A program made the position numbers and the translations under genes. Source: Flavobacteriales bacterium (GTDB taxonomy: Bacteria; Bacteroidota; Bacteroidia; Flavobacteriales_G; Salibacteraceae). From it: 64,000 nucleotides of DNA. Position 1 is the first letter of the stretch. The number at the start of each line of letters is the position of its first letter. A model generated the notes under the pieces. That model did no database searches. It saw nothing but the letters and a program-made list of their open reading frames with translations, and was not told the DNA's origin. The stretch lies in NCBI GenBank assembly GCA_013204105.1, contig JABMOM010000032.1, positions 186,001 to 250,000 of the forward strand. Reading direction: 5' to 3'. Positions 1 to 64,000 of this stretch are shown here, in pieces.

Positions 1-405
1 ATAGGGGCCTACTTTACTGGAGAAGGCGATGCGGCAGGAACGATCATAGCAGAACCTTTTCAAAGCGGAACCAATGCCTTGGATTATTACCAGCACAATG
101 ATCAATCGCTCGCGCACCCTGTCTTGATATCCAATGATGAAATGCTCGTTCGAGTTGCTTATCGATTCAGGGATGTTTTCGTACGAGGAAGCTACCACTA
201 CGTTGCTAAAATTCCATCGATGATCGACCATTCGCAGGACTACTTCAACTTTGAGCTGGGGTACCAGATCAATCCGAAGAGCAATGCGCAGATCGTTTTG
301 GGGAACATCAACAGAACAGAGCGCGATGGCGTTCGATCCATGATCGACACGTACACCTATGTCGCCTTCAGAACCAACCTTATTAACCGCTATAGAGACT
401 ACTAA
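1..405 (+). CDS. RemB/Wzi-like outer-membrane barrel protein, 3' part only
   Basis: The frame is open from base 1, so the 5' end lies outside the window and only the last 134 codons are visible. The peptide is a run of alternating polar and hydrophobic strands with an aromatic, Asn/Arg-rich C-terminus, as expected for an outer-membrane beta-barrel. It carries the block QSLAHP (about bases 103-120) and ends LINRYRDY. The product at 1496-3091 has the matching block NQSLAHP and ends ALWNNYRNL, so I read the two as paralogues. The QxLAHPxGxNF block is typical, from memory, of Wzi/RemB-type barrels linked to capsule attachment or gliding. It stops 2 nt before the WecA-like gene, so the two are probably cotranscribed. 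The homology call rests on short blocks and a shared C-terminal pattern. Confidence 0.6.
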   Translation: MGAYFTGEGDAAGTIIAEPFQSGTNALDYYQHNDQSLAHPVLISNDEMLVRVAYRFRDVFVRGSYHYVAKIPSMIDHSQDYFNFELGYQINPKSNAQIVLGNINRTERDGVRSMIDTYTYVAFRTNLINRYRDY

Positions 406-407
406 CC

Positions 408-1499
408 ATGCTTAGCATTGTACTCACATTCGTAACCGCTTTGATCGTTTCAGTGCTCGCTACACCGGCCCTGATTAAGGTGGCCTATCTAAAACGACTG
501 GTAGATGAGCCAGGCGAGGAGCGGAAGCTGCATTTCCGTCGCATTCCAACCATCGGAGGCATCATCATTTTTGCCGGAACCCTCTTTTCATACTTGATGT
601 GGTATCCCTTCGAAGAGATGCTTGACGTCGGACAACTGGGGCGTGCACTGAAGGATTTTCAATACATCGGCGCTACCATGATTTTGTTGTTCTTCATCGG
701 AATCAAGGACGATATCATTGGAACAGCCCCCGTCAAGAAGTTGGTCGGTCACCTGATCGTTGCTTTCATCTTGGTCATCATGGGTGATATCCGAATCACC
801 AGTATGTATGGCATCTTCGGCATCGAGGACTTACCAGAATGGGGGAGCATCTTCCTTTCAATCCTTACCTATACGGTGATTGTGAATGCGATCAACCTGA
901 TCGATGGCATTGACGGTTTGGCGGGTGGAGTAGGTCTGATCGCTGCCGTAGCGATGGGCACTTGGTTCTATTACGCGGGCGCCAATGAACATGCGGTACT
1001 GGCCTTTGCACTTGCTGGAAGTTTGATTGGATTCCTGGTATTCAACTTTTCGCCGGCCAAGATATTCATGGGGGATAGCGGTTCGCTGACTATCGGTCTC
1101 ATCCTTTCCATCTTAGCGATCAAACTGATCGAGTTTCCGGTGGAGCGATTGCCCAATGATCTGCTTGGTATTTCCAAGCCTGTATTTGCCATAGCGGCAT
1201 TGGTTTATCCCTTGACGGACACCCTTCGCATCTTTATTTACCGAATCGCTCGGGGGATGTCCCCGTTCGCGGCGGATCGAAACCACATACATCACCGCCT
1301 GCTCGACCTTGGGTTCGGTCATAGAAGAACCGTATTGCTGATTTATTCCACTTCGATTTTCATCATCTTACTTTCTACAAGCATCCAGCTAGACCCAAGC
1401 ATGGCGATGATCGTTACTGCGGCTGTAGCAATTGTCGTGTCCCAGATTCCTGGATTGATCCTCATGCTGAAACGAAAAAGAGAACTGTCCAAAGCGTGA
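408..1499 (+). CDS. WecA/MraY-family undecaprenyl-phosphate sugar-1-phosphate transferase
   Basis: Polytopic inner-membrane enzyme that loads a sugar-1-phosphate from a UDP-sugar onto undecaprenyl phosphate, the first step of many surface glycans. Family motifs are all present in order: an N-terminal RKLHFRRIPTIGG block (residues 39-51), the Asp pair DD at 101-102, NAINLIDGIDG at 160-170, the MGDSGS loop at 221-226 and the HIHH motif at 293-296 that separates the WecA branch from MraY. At 363 aa it has normal length with about ten hydrophobic segments. The gene lies 2 nt after a RemB/Wzi-like barrel gene and overlaps the start of a second one by 4 nt. That suggests it starts a polysaccharide that the barrels handle at the outer membrane. 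The sugar it transfers cannot be told from sequence alone. Confidence 0.88.
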   Translation: MLSIVLTFVTALIVSVLATPALIKVAYLKRLVDEPGEERKLHFRRIPTIGGIIIFAGTLFSYLMWYPFEEMLDVGQLGRALKDFQYIGATMILLFFIGIKDDIIGTAPVKKLVGHLIVAFILVIMGDIRITSMYGIFGIEDLPEWGSIFLSILTYTVIVNAINLIDGIDGLAGGVGLIAAVAMGTWFYYAGANEHAVLAFALAGSLIGFLVFNFSPAKIFMGDSGSLTIGLILSILAIKLIEFPVERLPNDLLGISKPVFAIAALVYPLTDTLRIFIYRIARGMSPFAADRNHIHHRLLDLGFGHRRTVLLIYSTSIFIILLSTSIQLDPSMAMIVTAAVAIVVSQIPGLILMLKRKRELSKA

Positions 1500-3091
1500 G
1501 AATAGGATTGCTTATAGTGATCATTGGCCTTTCGCTGAAAGGAATCGGACAGGATGGTAGGCTTCCACTCGAGCACTTTGTCTCACAGAAGGCTGAAGTA
1601 CTCCTCCAAGAACATGCGGAAGAGGTGCACCCTGAAATCAAACCGTATAGCTTTTGGACCATTCAGCAATACGCGGAAGCACCGGATAGCAATCTTGATT
1701 TTGTGCGTACAGCATTCAAACGACAAGCAAAAACGTACATCCGGGTGGCGCCTCGTATAGGTGTGAATGGCTTCAACCAAGGAGGGTCTACTTTCAAACA
1801 AGGGATAGGCAGTATTGGTGGATTGGCGGTTGGATTAGGTATTAAAAATCGTTTCTACTTAAACGTAGAAGGCATGATCGGGTACGAAACCCCTGCGAGT
1901 TACTATGGGAATATAGTAGATAGCCTAGGAGTTATGCCCGGTTTTGGATACGTCCGCCGCTCAAGAGATATAGTACAAGGCTATGATTTCAATCAGCTCA
2001 CGATGGTGGCCTCCTTCAAGGCTTCTAAGCAATTTGAATTCTTTGCAGGAAGGGGAAAGAACTTCATTGGGGAGGGATACCGCTCGGTCTTCTTGAGTGA
2101 CTTTGCTTCGAACTATAACTTCCTACGCGCTGACATGCATGTTTGGAAGGTCAAATACATGGTTTTATACGCGCAGATGCGGCAATCTTTTGACTATCCA
2201 CAACGAATGCATCCATTGACCGATAAATATTCCACGATGCACTACTTGAGTTTGAATCTCACTAAGTGGTGGAGCGTGGGTGCATTTGAGAGCATTGTTT
2301 GGGAATCTGAGGATTCTGTCATGAAGCGGGGCTTTGATTTCAACTATTTGAATCCAGCGATTTTCTTCAGACCCGTGGAGTATGGCATGGGTTCTAGTGA
2401 CAATAGCTTGTTGGGTTTCAGTTCTACCGTGCGTCCGGCCAAAGGGGTGACCCTTTACGGTCAGTTCCTTCTGGATGAATTTCTTTTTGGGGAATGGTCA
2501 TCATCCATGCGAAAGGCGATCACGGGAGACAGCACCATCTTGACTGGATACTGGGCCAATAAGCAATCGTATCAATTGGGGGTGAAATATTTGGAACCGT
2601 TGGGGTGGAGGAATCTTTCGGTATTGGCAGAAGTAAATATCGTCCGTCCGTTTACATACGGCCACAGCAATCCACGACAGAGCTATGCACACATGAATCA
2701 ATCCTTGGCGCACCCGCTTGGGTCTAATTTTATTGAGTGGGTGCAGGTGACGACATGGCAACCTGGACCGTGGCGCTTTGCCTTGTTCTCAACCTATTCA
2801 AGAAAGGGGTATTCAAACCAAATCGCCTTCATGGGTGAAGATCCCCTGATCTCTAATCGCGAACACGATGAGATCAATCGCGAGCATGGCAATTTCCTTA
2901 CCCAAGGAAGAAGGGTGGATGTCGGGAACCTTAGGTTGGTGGCAGGATATACCCTCATTGAAAGCTGGAACTTGAGAGCTGAGGCAGTAGTCCACTATCG
3001 GGTGGAGCGCACCGCTATAAAAACAAGGGACATGGTCTACCTGGGCTTGGGTATTCGCACAGCGCTTTGGAACAACTATAGAAACCTTTGA
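1496..3091 (+). CDS. RemB/Wzi-like outer-membrane beta-barrel protein
   Basis: 531-aa protein with a GTG start that overlaps the preceding stop by 4 nt (GTGA). It has a short signal peptide (MRIGLLIVIIGLSLKGIGQ) followed by barrel-type strands and an aromatic C-terminus (ALWNNYRNL). The segment AHMNQSLAHPLGSNF near residues 398-412 matches the conserved block of the Wzi capsule-assembly family and of RemB, a mobile surface protein of gliding Flavobacterium. Length also fits RemB. It probably sits in the outer membrane and binds or organises surface polysaccharide. The upstream WecA-like gene and the paralogue ending at 405 support a glycan role. Whether it acts in gliding or in capsule anchoring is not shown. 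It ends 1 nt before the convergent cupin gene, with no clear terminator between them. Confidence 0.7.
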   Translation: MRIGLLIVIIGLSLKGIGQDGRLPLEHFVSQKAEVLLQEHAEEVHPEIKPYSFWTIQQYAEAPDSNLDFVRTAFKRQAKTYIRVAPRIGVNGFNQGGSTFKQGIGSIGGLAVGLGIKNRFYLNVEGMIGYETPASYYGNIVDSLGVMPGFGYVRRSRDIVQGYDFNQLTMVASFKASKQFEFFAGRGKNFIGEGYRSVFLSDFASNYNFLRADMHVWKVKYMVLYAQMRQSFDYPQRMHPLTDKYSTMHYLSLNLTKWWSVGAFESIVWESEDSVMKRGFDFNYLNPAIFFRPVEYGMGSSDNSLLGFSSTVRPAKGVTLYGQFLLDEFLFGEWSSSMRKAITGDSTILTGYWANKQSYQLGVKYLEPLGWRNLSVLAEVNIVRPFTYGHSNPRQSYAHMNQSLAHPLGSNFIEWVQVTTWQPGPWRFALFSTYSRKGYSNQIAFMGEDPLISNREHDEINREHGNFLTQGRRVDVGNLRLVAGYTLIESWNLRAEAVVHYRVERTAIKTRDMVYLGLGIRTALWNNYRNL

Positions 3092-3092
3092 T

Positions 3093-3452
3093 CTAGATCC
3101 AGTCGAGGTCTTCCCGTTTTCTCGGATCCTCTGACCCTCCGGTATTTATCGTAGATGCAGGCTCGAAGAGCAGCACTTCCACCTCCCTTTCCGCCACAGG
3201 TCGGTGTTCCACTCCAGCGGGAACAATGATAAATTCTCCGGGTTGTACAGTTTCTGTCCGATCCCTGAATTCCATTTTCAGTTCCCCCGATACGACCAAG
3301 AACAGTTCATCTTCTTCGGTATGAGAGTGCCATACAAACTCACCTTCGAGCTTAGCCAACTTTACGTGTTGGCCATTTAAGGCACCCACGATCCTTGGGT
3401 TCCAATGATCGCTGAATAGCTTAAGCTTTTCTTTTAGGTTGACAGGTTTCAT
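3093..3452 (-). CDS. Single-domain cupin protein
   Basis: 119-aa cupin. Motif 1 is seen as HSHTEEDE (H42, H44, E49) followed by the V-S-G turn at 54-56. Motif 2 is seen as PGEFIIVPAGVEHRP with H83. Together they give the usual three-His/one-Glu metal site, so a metal-binding small beta-barrel is likely. No catalytic role or ligand can be assigned. The C-terminal tail after residue 95 is polar and rich in charged residues. The start codon overlaps the stop of the preceding lipoprotein gene by 4 nt (ATGA), so it is the last gene of the minus-strand exporter operon (9008 to 3093). It may be a sensor or enzyme for the exported compound, which is inference from position only. Confidence 0.8.
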   Translation of the reverse strand: MKPVNLKEKLKLFSDHWNPRIVGALNGQHVKLAKLEGEFVWHSHTEEDELFLVVSGELKMEFRDRTETVQPGEFIIVPAGVEHRPVAEREVEVLLFEPASTINTGGSEDPRKREDLDWI

Positions 3453-4456
3453 AGCATTCGTTCATCCAGAGGCCGCACAAACCCGAAGTAGGGGGTAGAG
3501 ACGTCTTGCGTGGGCATTTCATTGAAAGCGCGGTAGAACAAAAACGGAACGTCTTCATCAACGCCGGGGTAGTTCTCTAAGCAGAGTGCGTGCAGTGCCT
3601 TGTTCTCAGCAGCTAAGGCCAAGGTGTCTTTGATATTGATTTGCGTGACGTACTTGATCATCGCGCAGATTTGGTCATCGACCCGTTGGGGGGTGATTTG
3701 AAATATGGTGGGTTCTGTAGGAAGGGCATCGATTGTCACTGGCATTGGATAAGTCTTCTTTGCTTCTTCCATCAGTTTCTGGTTGAAGGCATCCATATCG
3801 CTTTGGATACGAAATTGCCAGAATTCACCTGCGGGTTGGGAACATGATTGCGAAAGGATCATGCGATTGAATGCATTCACAACATGGCCATGAGCGTATT
3901 CTTCTTCTGCCTTCCGAAAGAGCTGAATGGCCGAAAAGCCGCTGATGGTGTAACGGTCGTATTGAATGATATTCAATTTCCAACCATCATCAAACAAGCC
4001 GTAAAACGTAGTCAAGAGGTAGGCGTCTCCCTCCCTTTTCGGTGAGAGCACGGAAACGAACGACTGCTCATTGATGGCTTGGTATTGCAGGATGTAATCA
4101 TCGTCCTTTTCCGTTCCGGATATAAGTGCAACGATTTCATTCTGAGTACTGCTGATGCGGTGGTATTGATCAAGGGTAACTAAAGCGCCTTCGCCGATTG
4201 TACGTTGTGCCCGTTCTATAAACGCTTCAATCCCTTCGTCAAGCGATGCCTTCAACTCATCAGACATCATGCGCTTGAGCGCTTCTGCATTTCCATCGGA
4301 CAGATGTTTGTGGACTTCTGCATCCAAAGCGCGTATCTCTGACAATACATCGGAATCGATGTTCTCATTCCTATAGGTTCCACTGGGGGTTTCCTTGCAA
4401 GAAACCGTGAGAAAGGCTAGTAGAGCAACAATGAAGAATCGTGATGGGGTGAACAT
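3449..4456 (-). CDS. Lipoprotein of unknown function in exporter operon
   Basis: I place the start at 4456, not at the longer frame's 4510, because the peptide from there (MFTPSRFFIVALLAFLTVSC) is a proper lipoprotein signal with the lipobox Cys at residue 20. The longer form puts 18 polar residues before it and would run back to the tolC stop. The mature part starts with a helical, charged region of about 60 residues (EALKRMMSDELKASLDEG), followed by mixed sheet. It contains the paired aromatic region LLTTFYGLFDDGWKLNIIQYD, and the C-terminal third holds four Cys. I do not recognise a family. It follows tolC by 53 nt and overlaps the cupin gene by 4 nt, so it is likely an envelope accessory factor of the exporter. 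Confidence 0.75.
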   Translation of the reverse strand: MFTPSRFFIVALLAFLTVSCKETPSGTYRNENIDSDVLSEIRALDAEVHKHLSDGNAEALKRMMSDELKASLDEGIEAFIERAQRTIGEGALVTLDQYHRISSTQNEIVALISGTEKDDDYILQYQAINEQSFVSVLSPKREGDAYLLTTFYGLFDDGWKLNIIQYDRYTISGFSAIQLFRKAEEEYAHGHVVNAFNRMILSQSCSQPAGEFWQFRIQSDMDAFNQKLMEEAKKTYPMPVTIDALPTEPTIFQITPQRVDDQICAMIKYVTQINIKDTLALAAENKALHALCLENYPGVDEDVPFLFYRAFNEMPTQDVSTPYFGFVRPLDERML

Positions 4457-4509
4457 AGGTATGCGTGCATTTAAGGGTCGAAAATAGAACCCGAGATGCA
4501 CATAGCGCA

Positions 4510-5931
4510 TTATTCTGCGACAGCGTCTAAGTAAATGTCCTCCTTGTTGGACGTCTGGATTACTTTGAAGATTGATCCGATCTGCTTGGCTTGGGTTTCC
4601 AGTTGTTTGGCTTGGGCATCGAAAAGTTTGTTTTCTCGAGCATTCAAGAGAAAAACGCTGCTTTCTCCAAGCGAAAACTTGATGCGCTCGGCCCGTAGCA
4701 AGCGATCAAAATTGCTAACCATCTCTCCGTAAAGATCAGCCTGTTGAGCATTGATGCCATATTCCATGATGTGTTGATCCAACTTCGTAGAGAGGCCAAG
4801 GGATTTCACCTTAAGGTCGAGCTCTTTTTCACTGCGTTTTAGATCGATCAGACTGAGCTTAGAACGTTGTTTTCGGATGAGCAACGGGTACTTTAAGCCA
4901 ACGCCAAACATACGGTCATTGATACCCATTGCTTGGATGTCTCGGTTGCTCACGCCTGGAGTAAGCGCCATATATTTCAAATCAATTTGAGGAATGGCAC
5001 CACTGAAGGCGGTTTGTCGTTCTAATTTCAGCGACTGAATGGCAAGTTGATTGATTAAGATGCTTGGATGCTGTTGTGTTATTTCTTCTTTCCATACCAT
5101 GAAGCTATCTTGAACTTGCTGCGTGAACGGAGCGAATTCTTCCAGGGATTGCGGAAGCATTCTATCTGCAAGTCGAACCGGATTGCCTTCTTGATCCCAA
5201 AGGAAATTAGAGAGGATAATCTCAGCGCTGTTCAAGGCGCGGCGAGATTCTAACAGCTGGAAGCGACGCGTTTGAACTTGTAAAAAAGCCTCTACCGTAT
5301 CGATGGCGGGGCGGTCTCCTCCGGTGAAGACACCTTTTACGAATTGAAATTGCTCCTCGGCCAGGCTCAGGGCGTCCTCCTGAACGGTGATCGATTGATT
5401 GGCCAGAGACCAATTCAAGTAAGCTAGGCTTGCTCTAAAGAACAGGTCATTGACCATCAGCCTTCGCTCTGCATCGGCCATTTCCGTCATAAGTCCCGCT
5501 TTGCGGATGGCTAATCGTCGCTCATTGAAGAGCAGGTCAGGACCCAGCGGAAGACTGACGCCTGCTTGATACTGCCCCGAAGAGGAGGTCAGGATCTCTG
5601 GGTCCACTTGTGGTCCTATGTTCTCTGTATACCCTGCGAAAAACTCGACACCAAGCGCTGTGGGGAGTGCCAGCTTCAGGGATGATTTCGTGTAATATTC
5701 TTTGTCGTCATAGGCCTTATCACCATAGCTGGCTGATACATAAGGATCCATGACTGCTTGTTGCAGCCGAAGATTGGCATCGGCGATGTCTACTTGCAGT
5801 CCCGCTTGCTGCATGATGGGATGAAAACCTACGAGCTGGTTTAAAAAATCAGCATAGCTGAAGGTTTGCGCCAAAAGAGAGGGTCCTGTGAGTGCAAAAA
5901 TGAAAATCAGTATCTGCCGACGGCCAATCAT
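4510..5931 (-). CDS. TolC-family outer-membrane efflux protein
   Basis: 473-aa protein with an N-terminal signal peptide (MIGRRQILIFIFALTGPSLLAQ) and the long amphipathic helices typical of the outer-membrane efflux family. Heptad-like stretches such as LSLAEEQFQFVKGVFTGG and DRLLRAERIKFSLGESSVF mark the two internal helical repeats. The GESSVFLLNARE segment near residue 425 is the usual family block at the end of the second repeat. It forms the trimeric outer-membrane channel for the HlyD (5928-7277) and ABC (7281-9008) partners. Its start overlaps the HlyD stop by 4 nt. Length is normal and no key segment looks missing. Confidence 0.88.
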   Translation of the reverse strand: MIGRRQILIFIFALTGPSLLAQTFSYADFLNQLVGFHPIMQQAGLQVDIADANLRLQQAVMDPYVSASYGDKAYDDKEYYTKSSLKLALPTALGVEFFAGYTENIGPQVDPEILTSSSGQYQAGVSLPLGPDLLFNERRLAIRKAGLMTEMADAERRLMVNDLFFRASLAYLNWSLANQSITVQEDALSLAEEQFQFVKGVFTGGDRPAIDTVEAFLQVQTRRFQLLESRRALNSAEIILSNFLWDQEGNPVRLADRMLPQSLEEFAPFTQQVQDSFMVWKEEITQQHPSILINQLAIQSLKLERQTAFSGAIPQIDLKYMALTPGVSNRDIQAMGINDRMFGVGLKYPLLIRKQRSKLSLIDLKRSEKELDLKVKSLGLSTKLDQHIMEYGINAQQADLYGEMVSNFDRLLRAERIKFSLGESSVFLLNARENKLFDAQAKQLETQAKQIGSIFKVIQTSNKEDIYLDAVAE

Positions 5932-7277
5932 TTCTTCTCGACAGTGTTTCCGTTTTTCCCGTTGTAGAATTCCGGCGGAAATCCGTTCATCTGACGCCAG
6001 ATTTCATACCAGATTGGAACATCTTGCAAAAGCGCGATGGCTTGGGCTCCAGACCCCATTCGTAGTTCTTTCGGCCATGCGATTGCCTCTGTATTAGGTG
6101 CCACGAGGATTCGGTACTTGCCATTATCGCTCGTGACGTTGTCTATGGCCATTACCTTTCCGCTGTAGGTTCCCACTGAGTTGTCTGGCCAGCCAGAGAA
6201 AACGAGTGAAGGCCAGCCATCAAAAATGAACCGTACCTCACTTCCTGTGCTGATCAGCGGAAGGTCAATAGGCCGCACATACATTTCAACCGCCAATTCA
6301 GAAACATTCGGAACGATGCTGACAATGGCATCACCTTCTTTGATTGTCTCTCCAAGTCCACTTTGAAGCGCCTTGGTGATAAAGCCGTCTTGTGGAGCAG
6401 TAATGAAATACATGGAAGATCGAATCGTGTAGTTGGAAACTTCGTTCAGTGTTTTGGCGAGCTTCCCTTCTGCATCCAACATATCACTGAGTGCCGTGAA
6501 TTTCTCGCTTTCACTCTTAGCGATTTTGTCATTGTAATCGGAGAGCACCGAGGTTAATTCAATTTTGGCATTGAGCAATTCGTTGCGGGATGTCAAAAGT
6601 TTGTTTTCTGCAGAAACGAATTTAGCCTCTGCTTCTCGATAGGTCTGTCTGTAGTTCTCTACTTCGGTCAACGACTTTAACCCCTGCTCATACAATCCTT
6701 CAAAGCGTTCGTACTGTTTCTCAGCGATCTCAATATTCGATGTCGCCGCTTGTAGATCCAAGCTGTCGCTTTTTACTTTCAATTCACCTTGCCGAAACTT
6801 ATTCTTTGCCTGTTGTATTTTGAGATCTTGGGTTTGTTTCAAGGCGGCAACTTGTTGATCCAGTGCATCGATCTTCTTTATATAGGCCTGAATGCCTCCC
6901 TCTTGCGCAATCAATCGCTCCTTCGTTCGGGTAAGTAAATTCGGGTCAAAGTATTCATCCTTTACCTCCGAAATGAATAGTATCGTATCGCCTTTATTTA
7001 CGAATTGACCTTCTTGGATATACCATTTTTCGATTCTACCAGCGATGACCGAATTCACTACTTGAGGACGTTGTTCAGGCCGCAGATTGGTTACATAACC
7101 ATCGGCTTGGATGTTTTGTGTCCAAGGCAGAAAAAGGAAAAGAATGAAAATGATTACCATTCCGATAAGCCAGCGCATCATTTTTCTCGGAAGAGCCGAA
7201 TGATAGATGGATCCTTCGCTTCCCGTTTTGGTAAGATCGAGCAGGTGAGAGACGCTATTTTTTGAAATATTCAGCAT
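5928..7277 (-). CDS. HlyD-family membrane fusion protein
   Basis: 449-aa periplasmic adaptor. A single membrane segment lies near residues 33-51 (MMRWLIGMVIIFILFLFLP). The first half-lipoyl motif follows (VNSVIAGRIEKWYIQEGQFVNKGDTILFI). A long coiled coil covers roughly residues 110-290, rich in Gln, Lys and Glu. The second lipoyl half is ITAPQDGFITKALQSGLGETIKEGD, and a beta-barrel domain ends the protein. It links the inner-membrane ABC protein to TolC. It starts 3 nt after the ABC gene and overlaps tolC by 4 nt, so the three must be translated from one mRNA. The unusual point is the partner ABC protein, whose ATPase motifs are degenerate. Confidence 0.88.
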   Translation of the reverse strand: MLNISKNSVSHLLDLTKTGSEGSIYHSALPRKMMRWLIGMVIIFILFLFLPWTQNIQADGYVTNLRPEQRPQVVNSVIAGRIEKWYIQEGQFVNKGDTILFISEVKDEYFDPNLLTRTKERLIAQEGGIQAYIKKIDALDQQVAALKQTQDLKIQQAKNKFRQGELKVKSDSLDLQAATSNIEIAEKQYERFEGLYEQGLKSLTEVENYRQTYREAEAKFVSAENKLLTSRNELLNAKIELTSVLSDYNDKIAKSESEKFTALSDMLDAEGKLAKTLNEVSNYTIRSSMYFITAPQDGFITKALQSGLGETIKEGDAIVSIVPNVSELAVEMYVRPIDLPLISTGSEVRFIFDGWPSLVFSGWPDNSVGTYSGKVMAIDNVTSDNGKYRILVAPNTEAIAWPKELRMGSGAQAIALLQDVPIWYEIWRQMNGFPPEFYNGKNGNTVEKK

Positions 7278-7280
7278 GGT

Positions 7281-9008
7281 TTATTCGTAGAATAGATCTA
7301 ATAATGCAGGCTGTTTATTCAACTCGTCGAAGCTTCCGTTGAAGGTCAGCTCCCCTTGGTCCAAGATTAAAATGCGATCGCATTGCTCGGCAATGTGCTT
7401 GGAACCTGAGCTTACGATTAGGGTCCATGGTTTATCCTTTGAAAGCATGCACTTATTCACAATTTCCTTGTCGCCTTGAGAAAACAAATGCATGGATTCC
7501 TGCCAGATGACGAGAGGTGGTTGCTCCACGATGGATCGCGCTATTTTAATCTTTCGCACAATGTGTTCTGGGAGACCGCTTCCTTTCGGTGATAATTGTG
7601 TATAAAACCCTTCGGGTAATTGCTTTATATAATCCATTAACCCAGTTTGTTCAGACGCCCATTTGAGGTCGTCGAAATCAATCCAATCCTTGCCAATTAG
7701 AATGTTTTCTGAGATGGTCCCTTCGAATATATCCTCTTCGCTCAAGCTGTCGCCAATGTGGGAACGAAGCGATCTGAGTTCTAGGCTATTTGCCGACTGA
7801 TCATTGTACAGTATCACACCTTCATAGTTTTGATACAATCCAGCCAATAACTCAAGCAGTTTGCTTCTTCCTGAGCCGCTGTAACCATAGACCATAACGC
7901 GTTCTCCAGCGGCGATGTCGAAGCTGATGTTCTTCAACAGGGTTTGTCCTATTTGATTTGTACCGTACGTCAGGTTTTTTACCGAAACACTGAGTGGTGC
8001 ACGATTTTCAGAAAGCTCAAGGGGCACGCCGCCTTCTCTCTCCAATTCTAAATCGGTGATCGAAGCAATCTTTTCAAGTGCAGTAAGCACGTCGTAAACT
8101 GGTTCCATGGTTCGGATTAGTTTTTCGACGCTGTTGATGATCAATATGATGATGATCTCAGTAGCGACAAACTGACCCAAGTTGATCTGATTGTCAAGCA
8201 CCAAAATACTTCCGATGATCAATAGCCCTCCCGCGACCATGGCCTTGAATCCGATTACATTCATGTACTGAATGACCAGAATGCGGAAATGGCTTTTGCG
8301 AGCCAACAGGTAATTCGAGACCAATTTATCTGTGCGCTGAACGGGTAGTCCAGATTCACCAGCCAGCTTAAACGTATTCATGGTTCTGGCCAATTCTTCC
8401 AACCAATAAGCAACTTGATATTTGTAGGTGCTCTCTTCAATACTGGTCTCTAATCCTTTTGAGCCTGTAGCCCGAATCACGAGGTATAACGTAAGAACAA
8501 GCGCGATGCCGAACAGAATGAAGAATGGGTGATAGAAACTGAGCAACAAGAGTCCAAAAATGATTTGCAGTGCAGACGCACCGACATCTAGTAGAATCTT
8601 GGATAGGCCTTTTTGAAGTGATAGCGTATCAAAAAACCGATTGATGAGCTCAGGCGCATATTTCGACGCAACTTGCTCAAGTCGGATGCGTGGAATACGA
8701 ATGGCAAATTCAAAGGATGAGCGTTGAAATATCCGCTGTTGGATGGTCTCCGCTAACGATAGTTGCATGACTTGCATACCACCGGCTAAGATGATGCCTA
8801 GGATCACCAATATGACAAGCAGTACCCAAGAAGTGGAAATCATACCGCCGCTTATATAGGTGATGATGGCTTGGATACCAAGGGGTAAGGATAGGTTGAT
8901 CAATCCACTCAGCACGGCAAAAATGTAGATCCGAATAATGTCCTTACGGTCGGCCTTTATTAAGCTGAACAATCTACCTAGCGGCGATATGTCATTACCT
9001 TTTGCCAT
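7281..9008 (-). CDS. ABC exporter, fused membrane and nucleotide-binding domains, degenerate ATPase motifs
   Basis: 575-aa half-transporter. Residues 1-310 form the six-helix exporter membrane domain and residues 340-575 the nucleotide-binding domain. The fold of the second domain is clear (LKNISFDIAAGERVMVYGYSG, GTISENI, IKIARSI, LILDQGEL), but the catalytic motifs are altered. Walker A reads GYSGSGRSK (375-383) with Arg in place of the invariant Lys. The LSGGQ signature is replaced by GLPEH (478-482). Walker B reads LVIWQE (499-504) with Gln for the Asp. The H-loop His is replaced by Ser/Gly near 534-535. The frame is intact, so this is not a pseudogene. It heads the exporter operon with HlyD, TolC, lipoprotein and cupin genes. 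It may bind but hardly hydrolyse ATP, or pair with a catalytic subunit elsewhere. Confidence 0.85.
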   Translation of the reverse strand: MAKGNDISPLGRLFSLIKADRKDIIRIYIFAVLSGLINLSLPLGIQAIITYISGGMISTSWVLLVILVILGIILAGGMQVMQLSLAETIQQRIFQRSSFEFAIRIPRIRLEQVASKYAPELINRFFDTLSLQKGLSKILLDVGASALQIIFGLLLLSFYHPFFILFGIALVLTLYLVIRATGSKGLETSIEESTYKYQVAYWLEELARTMNTFKLAGESGLPVQRTDKLVSNYLLARKSHFRILVIQYMNVIGFKAMVAGGLLIIGSILVLDNQINLGQFVATEIIIILIINSVEKLIRTMEPVYDVLTALEKIASITDLELEREGGVPLELSENRAPLSVSVKNLTYGTNQIGQTLLKNISFDIAAGERVMVYGYSGSGRSKLLELLAGLYQNYEGVILYNDQSANSLELRSLRSHIGDSLSEEDIFEGTISENILIGKDWIDFDDLKWASEQTGLMDYIKQLPEGFYTQLSPKGSGLPEHIVRKIKIARSIVEQPPLVIWQESMHLFSQGDKEIVNKCMLSKDKPWTLIVSSGSKHIAEQCDRILILDQGELTFNGSFDELNKQPALLDLFYE

Positions 9009-9042
9009 AGAAAAAGACTGAATTAATCTGTGAAAGTGACGG

Positions 9043-9050
9043 CGAAAATA
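9043..9050 (-). promoter_or_regulatory. Weak -7 like element upstream of exporter operon
   Basis: The minus strand reads TATTTTCG here, one base off the Bacteroidota -7 consensus TAnnTTTG, 34 nt before the ABC gene start in the 68-nt gap after the glycosyltransferase gene. No clear -33 TTTG was found, so this is a weak call. Confidence 0.3.
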
Positions 9051-9076
9051 CGACCGAGGAGCTTAACGTTCCAAGC

Positions 9077-10282
9077 TCAAAGAAGCGAAGTGAGTTCCTT
9101 TTCCATACGCTGTAGGAGGCCCGAATAGCGATACTTTTTCTCGCAGAGCTCCCTCGCGCTATTGCGCATGATGGTTGATTGGTGTGGATCATGGATGGTC
9201 GAAATAACGGCCTCTGCCATGGCCTCTGGGGAGTCAACAATCCATGCGTGCGTTTTGTTCTCTAGGTCTATACCCTCTGCTCCTGTTGAAGTGGTGACCA
9301 AAGGAAGGCCTCTGTAGAGCGCGTCAAAGGTTTTAATCTTCATGCCGCTGCCCATTCTTAAGGGTACCACTGCGCACCTGCTCTTGGACATGACGCTGTC
9401 GAGGTCTTGGACAAACCCATGATAGGTGACATCTGCGCTGTTTCTCATAATGGTTTGCAAGGCTTCGTCAGCTCCTCGGCCACAAACGTGAAAACAGGAT
9501 GCAGGATTTCGCTGCTTAATGATAGGCCAACATTGCTGTAAGAACCATTGCAGGCCATCTCGGTTGGGTTCCCAACTCAATGTTCCGGCATAAAAAACAT
9601 CGGGTGCATTGACTTCTAAATCTACAGGTGGCAGCTCAAGCAATTGGTCATTTCCCAAGTGGTAGGTGTTGCGAAACATGCTGGATTCAATACCCGCAAC
9701 CTTACACAAGGCTTCCACATCGTTCGGAGCGGCGAAGGTGAAATGCGCGCGACGGACCGTGTAGCGCTCCAACATTTTCACCCGACTCGCTTCCCATTCG
9801 TAGAGCCATTTACTAAGGAAGGTCCCCTTGAGCGCAGCGAATTCTTCCCACAAGACATATTCTGCATTGTGGCTGTGGTAGACAAGTTTGGATTCAATCG
9901 TATCTGGCAGTTGGTCAATCATCTCGAGGTGATCAACCAATACAAGGTCCGCAGTGGCTGCCGACCATTTGACCATCGTTTCGAATTCTTTCGAATAGAT
10001 GCGATAGGCGTTAAAAGAAGGTGCCGAAAGAATGGCGTTGAGGAAATGCAATCCGGTGCGTGGGAGATGGTTCTGGAAGGCTTGTATGCTTTCGAGTGGA
10101 ACCCTTTCCTTTAAGCCGTTGATGTCCTCCTTTCTACTACCTCCAAAAGCGCAGAGTAGTTTGACATCAAACGAACTGCTGAGTTGCTCTAGTAATTTGA
10201 AGGTCTTTAACCTACCACCACTGTCTGCTGGGTAGGGAACGTCCGTGGTGAGAAAGAGGAGGGAAGGCCGTGTTGATGCCAC
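9077..10282 (-). CDS. GT-B glycosyltransferase (group 1/GT4-like)
   Basis: 401-aa protein with a GTG start 3 nt after the metK stop, giving MASTRPSLLFLTTDVPYPADSGG. The N-terminal PYPADSGGRLKTF block and the LVYHSHNAEYVLW segment are typical of GT4-type glycosyltransferases. The C-terminal donor-binding half shows VFYAGTLSWEPNRDGLQWFL, VPLRMGSGMKIKTFDAL and the end-of-site motif STGAEGIDLE near residue 336. Together these support retaining transfer of a nucleotide-sugar to a glycan or lipid acceptor on the cytoplasmic side. The exact acceptor is unknown. It may be cotranscribed with metK. The exporter operon begins 68 nt downstream, so readthrough into that operon is possible. Confidence 0.8.
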   Translation of the reverse strand: MASTRPSLLFLTTDVPYPADSGGRLKTFKLLEQLSSSFDVKLLCAFGGSRKEDINGLKERVPLESIQAFQNHLPRTGLHFLNAILSAPSFNAYRIYSKEFETMVKWSAATADLVLVDHLEMIDQLPDTIESKLVYHSHNAEYVLWEEFAALKGTFLSKWLYEWEASRVKMLERYTVRRAHFTFAAPNDVEALCKVAGIESSMFRNTYHLGNDQLLELPPVDLEVNAPDVFYAGTLSWEPNRDGLQWFLQQCWPIIKQRNPASCFHVCGRGADEALQTIMRNSADVTYHGFVQDLDSVMSKSRCAVVPLRMGSGMKIKTFDALYRGLPLVTTSTGAEGIDLENKTHAWIVDSPEAMAEAVISTIHDPHQSTIMRNSARELCEKKYRYSGLLQRMEKELTSLL

Positions 10283-10285
10283 TGA

Positions 10286-11539
10286 TTATACCCCGAAGGC
10301 GTTCTTGATCTGATCGACCATGTTCAGCTCTTCCCATGGAAAGAGACGAACCTCAACCTGGATGGTTTCTCCTGACCCATTGGTGAAATGCTTGACCTTC
10401 GACTCCGGGGTGCGCCCCATATGTCCATAAGCAGCACACTCTGAATAAATCGGAGTGCGAAGTTTGAAGCGTTGCTCGATCGCATAAGGTCGAAGGTCGA
10501 AGAGCTCGTTCAGTTTCTTAGCGATGGCTCCGTCCGTCATATCCACTTTGGAAGTTCCGTAGGTGTCAACAAAAAGACCCACAGGTTGGGCAACACCAAT
10601 TGCGTAGGCGACTTGCACCAAAGCTTCATCTGCTATACCGGCGGCAACCAGGTTTTTGGCTATGTGCCTCGTAGCGTAAGCAGCAGATCGGTCAACCTTA
10701 CTAGGATCCTTGCCGCTGAAGGCGCCTCCACCGTGGGCTCCCTTCCCACCGTAGGTATCTACAATGATCTTTCTGCCGGTCAAACCAGTGTCGCCATGGG
10801 GGCCGCCGATCACAAACTTTCCGGTTGGGTTGATGTGGTAGATCACGCCGTCTGTAAAGAGCGCTTGAATGTGTGGAGGCAACTGCGCCTTCACCTTCGG
10901 AATGAGGATTTCGATAACGTCTCGCTTGATTTTCGCCAACATCGTGGACTCTTCATCAAAATCGTCGTGCTGCGTGCTCACCACAATCGCCTCAATACGT
11001 TGTGGTTGGTTATCGTCACTGTATTCAATGGTGACTTGTGCCTTCGAATCTGGACGGAGGTAGGTCATCTCGTCTCCTTTTTTCCGGATCGCCGCCAATT
11101 CGTAAAGCAGTCGATGCGAAAGGTCTGCTGCCAAAGGCATGTAATTGTCGGATTCGTTCGTAGCATAGCCAAACATCATCCCTTGATCTCCTGCCCCTTG
11201 GTCTTCCTTGCTTTGGCGATCCACGCCTTGATTGATGTCAGGACTTTGCTCATGGATAGCGCTGAGGATACCACATGAATTGGCTTCGAACATGTACTCG
11301 CTCTTCGTGTAACCAATGCGCTTAATCACATCACGTGCGATTTGTTGAACGTCCAAGTAGGTATTCGTTTTCACTTCTCCAGCAAGGATTACCTGTCCCG
11401 TCGTAACCAACGTTTCGCAAGCAACTTTGGATTCTGGATCAAAGGCCAAAAAGTGATCGACAAGTGCGTCAGATATCGCGTCTGCGACCTTGTCTGGATG
11501 TCCTTCTGAAACGGACTCGGAGGTAAATAGATATGACAT
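10286..11539 (-). CDS. metK: S-adenosylmethionine synthetase
   Basis: 417-aa enzyme that makes S-adenosylmethionine from methionine and ATP. Strong family signatures are seen: N-terminal [16 protein letters not shown], the hexapeptide-type loop [13 protein letters not shown], the phosphate-binding [19 protein letters not shown] block and [14 protein letters not shown]. Length is slightly above the usual 385-400, which is common in this phylum. The product feeds methylation reactions whose by-product is cleared by ahcY at 21508-22821, about 10 kb away, so two steps of the methyl cycle lie in this window but not in one operon. A TAnnTTTG promoter element sits 23 nt upstream at 11562-11569. The glycosyltransferase gene follows after 3 nt. 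Confidence 0.96.
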
Positions 11540-11561
11540 GGATAAAAACTTGTTAGACCGC

Positions 11562-11569
11562 CAAAAATA
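11562..11569 (-). promoter_or_regulatory. -7 promoter element of metK
   Basis: The minus strand reads TATTTTTG, a full match to the Bacteroidota TAnnTTTG element. It lies 22 nt upstream of the metK ATG and points toward it. No exact -33 TTTG is seen at the expected distance. Confidence 0.5.
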
Positions 11570-11631
11570 TGGGATGAATATGACTTTTCCCGAAAAAAAT
11601 GAGTCAGGATTTCTGCTCGTTCTGAGAAGGG

Positions 11632-12537
11632 TCAGGAGGTCGTCAATCGCTTGAAGATGTCCTCTAGGCGTTGCTCTTCTTTCTGAATGGTGAGCACGGA
11701 AAAATCATTCTTTACGGCAAAGTCGAAAACCGACTGCCGGATGTCTTTATCGCCTTCGCTCCCCAGCAGCCAAACGCTGTCGCTGATCTTTTTCACCTCA
11801 GAGACTCCTGCAATCTGAGCTAAGACATTGCTCGCCACCGCCTTATTAAATTCCACTCGAATAAAAAGCTTGTCCTGAAACTTAAGCAAGTTGGCCGCGT
11901 CGTCGTCCGCCACTATTTTGCCGTGATTCACAATGATTACACGGTCACAAATGGCCTCTACCTCCTGCATGATGTGGGTACTTAACATCACGGTGCGATC
12001 CGTACCGATGTTTTTAATGAGGTTTCTGATCTCTACAATTTGATTGGGGTCTAACCCGGTTGTAGGCTCATCCAAAATGAGCACCTCGGGATCATGGATC
12101 ATGGCCTGAGCTAAACCTACCCGTTGGCGGTAACCCTTGCTCAGTGCTCCGATCTTCTTCTTTCGCTCAACACTCAACCCTACTAGGTCAATCATCTCCT
12201 CAACGCGTGCTTTCTTGTTTGGAATTTGATGTACACCGGCGACAAATTCAAGGTACTCCCGCACATACATCTCAGGGTAGAGTGGATTGTGCTCGGGTAA
12301 GTAGCCAATGCGTTTCTTCACCTCCATAGGCGATGCGGATACATCAAAACCGCACACCTCCACACTCCCTTCTGTGGGCGGAAGGAAGCATGTGATGATC
12401 TTCATCATCGTGGATTTACCTGCGCCATTTGGACCTAAAAATCCGATGATGTGTCCGCGTTCAATTTCGAAATTCACATCATCCAACGCGCGCTGTGCAT
12501 CGTAGACTTTGCTTACATGACTCACCTTGATAGACAT
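11632..12537 (-). CDS. gldA: Gliding-motility type ABC transporter ATPase GldA
   Basis: The start is placed at 12537 ([13 protein letters not shown]), since the longer frame adds only nine unconserved residues. This gives a 301-aa cytosolic ATPase with Walker [10 protein letters not shown] (residues 35-43), signature LSKGYRQRV (132-140) and Walker B LILDEP with D156/E157, plus the H-loop LSTHIM. All catalytic residues are intact. Overall sequence and length match GldA of gliding Bacteroidota, the ATPase of the GldAFG transporter needed for gliding in Flavobacterium johnsoniae. The permease genes gldF and gldG are not adjacent here. That is also usual, as far as I recall. A general multidrug or lipoprotein ABC ATPase remains possible, but the C-terminal regulatory-like extension fits GldA. 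Confidence 0.82.
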
Positions 12538-12541
12538 GGGG

Positions 12542-12549
12542 CGAAAGTA
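12542..12549 (-). promoter_or_regulatory. Near-consensus -7 element of gldA
   Basis: The minus strand reads TACTTTCG, one mismatch from TAnnTTTG, only 4 nt upstream of the chosen gldA start. If used, the transcript would be almost leaderless, which also supports the shorter start. Confidence 0.35.
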
Positions 12550-12602
12550 ATGTTGTAATCCCAATCTCGAGAGATCACGGACCTCCTTTTAGGCAATGGT
12601 AA

Positions 12603-13535
12603 TCAAGTCATATCGGTCGAGTTAAACAGCGCATGCCCCAAGCGTTCCTCGAAACCCGCCACACCTTGCATCCCTCCGGTATGGAGGAACAAGACCTTGG
12701 AACCCTCTGGAAAATGCCCTTCATCGATCAAGTGCGTCAATGTGAATAATGCCTTACCCGTGTAAATAGGATCGAGTTGAATGGACAAGCTTCGGTCAAT
12801 CATTCGAATGAACTCCAGCAGAGGAGCACTCCATTTAGCATATCCTCCAAAATGGGCAGGCTTCACTTCAATGTTTTGCACAGCATCCTTCAATCCTTCG
12901 TGCATGGGCAGCAAGTCCGTCATTACTTCTGCGTAGCGATGGATCACCAAGCCAAGGATGCGTTGGTTATTGGAAGCATTCAAGGCAAGTCCAGCAAGGG
13001 TGGTTCCTGTTCCCACCGCTGAAACAATGTGGGAGAAATGCTCGGTTCGTTTTCCAAGCATTGCCTTCGCTCCTTCAATGCCAGCCTTATTCGCACCACC
13101 TTCTGGAATGAGATAAGGCAGTTCGAATCCCTCGACCATTGTCTGGATGAAATCAGCCTCGTCACGTTTTCGGTAATCGCTTCGGCTAATAAATTTTAAG
13201 GTCATGCCTTGGGTCTCCGCTCTTTGAAGCGTTGGATTGAGCGGAGAAGTAGGCTCTCCACGGATAATCCCTACGCAGGAAATCCTTTCCATTTGACAAA
13301 GGGCTGCGGTTGCCGCGATATGATTGGAGTACGCGCCACCGAATGTGACCAGGGTTTTGTAGCTACCTTCCTTGAAGAGTTTAAGGTTTTCTTTCAGCTT
13401 GAAGACCTTGTTTCCAGATAGGAGTGGATCCATTTGATCATCCCTTTTGATCCACACTTCGCATCCATTGCGAACCCACATTTGTTCGATCGGCGCTTCC
13501 CAATTTGAAAAATGATCTTGAACCATTTGCGACAT
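12603..13535 (-). CDS. PLP-dependent D-cysteine desulfhydrase / ACC deaminase-like enzyme
   Basis: 310-aa fold-type II pyridoxal-phosphate enzyme. The PLP lysine lies in SGNKVFKLK (K43), matching GGNKTRKL of ACC deaminase and D-cysteine desulfhydrase. The substrate-loop motif FGGAYSNHIAATA and the phosphate-cup segment VSAVGTGTTLAGLA near residues 170-185 are also present. C-terminal LFLHTGGMQGVAGFEERL is typical of the family. The likely reaction is deamination or desulfhydration of a small amino acid such as D-cysteine. The exact substrate cannot be read from these motifs. The gene is divergent from the DUF5522 gene, with 49 nt between starts, and gldA follows downstream on the same strand. 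Confidence 0.82.
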   Translation of the reverse strand: MSQMVQDHFSNWEAPIEQMWVRNGCEVWIKRDDQMDPLLSGNKVFKLKENLKLFKEGSYKTLVTFGGAYSNHIAATAALCQMERISCVGIIRGEPTSPLNPTLQRAETQGMTLKFISRSDYRKRDEADFIQTMVEGFELPYLIPEGGANKAGIEGAKAMLGKRTEHFSHIVSAVGTGTTLAGLALNASNNQRILGLVIHRYAEVMTDLLPMHEGLKDAVQNIEVKPAHFGGYAKWSAPLLEFIRMIDRSLSIQLDPIYTGKALFTLTHLIDEGHFPEGSKVLFLHTGGMQGVAGFEERLGHALFNSTDMT

Positions 13536-13584
13536 CTGCTGTTTTGAGCCTCGAAGCTATAGAAAACCAATCGTCAGTAAGCGT

Positions 13585-13773
13585 ATGTTTGAAGGAGTGT
13601 GTGGCACTGGAAATAAGTCGAAGCTCGACCCCGAGGATTACTATATGAGCGATGAGGGATACATCGTATTCACCGAAAAGTATCACGTCAAGCGTGGTTA
13701 TTGTTGTAAAAGCGGGTGCAAGCACTGTCCCTATGGTTATGATAAGAAGACGGGAAGCTTCCTGAGGAAATAG
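13585..13773 (+). CDS. Small cysteine-rich DUF5522-type protein
   Basis: 62-aa basic protein with conserved-looking aromatic and cysteine residues: YYMSDEGYIVFTEKYHVKRGYCCKSG, then CKHCPYGYDKK. Four Cys lie in CC-x3-C-x2-C, which could hold a metal ion. From memory this matches the DUF5522 family, small proteins common in Bacteroidota with a VFTE-YH-RGYCC core. No function is known to me. It lies 49 nt from a divergent PLP-enzyme gene, and its 3' end is overlapped closely by the promoter of hutU. Confidence 0.7.
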   Translation: MFEGVCGTGNKSKLDPEDYYMSDEGYIVFTEKYHVKRGYCCKSGCKHCPYGYDKKTGSFLRK

Positions 13774-13779
13774 TCCTTC

Positions 13780-13787
13780 TATCTTTG
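13780..13787 (+). promoter_or_regulatory. -7 promoter element of hutU
   Basis: TATCTTTG, a full match to TAnnTTTG, starts 7 nt after the DUF5522 stop codon and 36 nt before the hutU ATG. The -33 position has no exact TTTG. Confidence 0.5.
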
Positions 13788-13815
13788 TCGCTCATTCTCA
13801 GATAACCTGTGTCTC

Positions 13816-15813
13816 ATGAGCTTCAAAAAGCAGATCAAAGAAGGCATTCCTTCTACACTCCCCGATCATAATTCATACGATCCAGAGATCAGCCACGCGC
13901 CCAAGCGAAAGCGGATCTTGTCTTTCGAAGAACACAAATTGGCCATTCGAAATGCGTTGCGGTATTTCCCTGAGGAATGGCATGCAACCCTAGCTCCTGA
14001 GTTTGCCGAAGAATTGAAAGAATACGGCCGCATCTACATGCACCGCTTCCGGCCCGATTACGAAATGAAGGCAAGGGCAATCTCCTCCTATCCAGGTAAG
14101 TGTGAGCAGGCAAAGGCCATCATGCTTATGATCCAGAATAACTTGGATCCGAATGTCGCGCAGCATCCCCATGAACTCATTACTTACGGTGGAAATGGGG
14201 CGGTATTTCAGAATTGGGCGCAGTACCTGTTGACCATGCAGTACCTCAGTGAAATGACACAGGAGCAAACCTTAGCCATGTATTCGGGCCATCCGATGGG
14301 CTTGTTCCCGTCCCACCCAGACGCCCCACGCGTGGTGGTCACGAATGGCATGATGATTCCGAACTATTCCAAACCCGATGACTGGGAGAAATTCAATGCC
14401 CTCGGCGTTACCCAATACGGGCAAATGACGGCCGGAAGCTACATGTACATTGGTCCTCAAGGAATCGTACACGGCACCACCATCACTGTTTTAAACGCTG
14501 CCCGAAAGATTGGAGGCGGAACGGAAGGAAAACTATTTGTCACCGCTGGATTGGGAGGAATGAGTGGAGCACAACCCAAGGCGGGTAACATTGCAGGAGT
14601 GGTTAGCATTACCGCTGAAGTGGATCCGAGAGCAGCCTACAAGCGACATGAGCAGGGATGGGTTGATGAGGTAATCGATGACGTCGATAAGGCGATCGAC
14701 ACCGCGCTCGAATGGAAGATGATGAAAAAGGCGCGGTCCATTGCCTTCCTGGGCAACATTGTGACGCTTTGGGAGCGGTTGGTTGAAGCGAATATTAGCG
14801 TGGACCTAGGGTCGGATCAGACGTCACTTCACAACCCATGGGCTGGGGGATACTACCCCGTGCAAGTGGGGTTTGAAGAAGCGAAGGAGATCATGGCAAA
14901 AGACCCTGCGCGCTTTAAAGAGCTCGTGCAGGAAACCCTTCGACGGCATGGAGCGGCGATCAATGCACTGAGTGAGAAAGGGATGTACTTCTTCGATTAC
15001 GGCAATGCTTTCCTACTAGAAGCGAGCCGGGCAGGAGCCGATATCATGGCAGAGAATGGCATCGACTTTAGGTATTCGAGCTACGTGCAGGACATCATGG
15101 GTCCCATGTGTTTTGATTATGGTTTTGGACCTTTCCGTTGGGTGTGCGCATCCGGAGACCCCAAGGATCTTGAGCGTACTGACGCGATCGCGTGTGAGGT
15201 TTTGGAGAAGATTATGAAGGATGCACCCAAAGAGATTCAGCAGCAATTGGCCGACAATATTCATTGGATCCGTGAAGCAGGAAAAAATCAAATGGTGGTC
15301 GGGTCTCAAGCGCGCATTCTGTACGCAGATGCCGAGGGGCGAATCAAAATTGCCAAAGCATTTAATAAAGCCATTCGCAAAGAAAAAATCGGCCCAGTGG
15401 TGCTCGGTCGTGATCATCATGATGTTTCAGGAACCGATTCGCCCTATCGAGAAACGAGCAATATCTACGATGGGTCTCAATTCACGGCGGATATGGCCGT
15501 GCAGAATTTTGTAGGAGGCGGTTTCAGAGGAGCTACGTGGATTAGTCTTCACAATGGCGGCGGCGTTGGATGGGGTGAAGTCATCAATGGTGGATTTGGC
15601 ATGTTGCTCGACGGAACCGAAGATGCTGATCGCCGTTTGAAGATGATGTTGCATTGGGACGTTAACAATGGCATCGCCCGAAGAAGTTGGGCTCGAAATG
15701 ACGAAGCGATCTTTGCCATAAAGCGTGCAATGGAAGCGGAACCTCGATTGAAGGTCACCTTGCCAAATAAGGTGGATGATGCGATTATCAATCACACTGC
15801 AAACCCAAATTAA
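13816..15813 (+). CDS. hutU: Urocanate hydratase
   Basis: 665-aa enzyme of histidine breakdown, converting urocanate to imidazolonepropionate with a bound NAD+. Family blocks are strong: ITYGGNGAVFQNWAQY, SGHPMGLFPSHPDAPRVVVTNGMM, the NAD-binding TAGLGGMSGAQPKA and the active-site region RWVCASGDPKDLERTDAIA. It is longer than the roughly 555-aa proteobacterial form, like other Bacteroidota and eukaryotic forms near 670 aa. The other hut genes (hutH, hutI, formiminotransferase) are not in this window. The next gene, a YkoF-like protein, starts at the base after its stop, so they should share an mRNA. Confidence 0.93.
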   Translation: MSFKKQIKEGIPSTLPDHNSYDPEISHAPKRKRILSFEEHKLAIRNALRYFPEEWHATLAPEFAEELKEYGRIYMHRFRPDYEMKARAISSYPGKCEQAKAIMLMIQNNLDPNVAQHPHELITYGGNGAVFQNWAQYLLTMQYLSEMTQEQTLAMYSGHPMGLFPSHPDAPRVVVTNGMMIPNYSKPDDWEKFNALGVTQYGQMTAGSYMYIGPQGIVHGTTITVLNAARKIGGGTEGKLFVTAGLGGMSGAQPKAGNIAGVVSITAEVDPRAAYKRHEQGWVDEVIDDVDKAIDTALEWKMMKKARSIAFLGNIVTLWERLVEANISVDLGSDQTSLHNPWAGGYYPVQVGFEEAKEIMAKDPARFKELVQETLRRHGAAINALSEKGMYFFDYGNAFLLEASRAGADIMAENGIDFRYSSYVQDIMGPMCFDYGFGPFRWVCASGDPKDLERTDAIACEVLEKIMKDAPKEIQQQLADNIHWIREAGKNQMVVGSQARILYADAEGRIKIAKAFNKAIRKEKIGPVVLGRDHHDVSGTDSPYRETSNIYDGSQFTADMAVQNFVGGGFRGATWISLHNGGGVGWGEVINGGFGMLLDGTEDADRRLKMMLHWDVNNGIARRSWARNDEAIFAIKRAMEAEPRLKVTLPNKVDDAIINHTANPN

Positions 15814-16077
15814 ATGGAAACTACCGTTGAGATCTCGATGTATCCTTTGAAAGAAGGTTACGAAGAACCCATTATCGCTTTTATCAATCACTTGAAGTCG
15901 TGCGAAGGATTTGAGGTGCGAGTGAATGAGACCGCGACCCATCTTTTTGGTGACTTTGATGCCATCTTTGAAGGATTGCGTTCGGGGATGAAATCGGCAT
16001 GGCAAAACCACGGTAAATCTGTATTTGTTTTGAAAGTGTTGGGAGCTAACTTGAAAGGGACCGCTCGGGACCTATAG
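15814..16077 (+). CDS. Thiamine-binding (YkoF/MTH1187-like) small protein
   Basis: 87-aa protein beginning METTVEISMYPLKEGYEEPIIAFINHL and ending with SVFVLKVLGANL. This is the pattern of the MTH1187/YkoF thiamine-binding family, small ferredoxin-like-fold proteins that bind hydroxymethylpyrimidine or thiamine. The ATG directly follows the hutU stop codon. It precedes a NadR-like kinase and a TonB-dependent receptor, a grouping that suggests vitamin (thiamine or nicotinamide riboside) uptake. No TPP riboswitch was seen upstream. The ligand is inferred from the family only. Confidence 0.72.
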   Translation: METTVEISMYPLKEGYEEPIIAFINHLKSCEGFEVRVNETATHLFGDFDAIFEGLRSGMKSAWQNHGKSVFVLKVLGANLKGTARDL

Positions 16078-16116
16078 AATCCTAAACCCGCGGGTAGCTT
16101 TTGGATATTATTTCAG

Positions 16117-16124
16117 TAATTTTG
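16117..16124 (+). promoter_or_regulatory. -7 like promoter element before the NadR-like gene
   Basis: TAATTTTG matches TAnnTTTG in the 119-nt gap between the YkoF-like gene and the kinase gene. An upstream TTTGG is present, but at about 13 nt it is closer than the usual 17-23 nt spacing. Confidence 0.35.
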
Positions 16125-16196
16125 TGTTCGAGTTCGGGAAGGGGTCGACCTACATTTCGAACGGCCGGTACATCTGATCGGTAAATTGATGGTAGC

Positions 16197-16796
16197 ATGG
16201 AGCAAGAAGAGACAGACCTTTCTAATCTTTCGAGAAACGGAGCTGGGGATAAAAAGCTGGTAAAGTTGGCGTTGGTAGGCCCGGAATGTACGGGTAAGAC
16301 AACTTTAGCAGAAGCACTGGCGAAGCACTGGAACGAACCATTTGTCGATGAATTCTCAAGGGAGTACCTCGAACAACTCGGTAGAAATTACAACCAAGAC
16401 GATTTATTAGAGATTGCCAAGGGGCAACTTGAACGTGAGTATGTGATAGCTGAGAATGCCAATCACTTTCTCATTTGTGACACGAATACGCTCGTAGTAA
16501 AGATATGGGCCGAGGTTCGCTTTGGACGGGCTCAAAATTGGATCGAGCGCCAGTTTCTTGAAAAGCCTTACCAATTGTACATTCTCTGCGGTTCCAAAGG
16601 GATCGACTGGGAATACGATGACTTGAGAGAAAATCCAGATGATCGTGAAGACTTCTACGATCTGTATAAGAAGGCCTTGATCAAAGCAGGCAAGCGTTTC
16701 ATCGAAGTGGATGGCACTACTGAAGAGCGCATCGAGCGCATCAATAAAAGCCTGAAACGCAATAGACTTTTACCGCGCAAAAAGGCTACGGCCTAG
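16197..16796 (+). CDS. NadR-like AAA ATPase / putative nicotinamide riboside kinase
   Basis: 199-aa P-loop protein with Walker A GPECTGKTT near residues 28-36. FVDEFSREYLEQLGRNYNQDDLLEIAKGQ matches the ribosylnicotinamide-kinase domain of NadR, and FLICDTNTLVVKIWAEV provides the Walker B-like Asp. The adenylyltransferase domain of full-length NadR is absent, so this is the stand-alone kinase-like form (AAA_28 type). It would phosphorylate nicotinamide riboside or another small vitamin precursor. It lies between a thiamine-binding protein and a TonB receptor. A PnuC permease, its usual partner in my memory of related genomes, is missing here. The first 20 residues are polar and poorly conserved, so a later start is possible. 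Confidence 0.78.
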   Translation: MEQEETDLSNLSRNGAGDKKLVKLALVGPECTGKTTLAEALAKHWNEPFVDEFSREYLEQLGRNYNQDDLLEIAKGQLEREYVIAENANHFLICDTNTLVVKIWAEVRFGRAQNWIERQFLEKPYQLYILCGSKGIDWEYDDLRENPDDREDFYDLYKKALIKAGKRFIEVDGTTEERIERINKSLKRNRLLPRKKATA

Positions 16797-16963
16797 CGCA
16801 CGTTCTTTTATTCTATTAGCTGACTGGGGTGTTTCTTGTGACAACAGGAATCTGAGATCATACCCACTGAACCTGCCAGGATAATACCTGGAAGGAAGAT
16901 GGCAAAATCAACCATGATTTTGTAGACCGCTACTCCTCGGTCGGCCCAACTTAAAATTGAGCT

Positions 16964-19396
16964 ATGAAAAGGAGCCTTTTCAACTTTTTTTGTTTCCTGT
17001 TTACTGCAAATCTGGCATTTGCCCAAGCGACGGTATCGGGAAGGGTCACCAATCATGCCGGCGATGTCCTCGGAGGTGCGGTTGTACATGTCGATGGGTC
17101 CCTGCTTGGCGCGGTCACAAATGGACAAGGCATTTATACGCTTCGTATCAAGCCGGGTAACTATGTCATGATCGTCGAGCACCTGGGGTACAAGATCGGA
17201 GTGGATACTGTCCGGATCGAAGGGGATATGATCCTCGACCATCGACTCAAGATTAGTCCTCTGCTGAGTAAGGAGTTTATTGTGGAGGCAACCCGCGCAG
17301 GGGCGGTTACTCCCATGACCTACCAAAACTTAGACAAGGAGGCATTGGATCAAAACAATTTAGCTCAAGATCTCCCAATTTTATTGAACCAAACGGTCTC
17401 TGCGGTAACGACCTCTGATGCGGGAGCGGGAGTCGGTTATACGGGCATTCGAATTAGAGGTTCAGATGCAACGCGCATCAATGTTACCGTGAATGGGGTG
17501 CCACTCAATGACCCAGAGTCACACGGGGTCTTCTGGGTGAACATGCCAGATTTCGCTTCCTCTACCGAAAATATTCAGATCCAACGAGGGGTTGGAACTT
17601 CATCCAACGGAGCAGCGGCATTTGGCGCCTCCGTAAACCTCGAAACTTCTGGGATCGATTCGAATGCATTCGTTGAACTCAACAATAGTTATGGGTCGTT
17701 TCAGACCAGAAGGCACAATGCGGTCATCAATACAGGATTGTTTAATGATCATTTCAATGCGGAGGCGCGATTCTCCTACATCGCTTCCAATGGTTACATC
17801 GATCGCAGTGCCTCAGCATTGAGTTCCTACTATTTGTCAGGAGGATATTATGGAAAGCAATTGATGGTAAAAGCCATTGCTTTTTCGGGAGATGAAATGA
17901 CACAGCAAGCTTGGTATGGAACGCCCGCGGCCCGTATTTCTGGCGACGTAGATGACATGCTCGACTTTGCGAACAGAAACTACCTCAGCGCAGAGCAGAC
18001 CGACAACCTGCTTGAAAGCGGTAGGACCTACAATTACTATCAGTACGACAACGAGATCGATAACTACGGCCAAGATCATTACCAGTTGATCAGTGGTTGG
18101 CAGCTTTCGCCTTCATTATACCTGAATGTGACAGGTCATTATACGCGGGGCAAAGGTTTCTTCGAACAGTTCAAGGCCAACGACGACTTCGAAGATTATG
18201 GGATTGCCCCACAGATTGTGAAAGGGGATAGCATCTATTCCTCAGATATCATCGTTCGTAGATGGCTCGACAACCACTTCTTCGGAGGGGTGTATTCACT
18301 GCAGTATAGAAAAAACGCACTTCAGATGACGCTTGGCGGGGGACTGAATCGCTACCTAGGAGATCATTTTGGCGAGGTTGTTTGGTCCGAAATCGCCAGC
18401 GATATCGATATCCGCCAGCAATATTATTCCTCTAATGCAGACAAGGTGGATGGGTCTTCTTACCTGAAGGCGGAGTGGTCGCTTGATGGATTGACGTTGT
18501 TTGGAGATGTTCAGGGGAGATACATTGATTACAAGACGAACGGGTTGGATAATGATCAGCGTCCTATCTCCGTGGATCAGCAATATCTATTTATCAATCC
18601 CAAAGGAGGCGCGAGTTTACAGTTGCCGCAAAACAACCTGATCTATGCATCGTTAGCTAGGGGAAGTCGTGAACCCGTACGAAGCGATTTTATTGATGCA
18701 GCTCCAGGGGACATCCCCCAACCAGAATTCTTGACCGATGTAGAAGCAGGATGGAGTTGGAATCGATCGGTGTTCGACATTTCGTTGAACGCGTACTTCA
18801 TGCATTATAAAGACCAACTGGTGCTCACGGGTGAAGTCAATGACGTCGGGGCGCCTGTGCGGACAAATGTTCCAAATAGCTATAGAGCAGGGGCTGAACT
18901 TGCGGTGAATTTGATGCATCCAAGCGGATTCTTTTGGTCTCCAAATTTGACCTGGAGCCAAAATAAAATCAAGTCCTTCGATGAAGTGATCATTGACTAT
19001 GCAACCTATGAAGAGGTGCGTATTCTGCATGAAAATGTCGACATCGCCTTTTCACCTTCCTTCATTGCCGGTTCACAACTTGGATTCAAAAGCAATTTCG
19101 GATTTGAAGTCGCGCTTCTGACCAAATATGTGGGGCAACAATACCTTGACAATACTCAACAAGAAGTCAGAAGTATTGACCCTTACATTGTGAATGATCT
19201 CAGGCTCAGTTATCGGTCTTCGCTGCCCATGGTTCAGCGTTTCGAGTGGACTTTGCTGATCAACAATATTGCAAATGCGATGTATGCTTCGAACGGATAT
19301 ACCTACAGCTATATCTATGAGGAAATGATCACGGAAAATTTCTACTATCCCCAGGCGGGTATCAACTGGTTGCTGGGACTCAAGATCAGGATCTGA
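16964..19396 (+). CDS. TonB-dependent receptor
   Basis: 810-aa outer-membrane receptor. A signal peptide (MKRSLFNFFCFLFTANLAFAQ) is followed by a carboxypeptidase-regulatory domain at about residues 24-100 (SGRVTNHAGDVLGGAVVHVDG). The plug domain is near 120-230 (GIRIRGSDATRINVTVNGVPLNDPESHGVFW), and a 22-strand-type barrel ends GINWLLGLKIRI. Energised by TonB-ExbBD, it imports a scarce substrate. Position behind a YkoF-like thiamine-binding protein and a NadR-like kinase suggests a vitamin, which is inference. A lone tonB box is not obvious. Its stop codon directly abuts the stop of the convergent ThiE/TenI-like gene, with no terminator in between. Confidence 0.9.
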   Translation: MKRSLFNFFCFLFTANLAFAQATVSGRVTNHAGDVLGGAVVHVDGSLLGAVTNGQGIYTLRIKPGNYVMIVEHLGYKIGVDTVRIEGDMILDHRLKISPLLSKEFIVEATRAGAVTPMTYQNLDKEALDQNNLAQDLPILLNQTVSAVTTSDAGAGVGYTGIRIRGSDATRINVTVNGVPLNDPESHGVFWVNMPDFASSTENIQIQRGVGTSSNGAAAFGASVNLETSGIDSNAFVELNNSYGSFQTRRHNAVINTGLFNDHFNAEARFSYIASNGYIDRSASALSSYYLSGGYYGKQLMVKAIAFSGDEMTQQAWYGTPAARISGDVDDMLDFANRNYLSAEQTDNLLESGRTYNYYQYDNEIDNYGQDHYQLISGWQLSPSLYLNVTGHYTRGKGFFEQFKANDDFEDYGIAPQIVKGDSIYSSDIIVRRWLDNHFFGGVYSLQYRKNALQMTLGGGLNRYLGDHFGEVVWSEIASDIDIRQQYYSSNADKVDGSSYLKAEWSLDGLTLFGDVQGRYIDYKTNGLDNDQRPISVDQQYLFINPKGGASLQLPQNNLIYASLARGSREPVRSDFIDAAPGDIPQPEFLTDVEAGWSWNRSVFDISLNAYFMHYKDQLVLTGEVNDVGAPVRTNVPNSYRAGAELAVNLMHPSGFFWSPNLTWSQNKIKSFDEVIIDYATYEEVRILHENVDIAFSPSFIAGSQLGFKSNFGFEVALLTKYVGQQYLDNTQQEVRSIDPYIVNDLRLSYRSSLPMVQRFEWTLLINNIANAMYASNGYTYSYIYEEMITENFYYPQAGINWLLGLKIRI

Positions 19397-20008
19397 TCAA
19401 GCGGCTTTGAAGATGGAAATCACATTACCAGGACTTTGATGCTCAGACTTCCAAACGAAGGAAGAGAGCCCTACACCGTCGAATCCGGCAGCTTTGACTA
19501 CTGGAATGTGCTCAGGACGCACGCCGCCAAACGCGTAGACGGGAGTGTTGGATTTAAGGATGATGGATCGAAGCATGTTTAATCCTGCTTCCTCACTTTT
19601 ACTGTAGTGAGAGTGACTACTGAAAACGGAGTTTAGAAAAACGAAATCAAAGGACTGCTGATTATCCCGTAGGCTTTCCAAGCTGTTGAAAGTGGTGCAG
19701 ATGACAAGGTTGGGCTTTCGGAGCTTAAAAATCAATCGTTTGATGCGATTGTTCAGTTTGTTTGTTCGATGGCGTCGGCGCAAGTGGACTCCTTTCAACC
19801 CGTACTTAAAGGCTAGGTTGTAATTGCCATGCACTACGATACGCTTCCTAAATTCCTGTGGAATGGCTTCGATAAATGCTTCTACCTCCGAACCTGTCCA
19901 TTTGGGTTTGCGGATTAGCAGCGTTTCGAGACCGCTCTCAAAGAGTTTAATCACACGCTGGGTTTCGGCTTCGGTTTTGTGCTGTGAGGTGAATACAATT
20001 ACCTCCAT
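19397..20008 (-). CDS. ThiE/TenI-like protein, probably not a true thiamine-phosphate synthase
   Basis: 203-aa TIM-barrel protein related to ThiE/TenI. It keeps the overall order of family blocks (LETLLIRKP, GVHLRRR, FDFVFLNSVFSSHSHYSKSEEAGL and FGGVRPEHIPVVKAAGFDGVGLSS). However, the ThiE active-site sequence QLREK reads LLIRK, the HLGQxD block reads HLRRRHR, and GPxFxTxTK reads NSVFSSHSHY. Thiamine-phosphate synthase activity is therefore doubtful, and a TenI-like or repurposed role is more likely. It lies tail-to-tail with a TonB receptor in a vitamin-related neighbourhood. The 97-bp gap upstream of it holds a perfect inverted repeat at 20075-20098. Confidence 0.72.
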   Translation of the reverse strand: MEVIVFTSQHKTEAETQRVIKLFESGLETLLIRKPKWTGSEVEAFIEAIPQEFRKRIVVHGNYNLAFKYGLKGVHLRRRHRTNKLNNRIKRLIFKLRKPNLVICTTFNSLESLRDNQQSFDFVFLNSVFSSHSHYSKSEEAGLNMLRSIILKSNTPVYAFGGVRPEHIPVVKAAGFDGVGLSSFVWKSEHQSPGNVISIFKAA

Positions 20009-20074
20009 AGGTCAGGGTTATGGGTTACATAAATAACCATTTAATTGCGCAGAGGAAAGGTTTAGAACGAGGAT

Positions 20075-20098
20075 GTTTTCAACGGTGCTGTTGAAAAC
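20075..20098. repeat. Perfect 9-bp inverted repeat containing TGTTGAAAA
   Basis: GTTTTCAAC and GTTGAAAAC flank a 6-nt loop between the end of the GGGP synthase gene and the ThiE-like gene start. There is no T-run on either strand, so it is not a normal terminator. The right arm contains TGTTGAAAA, a DnaA-box-like word also found at 60603-60611. Confidence 0.5.
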
Positions 20099-20105
20099 GG
20101 ATGAA

Positions 20106-20828
20106 TTACAGGGATCTGCGAGCAAATTCGTCTCGCTCGTTGACCGTCTTCAATTCTTCAAAGGCATTTCCAATGACAATCAAATTAGCACCCGCGTTCC
20201 AGTAGGCTTCTGCCTGTTTGAGGCTCTTGATCCCACCACCCACTATCAATGGGATTTCGATGCCATTGGCAACCGCCTCAACGGTGGTCACAGGTATGGC
20301 CTGCTCTGCCCCGCTTCCTGCATCCATATAAATCAAGCGCATTCCTACCAATTCGCCTGCCTGCGCAGTGCAGAGAGCAATGTCTTCTTTGTCCCGAGGT
20401 ATGGGCTGCGTGTGGCTGATATAGCTGACTGAAGTGGACTTTCCTCCATCGATGAGCATATAGCCCGTTGAGATGATCTCCGCCCGCATTCTCCTTAATT
20501 TAGGCGCCGCGAGCACGTGTTGACCGATCAGAAGATCAGGGTTTCGGCCTGAGATGAGAGAAAGGAGGAGGACGGCATCTACGTGATCTGTCAACTGTGT
20601 GAAGTGCCCAGGGAAGAGAATCATAGGTCGATCAGAGATCGAACGTATGAGTTTCGCGGCTTCGGAGATCTTACTTCGGTAGATGAGGCTTCCGCCGATG
20701 AAGATGTAGTCAGGAGCCAGCTTCTCTACGTGGTGCACCAAGTCCATCAAACCGTCCTCATCGTGCTTATCGGGATCGATGAGGATGGCAAGCTTGCGAT
20801 CCGTTTTATTGAGTTCAAATCTCTTCAT
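20106..20828 (-). CDS. Geranylgeranylglyceryl phosphate synthase family (group II GGGPS/PcrB-like)
   Basis: 240-aa TIM-barrel prenyltransferase that joins a polyprenyl diphosphate to glycerol-1-phosphate by an ether bond. Clear family blocks are LAILIDPDKHDEDGL, IFIGGSLIYRSK, PMILFPGHFTQLTDHVDAVLLLSLISGRNP, YMLIDGGKSTSV, RLIYMDAGSGA and PLIVGGGIKS. The reaction is the hallmark of archaeal lipids, but group II enzymes are known in Flavobacteriia. The product fate in bacteria is not settled. Its 5' end overlaps the upstream phosphopantetheinyl transferase gene by 14 nt, so the two are an operon. Chain-length preference cannot be read from the sequence here. Confidence 0.88.
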   Translation of the reverse strand: MKRFELNKTDRKLAILIDPDKHDEDGLMDLVHHVEKLAPDYIFIGGSLIYRSKISEAAKLIRSISDRPMILFPGHFTQLTDHVDAVLLLSLISGRNPDLLIGQHVLAAPKLRRMRAEIISTGYMLIDGGKSTSVSYISHTQPIPRDKEDIALCTAQAGELVGMRLIYMDAGSGAEQAIPVTTVEAVANGIEIPLIVGGGIKSLKQAEAYWNAGANLIVIGNAFEELKTVNERDEFARRSL

Positions 20829-21459
20829 ATCCGTACAAAGGCTGATCGATGTAAGAAACGATCAAGGGGCCAAAGATGCAAGAAACCACGGAAAGTTGGG
20901 CCCTGAGGTCTGGATGTTCGATTTCGCAGTCGCTGTGCAGGTCGTCTTTCAATTCCACCTTTTTGATCTTCAAGTGTTCGCGAAAGACTATGCTCTTAAC
21001 CGGCAGCGCTTTAAAGAGGCATTCCTTTATTCCCCAAACGTAAAGTGCAGGGTTTTGCTTAGGTATGCGATCGTAAAGGTCCACTTCAGCATCGTTCGTG
21101 TATCGCGGTACGATTCGTTCGATGTTACGGTCCAATAACTCAATGTCGAGGGCTAGGAGGCGAGAAGGTGAGATAAGCATGGCCATGTAATCACCTGTGT
21201 GACTGATGGAGACACGTTCAAGGACTTCCGGTAGGTGAGGCGCTCCGGCTTCATCTCGGTAGATGTGCGTATCATGACCTAGCATTGCCGATGCCAATGC
21301 GTCTGCACATGCGAGTTGATGCGTTCGTTCCAACGAATGACCCGCATGGTAACGCTCTATTTCCCCATGCGAGAGACCCTTGATCACCTCGCTGATTTGG
21401 GCAATCCAGACCTTGGATCCTCGACGGGTAATGAACCTATGTGTGATTCCGTTGTTCAA
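20815..21459 (-). CDS. 4'-phosphopantetheinyl transferase superfamily protein
   Basis: 214-aa Sfp/AcpT-like enzyme that attaches phosphopantetheine from CoA to a carrier protein. The three family motifs are present: VSISHTGDYMAMLI, the metal-binding ALDIE, and WGIKECLFKAL (the WxxKE-xxxK block). No in-frame ATG lies near the expected N-terminus, so a TTG start at 21459 is used, giving MNNGITHRF. This is the typical medium-length bacterial form. It overlaps the GGGP synthase gene by 14 nt. The gene is divergent from ahcY, with only 48 nt between starts, and the ahcY -7 element sits inside that gap. Confidence 0.82.
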   Translation of the reverse strand: MNNGITHRFITRRGSKVWIAQISEVIKGLSHGEIERYHAGHSLERTHQLACADALASAMLGHDTHIYRDEAGAPHLPEVLERVSISHTGDYMAMLISPSRLLALDIELLDRNIERIVPRYTNDAEVDLYDRIPKQNPALYVWGIKECLFKALPVKSIVFREHLKIKKVELKDDLHSDCEIEHPDLRAQLSVVSCIFGPLIVSYIDQPLYGYEEI

Positions 21460-21484
21460 TTCTAAGAATTAAAGGGTAGAGCAC

Positions 21485-21492
21485 TACCTTTG
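21485..21492 (+). promoter_or_regulatory. -7 promoter element of ahcY
   Basis: TACCTTTG, full match to TAnnTTTG, 15 nt before the ahcY ATG. Its position makes the TTG-initiated longer frame (starting at 21490) untenable, since that start would fall within the promoter. Confidence 0.55.
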
Positions 21493-21507
21493 CAAAAATT
21501 TTTTCGA

Positions 21508-22821
21508 ATGAGTGAAGTTACTGAGAGACTGTCCTACAAAGTAAAGGACATTTCCCTAGCGGATTGGGGAAGAAAGGAGATTCTATTGGCCGAAGCAGAG
21601 ATGCCCGGACTGATGGCATTGCGTGAAGAATATGGAGCGCAAAAGCCTTTGAAGGGAGCTCGTATTGCTGGCTGTTTGCACATGACCATCCAGACGGCTG
21701 TGTTGATCGAAACGCTTGTGGAGCTGGGTGCTGATGTCACCTGGTCTAGTTGCAACATATTCTCTACTCAAGACCATGCGGCTGCTGCTATCGCAAAAGT
21801 CGGCATTCCTGTATATGCCTGGAAAGGGATGACAGAGGAAGAGTTTGATTGGTGTATAGAGCAAACCTTGTTTGCATTTGAGGGCGGACAAGCCTTGAAT
21901 ATGATTTTGGACGATGGCGGTGATTTGACCAATATGGTGTTCGATCGTTTTCCGGAGTTGACCAAAGAGATCAAAGGATTATCGGAGGAAACTACTACCG
22001 GAGTGCATAGACTGTATGAGCGCATGAAGAATGGTACGCTCGTAATGCCTGCGATCAACGTAAACGATTCCGTCACTAAGTCTAAGTTCGATAATAAGTA
22101 CGGCTGTAAGGAATCGCTTGTGGATGCGATCCGAAGAGCAACGGATGTGATGATGGCGGGAAAGGTAGCTGTCGTTGCTGGTTACGGTGATGTTGGAAAA
22201 GGATCTGCTGCTTCATTAAAAGGCGCTGGTGCCCGTGTCATTGTTTCGGAAATCGATCCAATCTGTGCGTTACAGGCTGCGATGGATGGTTTTGAAGTGA
22301 AGAAGATGATGAATGCGGTTGCGGAAGCAGATATCGTTGTGACGGCTACAGGAAACAAAGACATCATTCGCAAGGAGCATTTCGAGCAAATGAAGGACAA
22401 GACTATTGTTTGCAACATCGGTCACTTCGACAACGAGATTGACGTTGCTTTTTTAAATGACAATGCAGACGTGAAGGATGAGGTGAAGCCACAGGTGGAT
22501 CTGTACACCTTGAAGAATGGAAATCAAATCATTCTATTGGCAGAAGGTCGCCTTGTGAACTTGGGGTGTGCCACTGGTCACCCATCGTTCGTTATGTCCA
22601 ATTCCTTTACGAACCAAACATTAGCGCAGCTTGAACTGTGGACGAATCATGGCGCCTATGAAAACCAAGTCTACGTGTTGCCAAAGCATTTGGATGAGAA
22701 GGTGGCAATGCTGCACCTTTCCAAAATCGGAGTGGAATTGGATGAGCTTTCTCCCGAACAAGCCAAGTACATTGGAGTAGAAGTGGCCGGGCCATATAAG
22801 CCTGAACACTATCGCTATTGA
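21508..22821 (+). CDS. ahcY: Adenosylhomocysteinase
   Basis: 437-aa NAD-dependent enzyme that splits S-adenosylhomocysteine into homocysteine and adenosine. The start is set at the ATG at 21508 ([14 protein letters not shown]). Family signatures are the N-terminal [34 protein letters not shown], the NAD-binding loop [17 protein letters not shown], the [15 protein letters not shown] block and the C-terminal PEHYRY with the conserved final Lys-x-Tyr region. Together with metK it keeps the methyl cycle running. It is a single-gene unit: promoter element 15 nt upstream and strong terminator 24 nt downstream. Confidence 0.97.
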
Positions 22822-22845
22822 TAGCAGATCGAGATACGTTAGGAT

Positions 22846-22869
22846 AAAAGGGGCTTCGGCCCCTTTTTT
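22846..22869. terminator. Bidirectional intrinsic terminator between ahcY and the Rieske-like gene
   Basis: AAAAGGGGC, loop TTCG, GCCCCTTTT, followed by T residues. The stem is perfect with A-runs on one side and T-runs on the other, so it can stop transcripts from both convergent genes. It overlaps the stop codon of the minus-strand gene. Confidence 0.9.
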
Positions 22870-23293
22870 AGTTGTTGATGAAGAGGTTTGTTCCGTCGTA
22901 TGTCGTCTGGTAGGCCTTCAGCGGGTAGGTGGCTGGCCCCTTGATCACTTGACCGTCAAGTAAGAGCCATTGGGATCCGGAGCAGGTGTCCACGGCGATA
23001 GTCGTATTGTTGGAATCCACCATGATGCGGCAATCGTCAATGATGTTGTACGGAGCTTGTCGGTCGAACACCATGATGTCATCAAGGTTGACTCGGTAGG
23101 CGATCAGTCCATTGTACCCGCCATTCAGGTATACCCATCCATTGATGAAATTGAGGGTATTATATTGCGGCAGGTTCGTGGAGATGTTGATGTTGACTTG
23201 TACATTCGGAACATTGTGTTGAGTGTCCACTTTCCGACAGTCACTCAATGAAACTGCGCATACAATAAATATAACTGCCGTTAACCGATTCAC
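22868..23293 (-). CDS. Rieske-like lipoprotein lacking most cluster ligands
   Basis: The start is placed at a GTG at 23293 because this gives a lipoprotein signal (VNRLTAVIFIVCAVSLSDC), while the longer frame starts inside the divergent gene with a non-signal-like leader. The 142-aa product shows the pattern of Bacteroidota Rieske-type lipoproteins: GWVYLNGGYNGLIAYRV, MVFDR, TCSGSQWLLLDG and GPATYPLKAY. The usual ligand pairs are not kept. CxH reads APY, and CPxHGS reads DTCSGS, so at most one ligand Cys is left. A 2Fe-2S cluster is therefore unlikely, and a structural or sensing role is possible. It is divergent from the gene at 23307 with only 13 nt between starts. The start codon remains uncertain. 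Confidence 0.65.
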   Translation of the reverse strand: MNRLTAVIFIVCAVSLSDCRKVDTQHNVPNVQVNINISTNLPQYNTLNFINGWVYLNGGYNGLIAYRVNLDDIMVFDRQAPYNIIDDCRIMVDSNNTTIAVDTCSGSQWLLLDGQVIKGPATYPLKAYQTTYDGTNLFINN

Positions 23294-23306
23294 TTTTGTA
23301 GTATAG

Positions 23307-23603
23307 ATGAATAAGAAAACAAACTTACTCAGAATTGGAGTCCTTGTTTTGTTGATCTCGCTCTTGGCCGTGAATACGGTCGAGGCGCAATCGAGACAGC
23401 GATTAAAGGAATTGGAGAACACGGAGCAGGATAGGCAAGCAGAAGAGCAAGCGGCAGAGGAAGAAGGAAGGCAGCGTCACATGGATTTGCAGTCCAAGCA
23501 GACGAGAAAGGAAATGAAAGGCTACCAGAAGCAGAGCAAGCGCTATAACAATAACCGGAAGGAGCCATTTTGGAAGAAGTGGTTCCGGAGAAACAAAAGA
23601 TGA
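23307..23603 (+). CDS. Small secreted basic protein
   Basis: 98-aa protein with a clean signal peptide (MNKKTNLLRIGVLVLLISLLAVNTVEAQ). The mature part is about 70 residues, highly charged and probably helical (Glu/Gln/Arg-rich, coiled-coil-like), and ends in a basic aromatic cluster (KEPFWKKWFRRNKR). I do not recognise a family. The tail could bind anionic membrane or glycan, which is inference. It is followed after 11 nt by the membrane-anchored coil protein and then by the LytTR regulator, so it likely belongs to that operon. Confidence 0.65.
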   Translation: MNKKTNLLRIGVLVLLISLLAVNTVEAQSRQRLKELENTEQDRQAEEQAAEEEGRQRHMDLQSKQTRKEMKGYQKQSKRYNNNRKEPFWKKWFRRNKR

Positions 23604-23614
23604 ATTGACTGACC

Positions 23615-24067
23615 ATGGATGACATTGGAAATATCGTATACCTAGTGGTTCTCGTTTTGAGTTTCGTATTCGGAATTTGGCAAAAGGCGAACAAGGCCAA
23701 GCAAGCATCTTCAAGACCACCAGTGGAAGCGGATGACTATACAGAGGTGTATGCTCCGATGGAAGAAGTGGAGGAGCCAAAAGAACCCCAAGTTCGGCAA
23801 GTAATGGATCGGGAGATGTTCGACCAAGCCAGAGCCATGGAAGGCGCTGCGGCTGTTAAGCTGAGGGAAATGGAATTAAAAGCGAAGAGCGTCCGCGACG
23901 AAGCAAGCGCAGATCGAAAGCGACGCCGACGTGCAATGCAGGTGCGCGATGCCGCAGACCTGAAAGAGCGAGAAGAAAGGGAAGGTCAAGAAGATGCGTA
24001 CCTGTCAGATTTCGATGCGCGAAAGGCTGTAATCTACAGTGAAATCTTAAATCCGCCGTACCTATGA
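23615..24067 (+). CDS. Membrane-anchored helical protein, unknown
   Basis: 150 aa, with one N-terminal membrane segment (residues 5-22, GNIVYLVVLVLSFVFGIW). A Pro/Glu-rich linker follows and then a long charged helix. The end, FDARKAVIYSEILNPPYL, resembles a conserved C-terminal block I associate with small hypothetical proteins across Bacteroidota. The cytoplasmic helix could pair with another protein. Its stop overlaps the start of the LytTR regulator gene by 4 nt (ATGA), so the two are translationally coupled, and the protein may act in the same envelope-signalling pathway. Confidence 0.7.
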   Translation: MDDIGNIVYLVVLVLSFVFGIWQKANKAKQASSRPPVEADDYTEVYAPMEEVEEPKEPQVRQVMDREMFDQARAMEGAAAVKLREMELKAKSVRDEASADRKRRRRAMQVRDAADLKEREEREGQEDAYLSDFDARKAVIYSEILNPPYL

Positions 24068-24819
24068 CCAAGATCAGAACATTGATTGTAGACGATGAGG
24101 AGCTTGCGCGCAAGAACCTTGAATTCATCTTAAAAGATGTATGTCCACAAGTTGAAGTAGTCGGTGTAGCCGCCAACGCCAAGGCCGCCAAAAAGAAAAT
24201 TGAATCGGAGAACATTGACCTCCTTTTGCTCGATATTGAAATGCCCAATGGCTCAGGATTCGATCTCTTGGAGTCATTGGAAGGTCAGATTGACTTCAAA
24301 ATTATCTTCATCACGGCCTACCATGAATACGCCTTGCGAGCTTTCAAATTCTCCGCCGTTGATTACCTGCTAAAACCGATCAATAGCGATGAGCTCCAAG
24401 CAGCTATTGCTAAAGTTCAACCGGGTCAGGATGTGGAATCAAAGGAAAAGATCGACACCCTTATAGAGAACATCTCAAAGAAGGGAGGGGTGATGAATAA
24501 GATCGCATTGCCCAGTATGGAGGGGCTTCAATTTGTTGAATTGGATGATGTAATATACTGCGAGAGTCAGGACAATTACACCCAATTCTTTCTAACCGAT
24601 GGGAAGCGGATCATGGTGTCGAAGACCATTAAACACTTTGAAGAGTTATTGGATCCGGATCGGTTTTTTAGGGTGCACCGTTCCAATATCATCAACCTTC
24701 GGTACATCGATAAGTACGTAAAGGGTGAGGGTGGTTATGTGGTCATGAAGCAGGGAGCGCGCATTCCCGTTTCACGTCGAAGAAAGGAAGGCTTCCTTCA
24801 ACTTTTTCAACTTCAATAG
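24064..24819 (+). CDS. LytTR-family response regulator
   Basis: 251-aa two-domain regulator. The receiver domain (residues 1-125) has the acidic pair D10/D11, the phospho-acceptor D57 in LLLLDIEMPNGSG, the conserved Thr/Ala region IFITAYHEYAL and the Lys in YLLKPI. The C-terminal LytTR DNA-binding domain begins near residue 150, with VIYCESQDNYTQFFL, FFRVHRSNIINLRYI and a final VSRRRKEGFLQLF. It should bind direct repeats upstream of target genes. No histidine kinase is adjacent in the window. The gene overlaps the membrane coil gene upstream by 4 nt. Targets are unknown. Confidence 0.92.
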   Translation: MTKIRTLIVDDEELARKNLEFILKDVCPQVEVVGVAANAKAAKKKIESENIDLLLLDIEMPNGSGFDLLESLEGQIDFKIIFITAYHEYALRAFKFSAVDYLLKPINSDELQAAIAKVQPGQDVESKEKIDTLIENISKKGGVMNKIALPSMEGLQFVELDDVIYCESQDNYTQFFLTDGKRIMVSKTIKHFEELLDPDRFFRVHRSNIINLRYIDKYVKGEGGYVVMKQGARIPVSRRRKEGFLQLFQLQ

Positions 24820-25060
24820 GTTACAATGATTCCGAATCCGGGGTCAGGACTGCCGTTTTCTAATCGGGTATTGTCCAGTTGTTAAAGTATGTGTTTCTTT
24901 ACCCTCGATTCAGTACAAATGATCTTAGAAACGTAGGAATAATACGGGTTTTGTGAAGATGAAAAGAAATGTTAATCGTTTCATTACTTTTTTATCTTTA
25001 CCCGCCATTTTCGGGGGGTACACCTTTGCCTCCTGCTAACCTTACTAAAGACAGCGAAAC

Positions 25061-28000
25061 ATGAGAAAACTGATACTTGCTACCGTCGGATTGATGATCG
25101 CAGCGATGAGTGCCTTCGCCCAACAGGGTCAAGGTGGAATTAAAGCGACGGTTACAGAAGCAGGCAACGGGTTGCCGATTCCATTCGCAAACGTTGCTGT
25201 TAAGCAAAACGGTAGTCTTGTTACAGGTGGCTCCACAGACTTTGATGGAGTCGTTGAGATCAAACCGATCTCTCCTGGTAAGTATGACGTCGAAATTACT
25301 AGTCTCGGATTTGCACCGGTGAAAGTTGCCGGAGTGAGTGTCAACGCTAATAAGACCACGTTCATTCCGAAGACAAGTTCATCCATGAAGAGTTCGGCGA
25401 TCCAGATCGACGAATTCGTAGTTATTGAGTACAAAAAACCTTTGATCGAGCAGGATGGTGCCGCTACGACGGAGACGGTTACGTCGGAAGAAATCACGCG
25501 GATGGCGGCACGGAGTCCAGCTGACCTGGCTGCAACTGCTGGAGGCACCTATTCAAAGGATGACGGTAGTTCTTCATTGAACGTTCGTGGAGGGCGGTCT
25601 GATGCAAACTACTACTATATTGATGGTATCAAGGTTCGAGGATCTTCTGCTATTCCGCAGGCCTCGATTGAGCAGGTTTCAGTCATTACTGGAGGTCTAC
25701 CAGCTCAATATGGAGACGTTACAGGAGGCGTGGTGGCTATTACGACCAAAGGCGTTAGTAGAAAGTACCAAGGAGGGGTTGAAGTACTCACTTCTGGACT
25801 AGGATTAGGGGGCGACAGCTACGTAGGACTCGACCCGTATGGATACAATTTGGTAGAGGGAGCTCTTTCGGGGCCACTGATTCAAAAGCGTGATTCTGCA
25901 GGTAACAAAGAGCCGTTGGTTGGATTCTTCATTTCAGGAAACTTCACCAGCAATCTCGATTCGCGTCCATCCGCTGTCGGTGCTTGGAAAATCAAGGATG
26001 AGAGCCTGCAATCGTTGCGTGAAAACCCAGTGCGATCTGGTTTTACCCAAAATTCGATTTTGTACAATTCGGCCTTTTTGCGCCTAAACGATTTTGAAAA
26101 GGTTAAAGCGCGTCCCAATACGGACAACATCGGTGCAAACCTTGCAGCTAAGATTGACGTGGTGACCACTTCAACTACCAACCTGACCTTTGGAGGTAGC
26201 TTCAACTACAATAAAAACAAGCGGTACAATTACAACCAATCACTCTTCGCATCTGACGAGTATCCAGAGCAGACCAGTTTGGATTGGAGAGCTTATGCTC
26301 GCTTTACCCAGCGGTTTAAAAACGCTGAAGCAGAGCAGGGAGCTTCTTCTTCTTTGATTAAAAACGCATTCTACACCATTCAGGCAGACATCAGTCAGGG
26401 ATACGATCGCCGTTGGAACCCTGATCATCAAGATCGTTTCTTCGACTATGGTTACATCGGTAAGTTTACCGTATACCAAGGCGCGGACTATACGCCTGGT
26501 TTTGATAGTTTGACGGGTATTTTCGGAGACGTCCAGCAGACATTCCGTGATACGTTGATCACCTTTGAGCCAGATACGCTTAAGAATCCAGAACTGGCAG
26601 AGTTCACACAGCGCTATTATCAATTGTACGGTTGGGAAGGCTTCGACGAAGAGGGAAACCCAGTCTATGATACAGATCGCTCATTTGCCTTTACCAACTA
26701 CAACCAGATCCAGCAGGGTGGCGGTTTGTTGAACGGGGATGCATTGGACGATGTATATGGTATGTGGGTCTCGAACAACGACGTGACCAATGCCAGTGGT
26801 TCGGCTTCAAACAACTACTTAGAGGCGGTTACCAATCAGGTGAGGATTTCAGGTCAGGGATCTGCAGACATCGGTAACCACCAGTTTATCGTTGGCTTCG
26901 AATACGAGCAACGGGTAGACAGGTCGTACAGCATAAGTCCTTCTGGGTTGTGGTCCTTGGCGCGACTGAACGCGAATACCCACGTAGATCAGTTGGATAA
27001 GTCAAATCCGATCATTTCCTATCCTGGCCCATCGATTTCGTACACACGTTTGAATGCTTCTCCTGGAGATTACGATGCGAGCGACGACGATGAACCACAA
27101 AGTTTCATCGATTACAACCTTCGTAAGGCTACCGGAATGAATCCTGATGGCGTTGACTTTTTGGATGTTTATTCACTCGACCCTAACGTCTTCAAGTTAG
27201 AGTATTTCTCGCCAGACGAACTGTACCGAGGTGGTGTAGGAAGTCTTGTGAATTATTACGGATATGATCCTTACGGGAATCGCGCTTCTGGAGCGGCTTC
27301 GGATTTTGACGCTTTCTTCAACGAACGTGACGAGTACGGAAACCTGACTCGTCCGATCTCTCCATACCAGCCAATCTACGTCGCTGGTTTTATTGAGGAT
27401 AAATTTGAGTTCGACGATTTGATCTTTCGTATCGGTATGCGCGTTGACCGCTTCGATGCGAATCAACAGGTGTTGAAAGATCCATTTGTACTTTTCCCAA
27501 CCATCAAAGCAGGTGAAGACGAGAGTTTCGAATACTTAGCAGAAGGTTCAAGCAATCACCCTGGCAACATTGGTGAAGACTATGTAGTGTATGTTGACAA
27601 TGTCCAGAATCCAACGGCCATCCTTGGCTACCGAGATGAAAACACATGGTACAGTCCTGAGGGAGCGGAATTATCTGACGCATCTTCCCTTCGAGTATCC
27701 AATGGTCTTCCAGCTCCTTTGTTGGTTTCGGATGGAGACATTAACTACCGAGAGTCAAACAACAGCGTGGATGTGCGTGCGGAGTCCTTTGAGGATTACA
27801 AGCCACAAACCAATTTCATGCCTCGTGTGGCATTCAGCTTTCCAATCTCAGATGAGGCAAACTTCTTTGCACACTACGATGTATTGACCAAGCGTCCTAC
27901 CACGGGTAACCGATTGGATCCTTCCGATTACTACTACCTGCAGAGTCGTGCGAGTGGTGCAGAATTGGCCAACCCTAATTTGAAGCCAGAGAAGACCATT

Positions 28001-28864
28001 GACTATGAGGTTGGGTTCCAGCAAGCACTGACATCGTCTATGGCACTTAAGATCTCAGCCTTCTACCGTGAGTCACGTGACATGGTGCAGGTAGTACGTG
28101 TGTTTGACGCTTATCCAATCGAGTATCGCTCGTATGATAACATTGACTTTGCAACGGTAAAAGGTCTTACCATCAGCTACGACCTGAGAAGGACCAACAA
28201 CCTTTCCATCCGTGCATCTTACACATTGCAATTTGCTGAAGGAACGGGGTCTGGTGCAACGAGTCAGTTGAACCTAGCACGAAGCGGTCAGCCAAACCTT
28301 CGGGCACCAATTCGTCTCTCCTATGACCAACGTCACGCGATCGTGGCCAATATCGATTATCGATATGCCGATGGTGGTGACTACAATGGACCGGTAGTAG
28401 GCGATATGCAGATCTTGAAAAACACTGGATTCAACCTGCAATTGCGTGCTGGGTCTGGCGAACCTTACAATCCACAGTCAAACTACACCTCCACGGCACT
28501 GTTTGCCAATAACCCTTCTCCATTACAGAAAGGCTCGATCAACAGTGCGTCCTTACCATGGACATTCCGTTTCGACTTTGTCTTTGATCGTGACTTCTCT
28601 GCCGAAGTGGTAGGTAAGAAATTGAACATGAATCTATACGTACAGGTGCTGAACCTGTTGAATGCTAGAAACGTGAATAATGTTTATCGAGCTACAGGTA
28701 ATCCGGATGACGACGGATACTTGAACTCACCGATAGGAAACGTTTTCGTCAACTCGCAGATCAGCCCGGGAACTTTCTCGGACTACTACATGATGAAATT
28801 GTGGAATCCTACAAACTGGCAGTTACCTAGAAGAATAAGACTTGGTTTGAGAGTGAACTTCTAA
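25061..28864 (+). CDS. Large TonB-dependent receptor of a three-gene surface cassette
   Basis: 1267-aa outer-membrane receptor. Signal peptide MRKLILATVGLMIAAMSAFAQ, carboxypeptidase-regulatory domain at about residues 28-105 (NGLPIPFANVAVKQNG), plug domain at about 130-235 (LNVRGGRSDANYYYIDGIKVRG, ITGGLPAQYGDVTGGVVAITTKG) and then a long barrel with large loops. It ends RRIRLGLRVNF, a typical barrel end. It is much longer than ordinary siderophore receptors, nearer SusC-type size. No SusD partner is present. Instead it is followed after 20 nt by a roughly 1505-aa secreted protein and then by a PorV-like gene, so it is likely expressed with them. The substrate is unknown. The 241-nt region upstream holds no gene, and I found no exact TAnnTTTG element there. 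Confidence 0.9.
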   Translation: MRKLILATVGLMIAAMSAFAQQGQGGIKATVTEAGNGLPIPFANVAVKQNGSLVTGGSTDFDGVVEIKPISPGKYDVEITSLGFAPVKVAGVSVNANKTTFIPKTSSSMKSSAIQIDEFVVIEYKKPLIEQDGAATTETVTSEEITRMAARSPADLAATAGGTYSKDDGSSSLNVRGGRSDANYYYIDGIKVRGSSAIPQASIEQVSVITGGLPAQYGDVTGGVVAITTKGVSRKYQGGVEVLTSGLGLGGDSYVGLDPYGYNLVEGALSGPLIQKRDSAGNKEPLVGFFISGNFTSNLDSRPSAVGAWKIKDESLQSLRENPVRSGFTQNSILYNSAFLRLNDFEKVKARPNTDNIGANLAAKIDVVTTSTTNLTFGGSFNYNKNKRYNYNQSLFASDEYPEQTSLDWRAYARFTQRFKNAEAEQGASSSLIKNAFYTIQADISQGYDRRWNPDHQDRFFDYGYIGKFTVYQGADYTPGFDSLTGIFGDVQQTFRDTLITFEPDTLKNPELAEFTQRYYQLYGWEGFDEEGNPVYDTDRSFAFTNYNQIQQGGGLLNGDALDDVYGMWVSNNDVTNASGSASNNYLEAVTNQVRISGQGSADIGNHQFIVGFEYEQRVDRSYSISPSGLWSLARLNANTHVDQLDKSNPIISYPGPSISYTRLNASPGDYDASDDDEPQSFIDYNLRKATGMNPDGVDFLDVYSLDPNVFKLEYFSPDELYRGGVGSLVNYYGYDPYGNRASGAASDFDAFFNERDEYGNLTRPISPYQPIYVAGFIEDKFEFDDLIFRIGMRVDRFDANQQVLKDPFVLFPTIKAGEDESFEYLAEGSSNHPGNIGEDYVVYVDNVQNPTAILGYRDENTWYSPEGAELSDASSLRVSNGLPAPLLVSDGDINYRESNNSVDVRAESFEDYKPQTNFMPRVAFSFPISDEANFFAHYDVLTKRPTTGNRLDPSDYYYLQSRASGAELANPNLKPEKTIDYEVGFQQALTSSMALKISAFYRESRDMVQVVRVFDAYPIEYRSYDNIDFATVKGLTISYDLRRTNNLSIRASYTLQFAEGTGSGATSQLNLARSGQPNLRAPIRLSYDQRHAIVANIDYRYADGGDYNGPVVGDMQILKNTGFNLQLRAGSGEPYNPQSNYTSTALFANNPSPLQKGSINSASLPWTFRFDFVFDRDFSAEVVGKKLNMNLYVQVLNLLNARNVNNVYRATGNPDDDGYLNSPIGNVFVNSQISPGTFSDYYMMKLWNPTNWQLPRRIRLGLRVNF

Positions 28865-28884
28865 AGAACCAAAGACTTTTGATT

Positions 28885-31800
28885 ATGAATATGAGAACCA
28901 TACTGAGCAGCATTGTACTCTTGAGCGTAGTTTTTAGCGCCCAAGCAGAGCGGTACAAGTACGAGAAACAGAATAAGGGTGGCGACAACCCGCCAACGGT
29001 AGCGGCAAATTGCAATCCAGCCACGGCAGCGACCGAGCTAGATATCAATAACACACGTGCATTGATCCAGAGTGGTGGAGATATGTGGTGGGACTTTAAC
29101 CGTGCGCGTTACGAGATTCCAAAAGGGTCCAATAAAACCTCGCTTTTTGCAGGGTCGCTTTGGTTGGCCGGACAGGATATCTCTGGTCAGTTTAAAGTAG
29201 CAGCACTTCGCTTCCGTCAAATCGGTAACGATTACTGGACAGGGCCTTTGAGCACTGTTGACGCGGAAATTGATCAGCAAACGTGTACGGATTATGACCG
29301 CCACTGGGAGACTTCACGCTCTATGGTTGCTGAGTTTTCGGCGTGGTGGGAAGCGGGTCAGTTCGACCAAGAAAACGGAACCAATACACAAGAGACGTTG
29401 TACGAAGGCTACAGTATTCCTAGTGTGATTGATGAGTGGCCAGCGCACGGAAGAAACTTTGAGCCTTACAATGAAGATTACTACCTCGCACCTTTCTATG
29501 ATAGAGATGGCGATGGAGACTATGATCCGGAAGGCGATGGTGATTACCCAGGCTATGTCCTTGTAGGTAAGAGCGATTGTAGTCGAAGGGTCCGTGATAT
29601 TTACGGAGACCAGAACATTTGGTGGGTTTTCAACGACAAAGGAAACATCCACACGGAGACTGGAGGTCAGTCCATTGGTATGGAAGTACGCGCTCAGGCA
29701 TTTGCCTTTGCTACTACGGATGAAGTGAATAACATGACCTTCTACAACTATGAGTTGATCAACCGATCTACATTCGAATTGTCTGAGACTTATTTCGGTC
29801 AATGGGTAGATGGTGACCTTGGAAACGCTCAAGATGACTACGTCGGAGTAGATGTACGTCGTGGTTTGGGATTCTTCTACAATGGTGATGACGAGGATCA
29901 GGATGCAGGTGGTGTATTCGGCTACGGTACAAACCCTCCTGCTATTGGTGTTGACTTCTTCCAAGGACCATTCCAAGCGAATGACGGTAGAGACAACTGT
30001 CTTTGCGATGATTATTCTTCTGCAAAGGCAGAGGATGGCATCGTATACAAAGGACAAGGTGCTGGCTACGGCGATGGCATTATTGACAATGAGCGTTATG
30101 GAATGCGTAAGTTTCTTTTCCACAACAACGCTTCAGGCCCCATTGGTGATCCAAGTTCTGCTACGGATTACTACAACTTCCTGAGAGGTGTTTGGAAAGA
30201 TGGAACGCCAATGACATTTGGAGGTAATGGTTACGACCCTACCAATCCAAACGCAATCCCTGCTGGATATATGTTCCCAGGTGATACTGATCCTTTGCAT
30301 TGGGGAACTGACGGAGTTGATCCGGGTCAAGGTTCATGGACCGAATATTCAGCTGGAAACCTTCCTGCTGACAGACGCTTTGTGCAATCTTCAGGTCCAT
30401 TCCGTTTGGGTCCAGGAGCTGTCAATAACATTACGGTTGGAATCGTCTGGATGCAAGCCACCTCAGGTGGTCGTTTAGAGTCTGTTGAGTTGATGCGTCG
30501 TGCTGACGATAAAACACAGGCGCTTTTCGATTCTTGTTTCGAGATCCTCGACGGTCCAGACGCACCAGACGTCGCCTCCCAAGAATTGGATCGTGAAGTC
30601 ATCTTGATGCTTTCTAATCCTTTGAATTCAAACAACTACAATGAGGCCTATGCGAGCGTGGATCCTTTCCTCGCAGCTCCGGATTCGGTAGATACGGACG
30701 AGGATGATGTCAATGACCTGCGATTGACGGATGCTGAGAAGGCCTTGTTTGCGACGTACAAGTTTGAAGGATATCAGATTTATCAGTTGGCAGATGGTTC
30801 TGTAGGAACAAACGATCTTACGGATCCAGATAAAGCGCGTCTCGTTGACCAAGTAGATGTCGCGAATGGCATTGATAAGCTTGTCAACTATGAGTTCAAC
30901 TCACAGATCGGTCAGGATGTTCCAGTGGTTAAAGTGGATGGTGACAACGAAGGAATTCGCCACTCATTCCAAATCACGGAGGATCTTTTCTCTACGACGG
31001 ACTCACGTTTAATCAACCACAAGACCTATTATTTCATGGCTGTGGCCTACGCTTACAACCGTTATGGTGATGGTGTTGGGAACCTTCAATACTTAGATGG
31101 AGAATACGATCCATCCGCTGATCCGCCCAAATTGGATGGACAAAAGCTGCCTTTCTTGGCCAGCCGTAAGTCACCTTCTGGTCCCGTGCGTGTAATTGAA
31201 GTAATTCCACACAAGACATACATGGAATTTGACGGGGTCGAGTTGAATGCACAGTACGGTGATGGTATCGAGATTCAGCGAGTGGAAGGTCGTGGAAACG
31301 GCGGAAACTTTGCGAATGTCAAAGAGGATTACTTGGACTCTGTGTTGAGCGCTTTCGCTTTGACACCCGAGGATTGGAAAACTGCTGACCTTACTTATGA
31401 AGCGGGCGAAGGACCTGTTGTGTTGAAGGTGGTTGATCCATTGATCATTCCTCCAGGGGAATTCACGATCCAATTCATCGACACTACAGCGGATCAGGAT
31501 TTTTACGACCTCACATGGGTGTTGTATGAGCGTAACTCTTCTACTCCCATTGACACCGTCAAAGCGGATCAAACGATTCGTCAAGCCAATGAGCAAGTGA
31601 TGTTCGACCTCGGTCTCTCGTTGACAGTGGGTCCTGGTTACCCAGCTTTTAATGAAAATGCGGTCAACAATGGTTATGTAGGTTTCGACATTCAATTTAC
31701 GGATGAATCGGACCAATGGCTCAGCGGTATTGTTGATGTGGACGCCTCTGGTATTCAGAACTGGATTAAGGCCGGTAAGTTCTATGCGGATGCGCAGCCA

Positions 31801-33402
31801 GGCTTCCAAGAAGAAGATGGTGATGCTTGTGCCGATATCGGCTGCAATAGCTTTATTGACGAAGGAGAGAATTGGGAGAATATTGTAAACCGAACATGGT
31901 CTCCATTCCCACTTGCTTCTTATGATACGGCGCATCCAATTCCAATGTTCCCTACCGCAAGCGGCAAAGCACGTTTATACGCGAAGAACATCATCCTTCA
32001 ATCTGGATTGGAAAAGGTACCGAGCGTTGATGTGGTCTTTACCACTGATAAGTCGCTTTGGACGCGATGTGTAGTGCTGGAAGCCGAAGACAATGGTAAA
32101 CTCACGACTGGAGGAGCTGTCCGTGGTGAAATGCGTAAGGCCTTGTCCGTTGATAAGAATGGACGAAACCAATTGGACATTGATTACGATGAGGCGGAAG
32201 CAACGTTTGACGGAAAGCAAACGCTCGGTCCGCTGATCGATGATGTGCCTCAATTGGACAAGGACTATTACGCTTCCTTGATCGATTCTAGTGATTTGGA
32301 GTTGGCTGACCTGTCGGTTGGTATGGGTTGGTTCCCAGGCTATGCTATCGATGTTGAGACAGGACAGCGCTTGAACATGGCGTTCGCTGAGAACTCTTGG
32401 TTAGGAAGTGAAAACGGTGCGGATATGCAGTGGAATCCGACCGATAAATTGACAGAGCCTTTGTTCAACGAATTGCGTTTCGGTGGAATGCATATGGTAT
32501 ACGTTTTCCGCGATAACTTGGAAGACGGTTCTAAATTGCAAGATTCAGAGCAGATGATGCCATCTTATGAAGGAGGTACATTCACGTTCCGAAACATGGT
32601 GCGATTCGACCGTCTGGCTGCCGGAGCATTGTTCGATCCTAACAACGATATTTACCAGTACTACATGTCAGTGATGCGCGCAGGTGCTTGGGTTGGATAC
32701 CCAGTGCTGGCTGAAGGTGCCCAAATGTGGGGAGCTTCAGGAAACAACCATGTAACGGTTAAGTTGAGGACATCTAAGCCTTATGAGCCATATTCTCCAT
32801 CTAAGGATGGTGTAGCTGCATCGAGCATTTCCTCAGGGGCAGCCTACTATGTCTCAGATGGTAGTGTTGAAGTAAATCAATACAGCATCAATGGAGCTGG
32901 TGACACATCGATTGTAGCCAGAGATTTTTACAAAGGTGAAACGTTCAAGGCGATTGAATCTGGTTCGATCAGTTCTTCCAATGGACTCTTATTGATTGCA
33001 ACTGTCAATGCTGGACTTCCGATGTATAACTTCAATACATACAAAGTGGCTCCGACGTTCGATGTAGCGATAGGAGAGGATGCCTTGGCAGACATTAAGA
33101 CCGTTCCGAACCCGTATTATGCCTACAGCGAATACGAGCAGCAGCGTCTTGATTACTTGGTTAAAATCATTAACCTCCCAAAGACATGTACCATCAGCAT
33201 CTTCACGGTGAATGGTACCCTGGTAAGAACCTTTGAAAAGGATGATGCTACCTCGACTAGCATCGACTGGAACCTGAAGAACCAAGACAATATCACTATT
33301 GCCAGTGGCCTCTATGTGATTCACATTAGTGCCCCAGGCCTTGGTGAGAAGGTAATCAAGTGGTTCGGTGTACTTCGTCCGATCGACCTGAACTCCTTCT
33401 AA
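28885..33402 (+). CDS. Giant secreted protein with FlgD-like C-terminal domain (probable T9SS cargo)
   Basis: The start is set at the ATG at 28885 (the frame opens with a TTG two codons earlier). Signal peptide MNMRTILSSIVLLSVVFSAQA. About 1505 aa, acidic and Tyr/Asp-rich. A Ca-binding-like Asp/Gly run lies near residues 205-225 (DRDGDGDYDPEGDGDY). The last 100 residues read VPNPYYAYSEYEQ, then TISIFTVNGTLVRTFEKDD, then ASGLYVIHISAPG and KWFGVLRPIDLNSF. This is the Ig-like FlgD/type IX sorting pattern, though the very end differs from the common KLVK-type tail. It is probably exported across the outer membrane and kept at the surface. No enzyme domain was recognised. It sits between a TonB receptor and a PorV-like gene, spaced 20 nt on each side. 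Confidence 0.75.
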   Translation: MNMRTILSSIVLLSVVFSAQAERYKYEKQNKGGDNPPTVAANCNPATAATELDINNTRALIQSGGDMWWDFNRARYEIPKGSNKTSLFAGSLWLAGQDISGQFKVAALRFRQIGNDYWTGPLSTVDAEIDQQTCTDYDRHWETSRSMVAEFSAWWEAGQFDQENGTNTQETLYEGYSIPSVIDEWPAHGRNFEPYNEDYYLAPFYDRDGDGDYDPEGDGDYPGYVLVGKSDCSRRVRDIYGDQNIWWVFNDKGNIHTETGGQSIGMEVRAQAFAFATTDEVNNMTFYNYELINRSTFELSETYFGQWVDGDLGNAQDDYVGVDVRRGLGFFYNGDDEDQDAGGVFGYGTNPPAIGVDFFQGPFQANDGRDNCLCDDYSSAKAEDGIVYKGQGAGYGDGIIDNERYGMRKFLFHNNASGPIGDPSSATDYYNFLRGVWKDGTPMTFGGNGYDPTNPNAIPAGYMFPGDTDPLHWGTDGVDPGQGSWTEYSAGNLPADRRFVQSSGPFRLGPGAVNNITVGIVWMQATSGGRLESVELMRRADDKTQALFDSCFEILDGPDAPDVASQELDREVILMLSNPLNSNNYNEAYASVDPFLAAPDSVDTDEDDVNDLRLTDAEKALFATYKFEGYQIYQLADGSVGTNDLTDPDKARLVDQVDVANGIDKLVNYEFNSQIGQDVPVVKVDGDNEGIRHSFQITEDLFSTTDSRLINHKTYYFMAVAYAYNRYGDGVGNLQYLDGEYDPSADPPKLDGQKLPFLASRKSPSGPVRVIEVIPHKTYMEFDGVELNAQYGDGIEIQRVEGRGNGGNFANVKEDYLDSVLSAFALTPEDWKTADLTYEAGEGPVVLKVVDPLIIPPGEFTIQFIDTTADQDFYDLTWVLYERNSSTPIDTVKADQTIRQANEQVMFDLGLSLTVGPGYPAFNENAVNNGYVGFDIQFTDESDQWLSGIVDVDASGIQNWIKAGKFYADAQPGFQEEDGDACADIGCNSFIDEGENWENIVNRTWSPFPLASYDTAHPIPMFPTASGKARLYAKNIILQSGLEKVPSVDVVFTTDKSLWTRCVVLEAEDNGKLTTGGAVRGEMRKALSVDKNGRNQLDIDYDEAEATFDGKQTLGPLIDDVPQLDKDYYASLIDSSDLELADLSVGMGWFPGYAIDVETGQRLNMAFAENSWLGSENGADMQWNPTDKLTEPLFNELRFGGMHMVYVFRDNLEDGSKLQDSEQMMPSYEGGTFTFRNMVRFDRLAAGALFDPNNDIYQYYMSVMRAGAWVGYPVLAEGAQMWGASGNNHVTVKLRTSKPYEPYSPSKDGVAASSISSGAAYYVSDGSVEVNQYSINGAGDTSIVARDFYKGETFKAIESGSISSSNGLLLIATVNAGLPMYNFNTYKVAPTFDVAIGEDALADIKTVPNPYYAYSEYEQQRLDYLVKIINLPKTCTISIFTVNGTLVRTFEKDDATSTSIDWNLKNQDNITIASGLYVIHISAPGLGEKVIKWFGVLRPIDLNSF

Positions 33403-33422
33403 TTGAACAAAAGCGTTAAGAG

Positions 33423-34517
33423 ATGAGAATTATGAAATATATCGTAGCAGCATTCTTGGTCATAGCATCCATGGATTCCATTGCGGGAAACAAGGAACGT
33501 ATCGGCCAAGCAGGAGCCAATGAATTATTGATCAATCCGTGGGCGCGTAGTACCGGATTTGGTGGAGCGAATTCTGCCTTCGTCACGGGCGTAGAAGCAT
33601 TCAATTTGAATATTTCCGGATTGAGTTCTATCAATAAGACCGAGCTCTACTTCAGCAACGTGATGTTGTTTTCAGGATCTGACATCAGCGTTAACTCCTT
33701 GGCATTGGGTCAGAGAGTGGGTGAGCAAGGTGTTTTGGGAATCTGTGTCAACGCCATGAGCTTCGGCAATATTGAAGTGACCACCACGGACAATCCGGAC
33801 GGAGGCCAAGGAACATTCAGTCCGCAATTTCTCAACCTCTCTTTGGCGTATGCGCGAAGCTTCTCTAACAGTATCCACGGTGGTGGTGCGATTCGAATCA
33901 TCTCCGAGTCCATCAATAACGTAGGTGCTCAAGGAGTGGCGCTAGATGCAGGAATTCGATACGTGACAGGTGATTACGACCGCATGAAGTTCGGAATAGC
34001 ACTTCGAAATGTTGGGCCTAAGATGCGCTACTCGGGTGATGGTCTGTCTGAGGTTGTTTTGCTTCAGGATGCTGAATTTACCTTGAATCAACGTGCCGAA
34101 AGTTTTGAAATGCCAGCATTATTGAACATCGGAGCATCCTATGATTTCTATCTTCTTCCTGTAATATTAGAAGAAGGTGCAGAGCTGGAGGATGGCGTAA
34201 AACCTAGCGACTATCGATTGACATTGGCAGGAACGTTTACATCCAACTCCTTTTCACAGGATCAAATCCGTGGGGGTGTGGAATTTGGTTTCAAGCAGTA
34301 CGTAGCCGTTCGCGCTGGTCTTGTATATGAATCCAATATTTTCAGCGAATTGGGTCCTGGTAAGCGATTGAACGCCAATACAGGTCCAACCATGGGGGTT
34401 TCGCTCATGCTCCCATTCAAGGGGTCGGATGAGAGCGGCATCAGCGTTGATTATGCTTATCGTTTTGCCAATCCATTGGGTGGCACGCACTGCTTCGGTC
34501 TCCGCTTGAGGATATAA
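33423..34517 (+). CDS. PorV/PorQ-family outer-membrane protein
   Basis: 364-aa barrel protein with signal peptide MRIMKYIVAAFLVIASMDSIAG. The early block GQAGANELLINPWARSTGFGGANSAFVTGVEAFNLNISGLS is the PorV/PorQ family signature. The rest is strand-rich and ends GTHCFGLRLRI. In type IX secretion PorV shuttles cargo from the translocon to the attachment complex. This copy sits directly behind a large probable cargo gene, so a dedicated shuttle or anchor for that protein is a reasonable inference. True PorV is usually encoded elsewhere with porU-like genes. It is the last gene before a strong terminator at 34542-34575. Confidence 0.82.
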   Translation: MRIMKYIVAAFLVIASMDSIAGNKERIGQAGANELLINPWARSTGFGGANSAFVTGVEAFNLNISGLSSINKTELYFSNVMLFSGSDISVNSLALGQRVGEQGVLGICVNAMSFGNIEVTTTDNPDGGQGTFSPQFLNLSLAYARSFSNSIHGGGAIRIISESINNVGAQGVALDAGIRYVTGDYDRMKFGIALRNVGPKMRYSGDGLSEVVLLQDAEFTLNQRAESFEMPALLNIGASYDFYLLPVILEEGAELEDGVKPSDYRLTLAGTFTSNSFSQDQIRGGVEFGFKQYVAVRAGLVYESNIFSELGPGKRLNANTGPTMGVSLMLPFKGSDESGISVDYAYRFANPLGGTHCFGLRLRI

Positions 34518-34538
34518 TTCGAATTTTACATAATTTTG
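34506..34538 (+). promoter_or_regulatory. greA promoter overlapping the upstream terminator
   Basis: TTG at 34506-34508 and TAATTTTG at 34531-34538, spaced 22 nt, fit the Bacteroidota TTTG/TAnnTTTG promoter. The expected start point (about 34545) lies in the first arm of the terminator of the PorV-like gene, so greA transcripts would lack part of that hairpin. Confidence 0.5.
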
Positions 34539-34541
34539 TCG

Positions 34542-34575
34542 AAGGAACCGTTCTCTGAGCGGTTCCTTTGTTTTT
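34542..34575 (+). terminator. Intrinsic terminator after the PorV-like gene
   Basis: Stem AAGGAACCG / CGGTTCCTT with a 9-nt loop (TTCTCTGAG), followed by T-G-TTTTT. It lies 25 nt past the stop of the PorV-like gene and 27 nt before greA. Confidence 0.85.
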
Positions 34576-34601
34576 AGATGTCTTAACCAATAAGGGGTGT
34601 C

Positions 34602-35075
34602 ATGTCACAAATCAGGTACTACACAGAAGAAGGGTTGAAGAAGTTGCAGGAAGAATTGCATCAATTGGAAACGGTCGAACGTCCTTCTATTTCCAGACAG
34701 ATTGCTGAAGCACGAGACAAGGGTGATTTGTCGGAGAATGCCGAATACGACGCTGCAAAAGAAGCGCAAGGATTGCTTGAGTTGAAGATTGGGAAATTGA
34801 AGCAGATCGTGAGCAATGCGCGCGTGATCGATGAGACGCAGATGAGCTCCGACAAGATTTTGATCCTCTCCAAGATTCGATTGATGAATATTTCAATGAA
34901 GAAAGAGTTCAATTATCAACTTGTGGCCGAGAGCGAAGCAAACCTGCGCGAAGGAAGGATCAGCGTTGACTCACCCATCGGGAAAGGCCTGCTAGGAAAG
35001 AAAGTGGGTGACATCGCGGAGATTCAAGTTCCGAATGGCATCATGAAGTTTGAGGTGCTGGAAATAACGCGCTGA
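34602..35075 (+). CDS. greA: Transcription elongation factor GreA
   Basis: 157-aa factor that enters the RNA polymerase secondary channel and stimulates cleavage of backtracked RNA. The N-terminal coiled coil carries the tip motif AEARDKGDLSENAEYDAAKEAQG with the acidic D/E pair. The C-terminal FKBP-like part contains YQLVAESEANLREGRISVDSPIGKGLLGKKVGD. Length is normal. The stop codon overlaps the start of the HIT gene by one base (TGATG), a linkage often seen in Bacteroidota. A promoter element is present at 34506-34538. Confidence 0.95.
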   Translation: MSQIRYYTEEGLKKLQEELHQLETVERPSISRQIAEARDKGDLSENAEYDAAKEAQGLLELKIGKLKQIVSNARVIDETQMSSDKILILSKIRLMNISMKKEFNYQLVAESEANLREGRISVDSPIGKGLLGKKVGDIAEIQVPNGIMKFEVLEITR

Positions 35076-35494
35076 TGGCTTCCATCTTTACCCGTATTCA
35101 CAAAGGAGAAATTCCCGGAAAATTTGTCGCTCAGACGGATGAATTTTTTGCGGTTCTCGATATCAATCCACTCAACCGGGGACATGTCTTGGTTATTCCT
35201 GTGCAAGAGACCGATTATCTCTTTGATCTAGCGCCTGACTTTCTTGGGCGATATATGCAATTCGCCCAGAAGGTTGCAAAAGCAATCGAGCAGGTGGTTG
35301 CGTGTGAGCGTATCGGGGTTGCGGTCATAGGCTTGGAGGTTCCTCATGCCCACATACACCTCGTCCCCATCGATCATGTAGGAGACATCAACTTTAGCAA
35401 GCCGAAGCTCATGCTTGCAGATGATGAGCTGGAATCGATCCGGGAACGGATCTCCGAAGCATTTACTTTACTCGACCAGGATTCTTCGCGATAA
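35075..35494 (+). CDS. HIT-family nucleotide hydrolase/transferase
   Basis: 139-aa histidine-triad protein. The active-site motif is VPHAHIHLVPI near residues 90-100, and the N-terminal IFTRIHKGEIPGKFVAQTDEFFAVLDINPLNRGHVLVIP block is typical of HINT-type enzymes that hydrolyse nucleoside phosphoramidates. Translationally coupled to greA (1-nt overlap). Its 3' end overlaps ruvC on the other strand by 32 nt. The substrate is not predictable beyond the family. Confidence 0.9.
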   Translation: MASIFTRIHKGEIPGKFVAQTDEFFAVLDINPLNRGHVLVIPVQETDYLFDLAPDFLGRYMQFAQKVAKAIEQVVACERIGVAVIGLEVPHAHIHLVPIDHVGDINFSKPKLMLADDELESIRERISEAFTLLDQDSSR

Positions 35495-36029
35495 AGGAAG
35501 ACCAATCCTTGCTGCCTGATTTGGCAACGACACTGGTGGATTGATAATAGTGGCACAGCGCTACGGCAAGGCCGTCCGTGGCATCTAGAGACTTTGGAAG
35601 GGTTTCGATCTTTAAGATGCTCTGCAGCATTCCGGCCACTTGCTCTTTCGAAGCTGCGCCCGTTCCAGTTATGGATTGCTTAATTTTTCTTGGACTGTAC
35701 TCCGAAATAGGAATATCACGGTACAATGCGGCAGCCATAGAGACGCCCTGCGCTCGACCAAGCTTCAGCATGGACTGCACATTCTTTCCAAAAAAGGGAG
35801 CCTCCACGGCAAATTCGTCGGGGTGGAATTGATCGATCAATTCCAAGACCTTTTCAAAAATCCGCTTCAATTTAAGACCGTAATCTGGATCTTTCATTTG
35901 GACTGAACCCATGGAGAGCATTTCCAAATGCTGCCCGGTTACCTTCAAAATACCGAACCCCATGACGTTTGTCCCCGGGTCGATACCCAGAATTATCTTT
36001 TCTTTGGTGCTTTGTTTCGGATGAGCCAT
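35463..36029 (-). CDS. ruvC: Holliday junction resolvase RuvC
   Basis: 188-aa dimeric endonuclease that resolves Holliday junctions with RuvAB. The RNase H-like active site is visible: D17 in ILGIDPGTN, E76 in FAVEAPFFGKN, and D149/D152 in SLDATDGLAVALCHYY. Typical length is 160-190. The gene converges on and overlaps the HIT gene by 32 nt. Its start is 2 nt from the annotated start of the divergent membrane-protein gene, so promoters for one or both lie within the neighbour. ruvA and ruvB are not in this window. Confidence 0.94.
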   Translation of the reverse strand: MAHPKQSTKEKIILGIDPGTNVMGFGILKVTGQHLEMLSMGSVQMKDPDYGLKLKRIFEKVLELIDQFHPDEFAVEAPFFGKNVQSMLKLGRAQGVSMAAALYRDIPISEYSPRKIKQSITGTGAASKEQVAGMLQSILKIETLPKSLDATDGLAVALCHYYQSTSVVAKSGSKDWSSFIAKNPGRVK

Positions 36030-36031
36030 AG

Positions 36032-37081
36032 ATGAAAGTTTCGAAGTTAATAGCGCGTTCCCTTGCCTCGAGCATGGGCTTAGGAAGTTCTGAACAGCTC
36101 TTGGGTCGTTCTGGCTATCGTGTACTTGGACTTGTGCTGAAGAGCCTCATCAGCCTTGCCGTGATCCTGTTCATCTATCATCGTTTCGTGAGTGCGGAGC
36201 AACAGCTTTCGGTCCTGGCATTTCTGTCCGGCATTCAACTCAATGGAGGTGCAGTCGCCTTGTCCCTCGCCGCAGCACTTTTTATGGTTTTAAATTGGAG
36301 CATGGAAGTGATCAAGTGGAAATACCTTGTGAGCTCTCAATTCGACTTGCCGTGGAAACGAGCCGCCAAAGGAGTGCTCAGCGGAATCACCTTTGGTCTC
36401 TTTACCCCAAACCGCGTAGGTGAGTTCTTTGGTCGCGTGCTGACCTTAGGCGCTGGTCAACGGGTGAAGGGAGCCCTTCTATCCATGGTCAATGGAATTG
36501 CCCAGACCGTCGCAACCCTTACATTCGGAGTACTTGGAATCCTTCTATTTCTGTATCGGTTTGGACCGGAAAGCCTTGGTTGGATACCTACAATCATCTT
36601 GCAATCCACGGTTTTGTTAACCTTAGGTTTGGCGATGATCCTCTACTATCGAATCGACCTGTTCACTGAATTTCTGCTTCGGATTCCGAGATTGGGAAAA
36701 TACAGTGAGCAGATTCAAGTTTTTGCATCCCTTTCAAACGACTTGTTATCCAAAATTTACTTCCTTTCTATTGTCAGGTTTGCCACATTCATCGTGCAGT
36801 ACCTGATCGTCTTCCGAGCTTTAATGCCAGGTCAAGGAATGCTTGAAGTACTGAGCGCTTCTATCCTAACCTTATTTTCTATCACCCTCTTACCGTTCGT
36901 GCCGGTTCCAGATTTGTTGCTTCGGGAATCGTTTGCCCTGGGCTACTTCGAGCTGTATCAATTCGACCCGATCGGTGTGAGTATAGTCGTATTCGTGGTT
37001 TGGGGCATCAATGTGGCACTGCCCTCGGTGATCGGTGCGATTACCTTGTTTACCTTCCGTTTCTTTAAAACAAAGGAATGA
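36032..37081 (+). CDS. Flippase-like / lysylphosphatidylglycerol-synthase-TM family membrane protein
   Basis: 349-aa protein with about eight hydrophobic segments. The FGLFTPNRVGEFFGRVLTL motif and a later VPVPDLLLRESFALGYF segment fit the UPF0104/lysylphosphatidylglycerol synthase transmembrane family, which moves or modifies lipids and glycolipid precursors. The first 14 residues are basic and overlap the divergent ruvC promoter zone. An ATG at 36074 (MGLGSSEQLL) is an equally credible start. Its stop overlaps the start of the GT2 gene by 4 nt, so both likely act on the same lipid-linked glycan. No catalytic MprF synthase domain is present. Confidence 0.75.
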   Translation: MKVSKLIARSLASSMGLGSSEQLLGRSGYRVLGLVLKSLISLAVILFIYHRFVSAEQQLSVLAFLSGIQLNGGAVALSLAAALFMVLNWSMEVIKWKYLVSSQFDLPWKRAAKGVLSGITFGLFTPNRVGEFFGRVLTLGAGQRVKGALLSMVNGIAQTVATLTFGVLGILLFLYRFGPESLGWIPTIILQSTVLLTLGLAMILYYRIDLFTEFLLRIPRLGKYSEQIQVFASLSNDLLSKIYFLSIVRFATFIVQYLIVFRALMPGQGMLEVLSASILTLFSITLLPFVPVPDLLLRESFALGYFELYQFDPIGVSIVVFVVWGINVALPSVIGAITLFTFRFFKTKE

Positions 37082-38184
37082 TCTTCATTTTCGTCGCCAC
37101 CGTGCTCTGCTGGGTGGGGTTGTTGTATTGGGTACACAGAAAATTGGGAGACCACCCTGGTAGTCCGCTCGGTAATACCGAAGTGCATGATATGGTCACT
37201 GTACTCATCGCCTTTCGAAACGAAGCAGAGCATATCGACGAGTGTCTATCCGCGCTAAACAGGAGCGAGGCCATTACTTCTTCGATCAACGTGTTGCTTG
37301 TGGATGATCACAGCACAGATGAATCCATTGCAGTTATTCAAAAGAGCAGCGTGAATTGCGATCGCTTAAAGATTGAAGTGATTCAGAGTACGGGATACGG
37401 CAAGAAGGCGGCGCTCCGCGAAGGAATAGAGCGCATCCAACAGGGCTGGATTTACCTTACCGACGCGGATTGTCAAGTGGGTCCGAAGACCATAGGAGGC
37501 ATGATAAACCAAGCGGAAGTAGACAATGTTCAAGTGGCCTTTGGTCCCGTATTGTATCACGATCGAAGCCTTTGGGAACGTCTCTTGGCTTATGAAAACC
37601 TCAATACTCAGGCCATCAGTGAAGCATTTGTTCGTTCAGGCAGACCAGTCATGGTGAACGGAGGAAATCTGTTAATGCATGCTGATTTAAAGGAGCGTTA
37701 CATGGACAGCTTACAAATGAAGCGCGCCAGTGGTGACGATGTGTTTTTTGCGCAGCAATTGAATCAGGATCAACTCAGTGGTAGTTATGCTCTTGAAACG
37801 GCTGTGCTAACTAGCCCACCTGCGGATATAAGGGCCTTAGTGCAACAGCGGGTCCGATGGGCATCTAAATACCCTGGATACAAGCGATCGATGTCACGAT
37901 TCTTGCCGGCGTATGTCTTTGTGTCGAATGTCGTCTTCTTGGGGATGGGGATGGCTTGGTTGACTTCCTCAACCCTTTTGAATGTACTATTACTACTATT
38001 TTTCGTCAAATGGCTTATTGAATTCACGTTCCACCGCGTTTGGTTTGCTAAGTATTCTTTTCAAGCCAAGCTCTTAGACAGCTTGGCGCTAAGCATCCTT
38101 TTTCCTATCTACTTTACTGCGGTTGGATTGATGGCGTTGGGGTTGCCAAGATTCGATTGGAAAGGGCGATCGTACGACCGCTGA
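37078..38184 (+). CDS. Membrane-bound family 2 glycosyltransferase
   Basis: 368-aa protein with one N-terminal membrane helix and two or three C-terminal ones. The GT-A domain has VTVLIAFRNEAEHIDECL, the nucleotide-binding VLLVDDHSTDES, the metal-binding DADC and the processivity-type motif VQQRVRWASKYPGY (QxxRW). It should transfer sugar from a nucleotide donor to a lipid or polymer at the inner membrane. Overlap of 4 nt with the flippase-like gene suggests a two-gene unit for glycolipid or polysaccharide work. The acceptor is unknown. Confidence 0.87.
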   Translation: MIFIFVATVLCWVGLLYWVHRKLGDHPGSPLGNTEVHDMVTVLIAFRNEAEHIDECLSALNRSEAITSSINVLLVDDHSTDESIAVIQKSSVNCDRLKIEVIQSTGYGKKAALREGIERIQQGWIYLTDADCQVGPKTIGGMINQAEVDNVQVAFGPVLYHDRSLWERLLAYENLNTQAISEAFVRSGRPVMVNGGNLLMHADLKERYMDSLQMKRASGDDVFFAQQLNQDQLSGSYALETAVLTSPPADIRALVQQRVRWASKYPGYKRSMSRFLPAYVFVSNVVFLGMGMAWLTSSTLLNVLLLLFFVKWLIEFTFHRVWFAKYSFQAKLLDSLALSILFPIYFTAVGLMALGLPRFDWKGRSYDR

Positions 38185-38189
38185 ACCAT

Positions 38190-39560
38190 TCAGAAGAGGA
38201 GAAGAGCCGTCATGAATACTGCCGAACCCACTAGAAAGATGACCAAAGTGTACGGTAGGATATCCTTTGCCTTTAGGCGTGTGATTCCGAGCAATGGAAG
38301 CGCCCAAAAGGGTTGGAGCATATTGGTGATTTCATCGCCATAAGCCAAGGCTAAAATGCTTTTATTCAAAGGGATTCCCAATTCCATCGCAGATTGTACA
38401 ATGATCGGTCCTTGAATTGCCCATTGCCCTCCACCGCTGGGAACAAAGATGTTTACTAACCCTGCACTGATGAATGTAAAGATGGGGTAGGTGATGGCCG
38501 TAGAGTGGCGAATGAAAAAATCGGACACCAGGTCGATCATACCGCTCTCTTGCATGATGGCGAGAATGCCAAAATAGAGCGGAAATTGGATGAGGATTCC
38601 ACTGGCTCCTTTGATCGCTTCCTCTACCGCATCACTGAAAGCCTTGATGTTGGAATGGGTTGCCAAGCAGAGGCCGAGTAAGAGGAGGTTGATGTTGTTT
38701 GGGTTGAAGAAATTAAGAAAGCCCACTGCCCAAAACATTTGATACAGCGTATACAGCAAGATGGCTGCACCAATTCCTTTTGAGAAGAACGAAGCCCGAT
38801 CCAATCGTTCTGCGCCGATCCACTCATCTGTTGATGCTTCTGGAAATGAATGCGGAGCAAGTGAAGGTATCGAACCCTCTGTGCGGGAACCAATGAAGTA
38901 TAGTATACCTGGAATAAAGACCAATAAGCCGATGCTTGTGGCGATGTTCATGCCAGAAAACACCGTGTCTCCTAGAGAGATTGCCGTGGGTAAGACCCCT
39001 CCGAAATCGTTCCCCATTAAAGCGGCCAAGTGACCTTCTTCCGCAATTTTGATCAAAGAGGATCCGGAGAAACCGCCGTGCCAGATCATCAAGGCGGTAT
39101 AACCCGCAGCACCAATGAGTGGATAGTTGATGGGACGACCTTCCCGGTGAGCTTTCTCACCGACCTTTCTCGCCATGATTGCGCCGAAAATGAGCCCGAG
39201 TCCCCAATTGAAAAGACCAACCAACATGGTGAAAAAGGCTACGATTGCGGCCGAACGTGCGCTATTCGTGCAAGGTTGTACAGCCACATCGATCATGCGT
39301 GCGACCCAGGGGGAAATGGCAAGAACGTGTCCAAGGACGAGCATGAGCATCATTTGGAGCGCAAAGACCATTAATTCCGGATTCCAAAGGCCTTCAGCCC
39401 ACCATTGGAAAATAGTTCCCGCACTATCGTTGCTATTCCCGCCTATGAATACAAAAACGAGCAGTATCGTGAGGGCAGTAAGTAAGAACGCGATGGAGAG
39501 CGGCGAGGGTAATATACTCCTCACCAATCGTACGTACGTTTCAAGGAAACGTCGATTCAT
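38190..39560 (-). CDS. AtoE-type short-chain fatty acid transporter
   Basis: 456-aa inner-membrane protein with 10-12 hydrophobic segments. Blocks such as LGHVLAISPWVARMIDVAV, FNWGLGLIFGAIMARKVG, AAGYTALMIWHGGFSGSSLIKIAEEGH and VNIFVPSGGGQWAIQGPIIVQSA match the AtoE family, which takes up short-chain fatty acids such as butyrate or acetoacetate. No beta-oxidation or acetoacetate genes are adjacent. It is the third gene behind a flavin reductase and a DUF3127 protein, and its start lies directly next to the DUF3127 stop, so it is probably cotranscribed from the promoter at 40858-40887. Confidence 0.86.
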   Translation of the reverse strand: MNRRFLETYVRLVRSILPSPLSIAFLLTALTILLVFVFIGGNSNDSAGTIFQWWAEGLWNPELMVFALQMMLMLVLGHVLAISPWVARMIDVAVQPCTNSARSAAIVAFFTMLVGLFNWGLGLIFGAIMARKVGEKAHREGRPINYPLIGAAGYTALMIWHGGFSGSSLIKIAEEGHLAALMGNDFGGVLPTAISLGDTVFSGMNIATSIGLLVFIPGILYFIGSRTEGSIPSLAPHSFPEASTDEWIGAERLDRASFFSKGIGAAILLYTLYQMFWAVGFLNFFNPNNINLLLLGLCLATHSNIKAFSDAVEEAIKGASGILIQFPLYFGILAIMQESGMIDLVSDFFIRHSTAITYPIFTFISAGLVNIFVPSGGGQWAIQGPIIVQSAMELGIPLNKSILALAYGDEITNMLQPFWALPLLGITRLKAKDILPYTLVIFLVGSAVFMTALLLF

Positions 39561-39947
39561 TTAGAATGGCAGGTCATCCTCATTAGAGGTGTCCGAACTC
39601 GGTGTGTCGGGAAAGCCGGCTTCAGCGAAGGGATCGTCTGATGAAGCAGCTGACGAAGCTCCATTATCGGCAGAAGAGGTGCCACTCAGTGGCTCTATAC
39701 GCCAAGCCTGAAGATTGACGAAGTACTTCCCGTTGTATTCATTGCCACGAAGATTAAAATGTACCACGATGGTATCACCTTGTTTGTAAGGATCGATCAG
39801 GTCGATGCGCTCCTTGATCAGCTCGAACTTCACATCTTGGGGGTACTGTTCCTTAGTGGTGATGACAAATTCTCGTTTCTGAAAACCTGAATTGAATGTT
39901 TGGGTATCGAATACCACTTTGATACTTCCTTCTACTTCCATGCTCAT
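39561..39947 (-). CDS. DUF3127 protein, OB-fold-like with SSB-like acidic tail
   Basis: 128-aa protein. The first 85 residues form a strand-rich domain (FNSGFQKREFVITTKEQYPQDVKFELIKER, then DTIVVHFNLRGNEYNGKYFVNLQAWRIE) that I recognise as DUF3127, a Bacteroidota family with a single-strand-binding-like OB fold. A Ser/Ala/Asp linker follows. The last residues NEDDLPF resemble the acidic tip of SSB (DDDIPF), which recruits repair and replication proteins. The protein therefore may bind single-stranded DNA or RNA and partners through its tip, which is inference. It lies 3 nt after the flavin reductase gene and directly before atoE. Confidence 0.82.
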   Translation of the reverse strand: MSMEVEGSIKVVFDTQTFNSGFQKREFVITTKEQYPQDVKFELIKERIDLIDPYKQGDTIVVHFNLRGNEYNGKYFVNLQAWRIEPLSGTSSADNGASSAASSDDPFAEAGFPDTPSSDTSNEDDLPF

Positions 39948-39950
39948 TTC

Positions 39951-40841
39951 TTAGTCGTTATATGCCAATAATGTCATCCATGCTTCGTCTACTGATCCTT
40001 GATCAAGAAGGTCTCGTGCCCGCTCGTGGAGCGCAACTTCTAACGCAGCACTATCGTCTTCCAAAGTAATAAAGATATCGGCGAGTTCGGTTAATTTATA
40101 GTCATTCACAGTCGTCTCATCCGGCAGTTCTTCCACATTTCCGAGCTTGCCTAAATGATTTCCAGTAAGGATTTTGCTATTTCGAATATCGGGCGAAATG
40201 GCATCGACCCCAATGCCCAATTTTTGAAGCGGTTTGGCTACCTCAAATAGGGCTTTGCCGTGCGCTCTAACATAGTAGTTGCCACCCATTCGACCCACGA
40301 GGTCAATCTTTGTTTGGTCGATCTTGCCTTCCTCATCCAGCACCGAATCGTCGATGTGGATCATGACCACTTCGCAGATTACAAGGTTTCCGGCGCCACC
40401 TGACGTCCCAAGTTCTACTACCTCTTTCACCTTGCACTCAAATTGCACAGGTGACTCTTTTACGCGAAACGGACGGATCAATTCAGAAGCTATTGGAGTA
40501 AGTCCAGATTTGGTAAACTCATCGGTGCCTTTTGGGTATTCTGTGCTTGAAAGAGACATCTGCTCTGTGATGTCAAAATTAACCACGTTGATGACTACCT
40601 CGGGAACCTCTTTTACGTTTTCGTACGTGTGCTTGATTGTGTTGTCCCTCCCGCGTCGAGCAGGTGAGAAGATGGCAATAGGTGGGTTTGCGCTGAAAAC
40701 ATTGAAAAAGCTGAACGGACTCAGGTTGGGATTTCCCTCCTTATCAATTGTACTCGCGAAGGCAATGGGCCTAGGTCCTATAGCGCCTAGTAAGTAAGCA
40801 TGTAGCTTCGGAACGGAAACGTCTTTCGGATTAACTTTCAT
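39951..40841 (-). CDS. Flavin reductase / flavoredoxin family protein
   Basis: 296-aa FMN-binding split-barrel protein. The N-terminal GAIGPRPIAFASTIDKEGNPNLSPFSFFNVFSANPP block is the family signature, and GRDNTIKHTYENVKEVPEVVINVVN follows as expected. An additional C-terminal region after residue 190 (GRMGGNYYVRAHGKALFEV and a helical end) makes it longer than the 160-190 aa core. It probably reduces or carries FMN with NAD(P)H. The partner is unknown. It is the first gene of a three-gene unit with DUF3127 and AtoE, behind a very good promoter. Confidence 0.87.
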   Translation of the reverse strand: MKVNPKDVSVPKLHAYLLGAIGPRPIAFASTIDKEGNPNLSPFSFFNVFSANPPIAIFSPARRGRDNTIKHTYENVKEVPEVVINVVNFDITEQMSLSSTEYPKGTDEFTKSGLTPIASELIRPFRVKESPVQFECKVKEVVELGTSGGAGNLVICEVVMIHIDDSVLDEEGKIDQTKIDLVGRMGGNYYVRAHGKALFEVAKPLQKLGIGVDAISPDIRNSKILTGNHLGKLGNVEELPDETTVNDYKLTELADIFITLEDDSAALEVALHERARDLLDQGSVDEAWMTLLAYND

Positions 40842-40857
40842 GCGGTTTTCTTCCCGG

Positions 40858-40887
40858 CAAAAGTAAGCTTAGGGTATAGAAATCAAA
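40858..40887 (-). promoter_or_regulatory. Consensus promoter of the flavin reductase operon
   Basis: On the minus strand, TTTG (40887-40884) and TACTTTTG (40865-40858) are spaced 18 nt, an exact match to the Bacteroidota TTTG/TAnnTTTG promoter, 16 nt before the ATG. Confidence 0.65.
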
Positions 40888-40923
40888 TTCGGATCTAAGC
40901 ATAGTTTTCCGATTTGTTAGTTG

Positions 40924-40931
40924 TATCTTTG
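40924..40931 (+). promoter_or_regulatory. -7 promoter element of tRNA-Leu
   Basis: TATCTTTG, full match to TAnnTTTG, 71 nt upstream of the tRNA 5' end. It is directly followed by the hairpin at 40933-40955. Confidence 0.55.
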
Positions 40932-40932
40932 C

Positions 40933-40955
40933 GCTCCTTTTGAAAGGAGCCTTTT
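40933..40955 (+). other. Hairpin with T-run at the start of the tRNA-Leu transcript
   Basis: GCTCCTT / AAGGAGC stem with a TTGA loop, then C-TTTT. It looks like a small terminator but lies just after the promoter and 47 nt before the tRNA, so it could be an attenuator or a processing signal. Confidence 0.5.
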
Positions 40956-41002
40956 ATCAGGTAACCAAGGAAGGAACAGTTCTTTAACTCTCAAGCACAC
41001 AT

Positions 41003-41084
41003 GCGGGTGTGGCGAAATTGGTAGACGCGCTAGACTTAGGATCTAGTGCCGCAAGGTGTGTGGGTTCGAGTCCCTCCACCCGCA
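41003..41084 (+). tRNA. tRNA-Leu (anticodon UAG)
   Basis: 82-nt tRNA. The acceptor arms GCGGGTG and CACCCGC pair, with discriminator A. The D-arm is GTGGCGAAATTGGTAGAC. The anticodon stem CTAGA / TCTAG encloses the loop CTTAGGA, giving anticodon TAG (UAG, reads CUA and other CUN codons). A long variable arm is present, as in class II tRNAs, and the T-arm is GGGTTCGAGTCCC. The CCA end is not encoded (the next bases are CTT). Confidence 0.96.
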
Positions 41085-41179
41085 CTTAGTTCTTTACCTC
41101 AGGGTAATGGGGCGGAATTACAGCCCAGCCTATTCGAAATGATCTGGTATGGGCTAGTTCTGTCCACATAATGTTAAAT

Positions 41180-41208
41180 AAAGGCCGCCTGAACAACGGT
41201 CTTTTTTT
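41180..41208 (+). terminator. Intrinsic terminator after tRNA-Leu
   Basis: AAAGGCCG / CGGTCTTT stem (one G-U pair) around a 9-nt loop, followed by seven T residues. It separates the tRNA unit from tig, which starts 27 nt later. Confidence 0.75.
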
Positions 41209-41235
41209 GTCTAAAGGCAACAATCCTTTCAAACA

Positions 41236-42645
41236 ATGAATATCAAGCAAGAGAACATCGATGAACTCAACGCGAAGGTGACCATCACCATCGAACCTGC
41301 GGATTACGAGCCAGCCGTTAAGTCGGTGCTCGATGATCATCGCAAGAAGATGACCCTCCAAGGTTTCCGTCCAGGAAAAGTTCCTTTCGGTGTAGCTAAG
41401 AAGATGTACGGCAAAGCGGTTTTGGCAGAAGAATTGAACCGAATTCTTTCTGATAAGCTGAATACCCACATTCGGGAGAATGACATCAACATCATCGGAC
41501 AACCGCTTCCAGAGGATGTCGAGGAATTGCAACTGGACTTCAACAAGACCTTTGAGTTTAATTACGAATTGGGCATCGCACCGAATTTTGAAGTGGAACT
41601 TACCCCTAAGGATAAGTTCAATAAGTACAAGATCAAGGTGGATGATGATCTTATTAATAAGTACGTCAAAGACTTCCAGCGCCGTCATGGTAACTCTACC
41701 GAATCTGAGGTCGTTGCAGATACGGATATGATCTACGGAGCGCTTCATGAGCTTGCCAAGGATGGTAAGCGTAAAGAAGGTGGACTGAACAACCATACCA
41801 CGATCGCCATGGACTACCTTGATAACAAGGATGCCAAGAAGAAGCTGATCGGTAAGAAAAAGGGAGATACCGTTAAAGTTGAACCTGCAAAGCTTGCCAA
41901 AGGCGATGTGGATCTTTCGCAAATGCTCGGTATTCCGGTGAGCGAATTAGCGGAGGTAGGAAAAGAGTTTGAATTGGTTATTGAATCCATTGATAACATC
42001 GACCTCGCGCCATTGAATACGGAGTTGTTTGACAAGGTGATCGGTCCTGGAGGAGCATCGAACGAACAGGAGTTTCGCGATAAGATATCTGCTGACTTGG
42101 AGAAATACCTCGATGGCGATAGCGAGAAGAAAATACGTCGAGATATCCACGATAAATTGATCGAGCGACTGAAGTTGGACCTTCCTGATGCATTTATCAA
42201 GCGCTGGTTGCTCGAACAAGGGTCGAATAATGAAGAGCGTCCGATATCCCAAGCGGACATCGATCGCGAGTACCATGAATACAGCAGAATGCTAAAGATC
42301 CAGCTTATCGAAGGTCAGATCGCGAAGCAAAATGAAATCAAGGTAGAACTGAACGATATCCAAGATCGCGTCAAAGAGAACATCAAGGCACAATTCGCTT
42401 CATTTGGTCAAGGAGATGTCGCAGATGATATGTTAGATCAGTTTGCTCAAAACTTCCTTCAAAAGGAGGAAGAGGTGCGAAAAGTATACGATCAATTGAT
42501 GGACGAGCGGCTGAACGATTTCTATAAGACGAATGTTAAGCTTCAGGAAAAGGAAGTGACCTTTGATGAATTCGTTAAATTAGCCTCTAATAAGGCCGGC
42601 AAAGGCAAATTCATGGATCAGGTTTCGAACCTTTTAAAATTCTAG
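41236..42645 (+). CDS. tig: Trigger factor
   Basis: 469-aa ribosome-bound chaperone and peptidyl-prolyl isomerase. The ribosome-docking motif GFRPGKVP is at residues 43-50. The middle FKBP-like domain is poorly conserved and lacks the usual GD-x-V-x-x-D-F core, as in other Bacteroidota trigger factors. The C-terminal chaperone arms are long, charged and helical. It meets nascent chains at the exit tunnel. It precedes clpP by 1 nt and clpX follows, the classic tig-clpP-clpX order linking folding with proteolysis. No clear TAnnTTTG element was seen in the short gap before it. Confidence 0.94.
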   Translation: MNIKQENIDELNAKVTITIEPADYEPAVKSVLDDHRKKMTLQGFRPGKVPFGVAKKMYGKAVLAEELNRILSDKLNTHIRENDINIIGQPLPEDVEELQLDFNKTFEFNYELGIAPNFEVELTPKDKFNKYKIKVDDDLINKYVKDFQRRHGNSTESEVVADTDMIYGALHELAKDGKRKEGGLNNHTTIAMDYLDNKDAKKKLIGKKKGDTVKVEPAKLAKGDVDLSQMLGIPVSELAEVGKEFELVIESIDNIDLAPLNTELFDKVIGPGGASNEQEFRDKISADLEKYLDGDSEKKIRRDIHDKLIERLKLDLPDAFIKRWLLEQGSNNEERPISQADIDREYHEYSRMLKIQLIEGQIAKQNEIKVELNDIQDRVKENIKAQFASFGQGDVADDMLDQFAQNFLQKEEEVRKVYDQLMDERLNDFYKTNVKLQEKEVTFDEFVKLASNKAGKGKFMDQVSNLLKF

Positions 42646-42646
42646 G

Positions 42647-43327
42647 ATGATAGACGAGAAGGAGTTTAGGAATTACGCAGTCAACCACCTCGGAATGAGT
42701 GGATTATCGGTGGACGACTATTTGAAGGCGGCAAATCGTCCTGATGGTATGACGCGCACTGTCATAGAGGAACGTCCCATGCCATTCCGTGAAGTAGATG
42801 TGTTCTCAAGATTGATGATGGATCGCATTATCTTTTTAGGTCTTGCGATTGATGATTTCATCGCAAACATCATTCAAGCGCAATTGCTTTTCCTGGAGTC
42901 AGCGGATAGCGGTAAGGATATTCAGATTTACATCAATAGCCCTGGAGGTTCTGTATACGCTGGTTTGGGAATCTACGATACGATGCAGTACATCGGTTGC
43001 GACGTCGCAACGATCTGCACAGGTATGGCTGCTTCTATGGGAGCTGTCATTCTATGCGCTGGCGAGAAAGGCAAGCGCACAGCCCTCAAGCATTCGAGGG
43101 TTATGATCCATCAACCGATGGGTGGCGTTGGTGGACAGGCCTCAGATATTGAGATTACTGCCAACGAGATTAAAAAGCTCAAGGACGAATTGTACAACAT
43201 CCTCGCTGAACATTCCGGACAGTCTGTTAAGAAGGTTTGGGCTGATAGTGACCGTGATTTCTGGTTGACCTCCGAAGAGGCGCGCGATTACGGCATGATT
43301 GACGAGGTGCTCCTCCGAAAGAAATAA
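42647..43327 (+). CDS. clpP: ATP-dependent Clp protease proteolytic subunit
   Basis: 226-aa serine protease subunit. The catalytic triad is visible: S130 in ICTGMAASMGAVI, H155 in SRVMIHQPMGG and an Asp near residue 204 in DRDFWLTSEEA. The YINSPGGSV motif is intact at residues 95-103. Fourteen copies form the barrel that degrades proteins unfolded by ClpX. The N-terminal extension of about 30 residues before the conserved core may be a propeptide. It lies 1 nt after tig and 3 nt before clpX. Confidence 0.95.
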   Translation: MIDEKEFRNYAVNHLGMSGLSVDDYLKAANRPDGMTRTVIEERPMPFREVDVFSRLMMDRIIFLGLAIDDFIANIIQAQLLFLESADSGKDIQIYINSPGGSVYAGLGIYDTMQYIGCDVATICTGMAASMGAVILCAGEKGKRTALKHSRVMIHQPMGGVGGQASDIEITANEIKKLKDELYNILAEHSGQSVKKVWADSDRDFWLTSEEARDYGMIDEVLLRKK

Positions 43328-43330
43328 ACC

Positions 43331-44575
43331 ATGGCTAAGCATTCCGAAGAACAGATCAAATGTAGTTTCTGCGGTCGCGATAAGCGCGAGACCGCAGTTA
43401 TGATTGCTGGTATTACTGGACATATCTGTGATCGATGCATACAACAAGCCTCAAGGATCGTAGATGAGGAAATGACTTCACGTCTGCGAGATTCAGTCTT
43501 GGGTAGTGTAAACCTCCTCAAGCCAGCGGATATTAAATCTCACCTCGATGAATACGTAATCGGGCAAGATGAGGCGAAGAAGAATTTAGCTGTAGCGGTA
43601 TACAATCACTACAAGCGTATCTCACAGCGAGAAGATGACGGAGATGACGTCTTCATTGAAAAATCAAACATGATTTTGGTTGGGCAGACGGGTACTGGAA
43701 AGACCCTTCTCGCGAAAACCATCGCCAAAGTGCTCAACGTTCCATTTTGCATTGCTGACGCTACCGTGCTGACGGAAGCAGGCTATGTGGGCGAGGACGT
43801 CGAAAGTATTCTTTCGAGACTGCTTCAGGCTTCAGAATACAATGTTGAAGCGGCAGAGCGAGGCATCGTCTTCATTGATGAAGTGGATAAGATCAGTCGT
43901 AAGAGCGACAATCCGTCCATTACGCGTGATGTTAGCGGTGAAGGAGTGCAACAGGGATTGCTCAAGTTGCTAGAAGGTTCGGTTGTGGGTGTTCCACCTC
44001 AGGGCGGACGTAAGCACCCAGAGCAAAAACTCGTTCAGGTCGATACGCAAAACATCTTGTTCATCTGTGGAGGTGCTTTTGACGGCATAGAGCGCATTAT
44101 TTCCCGAAGGTTGAACACCTCAGCTATTGGATATCGAAACCGATCTAAGGAGGAAGTGGAAGAGGAGAATCTTCTGCAATATATCTCTCCATCGGACCTA
44201 AGAGAATACGGTTTGATTCCTGAGTTGATTGGAAGACTGCCTCTCGTTAGCTTTTTGAACCCACTCGATCACTCTGCGCTGCGCAGGATTCTGACGGAGC
44301 CTAAAAATGCGCTAATGAAGCAATACATGCGCTTGTTCGAAATGGAAGACATCAAGCTGTCCTTTGAAAAGGATGTATTGGATTACGTGGTTGAAAAAGC
44401 GACGGACTACAAATTGGGTGCAAGAGGATTGCGTTCGATCTGCGAAGCCATCATGATGGATGCTATGTACGAATTGCCTTCTATGGAGGAGAAGCCAGAA
44501 ACTTTTAAAGTAGACCTAGAGTACGCGAAGCGGATGTTTGAAACGAGCGCCTTTAGAAAGCTCAGGGCTGCATGA
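43331..44575 (+). CDS. clpX: ATP-dependent Clp protease ATP-binding subunit ClpX
   Basis: 414-aa AAA+ unfoldase. Zinc-binding Cys are C11, C14, C33 and C36. Walker A GQTGTGKT is at residues 118-125 and Walker B is [11 protein letters not shown]. The pore-loop region [10 protein letters not shown] and the [11 protein letters not shown] block with the ClpP-docking region are as expected. It recognises tagged proteins and feeds them to ClpP. Its 3' end overlaps the convergent lipoprotein gene by 14 nt, and no terminator is visible at the junction. Confidence 0.96.
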
Positions 44576-45431
44576 TCGGAATTTCAACGTTGAGATAGGT
44601 ATTGTTCCTTCTCGAAATGAGCAGATTGTCACAATCTGTTATCTCCCCATAATTTAACGTTCTCGGACTGAGGTTTTGTACCTCCATCAAGGAGCGTCCT
44701 GACGTGAAGTGAGGGCACGTGAAATCTGAAGTGTAAGCTTTGGTAATCTCATTGGTAAACGTGCTTCCCCTTGAATTGCGTCCGTATACCTCGCCTTCTG
44801 TTATCTCAAATACATCATCCTCAAAATCGACGTCTGTACTGGAGCCGCTTACCCATACGTAGGTGAAGCTTCCTGCGAGCTCAATGTTGATGTTATTGCC
44901 GGTAATCAAACCATCCTGGACGATAAATGTGTAGAACCTACGCCCATCTTCATTGATGCCCATGTTCACAATGGTAATGATGCCGTCTACGTCGTAAATG
45001 TGCTTTCGATACCCTTCGAAGGTGATGGTCATCAGCGTTCCCTTGTTCAAGTACTTGCCCGTGAAATTTGTGCGAATGATCCCGTAGCGCTTCGCGCTGT
45101 CATTGCAATACTTTCCGTCATCAGAATAGTTCAATTGCAAGTACAACGGGAATACGGCGAGCGTATCGCTTAAAAAGGAATATCGGCGATTCAAGCAGAT
45201 ATCAAGTTTTTGTTGCTTGATCGTGGTGTCGTTCAATAGGGTGTCACCCATCGCATATTTATGCACCTGCCTAAATGCATCGTCAAAAATATGATGAGCG
45301 AGTGCGTAGTCTCTTGCAGACAGGGTCTCCACATCCTCATCGCGATCAGATTTATTGCATCCCGCAACGAATACAAGGCCTCCGCACAACAGTGCAAGAG
45401 CTAGGGTCAGTATGGTTTGCCTCAAACGCAT
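44562..45431 (-). CDS. Lipoprotein of unknown function
   Basis: 289 aa with a clear lipoprotein signal (MRLRQTILTLALALLCGGLVFVAGC, Cys25). The mature part is strand-rich and rich in Asp, Asn and Tyr, with repeated short segments like ITFEGYRKHIYDVDGIITI and INIELAGSFTYVWVSG. This suggests a beta-sandwich exposed to the periplasm or cell surface. I do not recognise a family. The gene converges on clpX with 14 nt overlap. A -7 element lies 17 nt upstream at 45449-45456. Confidence 0.72.
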   Translation of the reverse strand: MRLRQTILTLALALLCGGLVFVAGCNKSDRDEDVETLSARDYALAHHIFDDAFRQVHKYAMGDTLLNDTTIKQQKLDICLNRRYSFLSDTLAVFPLYLQLNYSDDGKYCNDSAKRYGIIRTNFTGKYLNKGTLMTITFEGYRKHIYDVDGIITIVNMGINEDGRRFYTFIVQDGLITGNNINIELAGSFTYVWVSGSSTDVDFEDDVFEITEGEVYGRNSRGSTFTNEITKAYTSDFTCPHFTSGRSLMEVQNLSPRTLNYGEITDCDNLLISRRNNTYLNVEIPIMQP

Positions 45432-45448
45432 TGTTTACAAGGGTTACG

Positions 45449-45456
45449 CAAATGTA
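45449..45456 (-). promoter_or_regulatory. -7 element of the lipoprotein gene
   Basis: The minus strand reads TACATTTG, full match to TAnnTTTG, 17 nt upstream of the lipoprotein ATG and within 9 nt of the folA stop. Confidence 0.45.
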
Positions 45457-45464
45457 ACGATTCA

Positions 45465-45974
45465 CTAATTTGAATCATTTTTAAAGTAGACGCAGATTTC
45501 AAAGGAGAAGTTGTGAACATCATCTTTAGGATGGGAAGATAATACCGTCTGTTTCCAGTCGGCACGTTCAAAATCAGGAAAATAAGTTTCTCCAACAGGA
45601 GCGGCGTGAACATGGGTAATGTACAAGCGATCTGCAAGGTGAAGGGTTTGACGGTAGATTTCACCACCTCCGATGATGAAGAGTTCTTCTTCGCCTGCTG
45701 CGCGTGCCGCCTCAATTCCTTCTTCTATGCTTTTGGCAACGATGACCCGATCATCCTTGAACTCGGCATTTCTTGATACGACTATGTTGGGTCGCTTAGG
45801 AAGAGGGCGGTATTTGTCAGGAATTGAGTCGTAGTTTTTTCTGCCCATTAAGACATGGTGACCACGGGTAGTCTTTGAAAAGAACTTCATGTCGTCAGGC
45901 AGGTTCCAAGGCAGGTCACCGTTTGCGCCGATGACTTGGTTTTCGCCGACTGCAGCGATGAGCGAAATAATCAT
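45465..45974 (-). CDS. folA: Dihydrofolate reductase
   Basis: 169-aa enzyme that reduces dihydrofolate with NADPH. The start is taken at 45974 because the family N-terminus begins [32 protein letters not shown]. The 41 residues before it in the longer frame lie inside thyA and look non-coding. The NADPH-binding [21 protein letters not shown], the later [11 protein letters not shown] block and GETYFPDF are all present. Its ATG overlaps the thyA stop (ATGA), so the two are coupled: ThyA oxidises folate and FolA reduces it again. Confidence 0.94.
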
Positions 45975-46876
45975 ACGGCAACGGCAGCTTTGATGTGTGG
46001 ATGTGGATCGTAGTGCTCTAATGTAAAGTCTTCGAATTGAAAAGAGAAGAGGTCCTTCACTTCTGGATTGATGCGCAATGAAGGAAGAGGTCTGCACTGG
46101 CGGCTCAATTGCTCTCTAGCCTGATCAAAATGATTGGAATACAGATGCGCATCGCCGAAAGTATGAACGAAGTCACCGGGCTCTAAACCACAGACCTGAG
46201 CTACCATCAGGGTAAGTAGAGCGTAGGAGGCAATGTTGAAAGGCACTCCTAAGAATACATCCGCACTTCGCTGGTAAAGCTGGCAAGATAACTTCCCGTC
46301 CAACACATAGAATTGATACATCGTGTGGCAAGGAGGCAGTCCTGCTTTGGCCATCTCCTCTATCTCAGAAGCGTTCCACGCTGATATGATCAATCGCCTG
46401 GAATTAGGGTTGCGTTTAATCTCCTCGATTACCCACTTCAACTGATCAAAGCCATTGAAGTTTCGCCATTGTTTTCCGTACACAGGGCCAAGCTCTCCCC
46501 ATTGTTGGGCAAAGGCGTCGTCTTGCTTTATCTGTTCAACGAATTTCTTCATTTCAACGCGCCATTCATCTGAGTATTTGGGGAATTGATCCGCCTTGTC
46601 CGTTTGGTTCAACCAATTCTGGTAGGGCCAATCGTTCCAAATATTGATTCCATTCGCTACTAGATAACGAAGGTTCGTATCACCTTGAATGAACCAGAGC
46701 AATTCATGTATGACGGACTTGACATGCACTTTTTTAGTGGTTACCAAGGGAAATCCTTCGGATAAAGGAAAACGCATCTGATACCCGAAGACACTGCGCG
46801 TGCCTACACCGGTCCGATCACCTTTATCCGTTCCATGTTCAAGGATGTGTTCGAGAAGTTCGTGGTACTGTCGCAT
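45971..46876 (-). CDS. thyA: Thymidylate synthase
   Basis: 301-aa enzyme that methylates dUMP to dTMP using methylene-tetrahydrofolate. The catalytic Cys is C183 in [13 protein letters not shown]. The folate and phosphate-binding segments [29 protein letters not shown] and the C-terminal [14 protein letters not shown] are standard. Length is 301, with a small insert compared with the 264-aa E. coli form. It starts the thyA-folA unit. The 195-nt gap upstream contains an 8-bp inverted repeat at 46909-46933 and no clear TAnnTTTG element. Confidence 0.96.
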
Positions 46877-46908
46877 GCTTGGAATTGTCTTCCAAAATTC
46901 GGTAGAGG

Positions 46909-46933
46909 AGTCAAGCTTGGCAAGGGCTTGACT
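46909..46933. repeat. 8-bp inverted repeat upstream of thyA
   Basis: AGTCAAGC and GCTTGACT flank a 9-nt spacer, 32-57 nt upstream of the thyA start. It could form an RNA hairpin in the leader or be a dimer-binding site. No T-run follows on either side. Confidence 0.4.
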
Positions 46934-47071
46934 TAAAAGCTTTCAAAACTTTTTCAACCTGCTTTAATCATAGCTGCAGAAAAGTACGGAGTGTTGATTT
47001 GAGATGAAATGGAGCACTTGTAATCCTCCCTGGTTGTACGCGCAGCTATAGCGGCCAGGCTTGCGTTTATG

Positions 47072-47674
47072 CTACTTTCTCTTGTTGATTTCGTCTCTAA
47101 TCTCCGAGGCTTTCTCGTAATCTTCCTCAGAAAGGGCTTTCTCGAGCTCAACTTCAAGTTCTTCAAGGGGCATGCTTCCATAACGACCACTTGTGGCGGA
47201 AATTTTTGGAATCTCTGCAGCGGGTATGTCCTCACTCAAACTCTCAATCTCATCGTCGTCCAGGATGATGCCAGCTGAGCCTAAGATAAATTCATAGGTA
47301 TAGATGGGGCAATTGAACCGGACGGCTAAAGCGATCGCATCACTCGTTCGTGTGTCTATTTCAATGGGCTCTTCGCTTCCTCGTTGACAAAGCAATTTGG
47401 CGAAGAAAATCCCTTCAACGAGGTTGTACACAATAACTTCATTGACCTTGATTTCGAAGGTGTCGGCAAAGGTCTTGAAAATGTCATGGGTGAGGGGGCG
47501 GCTGGGACGCATGCTCTCTAGTTCTATAGCGATCGCCTGAGCTTCAAAATTGCCGATGATGATCGGCAACCTTCTCTTACCATCGGATTCGCCAAGCACG
47601 AGCGCATAAGCACCTGTTTGTGTTTGGCTGTAGGACAGACCTAATATCTCAAGCTTAATTTTCGCCTTCTCCAT
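47072..47674 (-). CDS. DUF151 bifunctional nuclease family protein with UVR motif
   Basis: 200 aa. Residues 1-135 match the DUF151/bifunctional nuclease family (LALVLGESDGKRRLPIIIGNFEAQAIAIELE-like start and RTSDAIALAVRFNCPIYT). The C-terminus (LEELEVELEKALSEEDYEKASEIRDEINKR) is a UvrB/UvrC-type UVR motif that mediates binding to Uvr or McsA partners. A DNA- or RNA-degrading role is reported for a plant relative, so function here is uncertain. It lies 9 nt after etfA and may be cotranscribed with the etf genes. Confidence 0.85.
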   Translation of the reverse strand: MEKAKIKLEILGLSYSQTQTGAYALVLGESDGKRRLPIIIGNFEAQAIAIELESMRPSRPLTHDIFKTFADTFEIKVNEVIVYNLVEGIFFAKLLCQRGSEEPIEIDTRTSDAIALAVRFNCPIYTYEFILGSAGIILDDDEIESLSEDIPAAEIPKISATSGRYGSMPLEELEVELEKALSEEDYEKASEIRDEINKRK

Positions 47675-47683
47675 GCGGTTTGC

Positions 47684-48646
47684 TTACGATTGGCTGGCTT
47701 TCAATTCTTTTACCGCGGCAATGAGTTTCGGCACCACTTCAAAAGCATCACCCACGATTCCGTAATCTGCAGCTTTGAAAAATGGTGCTTCAGGATCCGT
47801 GTTGATGACCACGATCACCTTACTTCCATTCACGCCAGCTAAATGTTGGATGGCTCCGGAAATGCCCACGGCGATGTATAAGTTCGGTCGAATCGCGATT
47901 CCCGTTTGCCCTACGTGCTCGTGATGCGGTCTCCATCCCACATCTGCGACTGGGCGAGAGCAAGCTGTTGCCGCGCCGAGTTCGTGCGCGAGCTCTTCGA
48001 TCATGCCCCAGTTTTCTGGCGCCTTAAGTCCGCGACCGGCAGATACTACCAATTCCGCCTCTGTCAAAATAATGCCGTCGCCTCCTTTGATCTTCGTTTC
48101 CTTGATGGAGACGGATGCGTTTCCTAGGTCTGGCGCAAAAGCGGTTACGTTAGCGCTGGCTTCGATCTTTTCCTTGGATACTGAGTTTGGTAAAAGGGTA
48201 ATGATCTTCTTGGCCGTATTGATCTTTACATGGGCAAATGCCTTCCCTGAAAAAACGTTGGTTTTAACTATGAAATCGCCTTCTAAAGAGGGGTAATCAA
48301 TCGCTCCCGTCACCATACCGGCTTTCATGCGGGCAGATACGATGGGCGCAATTGTCTTGCCTGTATAATCGTGGGAAAAGATAACGAGGTCGGCCCCTGA
48401 AGATTGAACTGCCGCTTCCGTCAACGCTGCGAGCTGCATTGGATCAACGTGGTCTACAGATTCTGCGTGAAGAATGTCCGAAATCCCGTATTGAGCAAGT
48501 TCATTGAGGTTGTCAACCCGTCCATAGGTGACCAACGTTGCTTTTCCGCCGCTTCTCGAGGCGATGGTTGCACCATAGCTCGCCGCTTCGTAAGCCGCCT
48601 TAGCTACTTTTCCATTGTCACTGTCTGCAAATACTAAAACATTCAT
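47684..48646 (-). CDS. etfA: Electron transfer flavoprotein alpha subunit
   Basis: 320-aa FAD-binding subunit of the electron transfer flavoprotein. The C-terminal half has the signature [17 protein letters not shown], the [20 protein letters not shown] block and [19 protein letters not shown], which bind FAD. With EtfB it takes electrons from acyl-CoA and other dehydrogenases to the respiratory chain through ETF-quinone oxidoreductase. It starts 2 nt after etfB. No acyl-CoA dehydrogenase gene is adjacent. Confidence 0.95.
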
Positions 48647-48648
48647 CC

Positions 48649-49389
48649 TTATATGACTTTAGCTTCGTTGTGAAGAAGGTTTACCAATTCATTTACGTTG
48701 TCAGGGTCGATGAGTTTAACGCCGCCTTTTTCAGGAGGAAGTTCGTAATGCACCGTTTCTGTCAATCGTTGAGGCGCACAGGAAGCAATCACCTGAAGTG
48801 GTTTTGATCGAGCAGCCATGATGCCTCGCATGTTTGGAATACGCTGCTCGGCCATGCCCTTAGCGGCTGATATAACAGCGGGTAAGGAAACGCCGAGTAC
48901 CTCTGTTCCTCCTTGCTTATCTCTTTCAACCGTTGCCTCTGACCCTGCTACATCCATTTTCGTTGCATTGGAAACGTACGGAAGGTGCATCAATGCTGCG
49001 ATCATACCACCTACTTGAGCACCATTGTAATCAATGGTTTCCTTACCTGCCATCACCAAATCGAAGCCTTTGTCCGCGGCATACGCGGCAATTTCGGAAG
49101 CCACTTGAAAAGCATCCAGCGGTTGAGCGTCCACGCGCACTGCCTCATCTGCTCCAATCGCGAGTGCCTTGCGCATGATGGTCTCATAATCGGCTCCGCC
49201 GACACTGATAATCGTAAGTTTTCCCCCTTGCGCCTCTTTGAGTTCCAATGCCCGAACCAACGCATACCATTCGTCGTAAGGATTCACAATGAACTGCACA
49301 CCGTCTTCATTGAAAGAGGTGTTGTTGTCCTTGAAAGTGATCTTACTGGTGGTGTCTGGGGCCTTACTGATACAAACCAGAATATTCAT
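48649..49389 (-). CDS. etfB: Electron transfer flavoprotein beta subunit
   Basis: 246-aa AMP-binding subunit. N-terminal MNILVCISKAPDTTSKITF, the YDEWYALVRALELKE block, DLVMAGKETIDYNGAQVGGMIA and LPAVISAAKGMAEQRIPNMRGIM match EtfB. It forms the heterodimer with EtfA, encoded 2 nt downstream. The order etfB-etfA-DUF151 suggests one transcript from the promoter element at 49422-49429. The AMP-site and recognition-loop region is normal. Confidence 0.95.
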   Translation of the reverse strand: MNILVCISKAPDTTSKITFKDNNTSFNEDGVQFIVNPYDEWYALVRALELKEAQGGKLTIISVGGADYETIMRKALAIGADEAVRVDAQPLDAFQVASEIAAYAADKGFDLVMAGKETIDYNGAQVGGMIAALMHLPYVSNATKMDVAGSEATVERDKQGGTEVLGVSLPAVISAAKGMAEQRIPNMRGIMAARSKPLQVIASCAPQRLTETVHYELPPEKGGVKLIDPDNVNELVNLLHNEAKVI

Positions 49390-49421
49390 GATCGTCTGTT
49401 TTTCCTATTAAAATAGAGCTG

Positions 49422-49429
49422 CAAAAGTA
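49422..49429 (-). promoter_or_regulatory. -7 promoter element of etfB
   Basis: The minus strand reads TACTTTTG, full match to TAnnTTTG, 32 nt upstream of the etfB ATG. Confidence 0.55.
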
Positions 49430-49458
49430 GCTTTTAGAAAGTAAAAACTTAGGCGCCT

Positions 49459-50199
49459 TTATTGTTCAATTGCGTTTTGCTGTTGGTAACCGGATAGTGT
49501 CTTCTTGGAAATCAGGAAACTGATGCCCAATCCAAGGTGGAAGGGGGTGATTGGGTGTCGGAAGGCCCTATAAATGGGGATCTGTAATGAACTTTCTATA
49601 AAGAACTTCGTAACGGCAGAGCCCGCTTGCATTGAGACAACGGGTTCGGCGAAAATGTCAAAACCATCCACAGTTTGGCCGTCGTAATCAGACGGTGCAA
49701 GCCAATACAGCATGGAATTCCTAAGGCCCATTCCAACGTCGAAATTTTCTGTTTTCCAATAGATTCCTGGTTGCAACGAGAACCGAGAAAACTGTGCATT
49801 GTACTCAACTAAACCGTTTTGATTTGGGTTAAATGGATCGTCAATGAAATCATTATCGATCACGTTGGCATTTCCAAACCCGGCTTGGACAAGTAGGCTG
49901 CCGCCGAAATTTTCTACCTCATTGTAGCGGAAAAAACCAACCCCGACTTCGCCAAATTGAGCTGAGGTATTGTTGTTTGACCAAGCGTTCCCCCCAGCGG
50001 TGAGCAGGATGTGATTTGTGAGCGAATAGCTCGCATTCACAAACCCTGATCCCGTTTCTACACCAACATCCACCTCCAATTCACTCTTTCCGGTCAGCAT
50101 CGGCTGGTTTGGAATGCTGGCCCGATAGAGCGGTCTGCACGCTGAAATTGCCGCGATCATCGCACAGCCAAGGGAAATTGAGATTGTCTTACTTATCAT
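49459..50199 (-). CDS. Outer-membrane beta-barrel lipoprotein, unknown
   Basis: 246 aa. The N-terminus MISKTISISLGCAMIAAISAC is a lipoprotein signal with lipobox Cys21. The mature part reads as about eight amphipathic strands, many Asn, Tyr and Gly turns, and phrases like LEVDVGVETGSGFVNASYSL and PFHLGLGISFLISKK, typical of small outer-membrane barrels. I recognise no family. It is a single gene on the minus strand between etfB and the divergent pdhB. Its exact role cannot be predicted. Confidence 0.7.
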   Translation of the reverse strand: MISKTISISLGCAMIAAISACRPLYRASIPNQPMLTGKSELEVDVGVETGSGFVNASYSLTNHILLTAGGNAWSNNNTSAQFGEVGVGFFRYNEVENFGGSLLVQAGFGNANVIDNDFIDDPFNPNQNGLVEYNAQFSRFSLQPGIYWKTENFDVGMGLRNSMLYWLAPSDYDGQTVDGFDIFAEPVVSMQAGSAVTKFFIESSLQIPIYRAFRHPITPFHLGLGISFLISKKTLSGYQQQNAIEQ

Positions 50200-50278
50200 A
50201 GGATGCTCAAAGGTCGGAAATCATCACATTGCTCATAGACAGTAAGAAGAGAAACTTCGCTAAGTGAATCCCACGACT

Positions 50279-50286
50279 TATTTTTG
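50279..50286 (+). promoter_or_regulatory. -7 promoter element of pdhB
   Basis: TATTTTTG, full match to TAnnTTTG, 20 nt before the pdhB ATG. Confidence 0.5.
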
Positions 50287-50306
50287 CCGCCCTATACAAA
50301 AGGATT

Positions 50307-51287
50307 ATGCGTACGATACAATTCAGAGATGCCCTTCGTGAGGCAATGTCAGAGGAAATGAGAAGAGACGAGCGTGTCTTCTTAATGGGAGAGGAAGTAG
50401 CTGAATACAACGGTGCCTATAAGGTGAGTCAGGGTATGTTGGACGAATTCGGCGAAAAGCGAATCATCGACACTCCGATTGCAGAACTCGGATTCACGGG
50501 TATCGGCGTTGGGGCAGCAATGAATGGATTGAGACCGATTATTGAATTCATGACTTGGAACTTTGCCATCCTCGCCGCCGATCAAATCATCAACTCAGCT
50601 GCCAAGATGCTTCAAATGTCCGGTGGACAGTACAACGTACCGATCGTGTTTCGAGGTGGGAATGGACAGGCAGGACAGCTTGCTGCAACCCACTCCCAAA
50701 GTTTCGAGGCGTTTTATGGGCACGTACCTGGCCTCAAAGTGATCACTCCCTCAACACCTTATGATGCAAAGGGCTTATTGAAGTCAGCAATTCGCGATAA
50801 CGATCCTGTCGTCTTTCTCGAGTCAGAAAAAATGTACGGAGATAAGGGTGAAGTTCCAGAAGGGGAATACCTCATCCCGATTGGTAAGGCTGACATCAAG
50901 CGCAAAGGAGAAGACGTAACGATCGTTTCGTTTGGTAAGATCATGAAGGTAGTCTTAGAAGCAGCTGACGAATTGGCGAAGGATGGGATCACCTGTGAGG
51001 TCATTGACCTGCGCACTATCCGCCCGCTTGATGTGGCGACGATCATTGAATCGGTGAAAAAGACAAATAGATGTGTTGTGGTCGATGAGAGCTGGCCCTA
51101 TGCTTCTGTGTCAAGTGAGATCGCGTACCGTATTCAAAAAGATGCATTCGATTACTTGGATGCTCCAGTAACGCGCGCTACCCAATCGGATACTCCATTT
51201 CCTTTCACACCCAACCTGATCGAGATCGCCATTCCTACGGTGGGTCGCATCGTTCATTTAGTGAAGGAGTCCATGTACTTGGTTTAA
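50307..51287 (+). CDS. pdhB: Pyruvate dehydrogenase E1 component, beta subunit
   Basis: 326-aa beta subunit of the heterotetrameric E1 enzyme, which decarboxylates pyruvate with thiamine diphosphate. Clear blocks are MRTIQFRDALREAMSEEM, VFLMGEEVAEYNGAYKVSQGML, DTPIAELGFTGIGVGAAM, GGQYNVPIVFRGGNG and the C-terminal EVIDLRTIRPLD. The start codon is preceded by a promoter element. The alpha subunit, E2 and E3 genes are not in this window, so it is a stand-alone gene, as is common in this phylum. A related branched-chain 2-oxoacid dehydrogenase beta subunit is a weaker alternative. A strong terminator follows at 51330-51368. Confidence 0.93.
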   Translation: MRTIQFRDALREAMSEEMRRDERVFLMGEEVAEYNGAYKVSQGMLDEFGEKRIIDTPIAELGFTGIGVGAAMNGLRPIIEFMTWNFAILAADQIINSAAKMLQMSGGQYNVPIVFRGGNGQAGQLAATHSQSFEAFYGHVPGLKVITPSTPYDAKGLLKSAIRDNDPVVFLESEKMYGDKGEVPEGEYLIPIGKADIKRKGEDVTIVSFGKIMKVVLEAADELAKDGITCEVIDLRTIRPLDVATIIESVKKTNRCVVVDESWPYASVSSEIAYRIQKDAFDYLDAPVTRATQSDTPFPFTPNLIEIAIPTVGRIVHLVKESMYLV

Positions 51288-51329
51288 CAAGCACCAAGCA
51301 GAGACATAGATCTTACTTCGTAGAAATTG

Positions 51330-51368
51330 AAAAAGCCCCTTGCTCGGATATCTTGCAAGGGGCTTTTT
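51330..51368. terminator. Strong bidirectional terminator after pdhB
   Basis: AAAAAGCCCCTTGC and GCAAGGGGCTTTTT form a 14-bp stem around an 11-nt loop, with T-runs on both strands. It can end pdhB and also the minus-strand LVIVD gene transcript. Confidence 0.92.
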
Positions 51369-51370
51369 AC

Positions 51371-51395
51371 AACTAAACCTACTAACCTATGTATG
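51371..51395. repeat. 25-bp direct repeat, copy 1
   Basis: Begins AACTAAACCTACTAACC and ends TATGTATG, identical over 25 bp to 51485-51509. It lies right beside the terminator hairpin at 51330-51368. On the minus strand the order is repeat, hairpin, T-run. Confidence 0.9.
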
Positions 51396-51469
51396 TAGGT
51401 AATTGCAATAGCTGTGCCAAACAGTTCACTTTTCGTAGAAAAAAAAGAAGGCCCTCTCGTGGGAATTGA
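51389..51469 (+). other. Small ORF of 26 codons, coding status unclear
   Basis: Starts at the ATG inside repeat copy 1 and encodes MYVGNCNSCAKQF, then TFRRKKRRPSRGN, then a stop. It contains a CxxC pair and a strongly basic stretch. It overlaps the second hairpin and there is no supporting homologue evidence, so it may be chance. Confidence 0.2.
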
Positions 51470-51483
51470 GAGAGCCTATCTTT
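51436..51483. terminator. Second, imperfect hairpin with T-run on the minus strand
   Basis: GGCCCTCTC pairs with GAGAGAGCC (one mismatch). On the minus strand it is followed by a long T-run, so it fits a terminator for a leftward transcript. It sits between the two copies of the 25-bp repeat. Confidence 0.6.
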
Positions 51484-51484
51484 A

Positions 51485-51509
51485 AACTAAACCTACTAAC
51501 CTATGTATG
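51485..51509. repeat. 25-bp direct repeat, copy 2
   Basis: Identical to 51371-51395, 114 bp apart. Directly followed on the plus strand by an inverted repeat, AATAAGAC (51510-51517) / GTCTTATT (51527-51534). Confidence 0.9.
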
Positions 51510-51534
51510 AATAAGACGCTTATGATGTCTTATT
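51510..51534. repeat. 8-bp inverted repeat next to repeat copy 2
   Basis: AATAAGAC and GTCTTATT with a 9-nt spacer, 25 nt from the stop of the LVIVD gene. It could form a third hairpin in that gene's 3' untranslated RNA. Confidence 0.6.
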
Positions 51535-51559
51535 GTTACACGGGTAATGTCAATAAAAG

Positions 51560-52924
51560 TTAATTCAACGGAATCGTACTCAATTCTACGAGTGTACCCG
51601 CGTCGTCATAGCTGTATTGGCGTAATCCGCCATCTCCTATCATGTGAGCAATGCCGTTGTTCAGGATGATATCATACGTGTTCAATCCAGCAATGTGATT
51701 CAATTGATTGTTCTGAATATCATTCACGTTGCTAAAGTCGTACACCTTGAGACCGTCCATTCCATCACAAACAAAGACCACGTTCTTCTCGCTGTCGATG
51801 TCCAAGCCATGAGGGTTCGACAAGTTGACCGTACTGATGATAGTGGGTGACATAATGTCTTCGATGTCCAGTACATCCATCTGATTTGTATTGGTGGCGC
51901 CACATTCCGTGCCTGCGCGAAGCGTAACAAAGGCATAATCATCGTTCGCAACGACGGGGTCGCAAGAAGTTAAGTGACTATAGCTAGAAAGGTATTGAGG
52001 CGCAGCCGGATCGCTGATGTTGTATGCCAACATCCCAACGTTTGAGCCAATGAAAAGGCGGTCCTTAAAAGTAAACAGGGTCTCAATCACTCCTTGTCCG
52101 CCGCCTGCTTGGTGCCAAGGTTGGAAAGTGTTCACTGATCGCATGTTGCTGGTCGTGATGTCAAAAACGTTCACTGTATTCTCATCAGAAATCACGTAAA
52201 GGAAATTATCAACCAGCATGAAGCGCGCCATTGAACCGGCAATACCAGCATTGCCGGTCGCTGAACTCGCACTGCGTACGTTATTTGTGTTGCCGCTAAA
52301 AGAAACCGGTGAGCCATTATCGCTCATCATTTGACCGCCCCAAGCACCGTTCCAATCACTGGACATGTTGTTTCGATAAAAGGTGCGGCATTCTTGATTT
52401 TCACAAGTTTCTTCTACTTCGCTAACTTCAAATCCAGTAACCACTCCTTTACTTTGGTCAATCTGTGCCACCGGATAGTTCCAATCCATTTGAGATGGTA
52501 TCGTGTATGAAAGGGCACCTTCAGCGCGTCCAATCTCCTGCACGTTAGACGGATCGCTGATGTCCACCGCTACAAGGTCTACATAGCTATCGACGTACAA
52601 GATGTTGTCGCGCACCGCGATGTCAACATTTCCTGGAACATTGATGAATCCAATGTGGTTTGGTGAAGAGGGATTGCTGTTGTCGTAAATGTGAATTCCT
52701 GTCTCGAAATCATTGATCAGAATCAGTGAATTGTATAGAAATATCTTTCCTGGTCGCTCAAGAGATCTTGCATTGTCGTTGTGGATCGAAGACCTGAGAT
52801 CCTCGTAGCTGAGGTATTGCGGCACGTTGGCTGTGTACCTCGTCGTTTGTGTGACCTTCTGGCAGCTGCTAGCTAAGAGTACAATCGCTGCAGAAAGAAA
52901 ACTGAGTTTCAAGAGTGATTTCAT
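51560..52924 (-). CDS. LVIVD-repeat surface lipoprotein
   Basis: 454 aa with lipoprotein signal MKSLLKLSFLSAAIVLLASSC (Cys21). The mature part repeats units of the LVIVD type: HIYDNSNPSSPNHIGFINV, LVAVDISDPSNVQEIG, VNVFDITTSNMRSVNTF, LAYNISDPAAPQYLSSY and VLDIEDIMSPTIIST. These build a beta-propeller. An insert of about 60 residues with two Cys (ETCENQEC) and many Ser, Asn and Gly interrupts the propeller near residues 165-230. It is probably anchored to the outer membrane and binds other proteins or polymers. No enzyme activity is indicated. It is a single-gene unit whose 3' side runs into the repeat/hairpin region at 51330-51534. Confidence 0.82.
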   Translation of the reverse strand: MKSLLKLSFLSAAIVLLASSCQKVTQTTRYTANVPQYLSYEDLRSSIHNDNARSLERPGKIFLYNSLILINDFETGIHIYDNSNPSSPNHIGFINVPGNVDIAVRDNILYVDSYVDLVAVDISDPSNVQEIGRAEGALSYTIPSQMDWNYPVAQIDQSKGVVTGFEVSEVEETCENQECRTFYRNNMSSDWNGAWGGQMMSDNGSPVSFSGNTNNVRSASSATGNAGIAGSMARFMLVDNFLYVISDENTVNVFDITTSNMRSVNTFQPWHQAGGGQGVIETLFTFKDRLFIGSNVGMLAYNISDPAAPQYLSSYSHLTSCDPVVANDDYAFVTLRAGTECGATNTNQMDVLDIEDIMSPTIISTVNLSNPHGLDIDSEKNVVFVCDGMDGLKVYDFSNVNDIQNNQLNHIAGLNTYDIILNNGIAHMIGDGGLRQYSYDDAGTLVELSTIPLN

Positions 52925-53067
52925 GGCAATGATTTGATTTGAACCAAATATGGGGTTAATTCGTGATTAATCAGACGATTTCAGCGTCCGATAGGTTAGT
53001 ATTTATATGCATTTTTAACCCAACGAAATTTGTTCAAACATATTTCGCCAGAGATTGAAGCAAACGG

Positions 53068-53841
53068 ATGAGAACATTGCAATTCATAATATTATACTTC
53101 ACCCTATTTGCATTTTCTACAAAAGGTGTAGGGCAAGAAGATGAGGTCTATTTGCTCAACGGAGAATATTTTAAAGGCGAGATCGTCGCGATTGGAACCA
53201 ACGTTTTATTGATCAAGAGCGAGGACCGCGTCTTTAGTGTGGATCGATCGCGTGTTAAGTATGTGTTTCGTGAAAAAACAACTACGCAGTCGTATTCATC
53301 TGCAAGCAACAGCTATACTCCCGTTCAGCGAAAACCAGAAGTGTTTTCGCCTTTGGACCGAGTGTACCTCATCGAGGTGGGCGGGGGATTGTACACGTTT
53401 TCAAACTTTGCATTGAGCATGCACCTTATCCATTGGTTCAAATTGAACGACGCTTGGTCAATCGGCGCCCTTGGATCACTTGACCTCTCGAAATATGTTA
53501 TGCTTCGCTTTGGTGTGAGGGCGAAACGTTCATGGCAAATATCCGAGCAATCTAAATCCTACTTTGTGGGAGGAGTGGCCGTGGGTCCATGGGCGGATTA
53601 TTTTATCGATCTCGGCAATGCATGGCAAGTAGATGGAGATTTTTCCGCGGTATTTCAGACCAACCTGGGGGGAGGGCTTTGGTACGACACTGGATCCAAG
53701 TTAGCCATCGTAGGAGAAGGAGGACTTTCCCTGAATCATTTCACGCTGCGTGAAACGGTTTCGGATTGGCAAGGTGCTCGCATCAATGACAACGTCTTCA
53801 CGAATATCGGTCCCTACTTCCGTGTGAGCATCGTTTTTTGA
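53068..53841 (+). CDS. Secreted barrel protein with SH3/LSm-like N-domain, unknown
   Basis: 257 aa with signal peptide MRTLQFIILYFTLFAFSTKGVGQ. The first mature 40 residues (DEVYLLNGEYFKGEIVAIGTNVLLIKSED then FSVDRSRVKYVF) read like the small strand-rich domain found before many Bacteroidota outer-membrane proteins. A Ser/Tyr/Thr linker follows. From residue about 105 the protein has barrel-type strands ending NIGPYFRVSIVF. It is probably an outer-membrane protein of unknown role. It stands alone between the LVIVD gene (divergent) and the pyrophosphatase gene. Confidence 0.7.
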   Translation: MRTLQFIILYFTLFAFSTKGVGQEDEVYLLNGEYFKGEIVAIGTNVLLIKSEDRVFSVDRSRVKYVFREKTTTQSYSSASNSYTPVQRKPEVFSPLDRVYLIEVGGGLYTFSNFALSMHLIHWFKLNDAWSIGALGSLDLSKYVMLRFGVRAKRSWQISEQSKSYFVGGVAVGPWADYFIDLGNAWQVDGDFSAVFQTNLGGGLWYDTGSKLAIVGEGGLSLNHFTLRETVSDWQGARINDNVFTNIGPYFRVSIVF

Positions 53842-53853
53842 TGTAATCTTTCG

Positions 53854-53883
53854 TTTGATTATTACTGTAGGCTACTATCTTTG
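53854..53883 (+). promoter_or_regulatory. Consensus promoter of the membrane pyrophosphatase gene
   Basis: TTTG at 53854-53857 and TATCTTTG at 53876-53883, spaced 18 nt, match the Bacteroidota TTTG/TAnnTTTG promoter. The leader is about 50 nt long before the ATG at 53941. Confidence 0.7.
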
Positions 53884-53940
53884 CGCGCTTTAAAAATAAA
53901 GGAATTGAACTCCTTTTAAGTCATTCAAAATCAATAATAA

Positions 53941-56241
53941 ATGGATAATTTGATTTACGCGTTGCCCGCGCTAGGTGTTGTTGCATTAATATATGTTGCT
54001 TGGAAAAGCGCATGGGTGTCAAAGCAAGAGGTTGGAACTGAGAAGATGGCAAGGATTGCGAACAACATTTCCGTTGGTGCGATGGCCTTCTTAAAAGCAG
54101 AGTATAAAGTGCTCTCGATCTTCGTTGTGGCCGTGGCCATTCTATTGGCGTTTAAAGGAGCAAACGAAGAGAATTCTAGCGCCATGGTCGCCGTCTCCTT
54201 TGTTGTAGGAGCCGTTTGTTCAGGTTTGGCTGGATTCCTCGGAATGCGCGTTGCGACCAAAGCAAACGTCCGAACAACCAATGCCGCACGTACAAGCTTG
54301 GGCAGAGCTCTCGAGGTTGCATTTGGTGGTGGTTCCGTTATGGGAATGGGTGTTGTAGGACTAGGAGTGCTTGGATTGAGCCTTTTGTATATCCTCTATA
54401 CTGCAATGTATCCTGGAGCAGCCAACACTGGATTGGTATTGAACGTACTCGCAGGCTTTTCCTTAGGAGCTTCTTCGATCGCTCTCTTTGCCCGTGTCGG
54501 TGGAGGTATTTACACGAAAGCTGCAGACGTAGGCGCTGACCTCGTGGGTAAAGTTGAAGCAGGTATTCCTGAAGACCACCCATTGAACCCCGCTACCATT
54601 GCTGATAACGTTGGAGACAACGTAGGTGATGTAGCTGGAATGGGCGCTGACCTCTTCGAGTCATACGTTGGATCGATCATCGGTACCATGGTATTGGGCG
54701 CTGCTTTCGTCGGTGTCGCCGGATTTGGTGAAGACGATTTCATGGGAGGTCTTGGAGCCGTTGTGCTTCCGCTCTTCCTCGCTGCTGTTGGCATCGTTGT
54801 TTCCATTATCGGAACCTTCTTCGTGAAAGTGAAGGAAGGCGGAGATCCTCAAACTGCATTGAACGTTGGTGAGTTTGGTTCATCCATCCTCATGATCTTT
54901 GCTTCTTATTTCATCATCGATTTCATGCTTCCAGCAGAATGGACGGGGACCAACCCGCTCACTGGACTCATTACAGAATATTCTTCACTGGGTGTCTTTT
55001 TGAGCACCATCGCCGGCCTCGTTGCTGGATTGGGTATCGGTAAGATCACTGAATACTATACAGGCACAGGTACGCCTCCTGTTCGATCTATCGTTCGTCA
55101 GTCCTTAACAGGGTCTGCTACCAACATCATCGCTGGACTAGGAGTGGGTATGATGAGTACTGCCATTCCGATTCTCTTGATCGCCTCAGCCATCCTGATC
55201 GCATTTGAATTCGCTGGACTTTATGGTATCGCGATCGCAGCTGTGGGTATGCTTGCTAACACAGGTATTCAACTCGCCGTTGACGCTTACGGACCGATTT
55301 CGGATAATGCGGGCGGTATCGCACAAATGGCTGAGCTTCCTAAGGAAGTACGCCAACGTACAGATAAGTTGGATGCAGTAGGTAATACTACCGCTGCCAT
55401 CGGAAAAGGATTCGCCATTGGTTCAGCCGCGCTTACCGCCTTGGCTTTGTTTGCAGCCTTCATGCAGCAAGCAAACGTGAGTATGATCAACGTTGCTGAT
55501 CCTTCAGTAATGGCCGGCCTCCTCGTTGGAGCCATGCTTCCTTTCGTATTCTCAGCATTGAGTATGAACGCCGTTGGTCGTGCCGCCATGGCAATGATCG
55601 AAGAAGTTCGACGTCAATTCCGTGACCTTCCACAACTCAAGGCGGCGCTGGAAGTCATGAAGCGAAACGAAGGCAAGGAGCAGGAGGATTGGAGCGACGC
55701 AGATCGAGCCACCTTTGAGGCTGCCGACGGTGTTGCTGAATACGATAAGTGCGTTGAGATATCAACCAAAGCTTCGATCCGTGAAATGGTACTTCCAGGT
55801 TTGCTTGCAGTTACAGTCCCTGTCTTGGTAGGTTTTGTAGGAGGTCCTGAAATGCTCGGTGGCCTGCTCGCAGGAGTAACATCAGCAGGTGTGCTCATGG
55901 CGATTTTCCAGTCGAACGCAGGAGGTGCTTGGGATAACGCCAAGAAGATGTTTGAAGAAGGCGTAGAAATCGACGGTGAGATGTACTACAAGGGTTCTGA
56001 GCCACACAAGGCGACCGTTGTTGGTGATACCGTAGGTGATCCGTTCAAAGACACCTCTGGACCATCGTTGAACATCCTCCTCAAGTTGATGTCAGTCGTT
56101 GCCCTGGTCATTGCGCCATCAATTGCCTTGGATATTCCAGATGCATCGAAAGAGCAAGCGGGTAAAACTGAAGTCATCGAGACCGTTGAGGTTGAACAAG
56201 CAGCTACTTCCACAGCAACTGCTAGCATGACCGCAGAATAA
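53941..56241 (+). CDS. hppA: Membrane ion-translocating pyrophosphatase, probably K+-dependent, Na+-type
   Basis: 766-aa polytopic enzyme that couples pyrophosphate hydrolysis to ion export. Substrate motifs are [11 protein letters not shown] (from residue 196), [21 protein letters not shown] (from 222) and, near the C-terminus, [21 protein letters not shown]. The GNTTAA block (481-486) has Ala where K+-independent enzymes have Lys, pointing to the K+-dependent class. The Glu in DLFESY (E240) is at the position used by Na+-pumping members, while H+ pumps usually read DLFGSY. Na+ export, or Na+ plus H+, is therefore the best inference. The last 30 residues form a Thr/Glu/Ala-rich tail not seen in the core family. 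Gene and terminator (56264-56293) form one unit. Confidence 0.92.
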
Positions 56242-56263
56242 GAATCTAAGATCATTCTATGAT

Positions 56264-56293
56264 AAACCCCGTTGCTTGCAGCGGGGTTTTTTT
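56264..56293 (+). terminator. Intrinsic terminator of the pyrophosphatase gene
   Basis: AAACCCCG / CGGGGTTT stem with a 10-nt loop and a run of seven T residues, 22 nt past the stop codon. Confidence 0.9.
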
Positions 56294-56459
56294 ATGCTCC
56301 TTTGTGCGGACGTTTCATGCCCTTCGCTGCTATCTCAGCTCGGCGCAGAGGCTTCACATCGTCGCAAGCACGAGCTTCCTCCGGTCGCTGTCCTTCCTTG
56401 TGTTGCGCAACCCTGCGCCAAGCAGAGGATATACGCTGCGGTCATGGCCGCTTGAATAA
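56294..56459. other. GC-rich intergenic stretch without a convincing gene
   Basis: 166 bp between the terminator and the MazG-like gene, visibly richer in G and C than the intergenic DNA elsewhere in the window. Short frames are open on the plus strand, but their translations lack any protein-like pattern. No promoter, hairpin or tRNA was recognised. It may be a decayed gene or a repeat family member. Confidence 0.4.
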
Positions 56460-56789
56460 TCAATCCTTGAGTTTAGGATTGTTTTGATGGCGTTCGCCAT
56501 CGCGTTGCGATTTCTTCTCGAAGTTCTTTTCCAAGGCCTCTGTTAAGTCTACTCCGGTCTGGTTGGCCAAGCATATCAATACCCAAAGCACATCGGCCAT
56601 TTCATCCCCCAGGTCCTTTTGCTTGTCAGATTCTTTTTCGCTCTGCTCACCGTAGCGACGGGCAATGATCCGGGCTAATTCTCCTACTTCCTCCGTAAGC
56701 ATGGCCATGTTGGTCAACTCGTTGAAATATCGGACGCCGATGGTGTTGATCCATTCGTCTACCCGTTGCTGTGCTGCTTCAATTGTCAT
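56460..56789 (-). CDS. MazG-like nucleotide pyrophosphohydrolase
   Basis: 109-aa single-domain MazG-like protein. The metal-binding pattern ExxE then ExxD is seen as EEVGE (residues 33-37) and DEMAD near 62-66. It probably splits non-canonical or damaged nucleoside triphosphates to monophosphates. The C-terminal tail is short and charged. It overlaps the SGNH-like gene by 11 nt and ends a five-gene operon with rsgA and dtd. The rsgA-dtd-MazG link is common in Bacteroidota as I remember it, but two glycan-modification genes are inserted here. Confidence 0.87.
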   Translation of the reverse strand: MTIEAAQQRVDEWINTIGVRYFNELTNMAMLTEEVGELARIIARRYGEQSEKESDKQKDLGDEMADVLWVLICLANQTGVDLTEALEKNFEKKSQRDGERHQNNPKLKD

Positions 56790-57789
56790 GCTTGCTATTT
56801 TTTTGAGCCAATGCCCGTGCCAATCCTGCGGCTACGTTGTCAGCGATGATTCTGCGTCCTACGTCGTCGTAATGCTCCGTTGGAAAGTCTTTGTCGGTAA
56901 AGTGCTCATGCCCCACACGCTCAAGGTTGTTGATTACCACGTGTCCCTTTTCGTCGTAACGATCAATCAGCCAATGGGTGTTGCGCTGCATCAGTGAACT
57001 TAGGTCTTTGCCTACCAAGGAGTCCGCCGTTTCAACGTTCTCTGCCAGGATGTTGAAGACCATCGTCCAGCCTTCCTCCTTGGCCAATGCAGACATCCGA
57101 TCGAAATCTTTCACACGCGGATTGGACGCATCCAGTACAAAGCCATATTGCTTAATGAATTGATCGGCCAACTGGCGTTTCGGGTTTCGCCAATCCCCCC
57201 ATTTTTCTTCGGCACACCAGTCCGTTACGTTGTTACGAGGCGGGTCAAAAGGAAGTGGGTCATTCGTCCAAGCTGACTTGCGTTGGGCATGCCGCTCTTC
57301 GACCGACCGGTCATCATACGTCCGAAGAGACACCAAGGCTCGGTTCACCAGAGGGAGTCGATTGTTGTAAAAGAGCGTAGATTGTTGCAACGGAGTTTCA
57401 AGCTCCGAGTAAATCCAATCCGGCCCAAAGGAGCGCAAATTCATGGTGACGATGAAGGTCTTCGCCTCTGCATTTTCCTTGAACATTTCGAGGAGGGCTG
57501 CGTGGATACCAGCGTGAGATGCTGGTTTGTTGATGGCCTCAAATTGCATCGACGGAAAATGATCGGCTACCATTTGACTGATCTTGCGCGGATCCGATTC
57601 TCGTGCGAGTCCAGAGGCGAAATTGCTCGAGGCAGAAAGGTAGATGACATCGCAGTCCTTGATTTTTTGAACCTGCAAGTACTGGTCTGCGTGCTCAGCC
57701 ACGAATTTTTCGTACGCGTACTGTGGATAGATGCCCGCGAGCAACAACAAGGTCAATAACAGCCATATGCCTTTGATCAACACCTTCAT
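56779..57789 (-). CDS. SGNH/AlgX-like partner of the MBOAT acyltransferase
   Basis: 336 aa with one N-terminal membrane segment (KVLIKGIWLLLTLLLLAGIYP). The rest looks periplasmic. A possible nucleophile block VIYLSASSNFASG lies near residues 48-60, and a C-terminal HEHFTDKDFPTEHYDDVGRRI resembles the Asp/His block of SGNH-type acyl esterases. Such proteins work with MBOAT acyltransferases to add acetyl or other acyl groups to polysaccharides, like AlgI/AlgX or DltB/DltD. It overlaps the MBOAT gene by 1 nt and the MazG gene by 11 nt. The fold assignment is by pattern only and the acceptor is unknown. Confidence 0.65.
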   Translation of the reverse strand: MKVLIKGIWLLLTLLLLAGIYPQYAYEKFVAEHADQYLQVQKIKDCDVIYLSASSNFASGLARESDPRKISQMVADHFPSMQFEAINKPASHAGIHAALLEMFKENAEAKTFIVTMNLRSFGPDWIYSELETPLQQSTLFYNNRLPLVNRALVSLRTYDDRSVEERHAQRKSAWTNDPLPFDPPRNNVTDWCAEEKWGDWRNPKRQLADQFIKQYGFVLDASNPRVKDFDRMSALAKEEGWTMVFNILAENVETADSLVGKDLSSLMQRNTHWLIDRYDEKGHVVINNLERVGHEHFTDKDFPTEHYDDVGRRIIADNVAAGLARALAQKNSKHDN

Positions 57790-59189
57790 CAGAATTGAAA
57801 ATAGATAAAAGGATGCTGAATCGTGCCAGCAAATCCCGTGATGAAGAATAAGAGTAACGCATACACTGACCAGCGGATCAACGTGGATTTTGATTCCAGC
57901 CAGACATGAATGCTTCGGTTCCTGAACAGTAGGTCACTCAGGATGAAGATTCCAACAATGGATGGGAGAAAGGGATCCCATTCAAGCGTAATTCCTTCGC
58001 CCATATTGCTGATCATGAGCCCGACATAAGCAGCGCCGAATTCGATGCTCTCGCTTCGGAAGAAGATCCAAGCGACGAAGACGATTACCATGGTCCAGAT
58101 CCATTTGAGCGCGCTACCGATTCGACTCGAACGTTCAGGAAGAACCCACCTCTCTATAAGGTACGCAACACCGTGCATCGCCCCCCAAACTACGAATGTC
58201 CAATTCGCGCCGTGCCACAGCCCGCTCACCAAAAAGACGATCAGGATATTGATGCCCAGCTTCACCTGACCCGCCTTGCTTCCGCCTAGAGGGATGAACA
58301 AGTAGTCCCGGAACCAAGTGCTCAACGATATGTGCCAACGGCTCCAGAATTCCCGGATCGAAAGGGCGGTGTAAGGAGCGTTGAAGTTGCCCATGAGATT
58401 TACTCCCATCAGCTTTGCTGTTCCAATGGCAATGAGTGAATAGCCGTGAAAATCACTGTAGATCTGCAGTCCAAACAAAAGCATTCCAATCACCAATTGT
58501 AAGCTGTCAGCCTCGGTGGAATGACCAAAAATTTGATCTACTACGGGGCTTACATTGTCGGCAACGCACATCTTGATGAACAAGCCGTACAAGATCAATC
58601 GCGCTCCGTGCTGTAAGTTGGAATACTGAAAGGAAACCCGTTGGAAGAGCTGTTGATGCAAATGACTGAATCGCTCGATGGGTCCTGCCACCAATTGAGG
58701 AAAGTAGCTGACGAACAGCGCAAATTTTAGGGGGTTCTTTTCGGGGACTGCCTTGCCGTAATATACGTCGATCGTGTAACCAAGCGTCTGGAAGGTGTAG
58801 AATGAGATGCCCACGGGTAATAAGAAATCCCAAGCCGTGCGAAAGTCATTCAACTGCACTTCGTTTAGCCCGATTACTGGGTCGAGAACGTCCTCTATAA
58901 ACCACCCTGAATACTTGAAGAAGACAAGCAATCCCAGGTTGGTGATCAAGCTTAGGGCTAAACCAAAGCGCTTGTGAAAGCGCGAAGGAGTAGAGTGGAT
59001 ATAGCGTGCCACGAAGTAATCTACTGTGGTGCTGGCGAGGATCAAGCTGAGGTACTCGACCTTCCAGTATCCATAAAAGATATAGCTCGCTGCCAGTAAG
59101 AGGATCCACCGGGTGCGATGGGGAAGGAGGTAATACAAAAGCACTACCGTGGGCAAAAAGATCAGGAAGGGGAGGGAGTTGAAAAGCAC
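57789..59189 (-). CDS. MBOAT-family acyltransferase (AlgI/DltB-like)
   Basis: 466-aa polytopic membrane protein. Diagnostic blocks are LVAGPIERFSHLHQQLF, the FWSRWHISLSTWFRDYLFIPLGGS region and SGLWHGANWTFVVWGAMHG, which holds the catalytic His of the family. It should move an acyl group, most likely acetyl, across the membrane to a surface glycan with help from the SGNH-like partner encoded downstream. Length is that of AlgI. The gene starts 3 nt after dtd and overlaps its partner by 1 nt, so it is translated with housekeeping genes rsgA and dtd. Confidence 0.92.
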   Translation of the reverse strand: MLFNSLPFLIFLPTVVLLYYLLPHRTRWILLLAASYIFYGYWKVEYLSLILASTTVDYFVARYIHSTPSRFHKRFGLALSLITNLGLLVFFKYSGWFIEDVLDPVIGLNEVQLNDFRTAWDFLLPVGISFYTFQTLGYTIDVYYGKAVPEKNPLKFALFVSYFPQLVAGPIERFSHLHQQLFQRVSFQYSNLQHGARLILYGLFIKMCVADNVSPVVDQIFGHSTEADSLQLVIGMLLFGLQIYSDFHGYSLIAIGTAKLMGVNLMGNFNAPYTALSIREFWSRWHISLSTWFRDYLFIPLGGSKAGQVKLGINILIVFLVSGLWHGANWTFVVWGAMHGVAYLIERWVLPERSSRIGSALKWIWTMVIVFVAWIFFRSESIEFGAAYVGLMISNMGEGITLEWDPFLPSIVGIFILSDLLFRNRSIHVWLESKSTLIRWSVYALLLFFITGFAGTIQHPFIYFQF

Positions 59190-59192
59190 CGG

Positions 59193-59645
59193 TTATTCCT
59201 TGTTTTTAGTGTCGATGACCAACGTCACCGGCCCATCGTTCACCAAATGTACATCCATGTCGGCTCCGAACTCTCCGCGTTGAGTGGGTTTGTTCAGGAG
59301 GCGTTCGAGTTGATCGCAAAACGACTCGTATACAGGGATGGCGTGAAGTGGTTTTGCAGCACGAATGAAGCTGGGGCGATTGCCCTTTTTGTACTTCGCG
59401 TGAAGGGTGAATTGACTGACGACCAAGACTTGGCCGTCTACGTCCGTGATGCTGCGGTTCATCAAACCTTCCTCGTCGCTAAACACCCGTAAGGCCACTA
59501 CCTTATTCGCAAGCCATTCAACGTCATCCTCGCCGTCCGCCTCTTCGATGCCTAACAAGATCAAGTAGCCTATTCCGATGCCTCCGATTTCCTTTTCGTG
59601 CACCCGTACCCTTGCCTCCGATACGCGTTGGATAACCGCTCTCAT
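59193..59645 (-). CDS. dtd: D-aminoacyl-tRNA deacylase
   Basis: 150-aa dimeric editing enzyme that removes D-amino acids and glycine mischarged on tRNA. Both active-site motifs are present: SQFTL (residues 77-81) and NDGPVT (136-141, the Gly-cisPro motif). N-terminal MRAVIQRVSEARVRV is standard. The start overlaps the rsgA stop by 4 nt. It is followed after 3 nt by the MBOAT gene. Confidence 0.95.
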   Translation of the reverse strand: MRAVIQRVSEARVRVHEKEIGGIGIGYLILLGIEEADGEDDVEWLANKVVALRVFSDEEGLMNRSITDVDGQVLVVSQFTLHAKYKKGNRPSFIRAAKPLHAIPVYESFCDQLERLLNKPTQRGEFGADMDVHLVNDGPVTLVIDTKNKE

Positions 59646-60562
59646 GGGCGCATTTCCTTTAGTTCATCATGGAAGTAGCAATAGTTTTCATAACGGAACC
59701 AAGGAAGTTCGCCTTCGTCATACGCCGGCTTTACCGCGCAACCCGGTTCGTTCAAATGCTGACAATTGCTGAATCGGCAGGCCTCACTTCGTTGCACCAT
59801 TTCTGGAAAAAAGTCCTTCAATTCTTCTGGTTCGATGTCGATGAGTCCAAAGCTTTTCAAGCCTGGCGTATCGATGATGTAGGTGTTGTCGTTTACCTCA
59901 TGCATTTCAGCGAACGTGGTCGTGTGTTGTCCCTTTTCGTTGGACTCAGATATATCCGTCACCTTCGCTTTTATGGCTGGGTTCAGTGCGTTTAGCAGTG
60001 AACTTTTACCGACGCCGCTGTGCCCACTGAACAGGGTGATCTTGCCGTTGATTTCTGTCATCACCTCTTTCAAACCGATTTCCTCTGTGGTGGAAATGGC
60101 CAGCGATGGATAGCCGATTTTCAGATAGGCCTCCCTCAATTCTTCGAGGTACTCTAGCTCGCGGTCTGTGAGTAGGTCACATTTGTTGAAAATGATCATG
60201 GCGGGAATGCCATAGGCCGCTGCCGTTACCAGAAAGCGGTCTACAAACCCGAATTTGATCTTGGGCTCTTTCAACGCCGTGACCAAAATGGCCAAGTCTA
60301 AGTTGGCCGCGATGATGTGGGTTTGCTTCGAGAGATTCGTCGATTTACGGATGATGTAATTGGTTCGCTCATCTACGCCCGTAATGACGTGGTCCTCTCC
60401 CACAAAATCTAAGTCTACGTGGTCGCCTACCGTCACTGGATTCGTGTTTCGGCTCCCAGCTGTACGTAACTTTCCTCGAGTACGCGCATTCACTTGCGTC
60501 CCATCCGCTAATTTTACCTTGTACCAGCTTCCGGTACTTTTGATTACGACCCCTCTAAACAT
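59642..60562 (-). CDS. rsgA: Ribosome small-subunit-dependent GTPase RsgA
   Basis: 306-aa circularly permuted GTPase of 30S ribosome maturation. An N-terminal OB domain is followed by the G4-type NKCD motif, then G1 GHSGVGKSS, then G3 DTPGLKSFG. A C-terminal zinc-binding region (CRFSNCQHLNEPGCAVK) ends the protein. All key residues are present. It is the first gene of the operon rsgA-dtd-MBOAT-SGNH-MazG. Upstream, 94 bp separate it from the divergent glucosaminidase gene, and this gap holds several DnaA-box-like words (60582-60624). Confidence 0.94.
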   Translation of the reverse strand: MFRGVVIKSTGSWYKVKLADGTQVNARTRGKLRTAGSRNTNPVTVGDHVDLDFVGEDHVITGVDERTNYIIRKSTNLSKQTHIIAANLDLAILVTALKEPKIKFGFVDRFLVTAAAYGIPAMIIFNKCDLLTDRELEYLEELREAYLKIGYPSLAISTTEEIGLKEVMTEINGKITLFSGHSGVGKSSLLNALNPAIKAKVTDISESNEKGQHTTTFAEMHEVNDNTYIIDTPGLKSFGLIDIEPEELKDFFPEMVQRSEACRFSNCQHLNEPGCAVKPAYDEGELPWFRYENYCYFHDELKEMRP

Positions 60563-60581
60563 CAGTAATTAACAGTAGTAT

Positions 60582-60624
60582 TGTTGATAACCACCCCCTT
60601 CTTGTTGAAAACTCCGTTAATAAC
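60582..60624. promoter_or_regulatory. Cluster of DnaA-box-like elements
   Basis: TGTTGATAA (60582-60590, reverse complement TTATCAACA, one base from the E. coli box TTATCCACA), TGTTGAAAA (60603-60611) and GTTAATAAC (60616-60624) lie within 43 bp. The first two are 21 bp apart, two helical turns. This fits a DnaA-binding region, but only three elements are seen and no AT-rich unwinding region is obvious. Confidence 0.4.
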
Positions 60625-60636
60625 TCGGTAGCTTTG
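60605..60636 (+). promoter_or_regulatory. Promoter of the glucosaminidase gene
   Basis: TTG at 60605-60607 and TAGCTTTG at 60629-60636, spaced 21 nt, fit the Bacteroidota consensus. The promoter overlaps two of the DnaA-box-like words, so DnaA binding would compete with RNA polymerase. Confidence 0.5.
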
Positions 60637-60656
60637 CTACAAAGCGTTGATTCGGC

Positions 60657-61643
60657 ATGCAAAGTAACATTCTAACGGCACTCTTCTTGTCCTGTAACCT
60701 CTTCATCTTTTCGATGATGGGGCAATCACAGCCGTCTGAACCACGGGTGTCGAAGTCAGAATACATTGAGAACTTCAGGGATGAAGCGATAAGAGAAATG
60801 CACGGCACGGGAATTCCTGCCAGCATAACCTTAGCACAGGGTATGCTCGAGAGCGATTACGGGAACAGTCCTCTTGCCAAATACGCCAACAATCATTTTG
60901 GAATCAAATGTCATCGAGGATGGGAAGGGCCGAGCTTTATTCAAGACGATGATGAAGCCAACGAATGTTTTCGAAAGTATTTCTCTGCCTTTGACTCGTA
61001 CCGCGACCACAGTGAATTTCTAATGACCCGAGATCGATATGCATCCCTTTTCGAATTCAAGGCAACCGATTACAAGGCTTGGGCACGTGGACTGAAGAAA
61101 GCTGGCTACGCTACCAATCTGAAATATGCGGATCTGCTCATCAAGATCATCGAGGAGAATGAATTGCACCAGTACGATAGGGTCCGCAAATTGCCAGACT
61201 CTGAACCGGTAGCTGAAATGCGAAGTGGAAAGGAAGAGGCGCGCGAAGAACCTGTGCCTCATGTGATGAGTGTCAGCGCTATAGACGTAAGTGAAAACAA
61301 CATCAAATTTGTCCTTGCCAAGAAAGGGGATTCGCCCCTCTCGGTCTCCGAGCGCTATGGGCTAAGTCGATGGCAAATCGTGAAGTACAATGATTTGAAT
61401 AAGGATGCTAAGCTGCTCGAAGGGGAGGTGGTCTACATTCAGCCCAAGCGCAACAATGCCCAACAGGAATTCCATACGGTTCAGAACGGTGAGACGATGC
61501 GCGACGTATCTCAGCGCTATGGTGTGAAGATGAACCGCTTGCTGAAGATGAACGATTTGGACGATGCTTCCGCTCCAAAAGTGGGTGACAAGCTGAAGCT
61601 CCGCAACGTGGGATTCTTTGGGAAGACCTTTCTCGGTCATTAA
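60657..61643 (+). CDS. Glucosaminidase with two LysM domains
   Basis: 328-aa peptidoglycan hydrolase. Signal-like N-terminus MQSNILTALFLSCNLFIFSMMGQSQ. The glucosaminidase (GH73-like) domain spans residues 38-180, with IPASITLAQGMLESDYGNSPLAKYANNHFGIKC carrying the catalytic Glu in MLES, then DSYRDHSEFLM and GYATNLKYADLLIKIIE. Two LysM motifs follow, near 217-262 (FVLAKKGDSPLSVSERYGLSRWQIVKYNDL) and 273-323 (HTVQNGETMRDVSQRYGVKMNRLLKMNDL), which bind glycan strands. It probably acts in cell separation or wall turnover. It converges with the 760-aa gene, with a 4-nt overlap at a TTAA shared by both stops. Confidence 0.9.
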   Translation: MQSNILTALFLSCNLFIFSMMGQSQPSEPRVSKSEYIENFRDEAIREMHGTGIPASITLAQGMLESDYGNSPLAKYANNHFGIKCHRGWEGPSFIQDDDEANECFRKYFSAFDSYRDHSEFLMTRDRYASLFEFKATDYKAWARGLKKAGYATNLKYADLLIKIIEENELHQYDRVRKLPDSEPVAEMRSGKEEAREEPVPHVMSVSAIDVSENNIKFVLAKKGDSPLSVSERYGLSRWQIVKYNDLNKDAKLLEGEVVYIQPKRNNAQQEFHTVQNGETMRDVSQRYGVKMNRLLKMNDLDDASAPKVGDKLKLRNVGFFGKTFLGH

Positions 61644-63922
61644 TCGGCGAGAGAGTAGGCTTTTAGTTCGCGCTTTCCATCGGAAATGATCAACTCCAGA
61701 TTTCCGTTTCCGTTGATGTCCAACACCATTCCTTTTCCTTTACCCATGACAGGCATCTTGTCCAGCATCTGACCGTCCAAGTCCAGGATGTAATAGTGAT
61801 CGCTATCTTTTGCATTCAAACCGATCCACTCCTTACGTCGGTCGAGCAACTGTATGTCTGGATCGATGGGTTCGGGGAATAAATAGTCTAGTGCTACGTC
61901 TCGAGAGGCATTTAAAGTGATGAAGTGGTCGTCTGAGATGCTTACAATGTCATGCTCACCTAGGTGGATGGCTGCCATGCCCGCGTCGCTGCCCAAAGGA
62001 AGAATGTTCTCAACCTTAACGGAACCTCCAATTGGCTGGTCATACAGGTTGCCCAGCGTGTCGTGACCGATGAAGCGACACGTCTTCAAGTCACCTCCCT
62101 CTTGGAAGTAAATGGCAGTTTGGTGGGTGTCGATTTGTATGGAGCGGGTCCGCTCTTTCCCCTGTCGATCGAAGAAGTGAACCTTTCCGCCTCTGGTTTG
62201 GGCCATTAAATAATCTTTTCCACTGTAGTTGAAGTATCGGATTGGAGCCGCCAATTCTGAAGCCAAAGCAGGATCATTCCACCCCTTTACCGCGATTCCT
62301 TGCTCGTTGACATTGATGAGTCGATTTCCATCTCCAATGAATATCCTTGGATCGTCCTTACTCGAATAGCGCACCATGGTGGGGGCAACAGAAGCTTTAC
62401 CGCTAAGTTTAACAGGGAATTCGTTCACCGGATTCCCATTTCTATCGATAAGGTGAATGTGATCTTCCGTTGCGAATAACATCTGGTACTTTCCATTCAC
62501 GAAGAGATCCACCATGGAAATATTGCCTATGATACTTGCGGTCAATTTTTTCTTCCAAAGGGTCTTTCCATCCTTATTGATCAGGTACAATTTATTGGAA
62601 GCATCTTGTACCAATACCTCTTGTTCTTTCGTGTAATGATTCACGAAAGGCCATGGACCCGATTGCACAACCGTGTCAAGCAATGCGCTCCAAACAACGG
62701 GCGCCTCATCTATGATGTCCCTGTGGTGCAGCATGGAGATGGTAAAGAACTTCTGTCCAGGCAGCTCACTGAAGGCCTGAAATACGAGCGAATTAGTCCC
62801 CGGCCAAGGAATGTCCGTATGAATGAAAGGATTGTCTTCAGCTAATTCATCCGGTCGTACATACAAGGTGAATCCGGCATCAGAGATCGCACCCTCGATC
62901 TGGGTGAAGTACGGCGAACCCATCAACTTGTCATCGGCGAGGTAGTCGTCGAGCAAATGCACCAAAGAGGCAAAGCTGGCGCTTTGGATATGCACAGCAC
63001 CAATGTGCGCCGTATAGGCTTCGTCGGACCATGGAATCGCAAGCTTTCCAAAGTGTTCGGGAATTGAAGAAATGGTGATAGGAATGCCTTGGTAATTTTG
63101 GTCAGGACTGGTGTTTTCGCCATTGATAGCATCTCCTTCATACAAAATGAAGAGGTATTCAAAAGGATCCGAATTGACCCCGTATGCGCAGTGTACTAGG
63201 CCGTATTTTAAGCTGTCCGTGGAGGAGACAATAGCTATACCCGCATTTGCAGGAATGAAGCGAAGTAAATGAAGATCAGTGCTTCGTTGGGTTTGATCAT
63301 CGCGCATCGAGGCGATGCCTGTTGCCTGCATTATGTTGCCTTCATCTATCATGTCGAACTCTATCCACATGTTCTGTTCTCCTTCGTTCATGATCATCAT
63401 GATGAGAGAGGCGCTGAGGTGACCGGCGTACGCTTGAAGCAGGCGATCAGCTTTTGCGTGCACACGCAGTTTATGGGGCGACGTCACTTGAGATGGCGTA
63501 AATGCGGCCGGGCCATTCCCTGGGCCCTCTATCGAATAGGCTTGAGTGCTAGCGATGGTGTAACCCTGATGTTCCGATCTAAAAGCGAATCGCGTGTCTG
63601 TTAACCAATCCAATCCTCCCTCCGCAATCATTCCCATTCCCTCGCCATCTGAGCTCGTAAATGCAAAGAGCACGAGTGACGTAGTTCCTTCCCATAGCTC
63701 TGGGAGCGGCCACTGACGTAGGAGGTCAACTTCTGCTAATGCTGCAGTAGAGTCGGTCAATTGTTGAAGGTCATCTTGGCTTTCGAGTTCGATGATCAGC
63801 CAGGCGGAATCATTCAGAAGGGCATACGGGGAATCTGCTTTGGCCTCCATCAACCTAGGGTACCAAAACCAGCCGAGTACACCGAATACAAGCACAACCG
63901 TAATTCCGATGATCCATCTCAT
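61640..63922 (-). CDS. Large single-pass protein, DUF3352-like region plus beta-propeller, unknown
   Basis: 760 aa. One N-terminal membrane segment (MRWIIGITVVLVFGVLGWFWYP) anchors a large periplasmic part. Residues 30-430 are mixed sheet and helix and resemble, loosely, DUF3352-type repeats (LHLLRFIPANAGIAIVSSTDSLKYG). Residues 440-760 read as a beta-propeller with units like LYLINKDGKTLWKKKL, IHLIDRNGNPVNEFP, LINVNEQGIAVKGW and VHFFDRQGKERTRSI, and a final DINGNGNLELIISDG that looks like a calcium-binding VCBS-type loop. No enzyme signature was found. It may be an envelope scaffold or assembly protein. Confidence 0.72.
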   Translation of the reverse strand: MRWIIGITVVLVFGVLGWFWYPRLMEAKADSPYALLNDSAWLIIELESQDDLQQLTDSTAALAEVDLLRQWPLPELWEGTTSLVLFAFTSSDGEGMGMIAEGGLDWLTDTRFAFRSEHQGYTIASTQAYSIEGPGNGPAAFTPSQVTSPHKLRVHAKADRLLQAYAGHLSASLIMMIMNEGEQNMWIEFDMIDEGNIMQATGIASMRDDQTQRSTDLHLLRFIPANAGIAIVSSTDSLKYGLVHCAYGVNSDPFEYLFILYEGDAINGENTSPDQNYQGIPITISSIPEHFGKLAIPWSDEAYTAHIGAVHIQSASFASLVHLLDDYLADDKLMGSPYFTQIEGAISDAGFTLYVRPDELAEDNPFIHTDIPWPGTNSLVFQAFSELPGQKFFTISMLHHRDIIDEAPVVWSALLDTVVQSGPWPFVNHYTKEQEVLVQDASNKLYLINKDGKTLWKKKLTASIIGNISMVDLFVNGKYQMLFATEDHIHLIDRNGNPVNEFPVKLSGKASVAPTMVRYSSKDDPRIFIGDGNRLINVNEQGIAVKGWNDPALASELAAPIRYFNYSGKDYLMAQTRGGKVHFFDRQGKERTRSIQIDTHQTAIYFQEGGDLKTCRFIGHDTLGNLYDQPIGGSVKVENILPLGSDAGMAAIHLGEHDIVSISDDHFITLNASRDVALDYLFPEPIDPDIQLLDRRKEWIGLNAKDSDHYYILDLDGQMLDKMPVMGKGKGMVLDINGNGNLELIISDGKRELKAYSLAD

Positions 63923-63926
63923 GGTA

Positions 63927-63934
63927 CAAAACTA
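63927..63934 (-). promoter_or_regulatory. -7 element of the 760-aa protein gene
   Basis: The minus strand reads TAGTTTTG, full match to TAnnTTTG, only 4 nt before the ATG at 63922, so the mRNA would be nearly leaderless. The remaining bases up to 64000 hold no recognisable gene. Confidence 0.4.
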
Positions 63935-64000
63935 CGTTCACCAGTATGCCCGAACGCTTAGGGAGTCAAGTGTTCTCAGCTCACCAGTGTTAATCGGCAA

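Follow-up and report, generated by a model that had tools for sequence, protein, structure and literature searches.

The window analysed here, by which we mean the whole stretch of 64,000 nucleotides taken from a genome assembly of 46 contigs, carries a gene for an ABC-type exporter half-transporter with altered catalytic motifs in its nucleotide-binding domain (NBD) and, beside it, genes for an HlyD adaptor and a TolC channel (Table 1). Only 3 bp separate the permease gene from hlyD, and hlyD and tolC overlap by 4 bp, in agreement with the tight packing of these genes reported in a preliminary description of the locus. The order ABC-HlyD-TolC was held wherever the flanks of an orthologue were complete, usually with a TetR-type regulator upstream; the genus of the window does without this regulator and has a glycosyltransferase gene and metK there instead. 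The putative lipoprotein is probably an operon member restricted to this genus (L031, L032, L065), and together with the cupin protein it lengthens the operon in this genus only. No recurrent substrate gene (RTX or GG-leader) was seen beside the operon when the flanking genes were viewed. One genome, G054, has two paralogous pseudo-ATPase operons (L055 on C11 and L056 on C3) of the form with an N-terminal extension, each with its own HlyD and TolC.

Table 1. Genes, domains and motif positions of the exporter locus, in coordinates of the window.
Feature	Position	Strand	Evidence
Pseudo-ATPase type IV ABC exporter half-transporter, transmembrane domain (TMD) plus degenerate NBD	7281..9008	minus	uninterrupted ORF, 575 aa
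Transmembrane domain, residues 1-335, six long helices	8004..9008	minus	alignments, per-state conservation, model
Degenerate nucleotide-binding domain, residues 336-575	7284..8003	minus	Pfam, alignments, motif census
Walker A position GYSGSGRS, G375 to S, Lys381 to Arg	7863..7886	minus	translation, alignment
Signature (LSGGQ) position, reading LPEHI, residues 479-483	7560..7574	minus	alignment
Walker B position LVIWQE, L499-E504, Asp503 to Gln	7497..7514	minus	alignment
H-loop position S534-G535, His lost	7404..7409	minus	alignment
HlyD-family periplasmic adaptor, 449 aa, next in operon	5928..7277	minus	Pfam HlyD_3 and HlyD_D23; conserved gene order
TolC-family outer-membrane channel, 473 aa	4510..5931	minus	Pfam OEP 1.9e-31; conserved gene order
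353-aa protein with apparent lipoprotein signal, overlapping tolC	3449..4510	minus	no Pfam match above cut-off
Small cupin protein, end of gene run, loosely associated	3093..3452	minus	Pfam Cupin_2

The preliminary description had read altered Walker A, signature, Walker B and H-loop motifs in a protein whose frame and fold were intact. We re-read each of these positions in the minus-strand ORF and confirmed all four alterations; the ORF was uninterrupted, and an AlphaFold2 model (pLDDT 89) predicted a complete type IV exporter in which the NBD fold is kept. At the Walker B position the catalytic Glu is still Glu (E504), and in the alignment the Q-loop is altered too while the A-loop aromatic residue Y348 is retained. 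Pfam ABC_membrane and ABC_tran both matched the protein above cut-off, and among the NCBIfam models it scored best against exporters for bacteriocins and for type I secretion, although every one of these scores fell far short of the model's cut-off. Among the closest structures to the model were HlyB (8dck, TM-score 0.89) and PCAT1 (0.88-0.89). Pfam, the model and the structure comparison all place the type IV exporter TMD fold in this protein, and a C39 or C39-like N-terminal domain is absent from it. The structural evidence in this study consists of single-chain models, and all other evidence is drawn from sequence.

Orthologues 39-95% identical to the window protein were present in about 35 of 60 genomes searched, most other exporters being 20-31% identical. 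For a motif census we used 142 non-redundant Bacteroidota orthologues; they were selected for scoring well against a profile built on the eroded family, and the frequencies are therefore approximate. The Walker B Asp-Glu pair was retained in none of these sequences, the H-loop His in 1/142, and the signature Ser with the second Gly in 6/142, whereas the Walker A Lys and the A-loop aromatic residue were each retained in 133/142. An acidic residue stood at the Walker B Asp position in 101/142 sequences and at the Glu position in 113/142. As read from this census, what has been lost family-wide is the hydrolysis apparatus. The Walker A Lys is also gone in a few other lineages (e.g. L049/L051/L052, L079 and L147) and is absent in L061 and L213; within the genus of the window, the homologue in G009 (95% identical) agrees with the window protein at the altered positions, and a species 73% identical to it (G011) still has GKS in Walker A. 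The losses at Walker B, the H-loop and the signature are family-wide; the change from Lys to Arg is, on this distribution, a later step in the window lineage and a few others. Because most members keep the Walker A Lys, the A-loop aromatic residue and acidic Walker B residues, those with the Lys may still bind ATP, and may even show weak, non-canonical hydrolysis. The NBD of the window protein itself, judged by its residues, very probably does not hydrolyse ATP.

Decay into a pseudogene, or sequencing error, is another conceivable explanation for such losses, and a frame break does occur in the family: the G009 orthologue (L031, G009:C2, ~9100) lacks one base, so that its frame is split after residue 79, probably through an error in sequencing or because the gene was disrupted very recently. 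However, the frame in the window is intact, and direct comparison with G009, the one informative pair on which the ratio rests, put dN/dS at 0.019 in the TMD and at 0.028 in the NBD (dS ~1.1), indicating strong purifying selection on both domains of the window protein. Furthermore, the same motifs are changed in the 142 sequences across many genera, and losses as consistent as those at Walker B, the H-loop and the signature go far beyond what chance or sequencing error could produce. We regard decay or error as an extremely improbable source of the lost motifs, and for the family the comparison refutes it. Homologues with intact residues in the same operon order, which the preliminary description had named as a sign of simple decay, were encountered only in a deep outgroup and not among close homologues.

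The two domains differed in their rate of divergence. Mean identity within the family was 36% for the NBD vs 56% for the TMD, and the NBD was above the TMD in 0.2% of pairs; for a canonical MsbA-like exporter from the same genomes, the values were 63% (NBD) and 65% (TMD), with the NBD above the TMD in 34% of pairs. In this control exporter, represented by G000 L222 (1441-3237) and by its orthologues, the catalytic Glu of Walker B is often replaced by Asp (FDD), and on that residue the control may itself be the degenerate half of a heterodimer. In L334 (6022-7683), L335 (6432-8129; f90) and L330 (5789-7324; f91), the C-terminal domain of ~200 aa is almost or wholly undetectable by Pfam ABC_tran, and we read these domains as NBDs eroded beyond recognition. 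The gene is broken by contig ends in two genomes of one genus (the ends of G638:C16 and G638:C7 and the start of G708:C8; L328, L329 and L337), where an insertion or repeat may be present.

The deep outgroup comprised 27 relatives of 580-830 aa that belong to the same phylum but not to the same class; for most of them the ABC-HlyD-TolC gene order is shared. All 27 kept the Walker A Lys, 25 the Asp-Glu pair and 21 the His; the signature was already loosened, with S..G in 11. Judged from these motifs, the outgroup is the ancestral, ATPase-competent state. Most of its members have a long N-terminal extension, and 17 members of the eroded clade have one of similar length. The model of one of the latter (L123) could be superposed on HlyB along its whole length (8dck_A; 669 aligned residues between model positions 2 and 725), the C39-like domain included. 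This fit of the predicted structure suggests that the lineage most likely descends from an HlyB-like exporter.

Some relatives have no NBD at all. In nine genomes (the counts of pseudo, absent and fused states come from samples), a TMD-only gene of 332-339 aa ends after the sixth TM helix and is followed directly by hlyD and tolC. The distance to hlyD was -8 to +66 bp in the six measured, and the TMD-only genes counted here abut or overlap hlyD, so that an NBD would not fit between the two. Nor are gaps in the assemblies an explanation, as three of the genomes (G306, G318 and G223) are assembled in 1-4 contigs. With tblastn, no NBD remnant was detected beside the TMD-only genes at six of the nine loci, only weak and distant matches. 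Nor was a family-type NBD found elsewhere in six of the nine genomes, where the best score against the family NBD profile was 162 bits, vs 340 bits for the true family NBD of a control genome (G247). Both searches, for remnants and genome-wide, were confined to six TMD-only genomes, and the five genomes with the fusion described below lie outside their scope. A 355-aa ORF in G004:C8, from the genus of the window, was rejected as a further TMD-only gene: it is part of a different kind of exporter whose frame is broken, and the NBD lies in the ORF that follows. This exporter (L267, 1381-3151) and L268 (G000:C32, 1901-3796) are both ABC exporters of the other kind beside polysaccharide-type genes, and the splitting of the former into TMD and NBD frames is a caution for TMD-only calls.

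In another five genomes the TMD continues directly into HlyD, giving a single protein of 749-781 aa. The tolC gene overlaps or adjoins the fusion gene, and four of the five fusions have a divergently oriented tetR beside them. In exporters TM6 ends in the cytoplasm, where HlyD begins, so that the fusion fits the established topology. In a tree of TMD and HlyD, the TMD-only genes formed one clade beside L217, a pseudo-ATPase with an N-terminal extension, and the fusions formed a second clade among the pseudo-ATPases that lack the extension. In a tree built from the TMD alone, the clade of TMD-only genes also fell within the eroded family (100/99). A single loss of the NBD was rejected (AU test, p = 1.07e-06; 40 rows, model without mixture), and on these phylogenies two independent losses are needed.

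Conserved residues in the window TMD include E87, N123-R124-F125-F126, K133, H240, E284, D306 and K313. E87, K133, K137, E284, D306 and K313 were kept in every eroded state, Y233, R237 and H240 nearly so, and E295 in nearly all eroded states, suggesting that the membrane path is constrained with or without the pseudo-NBD. We looked across the states for a gain of new acidic residues upon loss of the ATPase, and found none. E87, E284 and E295 are candidates for ion coupling; they are candidates rather than proof because the ATPase-competent outgroup also has E284 (14/15) and E295, and mostly Asp at position 87. Coupling helix 2 (~residues 205-217) is retained in proteins with a pseudo-NBD and lost in the TMD-only, fused and strongly eroded forms, and the model of the window protein has short helices at the coupling-helix positions. 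As coupling helix 2 is kept only together with the pseudo-NBD, this domain of the window protein probably remains docked to the TMD.

The fusion of the TMD directly to HlyD in five genomes, and the better conservation of HlyD than of TolC across the operons compared, would also be expected if the TMD only anchored HlyD, or assembled it against TolC, for another energised pump. We consider such a scaffold quite improbable: no other pump is linked to the operon, and the persistence of the charged TMD residues listed above, H240 and K137 among them, through the states goes beyond what an anchor would need.

The preliminary description had offered two readings, a structural subunit that pairs with a separate ATPase, perhaps linked to it in other genomes, or a distinct class of transporter powered otherwise. 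For the first of these, the pseudo-ATPase chain would form a heteromer with an active ABC exporter encoded elsewhere, as in TAP, TM287/288 and CFTR. Potential partners exist: five further ABC_membrane proteins are encoded in G000, and at least four of these belong to canonical exporter groups; the Walker A Lys and A-loop kept by most family members, and the conservation of coupling helix 2 alongside the pseudo-NBD, are likewise compatible with pairing. However, no second ABC exporter was linked to the operon in the operons examined. ABC-like genes upstream of the outgroup loci L201 and L208 were identified as UvrA, and for a 282-aa ABC gene two genes past TolC at L184 no counterpart was shown in other TMD-only loci. 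Four canonical exporter orthogroups occurred in all seven genomes of the genus tested, with or without the window gene, and the fifth in one carrier and one non-carrier genome; counting and orthogroup clustering in these seven genomes revealed no carrier-specific exporter. Degenerate partner chains normally break one composite site, but here Walker B, the His and LSGGQ are all missing on one chain, which would break both. Moreover, a split ATP site is impossible in the TMD-only and TMD-HlyD relatives because they have no NBD to pair. With no linked exporter, and exporter orthogroups equally present without the window gene, the first reading was not sustained: a heteromer seems rather unlikely to us, and we think it likely that there is no dedicated ABC partner, although a housekeeping ABC protein may be shared.

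The second reading fared better, given the family-wide catalytic loss, the purifying selection and the NBD-less and fused relatives, with the power source itself left to inference. In the model we propose, the product of the window gene would be the inner-membrane permease of a tripartite exporter made up of permease, HlyD adaptor and TolC channel. The NBD would serve a structural or regulatory role without hydrolysing ATP; in most members it may act as an ATP-binding switch, and in the window lineage, where Arg replaces the Lys, it probably lacks even that function. A TMD dimer would pass substrate into the HlyD-TolC conduit without ATP hydrolysis of its own. The energy would most likely come from coupling to an ion or proton gradient, as in SbmA, with E87 and E284 as candidate residues, and a passive gated pore would be the next choice.

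A rival to this model gives ATP a role without hydrolysis: ATP or another nucleotide on the P-loop would gate the channel, and transport would run down a gradient. The Walker A Lys and A-loop aromatic frequencies of the census, set beside the loss of the hydrolysis residues, are what such a switch would predict, as is the low dN/dS of the NBD in the window protein. For the family as a whole we nevertheless find the switch unlikely, in view of the Arg for Lys in the window lineage, the members without the Lys (L061 and L213), the f90 NBD that Pfam hardly recognises, and the relatives that have no NBD. Returning to the tripartite permease, we assign a probability of roughly 60% to the reading that an HlyB-type lineage became a pseudo-ATPase permease in a TolC conduit, able to dispense with its ATPase. 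That it constitutes an ABC-derived, ATP-independent class of tripartite exporter, with an ion-gradient-driven or passive permease in the HlyD-TolC conduit, we hold more tentatively, at a little under an even chance. Proton or ion coupling specifically is more tentative still, and a gated passive pore or the ATP-binding switch takes most of the remaining probability.

With all states taken together, the family was present in 197/395 genomes and 115/196 genera of a class-wide sample (cut-off E 1e-60), and named relatives include Olleya, Polaribacter, Algoriphagus, Pontibacter, Roseivirga, Cyclobacterium and Salegentibacter. We found no published description of it in the open-access literature searched. 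Automatic annotation is likely to label these proteins ATP-binding exporters. ABC exporters are defined by ATP-driven transport; ATP-independence, if shown at the bench, would amount to a new class of energisation. The family is also a natural experiment on the role of the ATPase, in which catalytic residues were lost and the ATPase has twice gone while adaptor and channel were kept. Its graded series of active, pseudo, eroded, absent and fused states in one operon setting makes energy coupling and the role of the coupling helices testable, and with them the evolution of secondary transporters from ABC proteins, for which SbmA is, to our knowledge, the main worked example.

The energised classes of tripartite systems have been listed as ABC, RND and MFS, and no ATPase-less ABC class is listed (PMC8277102). 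The type I secretion exporters HlyB and PCAT1 share the overall fold of the window protein and the same HlyD and TolC partners. They differ in that the family lacks the Walker B Asp-Glu pair, the H-loop His and LSGGQ, some relatives lack the NBD altogether, and the window member also lacks the Walker A Lys and the C39-like domain. TAP, TM287/288, TmrAB and BmrCD likewise contain a chain with altered catalytic residues, but they have a canonical partner and one intact site, whereas here all catalytic motifs are altered on one chain and no linked or co-inherited partner was found.

By analogy, SbmA would be the nearest mechanistic precedent. It is an ABC-fold transporter without an NBD that is driven by the proton gradient, and it is thought to derive from a YddA-like ABC ancestor that lost its NBD (PMC13316013). 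Like SbmA/BacA (SLiPT), which has the type IV ABC transmembrane fold, nine TMD-only and five fused relatives have an ABC-type TMD and no NBD. SbmA/BacA, however, is an importer; it has two additional helices (TM0), lacks coupling helices and does not partner with HlyD or TolC. The window protein retains both the coupling helices and a pseudo-NBD, has no TM0, and is accompanied by an adaptor and a channel. The lineages differ as well, YddA-like in the one case and HlyB-like in the other, and proton coupling is here only inferred. The window protein is thus not a member of the SLiPT group; the absence of SbmA from the best 50 PDB matches of the window model in itself excludes nothing. In EmrAB-TolC (MFS) and AcrAB-TolC (RND), the TolC conduit is energised by the proton gradient and not by ATP. 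The conduit described here would probably resemble them in running on something other than ATP, but its inner-membrane unit descends from an ABC exporter.
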